Below are positions 1-64,000 of a DNA stretch of 64,000 nt, piece by piece. The first letter of the stretch is position 1, and every line of letters begins with the position of its first letter. A program made the position numbers and the translations under genes. The notes beneath the pieces were generated by a model. It was not told the DNA's origin. It made no database searches and was given only the letters and a program-made list of their open reading frames with translations. Location of the stretch: assembly GCA_963930775.1 (NCBI GenBank), contig OZ005707.1, positions 3,100,001-3,164,000 of the forward strand, read 5' to 3'. This DNA comes from Cliona cf. orientalis (lineage: Eukaryota; Porifera; Demospongiae; Clionaida; Clionaidae).

Positions 1-284
1 GCGAATTTGGCGACCTTTACCCAATTCGCTAAATTAAGATGAGGCCAAATATTTTTCGAGATGTATTATTCATGACATTGTATTGTGGTACATGCAAAAT
101 CGCTAAATTAAAGTGCAGCTAAATCCTCTCTCCTGAAAATCGCTAAATTAAAGTGCAGTTAACTTTAGAGACACTAAGGTAATTGAAAATTATTATGTGG
201 ATGCATTGATAAACTATCATTGAAAACATCATAAAATAGCTAAATTAAAACCCTCTTCAAATTTCCTGCTTCATATCATGTTGT
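1..284. repeat. AT-rich flank with a short repeated motif
   Basis: No coding signal is visible. The 13-14-base motif ATCGCTAAATTAAA or close variants recurs at about 28, 100, 139 and 235. It resembles the interior of the small TIR elements found elsewhere in the window, so this is probably a decayed repeat. The next exon of the fibrocystin-L gene, if there is one, should lie to the left of the window. Confidence 0.5.
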
Positions 285-288
285 TTAC

Positions 289-3200
289 ATTGCTTCGTAT
301 GGTCCGAAGTCGATGCCAGGTGGTGGGCAGCCATCTCTGGGGCACGGCTCATAGCTGTAGGTGTATGTGATATTATTGTCCTCTGAAGTGAGATTCCCTC
401 CACTGATGAGATAGGTCACCAAACTTGTCTCATTGTCAATGTGCCATGAACTGTAAGGGGACATGGACACAGTATAATCCACATTAGGTCAAAATTTTCA
501 TGTAAAATCAAGATGCATTAAAGTGGTATGCATACACAGCACTGTATTACAAGCTATGGGCATGCCATTAAAGTTTGTGCAATTTATGATTATTGCACTC
601 GTAAGGTCTTCCCTACACATACTAAGCATGAGTGTAGAATTGCAACTGATCGGATGCAGCAGGATGCTGACGTACACTGGTGGTTAACTTGTCCATAGAT
701 CATTGTTTTCACATTTCTTAATTCCAATTTATAATCATACTCTGTCTACATAGTAATAGAACTCACAAGTTGTTGTCAGTTTCCTGTGGGATTTCTCCAT
801 GCTCAGTGGCTTCATAGTTGTGTCCTACTTCAACGTGGTCTGGGAGCATGACAAACTTATGGACAATCCATAGATCACTGGACCGCTTCACACCATATAC
901 ACCAGCGTTGTAGAATGTAGTATCAACTCTAGAGACAAGCATAAAATTGATGGTAAAGTACAACATACCAGAAATATTGGCAGGAATTAAATTTGGCGGT
1001 TGAGCACAAAATCACTATTGCAAGAATATTAGCGGATTTAAATCTGGTGGTTTGGTACGGGATCGCCATATATACGTATACGCGAGTAGGAAATTTTGGC
1101 GGATTTTAATTTGGCAGTTGTAACATAGACCACCAAATCACCAAAATTAATTCCCCATCAAATTTTCCAGCTATACGGTATAGAATCTGATGTGCCCCAG
1201 CTTTTAGTACTAATAGAAGGGACCAAACATATACCCACTATACCCCACTTCAGCAGCTTAATTAATTAGTAAGAAAAGGTGGGCAGAGAGCTGAAATACT
1301 TTCATAGCACAAATTGAATTATATTGGCCAACCTATGTGAATCGGGAGTGAGCCAGGTGATATTGTAGATTTGATTATCCAGCATGGTGAACATGTATCC
1401 GTCCATGTGTGTGAGGCGGTAGTGTCGCCATGGCACCAAAGCACTGCCAAACTCATTCATTACATTCACATCCACACCATTAAGTGTTGCCTAGCAACAG
1501 AACACACATATTATAATAATATGTTCGCACATCAGTACATACTGCAGCACTTACAAGTGGCTCAGCTCCATTCCATGCCAGCCTCAAGAAATTGATCTCA
1601 CTACTGCAGACTGTTCCATTTATTACAGAATTGTTGACACTGAATGCAGGAACAGACTGAGTGCAGAACTCTGGTGGGACTAGTTGACTGTTGGGCAGCA
1701 CCCACCCTCCATTGCTCAGTCCAGTTAACGTACCATCCAGGTCTTTATATAGCACCTACATGCACAGAGTGTACTAGGACCATGCATACAATATTACTAT
1801 GCACTAGAAAATGTTCATGGTTGAAGATTTTATGGGTCAGAACATAGATAATAGAATATCGATGGTCAGAGTTAGATCATAATTGTGAAGACTGGAAGTT
1901 CAACAGAATTTGGTCACAGCATGGAGCTATTCAATCTCAATCATTTTTGCCATAATGCTATGTTACATACTTCAAATTCCCACTGAAATGCAGCCTTATT
2001 GTTCTCCGATCCTCCTATGAAGCTGAGCCGCTCAAACCAAACCTGGAAGCCTCCCTGACGAAACTTGCAGTGTGAACAAGCCTTTAGGCACGACGTGGAG
2101 GAAGAGTCGAAGTTGGCAAAGGTGACATTGGAGACAGTGAGCCTTGGTGTGTTAGGAGTCTTGATCCCTCCTTGCTGAGGCTCTTCAGTATTAATGGAAG
2201 TGTGGGAGATTATCAGCATATCCTATAGATAAAGTTACAAAATTTAATACTGCAATACCCATCTAGTAGAAATTTGGTTATCCTCACTTGTATTTTTGGT
2301 CCACCCCAATGACCTTGTGTTTCAATGATTTCGATTCCATTCTTGACATTGTCAGCCACCTTGAAGCCGACTAGTCTGACATGACCAACAACAGACAGCT
2401 CCACACCATGAATTCCATTGGCATAGGAGGTGAAGTTACTCAGTGTAGCAACTTGGTGAGCTCTGGCACGGCAACCATCAGCCTGCACATTTTATTTTTG
2501 GGATGCAGTAACTGTTATTCAATAATTAAGGGAAGCAATATTACGTCAAGAGTACATCTACTCTTGATTGCGCTTACATGGCCAGTGATAAGAGGTACTC
2601 ACCATTGCTTGTTCTATCACTACAGGCCATATACTCATACAAACCATTTTCTTGTACTCACAAGTGTGTAATTACAGTGGTCCCTCTTTTGAGAGACCGC
2701 ACTTGAATCCAAATAAAAATGGTCTCCCAAACGAGGTGGTCTTCCACCAGAGGAGGGTGGAGCAATAGGTGGAGCTTTGCAAGAGTGGATTGCATTATGC
2801 CATACATAATTTATATGAAAAATAGTTGCTTGGTACCCGTATTCATAAGAAAGAAACTACTTTTCAACCTCCAGTCACAGGGATATTTTTAGCCCGATGA
2901 ATCACTCCTCTTCTAATATGAGAACTTTTCTCTTTCCAGTCGCGCATTACTGTGGCAAAATTCTATTCCAAGGTAGATCTACAGATTGTGCAATGTGCAC
3001 GTGGGGTATTTGATCTACAGAGCTCTAGTTGAGATCAGTGATGGTCTTTAATTTCCACATAATTGGTGGTCTTTGGTTGGGTTCTAGAGGTGGTCTTTGA
3101 CCAGAGGGCTGTTTGTATGTAGAGTGGTTTTGTGCATGCACTTTTTGGTTCTTAATAAGAGGTGGTCTTTCACTAGAGGGGTCTCTCAAAGGAGGGACCA

Positions 3201-6200
3201 CTGTAATAGGGAATACATGATATTATAGTTAGAAATGGACACACACAATGCATACCGAGAACTAACTGCTAGGTTGTCATCCCCAGACCCCACCCTCGAG
3301 GAGGTGGAGTCTGGGGACGAGACTAGGTTGTACCATAGATTGTACTATGTACTCACAAAAGGTAGGTAGGTCTCCCAGATCCTCAGTCCAAACTCACTGC
3401 AAGTATGAGCAGTGTTATTAGCAAACTCTCCAAATGTTTCCTTATTTGGGCAAACTGAAGTGGTGAATGAAGCTCCTGATGGATGGTTGTCAAGATCATA
3501 CCTGCAAAGTTGATTCATAGATGTGGTACTGTATTTCATGGTGTTTTTGTTGTTCTTAAACTTCGATAAAAAGTTATAATTATGCTTTAAGGACAAAATT
3601 TTAATATTCAACATTCTAGCTGTGTGTGCTTATAGTTGTGATAAAGTTTGCTAAGAAAGATTAAACAGAGATACCAAACTTTACGGCTAAAAGCGACTAA
3701 ATGACTAAAATAATTTTTCCAGACACATCTTATTATAGCTGGAATACTCACCAGAATCCATAAGCTCTGGAAGCTGCTGCAGCATTGCCAATGAATGTAT
3801 TTTGTGGATTAGTGATCCAGAACGTGGCTGGGATTTGATCAGTGTTAAGCAGAGACGATGAGCCTCGGGTCAGAACTCCAAGATTTCGAATGTAACGGTT
3901 ATTGGTCTCAATCCCGTCTTCCTATTAGAATATTTCAAGAAAGAATAAGAATGTCTAAGCCAGAAAGCAACACTAAAAAAGCTATAAGAGAAGCCTGGTG
4001 ATGAGGCTAAATAAAGAGTAGATGACAACATGCAAATGCTGTAAATCTTCATAGCTGAGGGCAGCTATAAATTAATCTTACACACTATTATGTTAATTCG
4101 GTATGAGGTTGTTTCTGAAAGTTTTATAAAACGAATATTTCCAGATCTATAGTATAATTACTTACCATAAAGTAGGCATGTCCCTTGATATCGTAAGCCA
4201 CATTGCCCTCAATGAGAAGGTCATGCACACCATGAGCTGTGATGGCTCTGTTGTTGGAATGGTGAATAGCACAGTATCTGATATAAGAGCCATTCATTGA
4301 ACCACTCAGGTGAAAGTGGATGGAGTAGCGACCAAGTCGAAATGCTTGACCACTATATCGAACCTCGGTATGCTCAATTCTGAAGCAAATGATTGGACAT
4401 AGAATCAGGGTTGAATTTTATACTTTTATTTCGAGTACCTGATGGGTGTTGGGTCAGGTCCTCTCCTGTGAATGAAGATCTGGGCTCCATACTGGTCAGC
4501 TCCTAGTCCATCTGATGCTTTGGGACTCTCTAGTTGACTACCCTCAATGATTACATTGTGAGAGAGAAGACCAACTTCAGCTCTGCATTAGCATTGAAAT
4601 GCAAAATCCAATTATGTAAGTTATATCACGGGTGTATAATATGATCATAATGCAATGAAGATAATGCACACTACTATAATACTATAGACACAAATCTTAG
4701 CCGGTGAGCATTAAATTATTACTTGAATTCAACACTGAAATATAATGCTGATGAATGTCATTCAGCATTGAACTAAGATTATTACATCAGATAACCACTA
4801 ATGCAATAATGATGTTATAATGCATACTGTAGACTTTCATTATGTATGGTGGGCATTTTACCTGAGTTCAATAGACTGGCCATCCTCCAGTGTTTCAGTC
4901 ACACCATGGTGAGTAAATCTCAAAGCATTGGTCAGATTGATTGTTCTTCCATCAGCTGAAACTGAAGCTACTTCATTCTCCTATACCAGTACAACAAATT
5001 CCAATTGAACCAACCTTCACATGCAATCACTACAAGCATAATCCTTCTTACCTCTGTTTCATTACCATCCTTGCCAGTGGGAGCAATCACAATCTTGTCT
5101 CCAGGCACCCAGTCCACTGGCTCTTGCAGGTCAAGGCTCGTGGCATTGGCCAGAGCAGTGCTTGCCAACCTTGTCCAGGTTATCCTCCTAGGAATGCCAT
5201 GAAGATCCAATTGTCCTTGTCGAATACCTAGAACCTATTACAATAATTAGCCAAAGTGCATAATACTCAATTATAATATTATTATAGCCATGCCAGCACC
5301 ATGCAATAAAATTAATGTTGGTCCCAACCTTTGCACCATATATGGGTATCTCTGGGTCGGTAATGAAGCCATGAAGAGTGATAGTGGCTCGGTGCTGGAA
5401 GGGATTACTTTCTGTACCAATCTGTTACGAGAGCATTATTTTTAAGTCATATCAAAGAGATGGATAAATTAAGTTATATACCTGCAATCTACCACCATTG
5501 ATGAAGATGTACTTTGCTTGAAGATGCAAATCTTGCTCGTCCTCAAAGATCAGTGTTCCCTCAATCAGGATGAGATTGAGAACTGGAGGACTAATATCCA
5601 GATACACAGTTTGGCTTAATTTGATATAGACAGATTCTCCTTGACGAGGTAAAGCATTGCCACCCCAGGTAAAGCGACTTGACCACCGATCAACATACTC
5701 AAACACAGAGCCCTCACTGCTAGTGGCATACCCTTTGCCTCTCACATAAACTCTGACTATCGCCTCCAAGGTAGTACAATGCTCGCCTGTTCTGCAAGTA
5801 ATGCTGGTATCTGATATTTGGTAGTTACGGCCATACCATTCACACAGGATCCCATCAATAGTTACAGTAATATCACTAGCTTGAAGGTCAGCAGCATTTG
5901 TGATATTAACAGGAAAGAATCCTGTGCCAGCTAGGGACACAATCGTCCCACCTGCTGTACCACCAACATCAGGACTCAAACTGTCAACCTCAGGAGTTAG
6001 AAGGGATGAAAATTCAAATAAATCTGAAGAGAACTCAGTGTTACCATTATACGACACACTGATTGTACAATTTTGTTCAGATGGTTCCAGGGAGTTTGCA
6101 CCAAGTGCACACATCAAACTACTATAGGATGACTGCATTACAAGGCAGTCCACTTGACCACTACAGAGAGTCACTGTAATGGTAGAAAAATCGGCACCAG

Positions 6201-9200
6201 CTGAAAGGTCTGGAAATCCAGCACCATCAATAGTCATGGTGATTCCTCCCCCTTTACCTCCAGATAGAGGGGAAAAGGAATGAATTGTGAGAGAGTAAGA
6301 GATGGAGTTATCACCATTGGTACTGGCAAAGCCAAGTCCATGAATAAAAACGTGAATGTTGTAATGACCAGCTGGCTTTATTGGTAGGGTACAAGTCACT
6401 GAAGTGTCAGTAATAGAGGACGCTGAGCATACGTTTCTCGCTGCTGATGTATCAAAGTCACCAAGAGCACCAATAATTTGCACTTGGACTGCAGAGATAT
6501 TGCTACCAAACTTTGTACCAGTGATAATGATTTGATCACCTCCAGTGGCTGAGTGCCGGTCAAGTTGAGTAACAGTTGGCGTTGACTGGGATGACTGCTC
6601 AAACTGAATCAAAGAATTCACCACAAAGCCATTGACACTTATCCTAACTTCACCAGTGGAGGGAGAAGTCGTAGAATCACTTGTTATACACTGGATCACA
6701 GAGAAACTGGATGATACAATATGGCATGGTGCACCTCCAATTTGCACATCCAAGTGGCTAGATAAATAGCTGAATCCACTACCAGAAATAGTAACTAGTG
6801 TTCCTCCAAATAGACTTCCTGATGATGGTGAAATGCTAGTGGCTGTTGCAGCAATGAATAAGACAGGATAGATAGACTGAGAGTCAGCAATGATGGTGGA
6901 ATTTCTGATATCACCAGGAACTAGTTCTGTTGGATTCACAGATGCATACCCTTTTCCATCAACAAAGACATCCACAAAATAGTGACCAGATTCATAATTA
7001 CTAACAGTACACTGGATCTCTTCAACATCTTGCATGACTGAACGAAATACAACATTTTCACATGGTGCCTTATCAATCAGCACAGTGATAGAATTGATGC
7101 TGGCTCCAACTGTCATGCCCTGGGCAACTAGTCCACGGCCATACAGTGTGAGAATAGTTCCAGGAAATGCTGCAGTAGGCTGAAAGAAAAATAAATCCAA
7201 ATGATGCATCACATACAGTGCAACCAAGCAAGAGAGCAAAACTTTTTAAAACCATATTTTTGGGCTAAAAACTACACAGACAGACCTACTTGATATCAAA
7301 ATGGCCACAACAATCATTTTTATTGTGTTTTACAAAATTGCAAATTTCCCATATATAGCTAATATAGAAGCCACATATGTGCAGGCCAGTTTTCATAGAT
7401 TTTTCACTGATTTTGGATAAAAGTGGCTATATCTCGGAAGTGGTAAGGATTCAAGACTTCACATTTGGGATTTAGTAACTTCATTACAAGTGCTATCAGC
7501 CCACCAAGTGGAATTTCTTAACTGGAACTAAATAGGAAAAAATGTGCCTAACATATTTGGCCCTCCGAAAGGGATTTACGGATAATATCCGGTTAGCAAT
7601 GCACTGCATAGCCTCTACACTCATGTCCAATTAACTTCATATGGATGTGCATGACTGGGTAGAGCGCACACCCTTAACTGAAAACAATACTCATTTAATG
7701 TGCCTAACATATTTTGGAGAGCCGTGTTAAAATGGAAGTATTCATGGTTACATCCCATAATTTAAAATCTAAGTAGAGTTTATGTTGAAGAAGATTGGTA
7801 CCAAATTTCAAATTCTTATCTGTAATAGATTTTATTTTATGAGTCAAAATAGGCTCAAATTCTGAAATAAAAAAGTTTTGCTCTCTTGCTTGGTTGCACT
7901 GTAGGCGTAGGAAGATATTGAAGGCTGACTATCCAATTGTGTGCGAAGTGCACATGAAAGCTTTATGACCACGCCCACTTTGTGTCAAATCACGCCCACA
8001 TCTGCACGATCGAGGCCGCTATCTCGGTGAAAAATGAACTCAGCTGTAAGTCGAGTGGAATAGATTTGGCAGCTATTGAGGCACTTTTACTCATAATCAG
8101 GCCTGGTAAATGTTTTATAACAATACTGGGATGGAGAACAAAGGGGGCTCTGCTAGAATATTGCGGGGGGGGGGGGAGCTGTAGCCCCCCCCCCCCCCCC
8201 CCCCAAATTCCTATGCCTATGCATCATTATTATATAGACCAGAAAAAAATCAGTTCCTCATATTATGTACCTGAATTTGAATCAATTGAGGTGTAGCTTC
8301 AGCACTGTAGGAGAATGAGCAATCAACATTATTTGCACAGTGAGCATTGATTCCATTATCCAATGCTGGAAATCCATCATCAGGAAGGACAATAATCTAT
8401 TAAAATAAATGTGGATTCTTGTGCAACACAACTAGTCTAGTCAGAGCATACTTTAATCTTCATCCCAGCATCACAATGACCAGCAATGGAACAGAGAAAG
8501 TAATAAGATCCAGGCACAAGATCATCAATTATGGCACTATTGTCAACACTGGGTTCCCCCCACACATAGAGAGAGCCAGCAGCTATGTCACAAGAACTGT
8601 ACACATCTTCAGTTACCTGATATCAATAGTACACATCACAATAGTTATTTACTGGAAATGATAGCTCACTTGGTGAAGAGAGTGGAAACCTTGCCAAGTA
8701 AAGATGACTCTCTCCCCTTCCTCAACAGTAAGGTCTTCATATTCTTGAATACGCCATGGGACAGTGTGGGAGATAATATCCTGCAGACAGTAGAGAAGAA
8801 AATCACAGCGCATTTTGGTTGTAATACTATTTAAGTGGTGAGTGCTAACTTGTTCACTGTCTGTGTGCTCTTCAGTGCCAGGTATCACAGTGACTGTGAA
8901 TCGCATTCCTGCTTGACAGTGCCCACCCACTGCACACACAAAGTGATGTTCTCCAACAGAGAGACCACTTATGGACATTTCTCCACTGGTAGTTGGTTCA
9001 ACTTGCCATCTCTTTCTCACCTGTGAATTAAAATAATTAAATAATGTGGAAAAATGTTCAGCAGGCAAATTGTCTGCAAGTGATGCATGAGATCCTCCAT
9101 AAGCTGACTAATTATAGTTACCCTTATCACCTGCATTTCACTATATATATCACTACACAAATATTTTAATAGCTCCAGTATTCTGTCAGAAAATTAATAT

Positions 9201-12200
9201 CTAATCTGTTTCTCACTTTTCCAAGCTCATATGCTGAGTCACCAACAAACTGACATTCATTTGCTGAAGTAACTGCTGTTGATATTTCAAAAATATTGTG
9301 AGGAACTGAGTCATCCCACTGAAACAACAGGCCAGTGCTGGCACTGATGGTGAGGTCGCTATGCTGCCGAACATGCCACTCAATCACTTCAACATTACCA
9401 ACTTGAATCTGCAAATGAGAATGATCAATGAAAACAGATTATTTCTGAGATGTGCAGTCTCATACTCGAAGTTTCCTTCCAGTTTGACATCCTCCTGAAA
9501 CAGAATCAATGAAGTAGTAGATTGCACCCAGCTCAGGAGTGAATGTCATCACTCCACCCCTCTGTGCTTTACTCCACTGCCTTATGAACTGAGCTGAGAG
9601 ATCACACTCCTCAAAAGCATAACGAGATGTTTGTAAAACTCCATGCAAGCTGAAACATATAGCAATGACAAACGTAAAACACTACTGATACATCAATACT
9701 AAATTTTCATACCCTGTCCATTCAAACCGGATGGAAGTAGACTCCTCTATTTCAAGGTACATGTCTTGTGGTGCATCCCAGTTTACTACTGTATCATTGG
9801 TGAAACCTTGATCCATGATACTGTAAATAATGTTGGGCACATTTCCTTGACCGACTCCATCCTCCCCATTCACTGTGATCCATACTGGCTGGCTCTCTGT
9901 GGTGCCATAACGGATACGTGCCTGAATCTGCTGAGAGTGGAGTGGTCTACTGTAGAAGGCTACTTCATCTAAATATCCCTCAAAAGGACCAAGAACTTGG
10001 TTATTAGTGCTTGAAACAGGTGGACTATTGCTGCTACCTCCAATGCTAACTGGAGTGGTAGCAGGTACAGGAAGATACATTGTTCGCTCTTCTATTCGAA
10101 GATTATTAGAGTACAATACTTGCAATCCACTGCATTGATCACCTGGTGGATAGCAATCATCACTGCTATCAGCAGCCCATCCATAATGAACATACTGCCA
10201 CACTGACAGATTAGTGTACTCAGCTCGAATGATACTCCATACTCCTGCCGGTAGTTCACTATCTTCAAGTACATGGAGGTAACCACTACAGCTTTGGGAG
10301 CACTGTGAAGAATTTCTCACCAATTCACACTCCAACGATGAATTTGTGGTGTAGTTTTGAGCAGAGATACTAGTGGCTAGCCAGAACTCAAGCTGGGTAC
10401 AAGGATTCAACATAAGAAGGTAACCTGCACTAGCAGCCACCCCACTATCAAAACTGGACGAGTCCACGATGATTTGATAGTAGCCTCCTGCTTGAGGCAC
10501 CTTAATCCAGAGGTCCATTGCAAACTCAGCAGCATCAGAGAACTCTGGTAGGACAGGGGTTTGCATATAGGATGCTTGAAAGAAGGCAGCCTGATCAGTA
10601 GCAACATTGCCAGATATACCCATTTGCTGTGTCATAACAGTACCGGAGATACTAGCATTTGCTCTGAATCCCAGTACCCCACTGCTTCTGAACCACAGCT
10701 CCCCATCACTGCTCAAATAAGATCCATTACTTCTGTAATAGTCAGCTTGCAAACTCCAGTAAGCCAGAGCCATATCTTGATCTACAACTGACGAATACCC
10801 ATCATCTCTGCTGGCTTGAGTAGTGCATACCAGTTGACCGCCACTATCTATTGATTGGAGGGAGCAAGGTGTATTTCCAAGAAATACTCTAGTCTTTGCA
10901 ATGTCAGATGGTACTATTCCTGTTGTGTGAATGGTGAGAGAAGTTCCACCTCTGAGGGAGCCACTTGTTTCACTAATAGCATCAATCCTGGGATGGATAC
11001 AAATCACGGAATTGTCCAAGCTTGCATAGCCCCACCCTCTGCCAGCAACGTGAAGTATAGGGCGATATCTACCCGGTGATAAGTTCGGAACAGTACAATG
11101 TACTTCTGTAGAGGCTTGATATGTTCTCATTGTGGCCACTGTGGAGTTGAGTGGTATGGTGCGTCTTGAGAAGTTTGAGGAGATGCAGGTTGCTGGAATT
11201 TGACCTCCAAATACAAAAACATTGTCTTCAGCTAGGTCAGATAAGCCAGTTAAAACGAGGTCTATGCTGTCACCAACAGTGGCTGCTGGAGTCACACTCT
11301 GGATGATAGGGGTGGCAGCAGCAGAATAGGTGTAATACTGAAATGGAGATACTGTATCATCGCAGGTTATGTTGAGTGTAGATGTGTTCACTACCACAGC
11401 ACCAACTCTTATGGAGAGCTTGGCTGCAATATCTTCCATATCCACTACAGTGATGCTGCCATTGAATCCTGAAAAAAGATATTTTGCCTTAAAATTGCAG
11501 TAGTTAACAATCAAGCAATGCATACCTATATGTGCATATCCTTCTGTTATGTAGTAATAGGTTCCTGGAGTGGTGAAGGTATGGCTGAAGTTCCCCGTGA
11601 CACTCCGCCTAGAACGAAATCCCACTCCATTATACTCCACCTCTCCAGGAGAATCAATTTGAGCCACACCCCTTCGAGTAGTAAATGATGATCCAGTCCA
11701 GCTCCAGTGAACAGTGTCCCCAACTCTGACAGTCAGAGAGGCAGGGTTCCAGCTGTATCCAAGCCCATAATCATCATGGGAGCTGTGGAGCAAATTCAAC
11801 ACAACGTACTGGATTTGCAGTGTGTACACATAATACGATTGCCAAAATATTGGCGGAAATTAAACTCAGTGGTTGGGCAGCTGCCCAATTTAAATTTGGT
11901 GGTTTGGTACAGGATTGCCACAATAAGTAGCAAGAATCTTGGCTTAACAAAGCAGTCAACTTTATTCTGTAATAGATTACTTACTCATTATTATTAATGT
12001 GGTGGACAGTAGCTGAAGAGGTTGTGACACAAACAATCTCAGTGTCTGTATGGCTAACAATGTTGCACTGGTGATCACCAAGAGTCACTTCTATCAGTGA
12101 CAGATCTTGCCCAAAGCCACGCCCATCAATATCCAGGGTCTGACCTCCAAATAAAGATCTGCATGCAAGTACATTAATTTTAAATAGACTGTTACTCCAA

Positions 12201-15200
12201 TATGTAAGTGGCATCTCATGCACCCAGATTAAAATCTTGCAACTATTTTCTTGGTCCATATGCATCATTAGCCTAAACATATAAGAGTGCCTGACTCTAA
12301 TTTTTATAATCTTACCCTTCACAATGTGAAATTGAGTTGACTTGCAGGAGATATGTGAATCTCCCTCTGCCACTGGCTCTTCCCTTACCATCCACACTGA
12401 CTTGTACCTCAACTTCACCAATGGAGTGAATAGGTGTGGAGCATACAATCTGTGTATCACTAGATGAAGTCACAGTACACAGAGATCCACCAATCTGTAT
12501 TGATTTAACTATCCACTATGAGAATGTTACCCAAAAAGTAGCATCTACCTTCACTATGTTTTCTAGTACCACACTGGAGAAACCACTTCCCAGTATGGTG
12601 ATGGAGTCTCCCCCTCGGATGGATCCCTCCACTGGCTGGATGCTAGTGATAGTTGGAGTGAGCACAGAGCTATATGTATAGCCAGCAGTTTGTGTCTGGC
12701 TGCTTGACATTTGAGGTTGATCGGGACAAAAAACTTCAACTGTCACATCATATGTTGAGTCATTTGCTGTTTCAGCAGGTGTAATAATGATTAGAGTTGT
12801 CAATGTTGATTCAATGACTTCACAGGTATTCCCACCCACTGTGACAATATTTCGCCATCCACTTTGACATCCAGCTACTGCATCATAATAGCGAGACAGT
12901 GCAAACAGCTCTCGAGTATCACTACCATCAGCAGAGGCAGAATCATTAATCACCAGATGATAAAATCCATGTCCGTTGATTGTCACTTGCGTTCCTCCAG
13001 CAATACTACCTTCCGAAGGACTAATAGAGTCCACCTCTAAACGATACTGTAATACTATTCCATTTGAGTCAGCCTTGCCTCTCGAGCTTGAGTACAAAGA
13101 GAGTGCTTTGGATCCAGCAAAACTATCAGATAGGATGCACTGCATTGTTTCATTTGAGCTAAATATTACTTGACATTCAGCATCCCCAAATTGTACATAG
13201 GTATCTTCAGCTTGTTGAGAAAGCAATGATCCATAAATTTCAATACTATCTCCACTTTTTGCTGAAGTGGCATTTATTGAATTTACAATTGGAGTAGCTG
13301 CTGGAGTATATGAGAACTTGCAAAAGTCCTGATATTGCTGTGAAGTGAGCTCCTCAGCAAGACCAAATCCCCCACCACAAGCTGCAAGCTGATCTCTGAC
13401 ACGTACATGAACCTGAAAACACAAATTAACAGCGAGAATGTTTACTGACATAGTAGCATTGATATTGGTAACAAAATACAGTCTTGCACCCAGGCAGATA
13501 CTTTAGGCGAGGAGATAGAGCCAGGGTACAATTATACTGCTGCAAGTGTCTGGGTACATGCGATCAAGGCAATGTACAGGTGCATGTACTGTACGGTAGG
13601 GTAACCAAACCTGAGGAGTCTTTTCAACAGTTTGTAGCATGTGCCCAGGAATCGGTCGCAGAAAAAGACCTCCAGTGACTTCCTAAAGAATGAATATTAT
13701 GCTGATCGGCATCCAGCACAAATCGCAGAAATTTCACTTTACCTCTATGACTCTTGTTCTGAGGTTATCCCCCGAAAGAGAGTTGCTATCAACTTCTAAC
13801 AAAGGAAGATCTCTAGCCTTATCATCAAACTGGACCGTGAAACTTCTACCAGGACAGAACTTTCCGAGACGATCCTGAGGGAGTGGTGTGTTAACATAGG
13901 CGACTGTCACACCACCAACACCATTCACTGCTTCTATGGCCTCCTTCAGCTACAGATAACATAGTAATGGTGGTGATAACTACTTGAGCTATTATATTGT
14001 ACCCTAACGTTATTGTAGGCAGCATAGTAAGATGCAAGGAAGCTTTATAGCTGCCACAGTATGTAACTATAATATGGGTGGGACTGTTGACAAGGAGTAT
14101 AATTTCCACTAATAATTAGCGCTATGGTACCTGGTGAGAAGTGGCTCCATATGGTACTGGTGGTGTCCTGCCATCGTTTAAAAGTAGCTCAAATGTTCCA
14201 TTTATGGGAGCACTTGCTTCCTGCAACTTGGAAAAACTGAAATCCACTATACCTGCATGAAAATAATTATCAGGTTTTCATTATCAGCCTAGGATCAAAG
14301 GTTGACCGTTAAACCTGTCCTTATCTAGTACTGGTGCCACGTCAGCAGCAAAGAAGGGACTTTTATTGAACGAGACATACCTGGAATAGCTTCCCCATCA
14401 ATAAGTGTGACATTGATCAGTGGTATGTCATAATCACATGAGCTTGGTACAATCTCCATGGAAACGGTGAGGTTGATATAATCCGAATCATTGTTAATGT
14501 GAGCTGAGGTGATGATCTCATGTAGAGCAATTCCACTGGGTCTTGCTGGGCTCAAGTACTGCAAAGCAATCCACATAGTCAAGGCATGCGAAATTTATCT
14601 GAAAAAGCCTCACATTTTCCCATGCAAAATTTCTTTTTTCGGAAGAAATGGACACCTCATCGACATAGAAGCCTAGGCCTGATGTGGTTGCCACTGGACC
14701 TCCAGGAGTGGTGTAGAATCCTAGACCAATGATCTGATATGTAGGCTGTACAGTGTCATCATTATTAGCCGCAGGTATGGAGAGGCGAGGAGATTGCATC
14801 AGCAAGGTTTGCAGGTCAGTGCAGGAATACTGCCAACTGCAACATGAATATTATATCCGTAATTGCACTCATAAATTTTTTTTATGCTAGAAATTACAAT
14901 GTCAAATGCAGACATGACGAGGTATATTCCTAATCCAAAAATGGATGAAAATGGTCAGTATAAATTTGGATGATTCTTGGACCTAATTCAATAATCATCT
15001 GAAACATCCGTAAACTGATGACAAGAATCATCCACTTTCGTATGATGGTTATTTAGCGCAAGAATCATCCATTATTGGGTGATTATGGATATTCAAAAAT
15101 ATAATTGGATGAGTATAGATGACATTAGTCTCTCTATAGAGACAAATAGACAACTGTTATTCAAAGGATAATTCTTTAATTAGGTCCAAGAATTAGGCAA

Positions 15201-18200
15201 AATTTATTGCACATTCATAGTAGTATAGACTGCTAAGGCACTCACATACCAAAGAACTGATATTAGAATTAATTTTACAAGAATCGTCAATAAAAAATAC
15301 ATGATGCCTGGATATTATGTTGATCACTCAAACTCTATGCAGTCACAAAAGAATTTAACATTTTAGACATGTATTGAATAAAAAATAAATAAAACTGCAA
15401 ACAATAGCACACAGTCCTAACACACATGCTACCAGATATATCTCAGGAAAGTAAATAAGTATTAAGACCCCTAGCGTAGTGAGAATCAACCCATCAGCAT
15501 GGTTCATCCACTTCACTTTGTAAGGCCTTACAACAAGGAACATTGTTCCAAGAAGAACATGCCAGGCTCCTATGACACACTCCAGTGTGCTGTGCTGAAC
15601 TAAATCCAAGATGGCTATAAATTCTATATAATATGTAGCAAGCACAATTCTCAGTAACATGTAGAGGGCAGAGAGAGGTCGGTAATCATAAGTGCCTTCT
15701 GTTCCATTCTTATACCAGCCTTGAAAAGTGTCCATGATCAGATGCAGAATATCCCAGCGCTTAAATCCACAGCAACTGAGGCAAATCCTGAAGAATCTGG
15801 TTGGATAGAGCAGTAGAACCAAAGGAGGTAACACAACAAAGATTAAAATAACTGAAAACGATAAAACAGCATAAGGAATATGCTCCAAGTGAAAGAATTT
15901 TATCTGTGGATCAAAGAGCAATAAAGCAGAGTCAGGAATTATCTCACCTTTGCAGTTGTAGATTTCAACTTTAAAGAGAAGATTATATGAAACAAACAAA
16001 AATTTGGAATAGGAGAGAAGTAGAAAGGTAGCACATGTACTCAACAGTGTCTCTCGAGGATTCCAGTTTCTTTGTAAACGACACTTCAAGTGAACAGTTA
16101 TCCCATATCTATCATAAAGCTCTAAACCAATGTATAGGATAATAGTAAGGATTATGGGATACACAGCTATGATATAATCTAGCAGAAGAACATTGATGGA
16201 TTTCAGTGAAGCAGAGATGCACAATGGTGGGATCAGGAGACGAAAAAAATCCAAATTTACCACACCTAGTATCGTCAAGATGAAAGTCGTGAACCGACTG
16301 CCAGTGAAGCATATTACTTTAGCATAAAATCCTGAAGCAACCATTATTGCATTGACACCAATTTGCCCATATGTAATAATAATGTTGAATGGACTAGAAG
16401 TTCCCTTAATCTGAAATAGGATGATAATAAGATACAGAAAGGTTACCATCACCAACTGGAATAATAGATTCAGAAACCAAAAGTATCTATATTTGGAGCA
16501 GTCAGCACAAGTGACACCATCAGAGAAAGCTGGTGGTCCATAGCCCTGGATACATTGGCTGCAATGTGTCCCATGACGGTTGTAAGCTTTGCAGACTATA
16601 TCATTTAGGACTGGCCCAGAAATATTGGTGGAAATATTGTACATGTAGGAATTATCACATGAGCTAATCTGCCTATAAAGACATCGGCAGATTTCTATGT
16701 CCTGTGTAGCATTATTCCATGTGAAGCAGTGGCCATCTGCCACATATATTTGGTTCCTTGCACACTGTACAAATCCACCCACTGTGCTACAGCACTCACA
16801 TGACATCTTCTCCTTGGAATAAATGTATCCTAGCTGGCAAGACTTATGTCCCGCTGAGTCAGTGCTGCTCACCATAAAGATATAGTAGAGGACTAGAAAG
16901 CCTGACCAGTAATAGCTCACTACCATCTTAATATCTATATAGTATAGCTAGTTGATAGCATTCTGTACGAGTTGTTCCAGAATATCTATATATTCTATAG
17001 CACTGTGCTTACTCTTATTCAATAAATTTTCAACATGGATGTACATAATATTATACTAGTACTATTGGCTGATGATTTAACTCGTTTTCTTTTGGACTGT
17101 TGATGAAGTAACTTTCATCACTGGCTAATTATTAGTGAAACTGTTATTTAAGTTGAGACAACAATAATAATATTTACTAATCCACGTAGCAAGTATGCTC
17201 GTTCTTGTTACACCAACACTGGCAGAATAGAATAATAATGTTACACCAACACTAGAAGAATAGAATAATGATAACTATTATTCTATTCTGCCAGTGTTGG
17301 TGTAACAGCTAGTGTTGGTATAACAAGAACGAGCGTACTTGCTATGCGGATTAGTATCTATTTACCCAACCAAGAACCTCGATATAATAATATTATTACT
17401 GTACCAAAAAGGTTCACAAATGCAGCATAAAATTCCTTATCTACCCTCAATAATATTATTAAATGTACATGTATCTGAACCACACTGTCCTAGTGCTAGA
17501 TTTCAGTTGGAATAAGACTGGGGGCAAGGCTAGTGCATGTGGTATCATTATCAGAATAATCATGTATCAGAGGGTGCACAGTGAAGAGTAAGGTAACTCT
17601 TCTGGCCTGAGTCTCTACAGGTATAATGTGCTGATTATCACGTACGCTCTTTTATGCTACACAGAGATTCAACAAATCCATTGGATCCAACACCATTGAA
17701 TAGGCTATATTGGGGTTGTGGCATCAAATCACATACTGGCACACTGATAAAAATCAGGTGCTCCCTTCCCACAATAAAAAAATACCATCTTTGAAAACTA
17801 ATAGAATCTTTGTTTCCACTAACTTACATGTACCACGCAGTACTATTATTTCTGTATCACCGTGACAGCATAACAAATTATTTTATGGAATATCAATAAA
17901 GCTAATATTAAAGCCTCCATGACTGAAGAACTACATGAGGGAGCCAAGACCATGCTGCTGTAATCAGTTCTGAAGTACTGACTATTATGCAGAACCCATT
18001 GTTTTGTACATGTAGGAGAGGGGTAAGAGGGCTAGTCTTTGCCATATGTCTCACTCAATCTTCATCTTCTGGCCCTTTTTATGTCTACCATACGTATAAT
18101 TATATTACTATCGTAGAAGTCTGTACTGGATGGTGGATATATTGTACACCATGTTCCCAACTCGAGTATAATATTATTATTATAAGTGGGACCTCATAAT

Positions 18201-21200
18201 AAAATGAAGCTTGCATTAGTAACTTACTTATTGTCGTCAACGAGATCATTGTCAGAGTAATCCCAAAAAGATCCAACCAGGGGAAATGCATTGGTGCCTG
18301 CAGATGTCATGGCGATGGACCTCCACCCTATACCACTGATCCTCACAGCCAGTGTCATTGGTTGGCCGTGATGCACTTTATAAGCCAGGCAGAGGAATGG
18401 ATAATCAGACACTCGATATCTGACAGAGAGGAAGGACAATAGATAACACCATACCAGACATTGAATGTCAGCATGATATCATAGTATGTAATTGCTGATG
18501 CTTACCCATCATCATCATCAGGTTGAGGTGTATCAAACGCTAAGCCACGACTACCTTTAACCTGTGTATATGTGGGTACCAGAATATTTAAAAAAAGTTG
18601 TTGCAGTTCACTTGACAGCTGCTGGATTAACTTAAAGATCTGCTACAATATAATATAACATTATACATAATAATATAATGCGACCCTTTCTTATTGTTTG
18701 TGGCTAATATGTAATTACCCTGCGTGCGTGCATGCGCAGCAAGGGGTAAAGCAATCGGTTTGTCTGTCATCTGTCGTCTGTTATCTGTCAGTATAAAAAA
18801 CTGCAAATCTTAACATCTAAGCGAAAGTATGGTCAATAAATGGGATAAAATGGTGTAAGGCAGCGAAAAAACACCTTCTGTCTCGTTCTTAACCCTAGGC
18901 AATACCCAGAGAAGCTACAAATCGTGCAAGTATGTTGAACACGCCTACAGCGGACACGCCCACCTAGTAACCCATGAAGTCTATTGCGCATGCTCGAGCT
19001 TCTGGAGTCTACTGCGCATGCTTGAGCTTCTCTACAGCATGCTTCTAGCTGATCATGGATCTCAGAAGGGTACGAAAAGTTCGTCAGTAGCAAGAGATCA
19101 AACTTCAAAGAATAGCTATAGAGGCCGCTAAAAAGAGGCATGGCCATGGACGATATTGCCATGGCACGTGGGGTATGTGCTCTATGAGCTCTAATTTTAT
19201 ACCAAACTACCTCATCCTTTGATGGTATCCAGCTATGAATCGTTGATTATGATAGCTTATATACTAGACTTACAAAGAGTGAGTGACGTCCACAGAATGC
19301 TTCCTCTTCACTGACTTGTGGTAGACCTCCTTCCCAGGAACTCCAAGTATCAGACAATCCACCTTCAAAACTATACACATCTTCATAATGGTTTATTCCA
19401 ACTTCTTGACCAAAGTCACACACTCCAGAGAATAACTCAAGAACTGCTCTACCAATCAAATCTATATTATGGGGAAGAGAATCACCAATTATTACCTTAT
19501 TCATGAGACTCATGCTATGACTGTTCCTGGGTAAAAATGCATCACATCAAGGCCAAAACTACCTTCCTTTTGTAGCCACCCCCCCCCCCCCCCCCCCCCC
19601 CCCCCACAATATGCTCATTATGACTGTACATAGTATTGCACTTACTGGTGTCATCTTGAAGCTCTTGAAAAGTGAATGCGTCACTCTGCCTTCCAGCCCA
19701 TTCAACAATGAAGGTGAGTGGTGGATGATCATCAGAGCCCAAAGTTAGTTCAGTAGTATTCACAGTGACTGACAGTGCCTGAATGTCATAAAGTCCTTCA
19801 CTACTCAGCTCCACTCTTTGCCTCTCTTTTGCAACTTGCTGTGTTTGATTATAGTTGAAGTTACTTTCATGCATTAGTACACCGACCTGTAAAAGGAGTA
19901 AGCTGTCATAAGGCCAAGAGGCTGGCTACCTGATTTGATTAAGTACTTGTATATAGTCTCCTCCCCCTCCTTCTTTAAACTCTGCCACAAGCATGTAGTC
20001 CTCTGATACTTCAAGCTCCTCCACCTGATCTGCTCTCTGGTGTGGGTATCTATAGTAGCTTCCCCATCCACTCGCATACAGATTGGAGATAATTCTGCAA
20101 TACAGTTATACATACAGCATCCGTGCACATGATAAAGGCGACTTAACTTGCAAATAGGCTAGGATTTTATAGTATATGAGTGAATTAAGTAATACTAAGA
20201 TGATTGATGTTTATGTGTGATGCAGGTTAACTAGGAATGGGGTGTGAATCTGTGAGTACACTGTATCCCAGCTGGCACTGATGAATATTAGCAAAGACCA
20301 TAGCCACAGACATGCACGGTATCTTTCTCTATTTCACTTGTGTTATTATTGTATAGCCATACTTGTTACTATTGACATTGGAGATGTTATTTCCTGAGGA
20401 GAACCACAGTCCCCCTTCGTCATCACTAGTGATGAAGAATGTGTGATTGCCGCTGGCATGAGGATTAAAGAATGCAGTCAGTCTCTCACCGTAGCTATTC
20501 CTTTTCCTACATGGGAGAAAGTTCAAAGCGTTTGACACCTTATGTTTGTCTATTCATAGCACCATGAATCTGTCCAAGGACACCATAAAAGTGCGATGTA
20601 TGTGCAATATTATACAGCAACGTACGAGTGGGATAGCGTGCTGAAAGAGGGATACACCCCTCTTCTGTGAGGTCTGTCGGGATAGACTGTTGAAGAGTGT
20701 AGATTTTGCAATCTGTTACCACCAATATTGCGATATTGTAAGAAATTAACTCCACGGCCACCTAGTATAATATATATATAAACGCAATAGCCCTTTACAT
20801 GCAATATCGGAAGATTGGGAGTGGATCTGGGTATGAAGCTAGGATCATTCACCTCTGAATCGATAGCCATTCTCTGCAATGGAATAGCTTCCATCTTCAT
20901 CAGCAACAGCTGAGGAGTCTTGGGGAGGCTCTCCAGTCAAACACTTGATCTCAGTTGATGTGTGTGAAATAACCTGTACAGTACCATTACATGGTGACAC
21001 CATAATTACACTATATGATAAGTTTCACATTAATCTCTAACCTGACAGGCTATGCCATCAATATCAACTTCTATTTCTCCATCATCAGCACTGAATCCCG
21101 TACCAGTGATGGTCACCAGTGTACCACCATGGATACTGCCCTCTTGAGGGAATACCATGTGGATATCTAAATATCAAGTCACACGTGAAGTGCATGCTTT

Positions 21201-22180
21201 AGTTTATGAGTGTGCGAACCTGGATATAGTTCGTACATGGCCAAACTCCAGTCATGCATTGGATAAAGTGCCTGACTGTGATTCCAGGTCATGCCTCTCC
21301 AATGATTGATGACCAGTGATGCATTCCAACCTCCAGCTTGTTGCTTTGTTACTAAGCACTTGATAAGATGCAGTGGCCATCTCCATCGAATACCAAAGTG
21401 GTCGTTCTTTGTGCTATTCCTCACTTCACACACAGCTCCCCCCACGTAGAATTGTTCATAGTATTTGTAATCCCAGTACATCCTATAGCCACCAACTTCC
21501 ACTAATGAGCCCAAAGGTGCTGACTTGGGTTCTACAGTGCGAATCTAGAAGACAAGAAATTAAATATATAAAGTTATTTGCTGCAACTTTAATGCACCTG
21601 TGGAGTGTAGTTCCAATCATAATAGAATGATTCATCTGAGTTGCGTGATGTGAACAGTTGTCCATTAGTAACGATGCTAGACTGCAGCCTTGGTGAGACA
21701 GAGCCTTCCACTGCACCCGGGTAGGCACTGGTTACACACTCTAGCCGATGTGCACTGACAGTATAGCTGAAGAAAAATCGTACATTTGATCACAACATGG
21801 TACCATCAGATTCTGTACTTACGGCTGAACAAGACATGGGACAGATCCAAGGAACACAAAATTGCTGGAAGTGTAAGCATCTGTGGCAAATCCACTTCCA
21901 TATGCTATAACTTTGGTACCACCAGCAATACTGCCTCTTCGAGGTGAAATGTATGTAATACGACTTGAACCTACAGGTAACGATTGCCAATAATGATGAT
22001 GGTTATTGTTATTCTGATCAATCTAATTTGCATATCCATGGTTATAACCCTTGTGGCTGGAGGTAACTCACCCTGAGTCGATGATTCTTGAATTAGAGTG
22101 GACAACCACACACTCATCAACACAAGAAATACGTATGGAAGCCTGAGCACCAGCCTGCTGAGCACGACTGACACTGCCAT
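289..22180 (-). CDS. PKHD1L1: Fibrocystin-L-like (PKHD1L1-like) giant extracellular protein, 3' end probably outside window
   Basis: Large secreted or membrane-anchored receptor-like protein. Human PKHD1L1 is a coat protein of hair-cell stereocilia and other cell surfaces; the role here is unknown. Exons, 5' to 3' on the minus strand: 22072-22180, 21823-21970, 21598-21766, 21220-21544, 21042-21166, 20853-20973, 20626-20761, 20363-20506, 19947-20094, 19646-19886 (3' border may be 4 bases further), 19274-19526, 18506-18561, 18228-18419, 14614-14836, 14381-14558, 14131-14252, 13743-13949, 13611-13682, 12549-13412, 12316-12494, 11985-12158, 11526-11782, 9713-11468, 9466-9649, 9217-9408, 8850-9020, 8670-8780, 8452-8616, 8271-8396, 5482-7179, 5329-5421, 5052-5234, 4862-4980, 4439-4582, 4166-4379, 3752-3921, 3357-3501, about 2608-2660 (weak), 2288-2482, 1971-2222, 1555-1755, 1333-1490, 767-928, 289-450. 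Reading phase closes at nearly every junction. Order of domains: signal peptide, TIG, PA14, more TIG, cupredoxin-like, LamG-like, three more cupredoxin-like, five TIG, G8, right-handed beta-helix repeats. The total visible is about 3,700 codons against about 4,240 residues in human. A second G8 and a membrane anchor are not seen and should lie to the left. Confidence 0.88.
966..1182. mobile_element. Small TIR element, copy of the 26965-27176 family
   Basis: The element runs from CCAGAAATATTGGCAGG to TTTCCAGCTATACGGTA. Its interior, TTTAAATCTGGTGGTTTGGT and the TATACGTATACG stretch, matches the 26965-27176 element closely. It lies within a fibrocystin-L intron. A shorter fragment of the same family is at 11840-11935, also in an intron of this gene. 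Confidence 0.7.
2675..3203. mobile_element. TIR element in a fibrocystin-L intron, about 530 bp
   Basis: The left end CAGTGGTCCCTCTTTTGAGA (2675) and the right end TCTCAAAGGAGGGACCACTG (to 3203) are imperfect inverted copies, flanked by TA on both sides. The interior has several copies of a GGTGGTCTTTxxxxAGAGG motif in both orientations. There is no ORF for a transposase, so it is a non-autonomous MITE, probably of a TA-target (Tc1/pogo-type) family. Confidence 0.8.
3268..3330. repeat. Short GC-rich hairpin
   Basis: CCCCAGACCCCACC and its inverted partner GGTGGAGTCTGGGG flank a CTCGAG-type loop. Similar CCCAGACC / GGTCTGGG hairpins occur near 22868-23045, so this is a dispersed repeat fragment. 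Confidence 0.5.
5329..5720 (-). other. PKHD1L1: G8 domain of fibrocystin-L
   Basis: The end of the 5482-7179 exon plus exon 5329-5421 encode a G8 domain at about residues 2880-2985. Its conserved features are visible: FTWGGNALPRQGESVYIKL, VYLDISPPVLNLILIEGTL, a run of beta-strands ending in IFINGGRLQ, and then HRATITLHG after the junction. G8 modules occur in fibrocystin-L, CEMIP and TMEM2-type proteins, and are followed, as here, by right-handed beta-helix repeats. Confidence 0.85.
7216..7901. mobile_element. TIR element in a fibrocystin-L intron, about 690 bp
   Basis: The left end CAGTGCAACCAAGCAAGAGA (7216) and right end TCTCTTGCTTGGTTGCACTG (to 7901) are exact inverted copies extending about 30 bases (to GCAAAACTTTTT). 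TA flanks each side. The interior contains TGCCTAACATAT motifs, shared with the repeat at 56455-56660, and no convincing ORF. It is a non-autonomous TA-target element. Confidence 0.85.
8165..8204. repeat. G12 / C20 homopolymer pair
   Basis: A run of 12 G (8165-8176), eight bases, then about 20 C (8185-8204) could fold back on itself. It lies in the intron between fibrocystin-L exons 8271-8396 and 5482-7179. Run lengths in such tracts are often unreliable in assemblies. Confidence 0.9.
8271..9770 (-). other. PKHD1L1: Three tandem phytocyanin-like cupredoxin modules of fibrocystin-L
   Basis: The exons from the 3' part of 9713-11468 to 8271-8396 encode three cupredoxin-like modules. Module A ends YYFIDSVSGGCQTGRKL. 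Module B (exons 9217-9408 and 8850-9020) contains VPHNIFEI and FVCAVGGHCQAGMRF. Module C (exons 8670-8780 and 8452-8616) contains GFHSLHQ and YFLCSIAGHCDAGMKI. B and C keep the His...Cys-x4-His-x4-Met pattern of type-1 copper sites, in the spacing of plant phytocyanins. A lacks the Cys, second His and Met. A further degenerate module is encoded upstream by exon 11526-11782 (TPGTYYYITEGYAHIGM). Confidence 0.75.
9900..10800 (-). other. PKHD1L1: LamG-like (concanavalin-type) domain inside fibrocystin-L
   Basis: Within the 1,756-base exon 9713-11468, between the eighth TIG and the second cupredoxin-like module, the product has a LamG-like jelly-roll pattern at about residues 1726-1990: MALAYWSLQADYY at the start, EFAMDLWIKVPQ, GVWSIIRAEYT and the closing FEGYLDEVAFYSRPL. 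This resembles the LamG-like fold that follows signal-bearing ectodomains. I do not remember such a module in vertebrate fibrocystin-L, so it may be a lineage-specific insertion. Confidence 0.6.
11985..13412 (-). other. PKHD1L1: Central TIG/IPT cluster of fibrocystin-L
   Basis: The exons at 12549-13412, 12316-12494 and 11985-12158 encode four consecutive TIG (IPT) immunoglobulin-like modules at about residues 1005-1397. Each carries the family signature of a Ser-Pro-x-x-Gly turn, a GGxxVTIxGxGF-type strand and a later Cys pair: DSISPSEGSIAGGTQVTING, SIQPVEGSIRGGDSITILGS and SLFGGQTLDIDGRGFG. Earlier TIG modules are in exons 21823-21970 and 21042-21166. Two more open the 9713-11468 exon, and five follow in 5482-7179, giving about 13 in all. 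Confidence 0.85.
15203..15208 (-). terminator. Poly(A) signal candidate of the nested gene
   Basis: AATAAA on the minus strand, about 150 bases downstream of the nested gene's stop. It lies within the host intron, so use of this site by host transcripts would truncate fibrocystin-L. Confidence 0.4.
15355..16926 (-). CDS. Intronless cysteine-rich multi-pass membrane protein nested in a fibrocystin-L intron
   Basis: 523 residues in one uninterrupted reading frame from an ATG at 16926 to a TAA at 15357-15355. An N-terminal hydrophobic segment (about residues 5-20) is probably a signal peptide. A cysteine-rich ectodomain follows at about 30-145 with CECC, CRCLYRQ, GTHCSQCIQGYGPPAF and CADCSKY. 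Eight or so long hydrophobic segments then run to the C-terminus, with conserved-looking polar landmarks YDYRPLSALYMLLRI and RPYKVKWMNHADG in the loops. I recognise this organisation from large uncharacterised families of invertebrate membrane proteins, but not a named function; receptor-like is only a guess. An AATAAA on the minus strand lies about 150 bases after the stop. Lack of introns beside a 44-exon host suggests retrocopying or an intronless family. Confidence 0.8.
   Translation of the reverse strand: MVVSYYWSGFLVLYYIFMVSSTDSAGHKSCQLGYIYSKEKMSCECCSTVGGFVQCARNQIYVADGHCFTWNNATQDIEICRCLYRQISSCDNSYMYNISTNISGPVLNDIVCKAYNRHGTHCSQCIQGYGPPAFSDGVTCADCSKYRYFWFLNLLFQLVMVTFLYLIIILFQIKGTSSPFNIIITYGQIGVNAIMVASGFYAKVICFTGSRFTTFILTILGVVNLDFFRLLIPPLCISASLKSINVLLLDYIIAVYPIILTIILYIGLELYDRYGITVHLKCRLQRNWNPRETLLSTCATFLLLSYSKFLFVSYNLLFKVEIYNCKGEIIPDSALLLFDPQIKFFHLEHIPYAVLSFSVILIFVVLPPLVLLLYPTRFFRICLSCCGFKRWDILHLIMDTFQGWYKNGTEGTYDYRPLSALYMLLRIVLATYYIEFIAILDLVQHSTLECVIGAWHVLLGTMFLVVRPYKVKWMNHADGLILTTLGVLILIYFPEIYLVACVLGLCAIVCSFIYFLFNTCLKC
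17176..17355. repeat. Long near-perfect inverted repeat, 180 bp
   Basis: ACTAATCCACGTAGCAAGTA at the left end pairs with TACTTGCTATGCGGATTAGT at the right. The inner segments GTTACACCAACACTGGCAGA and TCTGCCAGTGTTGGTGTAAC also pair exactly. The result is a MITE-like hairpin about 250 bases upstream of the nested gene's start codon. Confidence 0.85.
18714..19200 (+). repeat. Dispersed repeat family A, copy 1
   Basis: Starts TAATTACCCTGCGTGCGTGC, then GGGGTAAAGCAATCGG, and ends ACGTGGGGTATGTGCTCTA...GAGCTCTAATTT. The same two ends and similar interior recur at 23863-24490 (+) and, inverted, at 36517-37128. It lies in a fibrocystin-L intron. No coding potential was recognised. Confidence 0.7.
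19579..19605. repeat. Poly(C) tract, about 27 C
   Basis: A homopolymer inside the fibrocystin-L intron between exons 19646-19886 and 19274-19526. Its length is likely to be unstable. Confidence 0.9.
19646..20973 (-). other. PKHD1L1: PA14 domain of fibrocystin-L
   Basis: Exons at 20853-20973, 20626-20761, 20363-20506, 19947-20094 and 19646-19886 encode a PA14 module at about residues 330-555. Landmarks are QYRNIGGNRL, VYPDRPHRRG, NPHASGNHTFFITSDDEGGL and EGGGGDYIQVGV, which match the carbohydrate-binding beta-barrel family found at the same place in vertebrate fibrocystin-L. In the 20626 exon the GTACGT donor is chosen over the neighbouring GTTGCT because only it keeps phase. In the 19947 exon the GTACTT donor is chosen over a downstream GTAGCC because the latter would read straight into a stop. 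Confidence 0.8.
22072..22180 (-). CDS. PKHD1L1: Fibrocystin-L exon 1: start codon and signal peptide
   Basis: The ATG at 22180-22178 opens a 36-codon exon whose product has a basic start (SRLVLR) followed by a hydrophobic core (PYVFLVLMSVWLS), a typical secretory signal. The exon ends in CAG-G before a GTGAGT donor, and the leftover base joins in phase to the first TIG exon at 21970. The start is supported by position (133 bases from the divergent COMMD4 start) and by the signal peptide. Confidence 0.85.
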
Positions 22181-22313
22181 TACTGATCTCAGTCACTTCA
22201 TGGCACGTAGGTGCAGCGCAGTTGCACCCAGCCCCACCCACTCGTAGTGTCGTGCAGGCTAGGCTGTCACATGACGATTGATGTGGGTGGAGTCGTAAAA
22301 GAAGGCGTCCAAA
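22181..22313. promoter_or_regulatory. Shared divergent promoter region of fibrocystin-L and COMMD4
   Basis: Only 133 bases separate the start codons of two divergent genes. The interval is GC-richer than its surroundings, has no TATA box, and contains TCACATGAC at 22267-22275 (an E-box-type CACATG) and GTGGGTGG/CCCACCCA motifs. A bidirectional promoter is the simplest reading; transcription starts cannot be placed from sequence. Confidence 0.6.
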
Positions 22314-25085
22314 ATGGTGAGTACATAATAATTATATGCTACCAAGGGCTTTGATGCTACCCAAGAACTGTAGTTCATATCTGGTGCCATAAGAACGTAG
22401 TAGGTACCATAAAGATGATGCTTAGCCTACTTTGTCTGTTTGTACTCGCAGAAATTTCGTTTCTGTGGTGATCTAGACTGCCCAGACTGGGTACTTGCAG
22501 AGATCAGCATCCTATCCAAGTTGGTGAGTTTATAGATTAAGGATACACTTTCTACGTCAGTTCATTTAACCAAAGACAGAGTCAGTGTATTTGGATCTTG
22601 GCTGTAGTAGGTGAATGTGGTAACAAGCTAGCCTCACTAGCCTTGTATCGAGGCAAAAGGCCTGGGTACAAGCATAGATACGAGGCTACAAGCTTCGCCC
22701 AACCATTCTAGCCAGAAAATTTAAATTTAGGCCTAACAGTTGAGGTGGTCTGCCATTGTGGTCACCTATCACTGAGTGCGCCAAAATTGTTAACTTGAGA
22801 AGCTCAGACTAAAGCACTTTTAACCTCTTCGCTCCCCTTTACAAGTTATGAGTGAATGCTCATCTAGTCCCGTTCCCAGACCCGAGGAAAGAGTCTGGCA
22901 ACATGGGCGCTGATTCTTGTTTTTGTAAGATCAGCAATCATGTAATTACTTACATTTGTTTGTATTGGAGCACGTGCTGGTATGCAAAACCAAGAACACG
23001 CTTCAATGTCCCCAGATCCTTTCCCTCTTTAGGGTGGGGTCTGGGAAACAGACTAACGCTCATCTTAATTATAATGATTTATTGTAGTTATTTGGTATGG
23101 TAAGAGACACTATTGATATTTTGTGCAGACTTCAATAAAGATGAAATTGCTGTGCGCTCAAGTGGCCAAGGATATTCTCGGGCAAGGCATCGATGTGAGT
23201 TGATCAAACCACATTGTATGTCAAAATGAATTTTACTTGGGGGAGGGAGGGAGGCTATGAGTAGCTATTCCACACTCAATGCCTAAAATTACTGACCATC
23301 AATATTTCTGCTGGTGTATTTGTTTCAGTATGAGAAGGTTGCCAAGCTAACCTCTGACGCCAAATTTGAGACAAGTGATATCAAGGCCTCAGTGGCTGCC
23401 ATTGCCTTCATCTTGTCAAGTGCTGCCAAGCACTCTGTGGATGGAAGCTCCCTTGACAATGAAATGCAGCAACTAGGTTTGCCAAAAGGTAACTCTTTCC
23501 CTAGTTGGTACGTGCACTGTTAGGTAGAGTCCAGTTGGTATGTCACACCTGTGTATTCTCTCTTTTAGAGCACTCCACATCATTGTGTAAAGTGTATGCT
23601 GACAACATAGCCAAATTCCAATTGGTATTCAGCGAGAAAAGCCTAAGAGGTGGGTACCATCAAGAGTATAATTATACTCTTGGTACCATGAGTTGCCTTG
23701 TGCATTGCTGAGCGCTTAATAATTGGAGTAGAAGCAACTCTGACTCGAGTTGACCACTGCATGCTGCTAGCTAACATTCATTTACAGAAAAAGCTCATCT
23801 TAAGCTTACATAGCCCACCTTATATCTAGGGGAGGCTATGATTTCCTACCAGCTCCAGGTGAAAGAGCTGTAATTACTCCGCGTGCATGTGCAAGGGGTA
23901 AAGTAATCGGTCGTTGTCGTTGTCGTCGTGAGCACAAAAATCGCCATATCTCAAGATGTAGGACTCGTAAGCACAACGAATCAATCGAATTCAGCGAAAA
24001 ACTGGCTTCAGTGTGCGTCAAATCGATGGACACGGTCCACAGGCGTCACAAATAGTGCCTTTTGTTGGCTAACGTAGCCACGTCTATCGACAGTGCCTAC
24101 TCAATGCATAGTGCATACCATTGTGTTTTCTGCTCATGCGCACAACTAAGTAGCCAAGAGTAATATTATGACTGGTAAAGATCGTCGAAATTGATAATGC
24201 TCATGAAATCTGTAGTCTATCCGCATCCGCTGATCTGCAGCCCTATGGAACCAAATCATAATGTAACACGGCTATACTATTACAATAAAATTTTGGAAGT
24301 ATCAGTTCATATCTCCTAGTAGTCTAGATCTGGTGTAGAAAGAGTGCTTTTTTTGTCACCGGGACCTCTACAATTAAGCAGCACTTCCACTAATTTTCTG
24401 AAATTCATAAAATTAACCATGCACACAAAAATAACTCTATAGATTGTGCAACGTGCGCGCGGGGTATGTGCTCTACAGAGCTCTAGTTTATTGTTAGTAC
24501 CCCTTTAGAAATGGGGGCTGTTGCACATCTTGCAGTTTTGATAACTCTAAAATGGATTTCATGTATAGTTAAAACTATGAAATTGTATACATAATGTACT
24601 AAGTGATGGTCATCACAACAGTTCATATAGCCAGCCAGCTAATGCTGTGCATTCGCTTTTCTCTTCAGTGTCTACCTTGGACTCAGTAGAGTGGAGAGTA
24701 GACTACCTACTGGGATCCAGCGCTCTTCAGGTATACAACACAATGTAGTGGCAGTTACTTTTTGTTTTCAACCAGTGAAGATGATAATTATTATATTATA
24801 TTGATCACTGAACTTAATGCTTAACAGTAACCTACCATCTTGCATAGGACATAGGTGAGCCTTGTGTTCACCTGAGGATTCACAAGACTGATCCAGTCAC
24901 TAAAGAAACCACACCCATCACATTTTCACTGTCAGGCGACAAGTTTCGCTTGCTACTTAGAGGTATATTGTATATACATGGCAGACCTTGTGTGTATAGC
25001 TACAATTTGTACAACTCTGCATTGTATCATGCTCAATTCTTTAGATATGAAACAAGTTCACACCATGATGGAGAACTTAAGTTAG
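22314..25085 (+). CDS. COMMD4: COMM domain-containing protein 4
   Basis: Subunit of the Commander (CCC) complex that recycles membrane proteins from endosomes and tunes NF-kB signalling. Exons: 22314-22316 (ATG only), 22452-22523, 23129-23194, 23329-23488, 23569-23649, 24669-24730, 24848-24962, 25045-25085. The product of about 198 residues matches human COMMD4 almost word for word in its N-terminal half ([46 protein letters not shown]). The COMM domain follows ([12 protein letters not shown]...[15 protein letters not shown]). All phases close, and the stop TAG is at 25083-25085. The gene is divergent from fibrocystin-L and converges on SEC11 with 177 bases between the stops. Introns are 70-200 bases except one of about 1 kb that holds a family A repeat. 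Confidence 0.95.
22868..23045. repeat. Inverted CCCAGACC repeat in a COMMD4 intron
   Basis: TTCCCAGACCCGAGGAAAG near 22870 and TTTAGGGTGGGGTCTGGGAA near 23027 form the ends of a short inverted element within the 22524-23128 intron. It is related to the hairpin at 3268-3330. Confidence 0.5.
23863..24490 (+). repeat. Dispersed repeat family A, copy 2
   Basis: About 630 bases, from GTAATTACTCCGCGTGCATG to GCGGGGTATGTGCTCTACAG, filling most of the COMMD4 intron 23650-24668. The interior shares CACAAATAGTGCCT and TTTCTGCTCATGCG with the inverted copy at 36517-37128. Confidence 0.75.
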
Positions 25086-25262
25086 GAAGTGTACTGGTAC
25101 ACCATCATGAACTCGGTGTCATTTTCTTCAAGTCTTATGTATGAACAATGTTGTGATATTTTGTGTGGTATGTATGCAGGCAAGAGTATCAAACTTGTGA
25201 AGTGACAAAAAAATTGATTTCCTGTGAATACCTAGCAGAATTACCTAAGTCACAGTTTGCTA
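25086..25262. other. Short convergent intergenic region
   Basis: 177 bases between the COMMD4 stop and the SEC11 stop on opposite strands. I see no further gene; the 3' UTRs of the two genes probably overlap here. Confidence 0.6.
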
Positions 25263-28189
25263 TCATTCCCGATGGAGGAGTACAAATATTCCTAGACCAC
25301 CTAACAGAACATACTGGAGGGAGAGGGAAGGGAATAAAAAAATTTTTCTGACATTACACATGCATGATGCTATTCTCACCTTCAACTTGGGATAATCATT
25401 CATCAGTATGGTGACCATACCAACGAATGGGAGGAAGCTGGGAGGAAAAAAAACGGTCAAAAACCGGTAAGAGTCAAGACAGTGCAGGAGTGTATAGATT
25501 TGAGGGGTCCAATTTTTGTGGTTTTCACGGATAAGTTACTCACGAAAATAAGAGTATAATATTACTGTAGTGTCCCGGGTAAGCGCCCATGGGCGCTTAA
25601 ACATACATCTTAATTATGGCTCGCATGGGCACTTACCCGGGACATAATTTCCATATGTTTGTATAGAAACAGCTACATTGATCCTTGAAATGAGGTACAT
25701 GGGCACTTGTCCAGGACACTGTACTCTAGGCAAAAATAGACCATGAAATCAGTACACTCACCCACGAGCTCTTCCGATGACCTCGTCCCTGGTGACCCAG
25801 TTCTGTCCCTGAGCATAGATCATCCCCTCCCTATCGTCTCCCATATTATTGTCACCCTTTGTTAAAATCTTTACCTCACCAGTTGAACTGCAGCAGGAAG
25901 ATCATATGAAGCTGATTGCAGTGGCCATTTAGTAATAAGTAGCTAATGTTTCAAACTACATGTAAATGCTTGGGGGCACTGTATATATTTCTCAATCAAA
26001 ATCACTAGCATGTGCAAAAGTGCACAAATTCTATTTTTCATGCAGCCAACGTCTACATGTATTTGGAGTTCAGTCAGCTGGCTTACTTTTCATGTAGCTT
26101 AATGACCCTGTGCACGATGGGGATATCCCTGCCTTTCACCTTGAAAACGAGTATCTCCCCAGCCTGTATGGGTTCATCTTGGTAGTTGGTTAAGAAGAGA
26201 AGATCCCCACGAAAGAAGGCCGGCTCCATACTACCACTGCACAGGAAATACGTGTACATGTGTAGGCACTGTTTCAACACTATAAGTTCATACTAAGGTT
26301 TTTGGGCACAGGGGCATACGGTAATTATTTGGGTGCAAGTATAGGAGATGTGCAAAGGAATTTTAACGAGACGTAAAGATGCAACCTTCAGAACCGTTCT
26401 AGTGAAGAAAAATATGCTGATATATACTACAGTCCAACCTCGATTATCCGAACCCCTTTGGCCAAGGGGAAATTGGGAACCGTTCGGATAAGCAAAAAGT
26501 TCGGAAACGTTGACCACACCCACTAGACCGATCATGTATGCAAAAACATATCATTGACAGATTTATCGAGCATTTTGACAATTTTAATCCCATCCTTGAT
26601 TGATAGAACGCTTACCATGCGTTTCTTTTACTTCTTTGAGCGTAAAACCTAGATTTGATAGCAGTGCAGCAGCTGGTTCTCGCGTGGCAATGATGTGGCG
26701 TAGGTTTACTGTGCATGCGCAATCCAGCCACGTGGTCACAATGTGTACTTTGACCCTGAATTTTCTTTGCATCTCGAGTTCGGACAATCGAGAGTTCGGA
26801 TAATCGAGGTTCGGATAATCGAGGTTGGACTGTATAGATATTCCATTTCTTGCACACTTGCATAGTCTATTTATGATGACGCATTTGGGTAAGAATATTG
26901 CTAGCATGACCCCTGTGTGCAGACTGTACATTTGAAAAGCATGCTCTAGTCTCATAAAGGATATACTGTATAGCCGGAAAATTTGGCGGTTTGGCAGTCT
27001 ATAATATTATTACAACTGCCAAATTAAAATCCGCCAAAAAAATTTCCTACTCGCATATATACGTATGGCGATCCCGTACTGAACCGCCAAATTTAAATCT
27101 GCCAATATTCTTCCAATAGCGATTTTGGGCTCAACCGCCAAATTTAATTCCTGCCAATATTTCCGGCTATACGGTAGGAGGATTCCACGCGAAGGTGTGA
27201 AGGAATTTTAATGAGATGCAAATGATATTCAGTGCCTTTTCAGGAAGTTCCGGCCAGGTTCCTGTCACACCTGTTGGTGGGAATCGAATGTATTACACTC
27301 TATGGGAATAGCATGCATTTATCTAGTCCATCAAGCTAGACCCCTTTTTCACCCGACGACCTTTACCTACTCTCCCTTTTTCGCGTGTGGAGAGAGTAGG
27401 TAAAGGTCGTCGGGCAAAAAGGGTCTAGCTTGATAGACTAGCATTTATCGCGCTAAACAAGCGAATAGTTGCTCTCTCAAAAAAGCGCCTCAGCTACATA
27501 GTGTGTGTTGTAGCTATCGCCGTTTTTCGGTACCTGCCCTGAAGCTCTGTGCAGCCTCCAAAACGCACACTATTCCCATAGAGCGTAATACATTTGATTC
27601 CCACCAATGGGCGTGACAGGAACTTGGCCGAAATTTCCTGAAAGGGCGCTGAATATCATTTGTATATCATTAAAATTCCTTCACATATGTTCGTGTGGAA
27701 TCATCCTATAATGTATTAACATTCAGCTCCCACTAGTGGGCATGATAGGAGCCAGGCTGAAACTTCTCAAAATAGTGCCAAATATCATTTTTATCTCGCT
27801 TAAGACACTTGTGCAATCCCTCCACATTATACAATATATAATTTACCATAATTTCTAATTAATGCACCTTGGACATGGTATTGACAAAAACAGGACGTCT
27901 TGAATTTCCCTTTGTACAGTGTAACTTACGCAATGAAGGTTTATATTAGAGGGCACACCTGAGAACTACAACAATAGGACTCTCACTCCCTGTGACAACC
28001 ATCAGACCCTTCCAGATCATCAATGCTGATGACACAATCATACCAAAGTTAAGAACTTGATAGAAAAGCTGTATGTGGATGTATTTCATAAGTTATTTGC
28101 ATGTCAGTAAGATACACCACAAAGCACACCTGCCGCTTATCCATACGGTATAACTCCCCAACACCAAGAAAATTCATTAGCTGCTCCAT
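25263..28189 (-). CDS. SEC11A: Signal peptidase complex catalytic subunit SEC11
   Basis: Serine protease of the ER membrane that removes signal peptides from secretory proteins. Exons on the minus strand: 28130-28189, 27959-28068, 26087-26236, 25762-25887, 25380-25437, 25263-25313. About 184 residues, close to the usual 179. Family marks in order: [15 protein letters not shown], a transmembrane segment [15 protein letters not shown], the catalytic Ser box [19 protein letters not shown], the catalytic His box IPIVHRV, KGDNN with the catalytic Asp, [12 protein letters not shown] and the C-terminal [15 protein letters not shown]. The 28068 acceptor is chosen because it restores the conserved LFYQ and closes phase; a nearer AG at 28056 would not. 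Vertebrates have two paralogues (A and C), and this sequence cannot be assigned to one. Confidence 0.95.
25568..25723. mobile_element. TIR element in a SEC11 intron, about 155 bp
   Basis: Begins TAGTGTCCCGGGTAAGCGCC and ends GGCACTTGTCCAGGACACTG; an internal GCACTTACCCGGGACA repeats the end motif. A related copy is at 60950-61122. It is a non-coding palindromic MITE lying between SEC11 exons 25762-25887 and 25380-25437. Confidence 0.75.
26430..26832. mobile_element. pogo/Tigger-like TIR element, about 400 bp
   Basis: Left end CAGTCCAACCTCGATTATCC and right end ATAATCGAGGTTGGACTG are inverted copies flanked by TA. The right end has an extra tandem repeat of the TTCGGATAATCGAGG unit. The sequence of the ends resembles pogo/Tigger-class transposon termini. 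No transposase frame remains. A second member is at 47316-47678. Confidence 0.8.
26965..27176. mobile_element. TIR element with CGTATAGCCGG ends, about 210 bp
   Basis: CTGTATAGCCGGAAAATTTG at the left pairs with ATTTCCGGCTATACGGTA at the right, and the interior AATTTGGCGGTT/AACCGCCAAATT motifs are also inverted. A related copy lies at 966-1182. It sits in a SEC11 intron directly abutting the next inverted repeat. Confidence 0.8.
27177..27707. mobile_element. Nested inverted-repeat element, about 530 bp
   Basis: The outer arms (AGGATTCCACGCGAAGG... and ...TTCGTGTGGAATCATCCT) pair over about 130 bases, including TATTACACTCTATGGGAATA with TATTCCCATAGAGCGTAATA. A second, nearly perfect hairpin with about 50-base arms lies inside at 27322-27440. 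Partial copies of the outer arm occur at 26307-26390 and 27715-27800. No ORF. It lies in the SEC11 intron 26237-27958. Confidence 0.75.
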
Positions 28190-28357
28190 CTTGAAATTTC
28201 CCAGTACAAACTCTGAATTTTTTTGGCCACATGCATAATTATACGAGTTATTGGATATTATACTATATATACTGCACTGTATGTACTGACGACCGTTACC
28301 TATCACGTGAGTTGATGAAGCGCGCCTAGCGGCTGCAAAAGGCCAACACATTCATTC

Positions 28358-28575
28358 CATACCTACCAACCATCCAGCTTTCTGCTTGATTTCAAGCAAA
28401 AATGGTACCCATCCCTCACAAAAATCACTAAATCCCTCATTTTTTGTGAGAACCTGGCCCATATATGCTAATACATTTTTGAGAAGCTAGCAGCATTATC
28501 AAGCAAAAATGCTCCAAATCAAGCACATTTTATACAAATTTCAAGCACAAGACTATCCGCAGGTTGGCAGGTATG
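28358..28575 (-). repeat. Dispersed repeat, copy 1 (inverted with respect to 29628-29846)
   Basis: The ends ACCTACCAACCATCCAGC and GGTTGGCAGGTATG and most of the interior (CTTGATTTCAAGCA, TGTGAGAACCT, ATATATGCTAATACATTTT) match the opposite strand of 29628-29846. Confidence 0.8.
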
Positions 28576-29627
28576 TCATTCTTGCTGTTCTCATTACAAT
28601 TTGAAAGAGAATCATCAGTGCTTTTCTGACATTCTTGATCCAGTTTTGGATGATGCTGATGGATCCAGTGAATGAACATGCTCTGTTCCACTAACGTCCT
28701 CGTGCACAGGGTTTCACTAACCCCTTACTGCACCTGACCCACATGCATATGCACAGGATAGGAATGTGTGGCTCAACACCGCTGGAATGAGAATGTGCGG
28801 CTAACTTCTTTTGAGTGATATATCCTGGCGCATTGTCTAAGTACACTTTCCCAAAAGGTGTACAGCATATATATATTACAGATATGCATGTAGTGGAATA
28901 CTGCCTACCAAGTATGTCAAGGGAAGAATAAAAGTGATCACTGCTAAAGGTCATTGCTGTCAGAAATATACCCTCAGTGCATCATGGGTGTTGTTTAGTC
29001 TTCCTCCTCCCTCTTGTGAAGGGACTGGCCCGCCAGACTAGGGCATTGTTGACGTCATAATATCAATGATATCCATGCTTATTGTATCACTTGCTGTTTG
29101 AGGATATCATCCCAAATATATTAAGATTGATCCTTCCTACACCTATGCTAGCAGATACGTTCCCCTGAAACACATTCACTAGGCTAAGCGTAGGTGTTCT
29201 GCCCGGGATATTTCTGCACACGCGTAAATGTTTCGCCAGAATGTGTGCAGTGAGAATCTGATAATCTTGAATCATAATATTATGTCTGCTCCTGGAAGAT
29301 GGAGATGACTGGACAATAGAGTACTGTAGCAAAGCTTAGGTCTGCTCCTGGTGCAGGTGGAAGATGGAGATGATTGGACAATAGAGTAGCAGTTCCTTCC
29401 ATTGAGTGGGTTGAAGAAGGATCAATCTCTGATGAGTAGTTATTAAATTCTTCAATAAGCTAGCTTGCTAAGCTTGCTTGGATAGTGTGAAGGAGATCCT
29501 GATGCATTGAGTGCTTCCAGGAGCGCATATTATTATGCGCTCCTGGTGCTTCCTGGTAAGTAATTACTAAAATACTGATTTCAACCACACTCTTCCACAG
29601 TATAAAACACCATACGTTCAACCGAAA

Positions 29628-29846
29628 ACATACCTGCCAACCTGCGGACAGTCTTGTGCTTGAAATTTGTATAAAGTTTGCTTGATTTGGGGCATTTTTG
29701 CTTGAAAATGCTACTAGCTTCTCCAAAATGTATTAGCATATATGGGCTAGGTTCTCACAAAAAATGAGGGATTTAGTGATTTTTGTGAGGGATGGGTGCT
29801 ATTTTTGCTTGAAATCAAGCTGAAAGCTGGATGGTTGGTAGGTATG
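29628..29846 (+). repeat. Dispersed repeat, copy 2
   Basis: Inverse complement of 28358-28575 over about 215 bases with scattered mismatches. The pair could form a large stem with a 1-kb loop. Confidence 0.8.
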
Positions 29847-30288
29847 CGAAAAAATTTGGCGGGGAATAAAAAAATTTGGCACTATGGCAGTCTGCCTTCG
29901 CAACTGAGTTGCCAAACTTGCTGTTGCTTACTCACATACATACATATTAGATCTATATGACGTGGTGATCCCATCATAATACAGTCCATAGCCTGAGTTA
30001 CCAACCCTTCACAGATACAGTGCTAAATATCTACGTCTACGCCCTTCTCCCAATCTCCAGCTCCTCCCGGATCCCATGAACGCACATTGACCGTAAATTC
30101 GTAATACCCCAATTGCGCATGCGCATATGGCCTAGGGCGTACTTTCGTTCTAACATCCGGTATTTCGGCGGCCGCGGGTACCGGGTTGTGCCAAAAATTA
30201 ATTAAAAAGGCTGCAAACTGACTGGAATCGTAGATATTACATCGAACAACTACAGCTATAGAGTTTAACTGTGACAAGCAATTCCGAA

Positions 30289-30297
30289 ATGTCAACG
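30289..30297 (+). CDS. Candidate first coding exon of the PAW-C2 gene
   Basis: ATG TCA ACG followed by a GTAAGA donor. Joined to exon 32626-32693 it gives an in-frame MSTSTDSSES, but a three-codon exon rests only on phase and splice motifs. The 2.3-kb intron holds nothing else that I recognise as coding. Confidence 0.4.
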
Positions 30298-33200
30298 GTA
30301 AGAGAATATTATTTCAGTAACTATTGTATGTCTAAAAAATAAACTATTAAAGTTTGTTGTGTCAAGCACGTGTCCACAGAGGGCAGGCGTTAGACTCGAG
30401 CTCCTGGATCGTAGCACTGTGGTCGTTGTAGGTTATGGATAATATCTAGCGACGATGGGTCTATGTTTATGCTTGTCAATATCTCATGCAGAAAATCATA
30501 TCATGTCGGTATTGGATTGTGCAGTTAATTAGACCAATTAAGCTTAGCTCGAGCTCAGTGATTGGCTTCACATTCCTGCCCTGCAGATCTATTTACTGGA
30601 GGCTGGGATCGATTGTCATGATAGTGCAGGTGTTTCTGCACTCAATTATGAATAATATACATACAAAAACCTATGCTCCCTCTGCCTCCCTCCCCTCCTT
30701 TGTCTCTGGCTCAATCTGCGAGACTGCACCCCTCTCTCCACTCCAAGATTGCATGCTGAGCGACATTGCCTGTAGGATGTCAAAGCTGAGGTAGAGCAGA
30801 ACATCACAACATGATGTGCTTGGTTATAGGATATGTTTAGCAGCTGCATGTGGTGTGATTGATGTGGCAGGTGACATCATTCCTTGTGGATCAAAGGTTA
30901 GGGTATTGTGGCCAATTATTGGATTCTTGGAGTTATTTGAGCTTTCAACAAATCTAGTTGGTTGCAGTTTCCGAAATAATAATATTATGTTAGCAGCATC
31001 TCCATTTCACGGATTGCATGTGACTGTCGCCACTGAAACCCAAGATAATCAGCTCCTTATCTTGTTTGGAATTTGTGATTACTCTGCACCCATATGATAA
31101 TTATCACATGCAGCCATCTTGTGGTTGCAATGTTGGTTTGCTACTGAATTGGCTTGAGGGACTATCATAATAATCAGGAAGTGTTTATTATTATGTTTTG
31201 CCATTCTCCTATTACTTAATACTGCACGTGATTAAACTTAAGTGTAAACAAGCTTGTGGGGTATGTATTTGTGAAACACTCATACATGTATAATAATATC
31301 TTAATTGTGTGATCTGTGTTAAATATTATGGACATACATGAGTTTATTGAGCTATCTATGGCCTTTTACGTATAAGGTTCGTAAGTATTAATTTCAGGTG
31401 TTATATTGTATTCTTCTCCAGTACGTCATAGTAAATACCATGTATTGTTGGGGAGGGGGCCTTAATCTCAGCCAAACTGTATCCTGCAGCATATTATTTT
31501 TTGGCTGTATGCAATAACTTTTGTAGCATTATCTTATTGTGTGGACTATAGTGGAAGGGAGAAAGCTTTCGTGTAGGATAAAACTGGAGCTTAGTGTTGT
31601 TAGATTCCTGCCCAGAAATGTTTTGTAGAAACTCAATGGCGATGGTCACAAATGCATTCTCCATCCAGTACAATAATAATATTATGGTACTCAGCATCGG
31701 ATCATTGCTTAAGTGTACACAATGCTTAACCTAAGCATGTTGCTATGCAGTGGACAATAGCCCAAATAGCCCAGGGTGGGAAGCAACACTTGGTAACAAA
31801 TTGGTTATCCAAGGCATGGTGGGTATCCTGTCTGAGTGTCTGATATTTCCTAGCTACATAAGTCATAGCAGTTCCTCAAGGATAGTAAGGTGGGATAGAT
31901 GATTAAGGATGGATTACAGCCACGTGTTTTTCCTACTTTATGATAGTCATAGTCAATAGTTGCTTGTACACAGTATGTACCTCAGAGTATCCTGCCAGAA
32001 TGCTGTAGCCATGGTGCATAAGTAGGTTGTACTGTAGCATACTATGTGATTGCTATCCAAATAGGATTCAGCCTCACCCTGTATATGTGCATGAGCATCG
32101 TGCATGGACACTAATTGATACTGATGATGCCCAGTGTGCTTGAGAGTTAGTGGGGTAGTGGGAGAGTTAAAGACATGACCTCCTAGCAGCTGTTCTGGCC
32201 AGGCACTGGATATAGGGACATGTGTCCCTTCTCATGATATCAGTCATGGTCACATCCTGGTTTCCTGTGGTATTCTTGTGTCTTTTTGTGGACTTCTTAA
32301 TGGGTGGGGTGGGGGGGGGGTATGGGGAGGAGGGATAACTATGCAGGTCAGTTGATTTCCTTGTCCTGCCTGAGGGGTGATTGATGGATCATTGATTTTG
32401 ATGTTCATTGTGCTATCCAATACCTTTTGCAGATATTTCTAGATATGTCTGCGGGCAGTATCCAATTTCAACATTAGTGAACCGCTTACCATACATGTAC
32501 TTACGCTACTCATATGCAATTCCAATATCTATAGTGTAAGGGTAGTCATGGTATGATTGGAGTGAGAAATTGCCAAATCGACAATTCTAATATGTTATTA
32601 TTATTATGTGCTTCCTTTTCTGTAGTCAACTGATTCAAGCGAGAGTACTAATTTTACGTTCAAGCCTGCACTCCAAGATATTTCTCTAAAGAGGTACATC
32701 AGTCATTGTGGCGCAGTTTGTATTTGTGTAGTATGATCAGGAGCATGTGAAGGGGAAATAACACGGAGTAGTTATTGCAATGATCCTATAGTCAATGCAT
32801 CATTCCCTTTGTTCATAATTTGTTTCTATGACTAGTACTACAACATGGAATTCCGTTGAGAAATATCTAGACGTTTCTTGTGTATATTTGTTGCCCCGGT
32901 TATAACCCCAGTGGGCTCAAAGCATCCTGTATGACAATCAATTTCTCAATTGCTGGTTATGCCCCTGTTGCACAAGGTGCTAGTCCTAGGTCTACAAATG
33001 ACCTTCACGAATGTACGCACGCACACACACACACTCACACACAAACACACACATGCACACACACGCACTCACACATGCAAATAACACTCATCTATTTACG
33101 CATTCATACATGTATGTAATCAGATTTCGTCTTCGCTACTCTGTGATTGATGATTGTTACTACCTTCACTGGGACAGCGCTGTTTGTCCTCCCCTTGCCA

Positions 33201-36200
33201 AGATCACTGGGCTCACCAATGGAGTCCACTTCATCTCTGGAGTAACAAGATACATTGACGACAGTAGCGGACAGGTAAGAAGCCATACTATCTTATCATC
33301 TATGTATTATAGACTTACTTGGCCATTACTTCATCTGTTGTGGGTTCACTGTTTACTACCATGCAGGTCTAACCTGAATCCAGTGTCATTCCTTTTTTGT
33401 AGCCGTTATTAATTTTTCTCTCGAATGTTTCTCGCAACCTAGTACTGTAATCCTCCACTCATAGCTATTAAAACACAGGTCCAAAGTTCACATAAGGAAA
33501 TTGGCACCCTGTAGCAATAGACCATATTAATGGTGACATCACTTCCTGTTTTGCAATAATTGTAGAACCAGGGAAAGTTTACCCCATTTTGAAGGCAGAT
33601 AAATATTAAATCCATAGCTCTAGTCATCAGTCACACCATACAGCTCAGCTTTCTCCTCTTGGAATACTTTGAGGTCACTATCTGATAATATCCTTTTTGT
33701 GAATCACGTTTTGTTGAGGTTTTGGTGACCAACAGGCGAAGTGTGGGATGAGTGGTGCCCGCCAACCTATACCCTTATCCTGCTGCAAATGGAATGTGGG
33801 TTCAAAATAACTACCCTGGCTGTAATAAAATAGGGTGACAATTGGCAAGCTCGACCACAGAAATTAATAATTATTTTCTGTTATTTCCATGAAGATGTAG
33901 CTGTTGAAATTTCACCAACTTGAACTAGTACAAATAGTCAACATTAGTTGTATATATGGAAAAGAAACCATCATTTATGGCTAGATTTGTACACTTATGC
34001 TCTACCTTCATCCTTTGTAGTAATGGTATATATATATAATAATGTATACAATGCTCTGAAATAAAAGCTGCCTACATGCATGATTTATTAGCTTGAAACA
34101 CCTGAGAAATTGAGATTTTTCTTTGAAGCTCAAATGGCAGTATCTCATGCATATTAAAGAATGTTCAATGTCACAGAAATTTGAGAAATGAGGATATTGA
34201 AGAGTCGAGATTGAGCAGTGATAGTGCAATCGTTTATAGCACATAATTAATAATATAATATTATGATGAGGTGCTATGGCAATCAAGTGATCAAGTGCTT
34301 GATATAATAATATTATGCACGCTGGTATGCACACATCCATATAGTATTCTCTCTGTATTGGGGCACAAGTGGCTCTAGTGTATTTATAATCCCTGGAGTC
34401 ATTGGGTGTGTGGGTATTTCCATCCTGGGAGTTAGGCAGTGTGCTTAATGACCTTTGGAGAGCCCCACATATGTTAGCTTAATGTCAGCAATTGAAGTTT
34501 CCTCTTTCCTTTTGCTGTACTGTGATGTGTGAGCAAGAGACCATGAAATATTTGCACATTATGCATTCATATTATATCCACAATTATTAATAATTCAGAT
34601 AGAGGAAGATGAAGTAGTTTTTAGTGTACACTATTATTTGTGTTTCTTTGTGTGCATGCATGGTAAGACTGCCCAAGTTCCAATTTGATTTTCCTGCCAT
34701 CTGTTACATGGGAGAGGTCAATCTAACTATATAATTAGGTTGCCAAATTCTCTGAAGATGGATGGTCCAAGAGATTAAAGTGGATGGCTAGCATCAATAA
34801 TTTCTCTCACTCCCTCTTTTGATTATCCTCTTTCTCAGGCCATTCCTAATTTATTGGTGTAGCTGGGATACCTATGAAAGTGGGGAGACTTTGATTCCAG
34901 GGGCTACATGTGCTAATTATATCAAACTTGGATCTTTGTACAAATTTGCTAGTTGCATGAGTCTAGTTCCCAGAAAGAAGCACTCATGTGCCTGGATGGA
35001 GTCACTTTATTTGGCTCAAGACCACCTCCATCATGGCTTAGTTATCAGAAGCCCCAACCAACATGCATGACATCACATCTGGGTGGTCAGGTGTAAATGA
35101 TATTGCATAATATTCATGTGACCTTTATAGATATGTTATCACTTTCACTGTATTGATGACTGCATGCAGATTGCACCCCAATTAAGGTCTTAAATTATTT
35201 ACCACAATTGTTAATTTCCCTGCATACATGTATATATCTGCACAAATGAATAGTATGATTGATTTATCCTTCCATTATTATTGCTGAAATGCCATGGTCA
35301 GATCTTAAGAGAGCGAGTTGTAAATTCTTGAGTCTTACTAAAATCTAGCTACTGGTAAATATTTAGCACAGCCCATAAGTGTTACAAACTGAGCTTCCCT
35401 ATTGACTGCAACTACCATGCAGCATGGGGTGTGTGTTCTAGAGAGTTTTAATCATGGTAAAGTTGTGCTGCCTTCTAGGAAAGTAGTGGGACTTGACGTG
35501 GCATGTCCCCTACAATTCAAATGTCCTTTGTGCACGAAATAAAGGGAAGGATTGACATGATAATTTTATGCTGTTTTCTTGGAATGCAACAACAAGTTTG
35601 TGAGTGAATGTGTTTGGAGGGCCGGGTTCTGGTGGTTGATTATGGTTGATATTGTTAGTCTTTGAAGAATTGGGCGTGTTCCGTGTAAAGCATGTGTGTG
35701 GGTATATCCTGTGCCAAGGAATGTCGAGACTCCTACAGTCTTCAGGAATCAAGTTTCAGCCCATTTGTGCATTTATATAACATGTAGCTTAATGAAATAT
35801 TGTCTGCCTCTTGACAACTCATCTTACAAGCTGCTTGCATTTTGTTACCTTTCTGCTGCCAACTTTTATCACTAGCCTTGAATTACAGTATACATGTATA
35901 CACATAATATAATGTGACATGATCCATAATAATACCTATGCAAATCAGTAATGGTATCAGGATATATAACATGAGTGGGTGTGTTGAAAGGGAGTTGCTG
36001 CTTGTCATTCAAACCTTATAGTGTACTTGTGCACATGTAATGATTTTGTTTGCTGTGTGTTGTGAAATGTCCGTCATGGGAGTGTCAGCACATGCTGGGC
36101 TAATGACCCATAACAAATGACATACTAAATCACAGAATCATGGCTTTAGAAGGGCTTAAGATTGTTATTGAACAGTTATTGATGTACATATTACAGCTGA

Positions 36201-39200
36201 CCACAACAAGGTTGTTTGTGGTGTGATCGACTTTTTGTCTATACTTACCATGCAGGCTTATTTGGGGTTTGAAAAAGGTGCTGATTCAGCACAGGTGGAG
36301 TGGCATATGGACTTCTCCTGTTCTGGCCTGGCCATCCACCGCATGGAGGTCAAAGCGCGGTGTGGCTGGGGAGAAGAAAGAGGACAGGAGGCAATCTCTT
36401 TCACAGTAGAGGGAGACAACAGAGTCTTTTGTTCACCAGAGTTAGGAGGTAAACATAATCATGATGGTACACATGTACATGTGTATGTACATATACGACG
36501 GACATATCACAGAAATAACTAGAGCTCTATACAGCACATACCCCACGCACACATTGTGCAATCTATAGATCTGCTTTTGTTGCTGCTTGGTTGTATCAAG
36601 ACCATAAGCCCTTGGTTGTATAATATACATGTATAGGGCTCTTGGTGATAATATTATGATATCAGCCAAAACACCACTGACTCTCTCTCTGCACCAGATC
36701 TAGACTAGGTATCTTACATTCTCACTCGACGGGGCTTTGCATTCCAGTCTGCGGATAGCTACCAGCCAAACGTGTGCCACTAGCGTTATTGACGACCTTT
36801 ACCAGTCCATAATATTCAATGTTATGCGCATAAGCAGAAAGCACAAGGCCTGCATGTATAATGCATTGAGTGGTCACTGTCGATAGGCGTGGTTACAAAG
36901 GCTAACAAAGAGGCACTATTTGTGACGCTCGTGGACCATATGCCTCGATTCGAAGTACACTGAAGCCCGTTTTTCGCCAAATGCAACTGATTCATTGTGC
37001 TTACTAGTCGCTCAGGTGCCTTGACCTCGAGATATGGCGATTTTTCTGCTAATGACAACGACAACAACGACAACAACGACAACACGACTGATTACTTTAC
37101 CCCCTCGCGCATGTGCGTGGGGTATTTAATAAATGCTTGTAGGTGAGCTACTAACTACTGGGCTAGGGTGGTGAGCTAGTGCTCACAGATTGGACGTACA
37201 GTCATATATAGGCACACAGTAGTGTTATGCCATGTCATATATAGCCTTAATTCACATCTTTAGCATCATCATAGAGAGTTGGCTGTCCTCACAACGTACC
37301 TAGCTTGATAGATTACTATAAGGTAGCATGGATTGAACACCTATACACACTGTACAGATATATCGAAGAGGTAGAAGCAATTAATCTGCAGAGTGAAGAA
37401 GTGATCTGTAGCTAGTACATTGAAGTTAGTAGGATTCACTAGGATGCAATGGACATTGGGGTGGTGTCCACATTTCCTCATGTCCTCGAGTTGCACTGCA
37501 CTAGGAAACACTAAAGCATGAAACTTCCTGATGAGTGTGCTTCTGCATTCAACAATGGCTATAGTCACTTCCTGTAGACTACCATAGGAGTGTACATGTA
37601 CCCCACTGCTAGGATACTGTCAATGACTTTTTTAATATTATGCCTAATCATGGAAGTAATAAAGCTAGTAGGTCTTCGGGAACTGCCCTAATCTTATGAA
37701 TCAAATGTTTTTGTATCCACTGTTAGCTAGTTGATGTGGTGACTGTACTCTTGAGACAGTTACTTCCTGTAAAACTTCCTGTCACTGAGAGGGTTATAGT
37801 AGTATTGTGGTACATACACTGTAGAGCTACATCAATAATAATTATGCATTTACTTCCACAGACTATTACACTGAGTTGTACCAAGTGTCTGGATGCAAGT
37901 CTGTGACTATCACAGCTAAGATTAGTGTGGACACAAGTGGTGAGGGTCCAATCCAGCTGCTGAGTGGGGATGCAGATTCAGACTGCCCTCTCGACATCAT
38001 CGCTGAACTAATGGTACTTAATCATAACCATACTATAGATCAGGAAATTTTATCCGTATAAAACATGGGAAACATTGAAAACTAAACATGGCAGAAATCT
38101 GAATGTGATCTAAATGTGTAGGGATACTGTGCAATGATCATCAGTAAAAGTCATTGCAAAATTTTCTGCAACTAAATTCCTGATTTTGATATATTCCATG
38201 GCCCTATCTGCAGTGCATCCTGTGATGGTAGTTGAATGTTACTTTCCGTAGGTTCCTCGTCGAGATGACTGGCTTTACGCTGGAGAGCTGCTGATGGGTC
38301 TCAAGTACACTCCTGATGAATGCAACATTAAGCCAGATCTCCTCAATGATGAAGCCGCTGCTGGACACCTGCAGGTGCATATTGTGGAGGGAGCGGGTTT
38401 TGTCGATGAAGAGTCAAGAAAACCTTTCAACACTTTTGTTAAATGGTGAGTGACTAATGCAAAGCTTGTTGTACAAATCATCTCTACACTGACCGGTTAT
38501 TTGACTAATTGTTGCTACAGTGAATTGATTCCTGGACGGATAAGCTCAAAGCAAACGAGTCCTCAGCACAGTGCCTACCCCACATGGGCAAAGGAGCTCT
38601 GCTTCTCTGGTAGGTGGTAAAACAATCCATATTGATTTTACAAGTTGCATGCCTGAGACACCCGTCTAGTCTCCCAAGGTCTATATTTGCTGTAACAAAT
38701 TGAGAGGATTGATATGATCAGTAGGGGTGGTCCTTTTGAAAGTCATTATGCTTGTATTAGCTATAGCTGTAGCATAATACAATCACTATGTAATTTGTAC
38801 TACAATATTATTAAAGGTGTTCCAAAGGAGAGTTTATTGAATGGAGGTCTGGAAGTGATTCTCTATGACCACCATCACTTCTCCCACGACATCAATATTG
38901 GTGGACTCAGATTCTGTATCCCAGAGAAGAAGCCAGCAAAGAGCTTCTCCTTGTCACCTGATGCATCTCCAGCTCGCTCACAGAGTGCCTCACCTGTGCC
39001 AGGAGAGATCAGCATCAACTGTAAGTCGCACTAGATGCATAATGCGTGGTGCAAGAGTTGATCACTAATCTTGACCACTTATTCCATGATAGATGCAGAC
39101 AGTGGGAGTGTAGATGGAGAGCGTTCACCAATCTCTCCTCTTTCTGCTATTGGGTTTGAACATCCTGATGATGACGAGGAGGAGGAGGAGGAAGGAGTGA

Positions 39201-39640
39201 TGCATAGAAGAGCTAAGTCAAAGTCACTTCCGAATTCAGCTTCTTTTAATGTCCTGTCTGGGTCCTCTCCTTCTCTCTCTCCTGTGGTTACAAGACGATC
39301 TGTTTCTCCTAACACCCTCTCACCTGCTATCTCAAGGAAACACTTTTCTCCCAAATCATCACCAATCCTCGCAGCAAAGAACTTGTTTAGACTGTCTGGT
39401 AGTCACTTGCTGGGAAGTATTTCTCCACTCAGCTCTCCTAGAGGATCACCCATCTTGGGACGCAAAAAGATGAGAAAGAACCTGAGTCGCAACAGCAGCA
39501 TTGAAACGGACTATGTATTTTGGTGGATGGAGGACGCTAGCTGTGGTGAAGTGAAACACTGGCAGCAGATGCTGGACAGTGAGGGGAAATGGGTCTACTT
39601 TTGGCATTTGATTCAGCCAAAAATGAAACCAGCATACTGA
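30289..39640 (+). CDS. PAW domain plus C2 domain protein, no glycanase core
   Basis: Exons: 30289-30297 (start uncertain), 32626-32693, 33124-33274, 36256-36448, 37862-38013, 38252-38445, 38521-38609, 38817-39020, 39093-39640; phases close throughout, giving about 535 residues. Residues about 20-205 match the PAW domain, the glycan-binding C-terminal domain of animal peptide:N-glycanase (NGLY1): FRLRYSVIDDCYYLHWD, AYLGFEKGADSAQVEWHMDF, GCKSVTITAKIS and CPLDIIAELM. A synaptotagmin-like C2 domain follows from about residue 207: LYAGELLMGLKYTPDE, GHLQVHIVEGAGFVDEE and LEVILYDHHHFSHDINIGGL. A Ser/Pro-rich acidic insert and the typical C2 ending (SCGEVKHWQQMLDSEGKWVY) complete it. The PUB and transglutaminase-type core of NGLY1 are absent. 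Function is unknown; binding of glycans and membranes is inferred. The FNTFVK in place of DPYVK suggests weakened calcium binding. Confidence 0.75.
33020..33080 (+). repeat. (CA)n microsatellite
   Basis: An interrupted CA dinucleotide tract in the intron just before PAW exon 33124-33274; the repetitive frames across it are not genes. Confidence 0.9.
36517..37128 (-). repeat. Dispersed repeat family A, copy 3 (inverted)
   Basis: Begins AACTAGAGCTCTATACAGCA and CATACCCCACGC and ends TACTTTACCCCCTCGCGCAT, the reverse of copies 1 and 2, including GGCACTATTTGTGACGCTCG. A run of CAACAACGACAA units is at 37050-37082. It lies in the PAW-C2 intron 36449-37861. Confidence 0.75.
39100..39520 (+). other. 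Ser/Pro-rich acidic insert within the C2 protein
   Basis: About 140 residues encoded by the last exon interrupt the C2 fold between its beta-strands and the conserved terminal HWQQML segment. The insert has many SP motifs (SPISPLS, SLSPVV, SVSPNTLSP, SPRGSP), an acidic run of D and E at about 39165-39196, and a basic RRAKSKS. This looks like a flexible, phosphorylatable region targeted by proline-directed kinases (inference). Confidence 0.65.
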
Positions 39641-40448
39641 GCAACACTATCACAATAATTATTATGTCATTTTGTTTTGTGTATCAATTTCAATAATTTT
39701 TGTTTAGTCATCAATCACTGTCACTTTTGCTTATCACTTGTGTCGGAATATTAAATGAATATGCCATAATGAAGCCTTGTCCAGCTGAATAAATCTGACG
39801 ATCCTCACCTATTATTATTGATGAGTTTGCGCATGTGCAGTTGAAGCGAAGGCGTGGCCGATAGTACACGCTGGAAGCGTAGAATCTAGATCTCCAGCTA
39901 GTCTGGTGATTTATTTGCTTGTACAATGGCGGATCCATAGCCATAGGGGGATCCAGGGGTCGGTGCACAGGAATCCCCAGCCTCGTGAACCAGACCACTC
40001 CCTCCGCAGCGCTGGATGCATTACCACAATCGATCTATTTTCGAACGAATTTTCACTATTCTAAGGTGAGCCATAGCAGCAGTTTTCTTAGTTCTGTAGC
40101 CAGAAAAAAGGGGGGTCTATTTAGCCTTAGCCTCGTACCCAGGCCCTTTGAGGCGCGTGCAGCGCAGCGCGTGCTGGTGATGTACGTACATTGTACCCAT
40201 AATATCTATGGTAATGGTCGTCAGTTTCCGGCCGCCCGCGCGCGCAGCTCAGCGCAGCGCGCGAAATTTTATTTCTATCACGTGATATCGTAATGTAAAC
40301 GTACGCGTACGTAAAATCGTTAAAACAGCTCAGATATCGTCGAACGCCCGGTGCCAATTGAAGACAAACTCCTTCCCGAGTGCTTATTATTGTTGCTCTA
40401 TTAAGAAGTTTAATCTCCTTCAGACCGACTCTTTTGAGCTGCGTGTAG
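39641..40448. other. Intergenic and probable 5' region of the antizyme gene
   Basis: About 800 bases. From about 39840 the base composition becomes GC-richer, with GCGCATGTGCAG near 39828 and a repeat-like GCGCGTGCAGCGCAGCGCGTG cluster at 40153-40262. AAG|GTGAGC at 40060 could end a 5' UTR exon. I see no coding exon, although the start codon of antizyme ORF0 must lie here or just downstream. Confidence 0.45.
39788..39793 (+). terminator. Poly(A) signal candidate of the PAW-C2 gene
   Basis: AATAAA 148 bases after the TGA stop at 39640. Confidence 0.5.
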
Positions 40449-42837
<2,389 letters not shown>

Positions 42838-43413
42838 TAACTGATGCACAATAGTGTAGAAAGTTTAATTATTACTGTCATGCACGTCTTGGAGTAATTA
42901 ATGTTGTTGCATGTTGCAGTATTGCAGCTTTTGCTGCCTATTTAGTATTATTTTTTATTATGCAGTTATATTAGTCAGTGACAATACGACTGCCAAAATT
43001 AATGTACTGTGCATGTATATCCCCGCTACTGACATCTTGCTGAATCGACAAACACTGTACATGTGTACAATTAAACCTGGAGTCTGGACATTGGAATGGG
43101 TTTTGGATTTAGTAGCTGGGTACCATGCATGGCCATGTATACTGCACTGTACCATGTTGCCATTACGAATCTTGTTTGCATGTATATATACCACACCAGG
43201 CTTACAGATTTTTTTTTGCGTTTTGCGAGTACTAGATTTTGCGACTTGTACATGGAAATGGTACGGGGTCGATACATTGCTACATTAGCTAATGTTGGCG
43301 AAAGTACATTGTATTTTGCGTTGTCGTTTTGCATCTAAGGTATATACTAGGTATGTGAACTTTGACCGTGATAGTTTGATTGCGCACGATACAACTTCAG
43401 GAGAACATCAATC
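42838..43413. other. Intergenic region between antizyme and Prune-BCH
   Basis: 576 bases, AT-rich, with no coding exon that I recognise. Both neighbours are on the plus strand, so it holds the antizyme 3' UTR and the next gene's promoter. Confidence 0.55.
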
Positions 43414-46400
43414 ATGTCAAACTTTCTCGAGTATTTGCAGTCTCTTCGTTCCTCCGTCGGGAAGCTGGTGAGATTTGATTACCTATATGCATTTGTCTTT
43501 TGTAAGAACCAGCGAGAAAACCGACAAGTGTAAGGGGGTTGGGGAGAGTCCTGGCAGAGGGTGGATACGGAGGTATGACTATGCACCACCCAGCACTTGT
43601 ATAAATCACGGAGCACAGATGCAAAAAAAAGAAAACGGAAGATAAACAAACCACTATGCCACTTGTTAAATTAGCCTCGTCCCTAAGCTGATTGAGGGGG
43701 CTTGGGGCCGGGGGCGAGGCTAGCCACAAGTTACTCCTTGCTCTATCTAAGTAAGGTCTTTTGCCTAGCGGTATGTTCCAGGTGAGCTGAAATCCCCTGT
43801 AGGAGTTGTGTATAGATACTTCAGATGACGCTGCGTAGTCTAAAAGCATCAAAAGGATATCTGTCTACCTGTATTCTAGCCCCACAGCAATTACATGTAA
43901 TTGTAACCCTATATAGGGATGAATAGGCTGTGGGAGAAACAAGCTAGGAATTTCGGTAGCATTCTGTGGAGATTGCTCACGCATGATTGGTGTAATATCC
44001 TGTATTTTGAGGATAGCTTGGCTCTACACGTAATAACAACCGTTGATAGCATGATAAACAACATTTCCATCTAGATGGCATTCTTTTAAGGAGTGAATGT
44101 TGTATACAAAGTATGAAGTGCTTAATGTATTGCATGAGTAATTAGAGCATGATTGCTAATACAGCTATGGTAAGCAATATAGTACACACATTTACAGGTG
44201 ACTGTTTGTCTTGCAAGTACAACATCTGTGCATGCCCATGCTGTACAGCCCTGCATCTGGCACTTGTATGCCGCATACATGTACATATATACTAGAGAGT
44301 TTATAAACACCATAATAGTGAGACACATGCATTGTTTTTGGTATCATTAACTTTAGGTATTACCGCATTATGAGGGTAATGTACTCACATGTGTGCTGTA
44401 ATACAACCACGATTCCAAGCATACTGAAGCTACAGTGTAGGTATTCATAGTGTTTGCAAGTCGCTCAGATGCCTAAAACTCGAAATCTTATGAATCATTC
44501 TCCTTTCAGCTGCCTCAAGTGTGTACCACATTTATGATGACTTCATATTCCCTTGAATCCATGCATGTTTTTCGCTAGTTGGTTTTGCTGATTATTTCCG
44601 ATATCAAACGTGGTGTAAGATTCCCCGTCATGTCGAAATTATCAACATTGCGTGTTAGGATTGAGTGTCCCATAATCCACAATATCAGCACCTGCTCTAG
44701 TGATTATGATTGCTATGTCATAGTACTACAAGTGTACCGAGTTGTATGCCATTTGTAGTTGGGCGCGCCACGAAAATGAAATGACACAAAATTTAATGAT
44801 TCAGTTGTGTATGTGACGAAGGTCATCAGCTACAGATATTCAATACCTTGAGGTATCTATTTTTGTGGGTACTGTTGTTGGAGGGGACTGGCCCAAAAAC
44901 ACGAAATTTTGTGCTCATAAACAATGCCAAACACTTGAATTTTGTTAACCCTTTACCACACCAGCATCCAATTCACACTTTGGACTTGCAAATAATTGTT
45001 ACCCTAAAATACAAGATTGTTGGTTAACTTTCCATGGTACTACCTTCAAGTTTAATGAGATATTTTGGCCCATGGTGTACTTGTATGACATATACTTTCA
45101 TAGAGAGATTTCTGGGTTGTTCCATTGACTTGGTTCTCCAACCTGTTTCCCACAAGTATGGATCGCATATGACAATTGTCACAAACAGTTTATGATTATT
45201 ATCCATTATAGTAACCCAAGTTTGTGGAAAACACGTAGGACAGTTTATGATAGCAATTACTGCCATGCGATAATGTATGTACATGTATTATATAATACCA
45301 GAGACATGCATGGCCTGTTTGGGACGAGCCTGAGCTGAGAAAGGCTTGTAGCTGAGACCCGAAAAGCCACGGCATAGATTGTGAAGACCATACACAGATA
45401 AAGTCGTTATTGCCGTGTACCTGCCTGATAGCCCCCTCCACGTAGTGTCTATTCTATGCCATGTATGCCAACAGTTAATAGCTACCGTAATCTGGCAAGA
45501 CAGCCGTGTAGCTGTTTCTGTTGTACACTGAGTCTCAGTGATCGCAGCAAGTCTCGATTGCCTTCTTAGCGACTCCTTGTGCTGTCGAACTGACTGTGAT
45601 TGACGAAGAGCTCTGTCCTCGTTTGCAGCCTTGCTTTTGAATTTCTCTGGTTTGCACTCAGTTCAAAGTCGATGCCATGCGCCTTGATGGCGATGCTTGG
45701 TGGGGTCTGGGAACTAATTTTTTTGCAGAGTACTAAAAGCATGAGTGTATTTGCTAAATTAGAACGGCATATCATTTATGTCCATAGAGCATCACTGGGT
45801 ATATAATTTCGCGTGACCGACGCATAATAATATAAAATTCACACATAGCTGTACCGTTTATGTGGGGTTCGTTCAGGCTTGCGTTATAATGTATGTATAA
45901 AAGGAAACACTATAATGGTTTTGACAAGTTATGATTAGATGCAGCGGTCTGATAAACTTTACCAGTAGATATACATGTTTCATTTTTTCATTTCAGGATA
46001 CTTCTTCCAAGCTTTATTTGACAGCTGGAAATGAATCATGTGACATGGACTCAATCGCTTGTGCCTTGGCCCATGCATACATGTTGTCCCAAACTGTACC
46101 CACAGGTGCCTTCAGTCTTCCACTGCTGCAATGCACTCGCACTGATCTACACTTGCGTCAAGATGTAGTCTGGCTGTTTAGTGAGCTAGGTATTGATCCT
46201 GATACCCTGCTCTACTCTGATGATCTTTCTGCTGAAGTGCTTTCGAGTGTGGATGAGCTTTTTGTCACCTTAGTTGACCATAATTCTCCAAAAGGCTTTC
46301 TGGAAGGATTCAGGCCAAAGATTGCTGAGGTGATTGATCATCATGAGCGGACTGAGAGCACATTGGTAGCAGGGGATAGAGTCAAGGTTGCGATTGAAAA

Positions 46401-49400
46401 TGTAGGCTCGTGTTCTACACTTGTAGCTGAGAGAATTCTCGGTGACAATGCTGGAATTGTGGATGAGAAATTGGCAGCGCTTCTTCTAGCTAGTATTTTG
46501 TTGGACACAGGAGATTTGAAGCTGCAGGGGCGAACAACTGATAAGGACAATGCTGTAGCTGAACAACTTCAGAAGAAAGTGGCCTCGAATATAGATAGAG
46601 AGCAGTTCTACACTAAGTTGTTTGAACAGCGCTCTGACATCTCTCAGCTTACAAATATGGATGTACTACGCAGAGATTTTAAGCTTGAACAAGTTGGTGA
46701 TAAATTCTCCTTTGGCTTCTGTACAGTCACTTCACTCCTTTCAGATTTTTTTAAGCGTCCAAACATCTTTCAAGATCTCCTCTCCTTTTATACTTCACAA
46801 AATCTTGATGCTTTGCTGCTGCTGGGTATACACGTGTCCTGTCGTGATGACTCTGAGAAACGACGTCAAATCGCCATTTTTAGGCCATCATCGCAACCGA
46901 GTATTTCACCCTTGCCCCACCTCCTTGAGTCTCTTGCCAGCCTGCTGGAGGATGACCCAGACCTCAACTGTGATCACGTTGATGAAAACATCAAGGGTTT
47001 TGATGGAGTCCTTCTGGAGCAAGGAAATGTGGCTGTTACTCGTAAGCAGATCATTCCTAAAATCACGCAGTTTGTTTCTTCAGTGTAAGTAAACTGTTAA
47101 CATGGGCTTAAGTATTCTCAAAATTAACATGACCGTTTTAATTAACTATAGGGAGTATGAAAAGGCAGCTAACACTTCTCATGTAAGTTTGTGTATGGTA
47201 ATCTGATGTGCATGTAAACCATTTCTGTGCTGCTTTAGCTAGTTGAATAATCATAAACTAGGTGCCCATGCCATTGCTTTCAATAGGTTGCATAATTTAA
47301 TTATTATACCATATACAGTGCAACCTCGATTATCCGGACCCCTTTGTCCACTGGCCCATCGCTGCCATACCGGATAAGTGAAATGTCCGGATAACTGAAA
47401 TGCCTACATTTCTCGCCTGGTTTATGATACCTAGCCTATAACGATACCTATACAGTATGATCATGGCCAGCAGTGTTCAGAAAAGTACTTTGGTCAGTCA
47501 ATTTTGGCCAAGGCAAGCCTGTAGAGTCCATAGCTCATCGCTCAATCTATAACCACACCCATAAAAGATCATCGGTCACGCCTTCTGCGCATGCGTGGTA
47601 ATGTATTTTTAGGTCTCTGGCTAGTCCGGATAATAGAGGTTCCGGATAAACGAGGTCCGGATAATCGAGGTTGCACTGTAGTTATGGTTTTTCAGATAAT
47701 CAACCAACCATTAAAATATTACCAGTGAGGTAACCCGTGGTGAGTGTACTTGTCTGTTACCACACTTGCTGCTACATGCATGTGCATGCACATTATTATT
47801 ATTGAATACCGTATAGCGGGAAATTTTCGAGGGTAGCAATTTTCGCGGATGTGGGATTTTGAACTTTTTCGCATTTTAATTTTCGAGGATCAGCCCTGAG
47901 ACAAAGCCACACCCTCAAATTGGATGCAATAAAACCACGCCCCTCTTCTTTCACACGTGCGTGGAAATCATAGCAGGTAGTGTTAAACACACGAGCAAAC
48001 TATGTCTGAACTACGAAGCTGTGTTGTGGAGGCGATGATCCGTGGCTACTACGAGTATCAAAGCATTTGGAAGGCTGAAATTGGAGAAAACCTGACGTGT
48101 ATCCGAGAGCCCGGCAACGTCCGTGACCCTACGCTCACGGTAGCTGTCACGAAACCCGCGTCTTCAACAATAGTTGGACACGTCCCAAGAAAATGTCAGC
48201 TATATGTTCACTCTTTCTTCGAAAAGGAGGCAGTATCTTTCGAAAATGGCTTGCTAACGCTACATAATTTTTATTATTATAGTGCATTTTCTGCTCAGCA
48301 TGCCTTGTGGTTTATATCGACCACACCCATTCTACTGATATCATGTGCTGGTGGGACTGCGCATGCTCGAGCTAAGTCAGTGTAGGAACGGGTCGTCAAG
48401 TCATACCGTATAGCGGGAAATTTTCGAGGTATAAAATTTCGCGGATTCACCCTGATCCGCGAAAACAGCGAAAATTAATACCCTCGAAAATTTCCCGCTA
48501 TACGGTAAGTCAAATTTGAGGTACCCGGTGTTGTAGACTTGCAGTGTGAGAATTTTGTTTCTCTGGTTTGTGTACTTTTAGGCTGTTATGAAATGACCAC
48601 CTACATACCTTTGATTCACATAAAATTATAAGTATGGATGCACTCAATTGATCATGGGTCTTGCCAACACTAACATTAATATTGTTTTCCTAATGAAGTA
48701 ATCAGGTACATGCATGCATCTAGGCGGTTCAGCACCTACTGTATTTACTGTATAGTAAATAATTTGTAACAGGTCCAATTTAAATTTCATGTGCCCATAT
48801 GTAAATGCAAGGCTTAATGGTTAATGGAAAATATTCTGTCCAGTTCAATCGATTACACTAGCACACAATCATATAAATTAAATGCCTTATTCCTGGCCAT
48901 ATTCCCGTGATAGCTGCCAGCAGCAGCTGCTGTACTTGATCCTGAACATTCTGCTCCACTTGAGCCAACTGTGGTGGTGCTGACTAAGTCAGGGAGTGAC
49001 GACCCAACTGGTGCTGTCCACGTGAGCTACAAGACAGAAGTGGCTCCTGACATTCCAGAGTACTCCTTCAAGCAAGAGGCGGAGGATCTCCGCAAGCACA
49101 GACTGGTACGAATTGGAGAGGAAGAGAAGAATATCGACATGGATGTTGTACAGCCATACAGAAAGATTATCCAACATGCAGGTATATACATTGCAACAAT
49201 TGTGTGTGCATGTACTTCCACAACATCATTGTCCCCTAAGCATAAAAATTAATGATGATTAATTTTGTGTCTGCACGGGCATACATGTACATAATTATTT
49301 TGTACATCAGTTTTGGTACATCTATACCAGTACTGAGGAATAGTGCTGGATAATCGATTCATCAACTACTGCACTCTACTAGGTTATGTTGGACCAAAGC

Positions 49401-50137
49401 GTCAAGCACTATTGGTAATCTCGGCCTGCCACCTCCCACCTCACAGCCTTCCCAACTACTCCAACGTCATAGAGCATGTATTCTTGTAAGCAATCCATGG
49501 TCATGAAGTAGCTAGTCCACTCACAGAGATTGTATGTATCACATGCAGCTACATCATGTCAGTGTTGGACAAGCTGGTCATGGATGAGTATGTGATCGTA
49601 TATCTCCATAGTGGCGCTCCACACAACAGTATGCCATCTATTCGCATCCTTCACAAGTTTTACAAAATGGTAGACAGAAGGTAAGCAGTTCAAGCTCAAG
49701 TGTGTAGCTCACTTGTGTATTCACTGACTTTGTGATTTGTATAGACTACGTAAGCAACTGATGCATTTGTATATTGTTCATCCTACATTCTGGGTTAAAG
49801 CAATGATTCGATTGGCCCGTCCAATTATCAGGTAAGAGCATTAATCACAATTGAGCATGTCTCATTATCATAATTTTGGCGGGGAGTGCGAGATTATCAC
49901 TTCTATCGTTATTGCAGTGGTAAATTTTGGCGCAAAGTTCGATTCATTGCCACCCTTCAGGACCTGAGCAGTCATGTTTCAGTTGAAGACGGTCTGATTG
50001 CAGCACCTGTGTTTGCTGTTGATCAAGTGATCATGTCACGGAGACCAGCTAGAAGGAAGTACCAACTGGACACCCCTGCTAAACCTGACCAGCAGGACAA
50101 GGAGTCCACTGCTGCTACTGCTAATAAAGATGATTAA
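43414..50137 (+). CDS. PRUNE2: Prune-type DHH phosphoesterase fused to a BNIP2-type BCH (CRAL-TRIO) domain
   Basis: Exons: 43414-43467, 45997-47084, 47152-47182, 48914-49181, 49383-49485, 49549-49680, 49745-49831, 49918-50137; about 660 residues with phase closing at every junction. Residues about 20-380 are a DHH-DHHA2 exopolyphosphatase of the Prune family: GNESCDMDSIACALA (motif I), TLVDHN (motif II), EVIDHHE (motif III), SCSTLVAERIL, and ILLDTGDLKLQGR with the fourth-motif Asp. A 31-base exon and an Ala/Pro-rich linker lead to residues about 460-620, a BCH domain: PYRKIIQHAGY, LPNYSNVIEHVFFYIMSVLD, YVIVYLHSGAP, RRLRKQLMHLYIVHPTFW and GKFWRKVRFIATLQDL. BCH domains bind small GTPases and their regulators. 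Vertebrate PRUNE2 has the same order, with a far longer middle. Without splicing at 47084 the first part would stop at TAA 47088, so a short Prune-only isoform is possible. Confidence 0.85.
45300..45870 (+). repeat. Dispersed repeat family B, copy 1
   Basis: It shares GGCCTGTTTGGGACGAGCCT, GAGCTGAG, TGAAGACCATACAC, TGCCGTGTA, TCCACGTA and TTTCGCGTGACCGACG with 53210-53960 in the same order. It lies in the first intron of the Prune-BCH gene. Confidence 0.7.
47316..47678. mobile_element. pogo/Tigger-like TIR element, copy 2
   Basis: Left end CAGTGCAACCTCGATTATCC, right end GGATAATCGAGGTTGCACTG, TA on both flanks, about 360 bases. As in 26430-26832 the right end has tandem copies of the TCCGGATAA unit. 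It lies in a Prune-BCH intron. No transposase remains. Confidence 0.85.
47807..48507. mobile_element. TIR element carrying a HIRAN-like reading frame
   Basis: The left end TACCGTATAGCGGGAAATTT (47807) and right end AAATTTCCCGCTATACGGTA (to 48507) are exact inverted copies. A further left-type end at 48404 makes 48404-48507 a 104-base palindrome by itself. The interior contains an ORF at 48002-48385. It is therefore either one 701-base element with a duplicated end, or a truncated element next to a solo palindromic MITE. It lies in the Prune-BCH intron between exons 47152-47182 and 48914-49181. Confidence 0.75.
48002..48385 (+). CDS. HIRAN-like domain fragment within a transposable element
   Basis: 127 codons from an ATG at 48002. 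The first 75 residues fit a HIRAN-like pattern: YYEYQSIWKAEIGENL, TCIREPGNVRDP, then STIVGHVPRK. HIRAN domains bind DNA 3' ends in HLTF/Rad5 helicases. A related short form recurs in invertebrate repeats. The last third (after about residue 80, ENGLLTLHNFYYYS) loses the pattern and is probably decayed or non-coding. Its location inside TIRs argues for a transposon-carried gene fragment rather than a host gene. Confidence 0.45.
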   Translation: MSELRSCVVEAMIRGYYEYQSIWKAEIGENLTCIREPGNVRDPTLTVAVTKPASSTIVGHVPRKCQLYVHSFFEKEAVSFENGLLTLHNFYYYSAFSAQHALWFISTTPILLISCAGGTAHARAKSV

Positions 50138-50351
50138 CTACTACTCCTACAATATTTAATTTTTTGATGATGGTGATTATTCCGCTGATTAGATTCCATG
50201 ATGTACCTCTTAGTTGTTTTAACAATAATCTTGTAGAAACATTTATATTATTCCACCAATTTTTGTACAAATTGAACATCTTACAACGATTGTAATTGTT
50301 GCATTGTTATCAGTACAAAATTTTTATCCTTAATATTGATTTTTTTAACAG
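50138..50351. other. Convergent intergenic region
   Basis: 214 AT-rich bases between the stops of Prune-BCH (+) and ISOC2 (-). No further feature seen. Confidence 0.6.
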
Positions 50352-52542
50352 TTATAGCTTTGTGAGTAGACCTGAATCAGGAGCTGATGTCTTTATAAGA
50401 GCCTGCACTTCCTTGAATTTTGGATGCTTGGAATCACCAAGAAGTTCAAATAGAACGGACTCACTGGTACTGATGAATGCACCAGACTGCCGCATGCGCT
50501 ACAAAAGAAATGCAATATGGTCAAAGAATAAAACCTAGAGCTACAATGTCATACCCCACATACACTGCATCTGCACCAATCCACACAGAGACGGAAGTAC
50601 AGTCCTTTTTTATATTGATAATTATACCTATACCTGGTATTTACCATGTCCTATACGTATGCTAGTTGTACTACATGTGTGCATGAGCAGAAAGCACCAT
50701 GTCATGGCCTGGGCACAGTCAATAGCTGTGGCCAATAAAAATGCACTATTAATTTTGTGATGCTCGTGGGTCTTGCCAAAATTAATGACTTGGAAGTATA
50801 CTGAAGCCCATTTCTTTTTGTTGATTTGATCAGCTGTGTTATGTGTATACGAGTTCAGGTGCCTAGATTAGCAATTTTCATGCTGATGACACTAAATTTA
50901 TCCCTGGCGCATGTGTATGGGGTAACTACATGCACCAACACCAAGGGCTTCTAGCATTTAGACTAGCCTCATACCTCCAGTGCAAATAGTCTGTCCACTT
51001 GTGAACGTGATGAGCAGCCATCAGCTATTATGTGCACGTCAAATCCTCTGCTAAGCAAGTCCAAGGTTGTCTGCTGTACACACACCTGTGTCTGTTGAAT
51101 GAGTAAGCCACCTCAAATGGCATGGCATGGCATATCACTATTTCACACCCACCCCACCCACCCCCCCCCCCCCCCCCCCCCCCCAAAATCCAAATGGAAA
51201 GCGATAATCAGTTATGAGGAAATTCATGAGGCAATGTATTTGAGTTCAAGCAATTGTGATTGGAGCACAGAAACTGATCTTAAATCCAGTGAGTAGTGAC
51301 GGAGACGAGAGGAGTATTAAGTTTTCATTAGATGATTTGGCTACGGGGACCAAATTAAATTATCATGCAAATTCATTGAAAGTTACCTTTTTTTTCTATA
51401 TAGTAGTTATTTGAAAGGCCACACTTTGCATACACAGGGACTCGTTAACGACCCTTTACCAATTGGGTTCATACTCTGTTGAAACCGTGCACACATGAAT
51501 GTGAGGAGCAACCATCAGCAGCTATTATGGCTTTCTTCTTCCAAAAAAAAAGGAGAAAGTGTTACCCTTGGCTTCAGTATGCTAATCTGTGTCAATATTC
51601 CACCTAAGTGAAATTAATCACTCGTAGAACATGATGGTAAAAAAAATATGTTATGTTTTCGAGTTTTGCCATGCATTATATACATGTATTATTATATAAC
51701 ATCCGGGCCATCCCTACTTATAGCTAGGCCGTAAGATTGAGCCTTAAGTATGAAATTTTCTGTGACAAACCTCAATTCCAAACAGCACAACTGATTTTCT
51801 GTTGACATCCTGCTTTATCAGTTCATCCACTTCAGGGATTACCATGGAAAATACAGTCTTGGAAAACACTTTTGCATCTGTTACATCTATCTCTGTAACA
51901 GTGTTACCAAGTCCTACAGAACGATAGAATACAATGCATGACTATGTCACTACTACAATACCCTAGCTAGATGGGATACTAGATGCATGCAAGTACTAAT
52001 ATGGGACGTACTGCATGGGAACATGCAGTTTGTAATTGGTGATGAAAGGGGTACACTTGTATGTGTACACTTGACCATACTCCCAGATCTAGAGTCAAAC
52101 TTGAAAGTGAGGTTAAGGGGTCAAGGTGGAATTCTGAAGCTGGTCAAACAGTCAAGCAGAGATTCAAGAAACCTCTCAAGGTAACTCAATGGGCGTGGCT
52201 AATGGTCCACCGGTCAGGTGCAGTGCAGTCAGCATGAACATTAAATTTAATTCATGACTTCCTATCAACAAACCTTTAGGATACTGTTCTGTTGCAATGA
52301 CTGGAATTTCTAATACACGAGCAGCTTGCACCTATAGCAACATCAAGTATTTGTAAATTTTAATTGTGTGCAAGCACCACGATGATTATGTATGGCCTCA
52401 CCATTCGCTGAGCCACAGTTATAATTTCCGGAAAGTATCTAATCGAAGGACGAAATTTCTCTTGCATATCACATAGAAAGAAATAGCAAGTGTTGGACGC
52501 CAAACGCCCGAGGCTTCTCGCTGCTAGTGCTCCAGAGGACAT
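50352..52542 (-). CDS. ISOC2: Isochorismatase domain-containing protein 2
   Basis: Cysteine-hydrolase (isochorismatase) fold protein; the animal family has no settled substrate, and the human protein is mitochondrial. Exons on the minus strand: 52402-52542, 52274-52331, 51771-51913, 50975-51091, 50352-50498; all phases close, giving 201 residues, near the usual 205. It follows the family throughout: [10 protein letters not shown] with the catalytic Asp, [54 protein letters not shown] with the nucleophile Cys in [20 protein letters not shown], the C-terminal [13 protein letters not shown] and APDSGLL. Human ISOC2 has EAQACI at the Cys position. The TAA stop is at 50354-50352. Introns are short except one of 679 bases with a poly(C) run. 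Confidence 0.95.
50680..50926 (-). repeat. Dispersed repeat family A, degenerate partial copy
   Basis: Shares GCAGAAAGCACCATG-type, GTGATGCTCGTGG and GCGCATGTGTATGGGGTA with 36820-37128, in the same orientation. It lies in the ISOC2 intron between 50499 and 50974. Confidence 0.6.
51161..51184. repeat. Poly(C) tract, about 24 C
   Basis: Homopolymer in the ISOC2 intron 51092-51770, preceded by CACCCACC repeats. Confidence 0.9.
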
Positions 52543-52984
52543 TTTGATACCAAGTACAATACGCGAAATTACGGAGATTAATTTTGTGTGCGAATTGCGG
52601 GTCAAATCAGGGTCAAGTGGGCCCCCAAATTTTCGCGTGCTATTGTGACAGGGCCACCGGTATCTTCTATATTTCGCGGGGCCGTTCTTGCCACTTGATC
52701 CCGAATTGCAATTTATACGCAGGGCATTTGGGGGCGAGCCTGAGCGAGCGCTGAATTCTGTCAAATTTCACGTTGAGGCGTGGCGCCTGGCTAGGGCTGT
52801 ACGTACTGTATGAGTGTATACGTTGAGATAAGATAGCTGACTCAGCAGCTAGTCTCTCTCCTCTCTCGCATCTCTTTCTTCAGCTGACTCAACATTTAGC
52901 CTATCGCGCAGACATGCTTGCCTTTGTTCCACTGTTTGACTAGCTCGTCTGGCCCTGGCCTCTCTAAATTTATAGCCCAGGCAC

Positions 52985-53180
52985 GAGAATGCGTAGAATA
53001 TTTCGCGTTTATATGCATAGAGCCATGCATGCTGGGGATATAATTTCGCGTGACCGACGTAACATGAGCGAGCCCCACATAAACGGCATACATGGTACGT
53101 TTGTCACGCGAAATATATGCCCAGCATGGATATGGCTCTATGGACATAAGCGCGAAATAATCCATTGCGCATTCTCATTC
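52985..53180. repeat. Inverted repeat with TTTCGCG motifs
   Basis: GAGAATGCG...TTTCGCGTTTAT...CATAGAGCCAT...CATGCTGGG on the left pairs with its complement on the right (CCCAGCATGGATATGGCTCT ... AAGCGCGAAATAA ... CGCATTCTC). Fragments of the same unit are at 53833-53960 and 45770-45870. Confidence 0.75.
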
Positions 53181-53209
53181 TTGGGCAACAGGCCTTATAA
53201 TTACTAGTG

Positions 53210-53960
53210 TCATGCAGGGCCTGTTTGGGGCGAGCCTGAGCTGAGCCTCTGTTGAACTCCGGGAGTAGCCAAAGACAAAGCCATAGCACGATAGATCCTG
53301 AAGATCATGCACTGACATACCGTAGGTCGGGTTTTAATTGCGAGTATCTATTAAATGCGAATTGCGCTACGTTTCGCAATTAATAGATTCGCAAACATAA
53401 ATGTTCACGCATTTTACAGTACGGTACGGGGTCGTCCATCGCAATTATTGGATTCGCAATTTGGCCTGACTTGACTAGAACGCAATTATTAAACTACGCA
53501 ATTAAAACCCGTCCTACGGTACATGTAGATCGAAGCAAACAATGACAGTCATAGTGCCGTGTAGCTGCATGACAGTTCCCTCCACGTACGTATCTACCCA
53601 TAGCCAATTATAGCGTAGCTGCCTCTATTATCACAGGCTCAGTGAGCAGCACGCTTACCTTTATCACGTTCTTAGTTGCTCCTCGCGCTGTTGAGCTGAC
53701 AATGAGTTTGTCTTTCTCTCTCTCCTGCTTTGGAGCCTTACAGTACTCGATCTCGTCAAGTGCGCGATGTAGAAAAAAAAAACGAGGGTAAATTTGCAAT
53801 TCGAACTTCATATATACGGCTCGTAATGTCTGGCATGAGAATGCGCAATAGACTATTTCGCGTTTATATCCATAACCGACTATTATAGGGTGACCGACGT
53901 ACCATAATAATAATTATATAATATAATTATTAATTCGCGCATGGATATAACGTTTATGTG
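53210..53960 (+). repeat. Dispersed repeat family B, copy 2, interrupted by a TIR element
   Basis: Matches 45300-45870 in order and orientation, but with 53318-53521 inserted after GATCATGCACTGA. This insertion shows that the TIR element arrived later than the family B copy. Confidence 0.7.
53318..53521. mobile_element. TIR element with CCGTAGG ends, 204 bp
   Basis: TACCGTAGGTCGGGTTTTAA at the left pairs with TTAAAACCCGTCCTACGGTA at the right; both continue into inverted AATTGCG motifs. There is no ORF. It is inserted in repeat family B copy 2. Confidence 0.85.
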
Positions 53961-54199
53961 GGGCTCGCCCAAATTATATGCTGTTCTAATTTAGCGAATT
54001 GCACTCGTGCAGTATCGCCATCAAGATCGTGGCAATGAAAGTGTAAACGAGCTCGTCGTCAGTTAAGAAGACGATCATGCTCTCACTGAGACTGTAGCTA
54101 AGCAGAGGCAGCTATGCGGCTCAGTCACCTTGCCCCGTAGCTACTATCCTTATACCAAAATTTGAACGAACTAAATTTTTTTTCCTTTCGCGTGTGACC

Positions 54200-56100
54200 T
54201 TGATCTATACGGTCGCTTGCAGCAGGTCAAGGAAGTAGTACCGCGCGCGCAATATCCCTCAGCAAGCACACGAAATTACGAAAAATAGCACCAGTACACG
54301 TGCAATAGGGCTATCGCATGGCAGAGCCACGCCTCAACGTGAAATTTGACAGAATTCCGCGCTCGTCATTCGCGTGGGGCTCGCACAGGCTCGCCCGGAT
54401 CAATTTCGCGCTTATTTTTGGCGCAATTGGGGAAACATTTGCATCTAGAAATTTTCGTGAGTAATGTATCTCCACAAGGGAAGCAGCCAGGAAGCTAAAA
54501 AAAAAAAAAAATATGATGATTGACAGCTGTCACAACATTGAAGTCAGGTTATGGCCGCAATTGTCAATAGAGCCACCACAAAGAGAAAGCTACACAAAAG
54601 AAGGTAATTTACGCCAAGCGTAATGGCGGACCATGCGCGGACCAGGTCGTCAACACGGCTGTCTAGCTGCTTTATGACAGGTGGCCTTCAAACTCTAGCC
54701 CTGCCCACATGTCTGTGTAATAAGATGAACACCAAAGAGAAGCCATCTACGCGAAACTTGGTATGTTCCATTACTCACTATGGGAAATGCCCGTGCGTGG
54801 GCGAACTGTCATCCGTAACCTTAATCACCAAGAATTAGCACCGCAATATAATTTCTTAGCGCCGGCGCACGGCATAATGGCAACGTCAAACACGAACTTC
54901 CTGTGTGCCAATAAGCCAAGATCCTGGACCTTTTCATCGCGCGCCTATATGACTGATACTAGTTAGAACCTCTTCGTGCAGACTGTCGCTCGAGAAGCCC
55001 ACTTCACCGCGGTAACCGAAGTGAAGACGATGATGATAGTTCCTCGGAGGCGACGCACGCGTGGAGATATATAAGAACTGGGTCGCGCGCCACGCTTCTA
55101 TCATGCCGGCCCCAAGACAGGGAGCGCACGGCGGCGTATTACCTCGGACATTATTATCGTCTAGCCCGCCCTCGTGAATCGATCGATCGCTCGTGTCGCG
55201 CGTCTAGAGCGCGAAGTGCGAAAGTTTTTGAGGACAGAGATCGGAACTGTCGAAACAGATCTACGCTTGACTCCTGGCGAGACGGCGGATAGTGGGTTTG
55301 GTGATGAAACGCTTGGCCCCACGACCAGACGTGACGAGCATTCTTCGAAACTTTAAACGACGTAACGAACTTTGAGTGAGCGTGGGCGAGTCGCCGCTCA
55401 CCCGACCTCATCGGAAGCTGTCACCCTGGTGCAGGTGCACTCTAAACACGAACATGAAAAAGTTTGGCTAGCTACATCTCCGCGATTGGCCGTATGATGC
55501 GTGCTCTGACGCTTTCACGAGGTAGGAAATTGTAGAAGCTGCCACCAAGAACGTTGAACAGATATCGCGCTCCCGTGACACCCGACGTCGGCACAGCATG
55601 CACAAAGGCGTAGAATGGAGACGATGATTGCAGACTAGTGACATATGTGACCAGTTATGTGACCAGTTAATTCTCGCGCATATCTATGGCCCCTGAGCCA
55701 TACTAGTCTCGAGAGAGAGTCTGGCTGCGCGAGACTAGAGCCATACAGTGACCGACAGAGTCTGCTCATACCAAGGCTACCAATTTTTGGCCATCGCTGC
55801 TTGTCCTCAGTGTCCAGGAATTTCATCGCACACATTATCATTGCAAAGCGCATTGCGGTTAGGTATACGTGACGTAATGTACATTCCAATGGAACCGAAG
55901 TAGATTCATTCACCAGACCCTCTCTCTCTTGGTAGCTACGTAGGCGGGGGGACTAGCGTAATTGCGGGATTTTATAGTACGCAACGCGCCGTGCATGCAC
56001 ACGCGCGCCCAGATTAGTCTAGTCCCTGATGCGCTATAGCGCTTTCGAATGTTTAATTTTACGCGTCATTCGATTACGTAATGACTTCCGTTTCAGAGCT
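54200..56100. other. CpG-rich stretch
   Basis: CG dinucleotides are visibly far denser here than in the AT-rich remainder, especially at 54950-55450 (for example GGTCGCGCGCCACGC and ATCGATCGATCGCTCG). No gene is recognised. It could be an unmethylated island, a promoter for an unseen or non-coding transcript, or a recently arrived element. Confidence 0.5.
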
Positions 56101-56224
56101 AGAGCAGTGCTACAGAGCAAGAGAGTAGATTTTTACTACCGTGTGGTTTTTGCAGTGTTTCGTGGTTAAACTTGCATGTATCTTTATTTGATTTGATACC
56201 CAGTTAGGTCAATGGATGGACTAT

Positions 56225-56410
56225 CTACTGTGCTTTGCAGGTCAGTTGTCTAGGAAATTGGGGAATGGCACCTGTCTCTGTCACTATATAAACTGAAAGC
56301 CTTTATGACTAATAGTATAACTGAGTTAAGTACTTGAGAGCCACAGCCCTATTTACCCTTTCCACTGGACAACTGACTTGCAAAGCACAATACATATGCA
56401 GTGGAAAGCT
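56225..56410. repeat. Inverted repeat TGTGCTTTGCAGGTCAGTTG
   Basis: CTGTGCTTTGCAGGTCAGTT (about 56227) pairs with AACTGACTTGCAAAGCACAA (about 56370). The adjoining 56455-56660 carries TATGTTAGGCACAG repeats shared with the element at 7216-7901. Confidence 0.7.
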
Positions 56411-56922
56411 GATATCACCTTCTATAATATGGCTTCAGCATGCAAGAATGGCCAAAAATTTCCGATTCTTATGTTAGGCACAGTTTCACGGGATTGGATT
56501 ATAGTTAAGAACCATAATTTGAATTGAAGATAGGCACCAACTAGATACATCTTTGTGCCAAATAAGAAGTCTTAACTACAAAGAGTCACGGAGATATTCA
56601 CCAAAATAGCCTCTATTTATGTTAGGCACAGAATCTTGCATGAAAGCTTTAGTTAAGAGTCAATAATAATTATTATTGTGCTCTATGCATCCTTATGCAT
56701 TAACGATCCTAGTGTATATTACGTGAAACTGCGAAAACGTTGCAGGAAACGCCCAATCCGGAAGCAAATATTTCCGCCGATTGCTCCAGCTCCAGACGCG
56801 TCGACGGGTCGAAGTCTGCCTTGATGACGTATGCCCAACGCACGTATATACAATAGTGACGTTTACATTGACCACGCCCACTGGCGATATAAGAACGAGA
56901 GGCAGCGAGAACCGAGCTCTTA

Positions 56923-57358
56923 TGCACCTATCAATGCCATGCCCCACCTACCCTAGTGCGGGCAAAGGGTCGGGATTTGTAAGGGTTTAGGTGGGGAATA
57001 GCTGCCCCAGGGGTGGGGAATTTACCTTAGTCTGGAAATCAGCACAGAACAGAGACCTACTAAAAATACCCATACTAGGCTATATATAGTGTCACCATGA
57101 CGTTAGTACTAGACCTCACGTAGTAGCCTTGGTTAACACTAATGTGGCTTAAGTGAGTGTTATGTAAACTTGTATGTCTAGCATAGTGCACCTGCACAAA
57201 GACCTGCATATTCAGTAGTAGGTGGGGATTGGTGCGTCTTTTGATTACAGGAGCTTCCCCCAGGGGTGGGATAATTGATAAAAGTAGTGGTCAAATCCCC
57301 ACCCTATCCCCACATATGCCCGCACTAGGGTAGGTGGGGCAATACATTGATAGGTGCA
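56923..57358. mobile_element. TIR element, about 436 bp
   Basis: TGCACCTATCAATGCCATGC and CACCTACCCTAGTGCGGGC at the left pair with GCCCGCACTAGGGTAGGTG and ATTGATAGGTGCA at the right. TTA lies next to both ends (a possible 3-base target duplication). There is no ORF. Confidence 0.85.
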
Positions 57359-57932
57359 TTAGCGTTCAACGCGTGGAACGCTTCGCTTCCGAAACGTTAT
57401 AGGAAGGTAAGATAGTAACGATAAGCAGCCTAAAAGCCTTTTTAATGCTCCATAGTATTTTTGTGGGGTTGATAGCTACCGCTTGACTAGGCGGTCCGAC
57501 AGTCGCTGGTGTTAGCTACGTACGGTATAACCCTGTAGAAGCAGACATACCAGAGTGATTCTCTACCTTCAGAAACTTAACTCAACTCGTCCATAGCCTT
57601 CGATCTTGCAATTTTTGATCGTTTGTATTGCTATGTATAGCGCACGTGATACCAGACCAACGTCATCGTTCGTCATACCTTCTGTTACGGAGCGATGTTT
57701 GTTTGATGCTTTGCACACCAGTACTGCAGCTAAAAGTGTTATTTCTATTCATTGTAGGTCAAAATACGTGTGCATGCAAAGTTAGAAAAAAAAAGCTACT
57801 CTTGCTCTGTAGACTGTAGCACTGTAGAGCTCAGCGAAAAATTATCGCATCACCAGTGCGTTTGGCGACCATTTCCACATCATGGTGCCACACCCACTTT
57901 TTTTTACTATTAAAAGGGGGGCGTATGTGAAC

Positions 57933-59009
57933 ATGGCTTCTGCAGGCGATGGTCAGCCACCTTCCTCCAGTGTTCAGTGCTTGCCTTCTGAATTAGTGAT
58001 CCTTGGATGCAACGAGGCATGTGAGAAGATACAACTTGTTGCAGATATTCTATTGCTGCAAGCTGCACCCCCTCCACCATCTCTCGCAGATCATGCTGAG
58101 CGCCGACAAGCTTCAATTCAACATCTCCCAGCAGAGAGTGGGTCATACGGCAAATCAAGGGATGCAATAATTGCCAATACTAAGGTACTTTCGATTTCGA
58201 TCAAACAGCTTACCAATTTTCTCAACAAGAAACGTTTGGACGGTGTAAATGAGGTGATACATTCTATTACTGACCAGGTGATCCTACTGACTGAAGCTGC
58301 CACACATGCGGCGTATTTTACGTCCATGGCAGATATACGATGTAAGCCAGCCAAAACTGGGGCTGTAGATCACTACCAGTTAGAATGTGCAAGACAGGCA
58401 GTGTACATGTGCTATGAGAAATTCAAACCTCAATACAAAATATTTAATTCACAACCGCAGATTATAAAAATTTCAAGAATATTGGCTGATAACATTGCCA
58501 AGTTAAGTCAAGAGTGTAAGCAGGCATCAGAAAACCGGGAAATTAGCCGATTGGACCGTGCTCAGTTTGCTAATTGTATTCAGTGCCTTCAGGGAGCTGC
58601 TGCAACTTTTTTGGAAAGCTTACAGACCCTTGCTGCATCTCATTCTGAAGAAAATTGCAAGCGTTGTCTTATATTTGGAAAACCACTATTAGCAGCAGTA
58701 GATGCCGTTGCAGAGTTTGCTAAATTTCCTCAATTCAGTGGAACACCTGCTGTACTCACTCAGCGTGGATTTGAATCTCAAACAGAAATTCTAGGAGGAG
58801 CCATGGCAATAGTCAGTTCTACTATACAGCTTCTTGAAGCTGCTAAATCCATATTGGAAAATGAAACTACCTCAAATCACTGGCAAAAGTTTGCTAATTG
58901 TGCTAAGGCTGTAGCGGAGGCATCAAAACTCCTCTCCACATCAATTAGAGATCACACACCTGTTCTGTCAAGGAGACAGTCCACTGATCAGTCTGAACTA
59001 ATATTCTAG
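57933..59009 (+). CDS. TLNRD1: Talin rod domain-containing protein 1 homologue, intronless
   Basis: Helical-bundle protein related to talin rod domains R7-R8; the human homologue (formerly MESDC1) dimerises and bundles F-actin in filopodia and migrating cells. 358 residues in a single exon, close to the human 362; human TLNRD1 is also intronless. Shared blocks are CNEACEKIQLVADILLL, RDAIIANTKVLSISIKQL, VDHYQLECARQAV, LDRAQFANCIQCLQ, FGKPLLAAVDAVAEFA, TQRGFESQTEILGGAMAIVS and NCAKAVAEASKLLSTSIRD. The ATG at 57933 (MASAGDG) is preferred to the in-frame ATG at 57882 because the family starts MAS and the upstream part is unlike the homologues. AATAAA is at 59298-59303. Confidence 0.93.
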   Translation: MASAGDGQPPSSSVQCLPSELVILGCNEACEKIQLVADILLLQAAPPPPSLADHAERRQASIQHLPAESGSYGKSRDAIIANTKVLSISIKQLTNFLNKKRLDGVNEVIHSITDQVILLTEAATHAAYFTSMADIRCKPAKTGAVDHYQLECARQAVYMCYEKFKPQYKIFNSQPQIIKISRILADNIAKLSQECKQASENREISRLDRAQFANCIQCLQGAAATFLESLQTLAASHSEENCKRCLIFGKPLLAAVDAVAEFAKFPQFSGTPAVLTQRGFESQTEILGGAMAIVSSTIQLLEAAKSILENETTSNHWQKFANCAKAVAEASKLLSTSIRDHTPVLSRRQSTDQSELIF

Positions 59010-59599
59010 TACCAGATCATTGCTTTACTGATAGGCTTGTTAGTTGTACGGATTAATGTTCCTTAACGGTTAATTATGTCACTTATACAAGCTAAACCAT
59101 TGATCACTTACAATAATAATATTATTGCTAATTATTATTTATTATTATGTGACCATAAAATTTTAATAATCACCATATTATTATCTGGGGTCCGGGTGCA
59201 GTCACTGTCTCCCAGTAGTCTAGGTCCCCACCCCCTTCAAAGCCTAAGGGCTACCGGCTGGCAGGCTCTGAGCTATTCGTGATTAGTAAGTCGAGTTAAT
59301 AAAGTAATTGTCATATTGCTAGCCCCACCTCTCTTCTTGGAAAGAGGAGGGGCTAGAGTGGTCCGCACAATAATGATAAGTGGTGGGTAAATTCGCGTAA
59401 ATATTCGCGGATTGTTGTATACAGGTGGGGCTAGTTTTCTGCAGGGAATCAACAGTATTATTGTAAGTAGGTCTGAACGGTTAAACTTAGCTAGTGTCCA
59501 CGTATCTATTGAGTAGTAAAGCTCCCATCTTTTCCTTCAGATAGTCTCTAGGCGCTACTAAGGCCAGAGTGGATACTGGGCCGGCGGGTTCCCACGGTG
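59010..59599. other. Intergenic region between TLNRD1 and the Rab-like gene
   Basis: It holds the TLNRD1 3' UTR, AATAAA at 59298-59303, and a short hairpin at 59317-59355 (GCTAGCCCCACCTCT paired with AGAGGAGGGGCTAG). No gene seen. Confidence 0.6.
59298..59303 (+). terminator. Poly(A) signal candidate of TLNRD1
   Basis: AATAAA 289 bases after the stop codon. Confidence 0.4.
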
Positions 59600-62500
59600 A
59601 TGGCAGTCCGACAGAAACCTGTACCCGAGGAGGATGATCTCGAGGAAAATGTTGTTGTGGCAGCTACATTCAAAGTGCTAGTACTTGGCAATAGTAATGT
59701 CGGGAAAAGCAGCCTAATCAAGTACTATTCTGCTGCAGAAAGACCTGAAAAGAGCATGATGCCTACAATAGGTTTGTGTCAGTGTATATGCAGGGGATCA
59801 TACAGTAATTTTCAGTGCAAATTTATATTGACAGTATGGAATCCCAAAATTTAATGATAGGGATCTACATTTATCTATAACCTCATAGCTAAGTATAATC
59901 AATGAGCAATTATCGCCTTGTACCTCACTTGGCATGGGAATTAATAACCTTATTGTAATCAAGGGCTAAAAGACTCCTAGGTCTTCCATATTATATCGAT
60001 TATATGGGGATATACGGGTCTACAAGCCCTGGTCATATAACTTGAAGGCTCCCCTGTATATTGTTATAGCATGACGTAGTGACTAGCTACAGTAATTGCT
60101 GATAAATAAGTGCTATTATCACTGTGTAGATGTATGTGATACAAGTGTATTCCATAACTTTTGTGAGTCCTTACCATTCTTCACCTGTTAAAGACCATGA
60201 TAATTATTTTATACATGCATGTAGGAATCGATTTCACGGATGTAATCATAGCAGTGAGAGGTACGAAGGTTAAGCTCCGAGTGTGGTGAGTGACTATCCT
60301 CTGTGTGTGTACATGTATGTGTGTGAACCTATGTCTGTGGGTTGCCAAATTAGGGACACTGCAGGACAAGAGAGATTCTTTACATTCACAAAGCAATTCT
60401 TTAGGGGAACACAGGTTTGTGTATAATATTATTATACTATATAAGCTTTTTGTGCGTGCTGTTTAAGTAGTTTGTTTACTGCAGGGAATTCTGCTCATGT
60501 ATGATATTACTAGTATGGAGAGCTTCAGAACCTTGCTGAAATGGAATCAAACCATTGAAGAGGTAAGCTAAAGGTGGGAGTGGGTCTCTAGAGAGGGAGA
60601 GTTGTGATAAGGTGCTCTTTGGGAGTAAGGAACTGTTATTGCTTGTGTAACTCCCTCGTCCGTGATTCACATACTTGAACAAAAGTATCTGGGTAGCCAC
60701 AGGCTGGGGAGAATACTCCTCCTTTTAATGCTTTTGATAGTAGCTAGATATCTAACACTATGAATAGTGCTATCAACGTGAGCCTACCAGCCACTAGCTA
60801 ACTCCTGTCATAGTCGATGGATACATTAGATAATTGTGGTGCGTGCACAATACAATTGATCAGTGTTATACACCACAAGATGCTTCCATTGTAGGTATTT
60901 TGATAGACCACTACAAAAGATTGCTTCATACAGGAGCATTGCACTACTATAGTGTCCCGGGTAAGCACCCATGGGCACTTAAATATAACTCGCAATTTTG
61001 GCCTGCATGGGCACTTACCGGGGATCAAAATCCCATACGTTTGTATAGAAGCTGCTACAGTGGCCCCATGAAATGCAGTACATGGGCGCTTACCCGGGAG
61101 TGGGTGCTTGCCCGGGACACTATGTTAGTTATACATATACCGTATGGCGGGTAATTTTCGTGGAAAGTCCGAAAAGGCCCTCAAAATTAGTTTTCATGGT
61201 TCTAAATTTCGTGATAGCAACCAGTCCAGGGGTGTGGCACTGCTGCAAAGTGATAATGTAATCGATAAACACGCTCGCAATCTCCTTTGTTACTAAACCA
61301 TACCTACAGAGACTTGGACAAATTTAATAGCATGAGATTAGTGTCGAAGATGCTAAAAACTGGATGACAATGACTACTGTTGCTTGCTAATACTGGGAAG
61401 TGTTGGCCGTGCTGCCACGATGGTTGTGGCCACGCCCATCGTCATGGACTCGCATATCACCGTAGGCATTAATTTTCGTGGGTGGGAAAATTTCGTGACT
61501 GCAAGTCAACCACGAAAATAACAAAAATTAGCACCCCACGAAAATTACCCGCCATACGGTATAGTTCAGCTCAGAGCTTCCTTGACTGATGCCATGCTAG
61601 CGCTGCATTGCCGTGCAGTAGTGGTATAAATATCTATCTATGTTGGATTCCTTCCACCAATCAATTTTGAACATCCAACAAAATTCAATGAAGCATATAA
61701 CTATACATTTAGACAAGCCATGGTAAAAATAATGATTATGATGGCAGAACAGTGAGGATTGCATGCACATTTACACATGTACTCAAGGCTCTGTCTGTTT
61801 ATAGTACTTGGTTGTTCTTATTGGGAAAACTACCTAATCTTGGGAACAGCTACTATTTTTTAACGTTGCCTTTTACTTCCTTGGAGTACTACCAAGGAAA
61901 TGGTACTACCTGATAAGTGTAGCAGCACCTTATACGGTAAACCTTCCCAACAAATGTACTATATTGTGATATAGCCTGGCATACATATTAAATTTTATTC
62001 CTGGTTTGACACATTGTTAACAAAATTCAATGAAGGATTTGCAGCAAATCTAAATATCACTGGTAAAGTATGACTTTTGTAAATCTTCAATAGATTGTAA
62101 TTGATTGGCTTGGCATACCCAGGGATGTATTAGTTAGCAAAAGATATTCACATAGAATAGTAACTATTATGAATTCGATCTATCCTCCTTTGATCGATGA
62201 CTAACCTCAGCACCCAGCTCCCTTTGAAAATTTATAACAGTCTCATTGCCTGGTAAGTGAATGTGATGACTGTGATGATGATCATTAATTTTTAGTATCT
62301 CCTCATCTCTCTACCCGGAGGTTACTAGTAAAAAAAGTACCACATACTTAATGGTTTCATTTTAATTTATATGAGGCAAAGTCATGCTCACCATATACAG
62401 GCCAATAATTATCTGCCCTGTGTCATAATATTATGTAAGCTACTATGATGGCCTCACATCAGGCTCTCCCCTCGTACAAAAACTAAAGAAGGGCAAATTT

Positions 62501-63284
62501 TATACCTGGTTTGAGGCTAAACAATTTAATATCTGTGTATTGATTATTCTGCAGTATGGCCTTCAAGACGTTGGTATGGTCATCATTGGAAATAAGTATG
62601 ACCTTGATCGTAAAAGGGTTGTCCAAAAGGAACTTGGAGAAGAGGTAGGAGCTAGTCACTGTCTGCATGGCTACCTATATTCTTGCACCCTCTCCACATC
62701 ATTAAACTCAGCAGGGGACAGGGAGTGATTCTAGTTAATCTGTACTGAAGTTTGTTGATATTTCATAATAAATATTGCAGTTGGCCAATAAAATGTCCAA
62801 TCCATATCTGGAGACAAGCGCAGTCACTGGTCACAATGTCAAGAGAGTCTTTTACAAGCTTGCTGAGACCCTGATCCATACTTACGGGATATTTCAACCA
62901 GGTCAAGAGGTTAGTTGTGTATAATTATGCCAACCTTGAATAATTATTGTGCCCAGTATCATAACTACAGCATGATGCCCAATGAGCAAATCAAAATGGC
63001 AATGTCCTTTTTGATTTTCAAGACACCCAATCTTGAGCTCTTACAATGACAGGTCGATAAAAGTGTACACAATTATGTGAACATTATCATGCTATCTCTC
63101 CTTTCTGCTTTTCATCCAATAATTTTTTTTATTATAGGCTGAATATGCTGCGGAGAGTGGTGGTACTATGTCCACAAGTACAGCTCAAAGAACTAATGTT
63201 ACTGTTAGTGAAGGTAGTCTCACTGAATCAACTGATCCACATAAAAGAATAGAAAAACGTAAAAAATGTTGTTTAACTATGTAG
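59600..63284 (+). CDS. Rab-like small GTPase with N- and C-terminal extensions
   Basis: Molecular switch of membrane traffic, by family. Exons: 59600-59771, 60225-60285, 60354-60414, 60485-60562, 62555-62644, 62781-62909, 63138-63284; 245 residues with all phases closing. An acidic 26-residue N-terminus precedes the G domain. Nucleotide-binding motifs are intact: GNSNVGKSS (P-loop), MPTIGIDF (switch I Thr), WDTAGQERF (G3 with the usual Gln), GNKYDLD (G4) and ETSAVTG (G5). A Ser/Thr-rich tail ends in KKCCLTM, a tandem-Cys C-terminus that could be geranylgeranylated or, as a CaaX box, farnesylated. The subfamily cannot be fixed by eye; TIGIDF and WDTAGQERF are general Rab features. The 2-kb intron 60563-62554 contains two TIR elements. 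The gene converges on PSMC1. Confidence 0.9.
60950..61122. mobile_element. TIR element with GTGTCCCGGG ends, copy 2
   Basis: TAGTGTCCCGGGTAAGCACC at the left and GTGCTTGCCCGGGACACTA at the right, with an internal GCGCTTACCCGGGA. Same family as 25568-25723. It lies in the Rab-like gene's large intron, 15 bases from the next element. Confidence 0.8.
61138..61561. mobile_element. TIR element with CCGTATGGCGGG ends, 424 bp
   Basis: TACCGTATGGCGGGTAATTT at the left pairs with AAATTACCCGCCATACGGTA at the right. The ends resemble those at 47807-48507 (CCGTATAGCGGG) and 26965-27176, suggesting a related superfamily of elements. No ORF. Confidence 0.85.
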
Positions 63285-63829
63285 AACTAATATTATTTTT
63301 AATCCATCAAGCACCAACTCATTTGCAATTATTACAATTCAAGCAGCAGATTTATCTAAATCATTTGCACCAAAGGTAGTTATACTTTATTAAAATTTTT
63401 GATCCAGTATAACTTCTCTACAATAATATTATAATTACTGTACATGTTTTTCAAAATGGCAGCAGTGCAGTACAAGATCTAGCATTGTGGGTAGTTTAGC
63501 AATGATGCTATAATATTATTATACCCATGCACACACCATGTAATATCCAAAATTTAATGTTTCATGTAGTGGTGACTACAGTGTCAGTTGTAGCATGCAC
63601 TTCAGCACCATGTTCCTTAATCACAGCTGCTTTCACGCTGACAATAGTGTGAACAGTGGTCAGGCAAAAAAAACTAGACACTGCATAACACAGTGCAGTG
63701 CAGTTAGCTTGTGTGTTTCTGTGATGAATAGAATCATGACCTTTTATTTAAGGACTGTAATGAAAACTGGATACATTATTTTATTATCATGTGTTCATAA
63801 TACTGATGAATAAGCAGTTACAGTAATTT
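63285..63829. other. Convergent intergenic region between the Rab-like gene and PSMC1
   Basis: 545 AT-rich bases with no coding signal; 3' UTRs of both genes are expected here. Confidence 0.6.
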
Positions 63830-63964
<135 letters not shown>

Positions 63965-64000
63965 CTAAACAGTGCAAATACTGGCAATAATATGGTGGTA

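Follow-up and report, generated by a model that had tools for sequence, protein, structure and literature searches.

Within the 64,000-nucleotide stretch of Cliona cf. orientalis DNA analysed here (the window), one gene resembling that of fibrocystin-L raises the question of whether an animal surface protein carries phytocyanin-type domains with a complete copper site and whether these domains could bind copper or perform redox chemistry. Phytocyanins are called plant-specific in three papers (PMC10048054, PMC4499708, and PMC3184959). The original prediction placed two phytocyanin-like modules with intact ligands (modules B and C in the following) at 8452..9408, and this part of it was borne out: the coordinates correspond to the outer ends of the two modules, both quoted motif sets are exactly present, the matches to the Pfam family PF02298 exceed the cut-off, and the alignment columns agree. 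The genome is that of an animal, as it has 29 exon matches to COLFI, a fibrillar-collagen family (26 over the cut-off, best 4.2e-15), whereas the chlorophyll-binding family gave none; thus, phytocyanin in its strict plant-specific sense does not apply to these modules.

The fibrocystin-L-type gene lies on the minus strand; in it, a pair of exons codes for each of modules B and C, the introns being GT-AG and the borders in phase 0 (Table 1). Nine exons and the eight introns between them, all GT-AG, yield a single open frame of 1577 codons from 11800 to 5455, the outer ends of which are our own cuts and not splice sites. The introns between modules A and B, within B, between B and C, within C, and after C are all in phase 0. 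B and C, which are identical at 29 out of 96 aligned positions, are symmetric two-exon units bounded by phase-0 introns, and an origin by tandem exon duplication would therefore suit them.

Table 1. Coordinates of the modules, their exons, and the neighbouring domains in the window.
Feature	Positions	Strand	Content	Basis or remark
Upstream open frame	12519..13502	-	three IPT/TIG stretches	107.1 bits; taken as part of the same gene
Module 0	11769-11526 + 11468-11434 (11434..11769)	-	ligandless, plastocyanin-like	structure-chain matches, column table
Laminin_G_3 (concanavalin-like), best stretch	10336..10572	-	N-terminal of A-B-C	36.6 bits, cut-off 27.6
Module A	9795-9686 + 9649-9466 (9466..9795)	-	degenerate phytocyanin-like, adjoins B	PF02298 15.7 bits, below cut-off
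Module B, exon 1	9217..9408	-	His1 (PHNIFEI) and first disulphide Cys (NEC)	phase-0 splicing, aligned columns
Module B, exon 2	8850..9020	-	C-AVGG-H-CQAG-M: Cys, His2, and Met ligands, second disulphide Cys	splicing, Pfam, alignment
Module C, exon 1	8670..8780	-	His1 (FHSLHQ)	splicing, solved-structure match, columns
Module C, exon 2	8452..8616	-	first disulphide Cys (SSC) and C-SIAG-H-CDAG-M	splicing, Pfam, solved-structure match, alignment
Exon after module C	5455..7179	-	IPT/TIG domains and start of the first G8	lower end is our cut

The domains surrounding the modules are those that characterize fibrocystin-L (PKHD1L1) and fibrocystin. An IPT/TIG array is present, with such domains on both sides of the modules; two G8 domains follow, one at 5326-5670 and the other just past the lower edge of the window, and CEMIP-type beta-helix stretches come after each of them. 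For PA14, one frame (20332-20553), in a region where the exons were left unjoined, shows a partial match below threshold (18.7 bits; cut-off 24). A candidate transmembrane stretch with a tail was recognized in a downstream open frame, about 10.5-10.8 kb past the lower edge of the window (best 19-residue mean hydropathy 3.28). Strand, order, and domain plan indicate that all these domains belong to one gene, the exons outside 11800-5455 being unjoined, and the plan, as far as it can be read from the DNA, is that of fibrocystin-L. A second fibrocystin-like gene was found on contig C8, consisting of one open frame of 3177 amino acids with two G8 domains. By eye, we further recognized in this gene stretches resembling IPT and a single cupredoxin-like module without ligands.

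The assignment of modules B and C to the phytocyanin-like family was checked against Pfam, solved structures, and shuffled sequences. With PF02298, the plastocyanin-like family to which the phytocyanins belong (cut-off 20.8 bits), module C scored 31.5 bits (E 1.8e-7) and module B 24.2 bits (E 3.4e-5); for both modules combined, as they occur in the joined protein, the score was 59 bits (E 4.8e-16). The match of module C spans all four ligands; that of module B covers residues 59-108 of the piece, i.e., the C-terminal half only, with His1 (residue 42) outside. Two other families do span the His1 of module B, namely SoxE (residues 32-114, 23.1 bits, cut-off 21) and, below threshold, PF00127 (residues 21-114). 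Among the solved plant phytocyanins, module C retrieved mavicyanin (1e-8), cucumber basic protein (2.1e-5), and plantacyanin (4.5e-5); module B retrieved stellacyanin (0.0014) and mavicyanin (0.0031) through its C-terminal part only, again with His1 outside. A profile built from five modules found mavicyanin at 9.8e-12. The NCBIfam matches (sulfocyanin, rusticyanin, and others) all fell far under their cut-offs, and the Ephrin family was absent from the Pfam matches of the modules up to E = 1.

When scored with a profile derived from three solved phytocyanins, modules C, B, and A obtained 41.9, 26.5, and 16.1 bits, respectively, values that 0 out of 2000 shuffles of each module attained (1548, 1681, and 1539 shuffles, respectively, yielded any score at all, the remainder being counted as lower). 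Once the four ligands were masked, module C retained 23.4 bits (best shuffle 7.2) and module B 11.7 bits (best shuffle 8.3); masking the disulphide cysteines as well left 11.9 and 5.6 bits. These values imply that C is a clear relative of the phytocyanins even without its ligands and that B leans on them more. Both the family assignment and the ligand set are thus supported by sequence comparison, more weakly for module B.

When B and C were aligned with the three solved phytocyanins (mavicyanin, cucumber basic protein, and plantacyanin), 13 columns proved invariant, including those of His1, the ligand Cys, His2, and both cysteines of the disulphide. Mavicyanin has Gln at the axial position, where B, C, cucumber basic protein, and plantacyanin all have Met. 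We take the His1, Cys, His2, and Met/Gln columns to be the copper ligands of the plant proteins and the Cys pair to be their disulphide; by analogy, a bond would join the two conserved Cys in B, C, and A. The spacing Cys-x4-His-x4-Met/Gln, together with His1, was found in both modules, the His1 of B being placed by the multiple alignment only, which makes its position less sure. In B, extra residues are inserted at two points, one following His1 and the other following the first disulphide Cys. According to a hypergeometric estimate, the chance of the ligand columns falling within the 29 identities out of 96 between B and C is 0.007 for the four ligands and 0.0005 for the six columns including the disulphide; these figures, which derive from one species, from columns picked after seeing them, and from an alignment influenced by the motif itself, lend slight support to the idea that the retained pair looks selected.

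It had also been claimed that two neighbouring modules have lost the ligands, which proved correct in part. Module A does adjoin B and is devoid of three ligands; at the places of His1, first disulphide Cys, ligand Cys, His2, second disulphide Cys, and Met, it has His, Cys, Asp, Gly, Cys, and Arg, respectively, and so keeps His1 and both disulphide Cys. Its best solved-structure match was mavicyanin at 0.012. Module 0 is indeed ligandless, showing a gap, Ile, Thr, Tyr, Ala, and Phe at the same six places, but it is not adjacent, lying about 1.6 kb upstream of A with IPT and LamG-like domains between them. It matched plastocyanin chains (best E 4.9e-5); no phytocyanin appeared among its solved-structure matches up to E 1, nor was it listed for PF02298, and its score against the three-phytocyanin profile was 0.6 bits, a value equalled or exceeded by 190 of the 2000 shuffles. 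Since module 0 finds plastocyanins and not phytocyanins, two sub-types of the cupredoxin fold appear to occur in this gene. The module of the second fibrocystin-like gene has no ligands either (Tyr, Met, Gly, Leu, Thr, and Val at the places from His1 to Met), and it scored 5.4 bits against the same profile, with 3 out of 2000 shuffles as high. The roles of modules A and 0 are probably structural. A stretch resembling module 0 and devoid of ligands seems to be present in human PKHD1L1, and vertebrate PKHD1L1 may bear a cupredoxin superfamily label.

The distribution of these modules was then considered at the genome level. An exon-by-exon search with PF02298 up to E 10 retrieved three matches, two of which are at the B/C locus (21.4 bits each, E about 0.04, barely over the cut-off), so that this locus is the only one over the cut-off in the whole genome; at E 0.001 nothing passed, and none of the 14 control genomes was positive in these PF02298 searches, which therefore run without a positive control. 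The third match, on contig C4 (L018), was judged unconvincing on account of its score (15.4 bits) and its low-complexity look. PF00127 gave no match in a search that was positive in five of the 14 control genomes and that an intron-split module could escape, and the Ephrin family PF00812 gave one match at 17.3 bits against a cut-off of 25. Probing the same genome with modules C and B retrieved four and three matches, respectively, all within the locus; these searches found no A-B-C-like modules in the second fibrocystin-like gene. A recent bacterial origin was considered and set aside: the core pattern [YH]F[LIV]Cx[IFV][PAG]GHC, which in such scans detects close relatives only, had 12 matches in genome contigs, with 0 confirmed by tblastn at 1e-3. 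In viral contigs, the same pattern had six matches and module C alone three, none of them confirmed.

Compared with the plant phytocyanins of PF02298 (plantacyanin/cucumber basic protein, mavicyanin, and stellacyanin), modules B and C share the H...C-x4-H-x4-M/Q arrangement and the disulphide Cys pair; unlike them, they carry insertions, belong to an animal, and stand in tandem inside a giant protein with IPT, LamG-like, G8, and beta-helix domains. Copper-type cupredoxins have already been reported from sponges and ctenophores (PMC6485061), and one protein with PF02298 is described in the choanoflagellate S. rosetta (PMC6993872). Those proteins are non-plant like B and C, but the ones analysed are single-domain, and multidomain cupredoxins are set aside from the analysis in PMC6485061. 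According to the same source, ephrins are an animal cupredoxin fold in which copper has been lost; their ectodomain, extracellular and with the site lost, may be compared with modules A and 0, whereas B and C retain the ligands. As for the fibrocystins, PMC13424714 extends putative relatives to green algae and gives a domain list in which no copper domain appears, and its passages on these proteins contain neither "copper" nor "plastocyanin"; similarly, the PKHD1L1 passages of PMC11043200 do not contain "copper" or "cupredoxin". The same two sources tie fibrocystin and fibrocystin-L to recessive polycystic kidney disease and hearing loss. Our search found no open-access paper joining fibrocystin, fibrocystin-L, or PKHD1L1 with cupredoxin, or fibrocystin with plastocyanin. 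What looks new is the occurrence of intact copper-type sites inside a fibrocystin, although protein databases may already label such domains.

Overall, the original interpretation was supported in part. In our reading, to which we assign a probability of about 0.6, B and C are phytocyanin-type cupredoxins with complete type-1 ligand sets, predicted to belong to the ectodomain of a membrane protein of the fibrocystin-L type and to serve as a copper holder or a one-electron site. Each module would fold as a beta-sandwich, would take up one copper ion on what is presumably the outside of the cell, and could then act as a surface copper holder or as a one-electron redox site. Homology and the complete ligand sets make copper binding, and with it occupancy of the sites, fairly probable; their use in electron transfer is a further suggestion, less likely than not. 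Several observations count against this reading: the His1 of B falls outside both its PF02298 and its solved-structure matches, B has insertions and resembles the phytocyanins only weakly once its ligands are masked, the exon-by-exon genome scores barely exceed the cut-off, the data come from one species, and module A indicates that the array tolerates the loss of the site.

The main rival as to function, in fact a sub-case of the same reading with overlapping odds, is that copper is bound in order to be stored or sensed, or to stabilize the surface coat, and not for redox. The Cys-His-Met loop is of the electron-transfer type in solved cupredoxins, which speaks against this possibility; nevertheless, the sequence gives no hint of a partner enzyme or an electron donor, and PMC6707252 and PMC11043200 describe PKHD1L1, the vertebrate relative, as a coat protein of stereocilia. 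A role of this sort is plausible, though less likely than not. The main rival in kind is that the fold and its disulphide serve structure or binding only, with copper unused and the ligands of B and C being leftovers awaiting loss. The disappearance of three of the four ligands from module A and of all of them from module 0 would fit it, as would the copper-free ephrins (PMC6485061); however, B and C have kept all four ligands and both Cys despite an identity of only 29/96 (0.007, for columns chosen post hoc), and we consider it rather unlikely. Lastly, a chance motif or a faulty splice model is extremely improbable, for although an intron splits each module, the splice model derives from the DNA alone, and B leans on the motif, the Pfam scores over the cut-off, the match of C at 1e-8 in the PDB, the 0/2000 shuffles, and the nine-exon open frame all oppose it, and the Pfam, solved-structure, and shuffle results rule out chance or the motif alone, with greater confidence in the case of C than in that of B.

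The reading of B and C as copper-type modules can be extended to the whole family, in a speculative form that we regard as unlikely: fibrocystin-L-type proteins might have begun as, or in some early-branching animals might still be, cell-surface copper proteins, whose two adjacent type-1 sites would work together within the surface coat as a redox or copper-relay unit, between the LamG-like and the G8/beta-helix enzyme-like region, a unit that vertebrate fibrocystins would have lost or never had. We know of no settled chemical role for fibrocystin and fibrocystin-L; if a relative does have a copper site that is intact, it would suggest a concrete and testable activity for part of the fibrocystin family. 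Such a site would also show that phytocyanin-type copper sites persist within a large animal surface protein, beyond single-domain proteins or copper-free folds such as the ephrins.

Besides the main fibrocystin-L-type gene of the window, the same genome harbors a second fibrocystin-like gene, which reads as one open frame, whereas the former is split by many introns; the single frame of the second gene possibly reflects either retroposition or intron loss. Within one intron of the window, a run of G is closely followed by a run of C (positions 8165-8204), forming a short inverted repeat.

Two frames resembling multi-pass membrane proteins, one in the window and the other in L015 (a further stretch of the genome), are related to each other (29.8% identity over 225 residues, E 1.9e-29, and, in a second piece, 30.8% over 172 residues, E 2.4e-22). 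Both lie between exons of the fibrocystin-type gene and on its strand, and they are apparently nested in its introns. Probing Pfam with the window copy did not retrieve any match up to E 0.1. As for the 3' end of the main gene, including a transmembrane-like stretch, it seems to be present twice in tandem, the second copy being changed.

Features discussed in the text (C8 and C19, contigs of source genome G000; L013-L015 and L019, stretches of it)
Feature	Location	Strand	Basis
Second fibrocystin-like gene	C8 988393-997923 (L013, L014)	minus	one open frame, 3177 aa
Module 0	window 11434-11769	minus	plastocyanin chain matches, E 4.9e-5
Membrane protein-like frame, window copy	window 15358-16947	minus	appearance of frame
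Membrane protein-like frame, second copy	L015 5555-7007	minus	similarity to window copy
3' end of main gene, apparent tandem copies	C19 ~3085431-3086325 and 3089194-3090918 (L019)		by-eye view of frames

Module 0, a cupredoxin-like module of the main gene, matches plastocyanin chains even though all four copper ligands are missing from it when the modules are aligned. It seems to represent a second cupredoxin sub-type within the fibrocystin-type protein.
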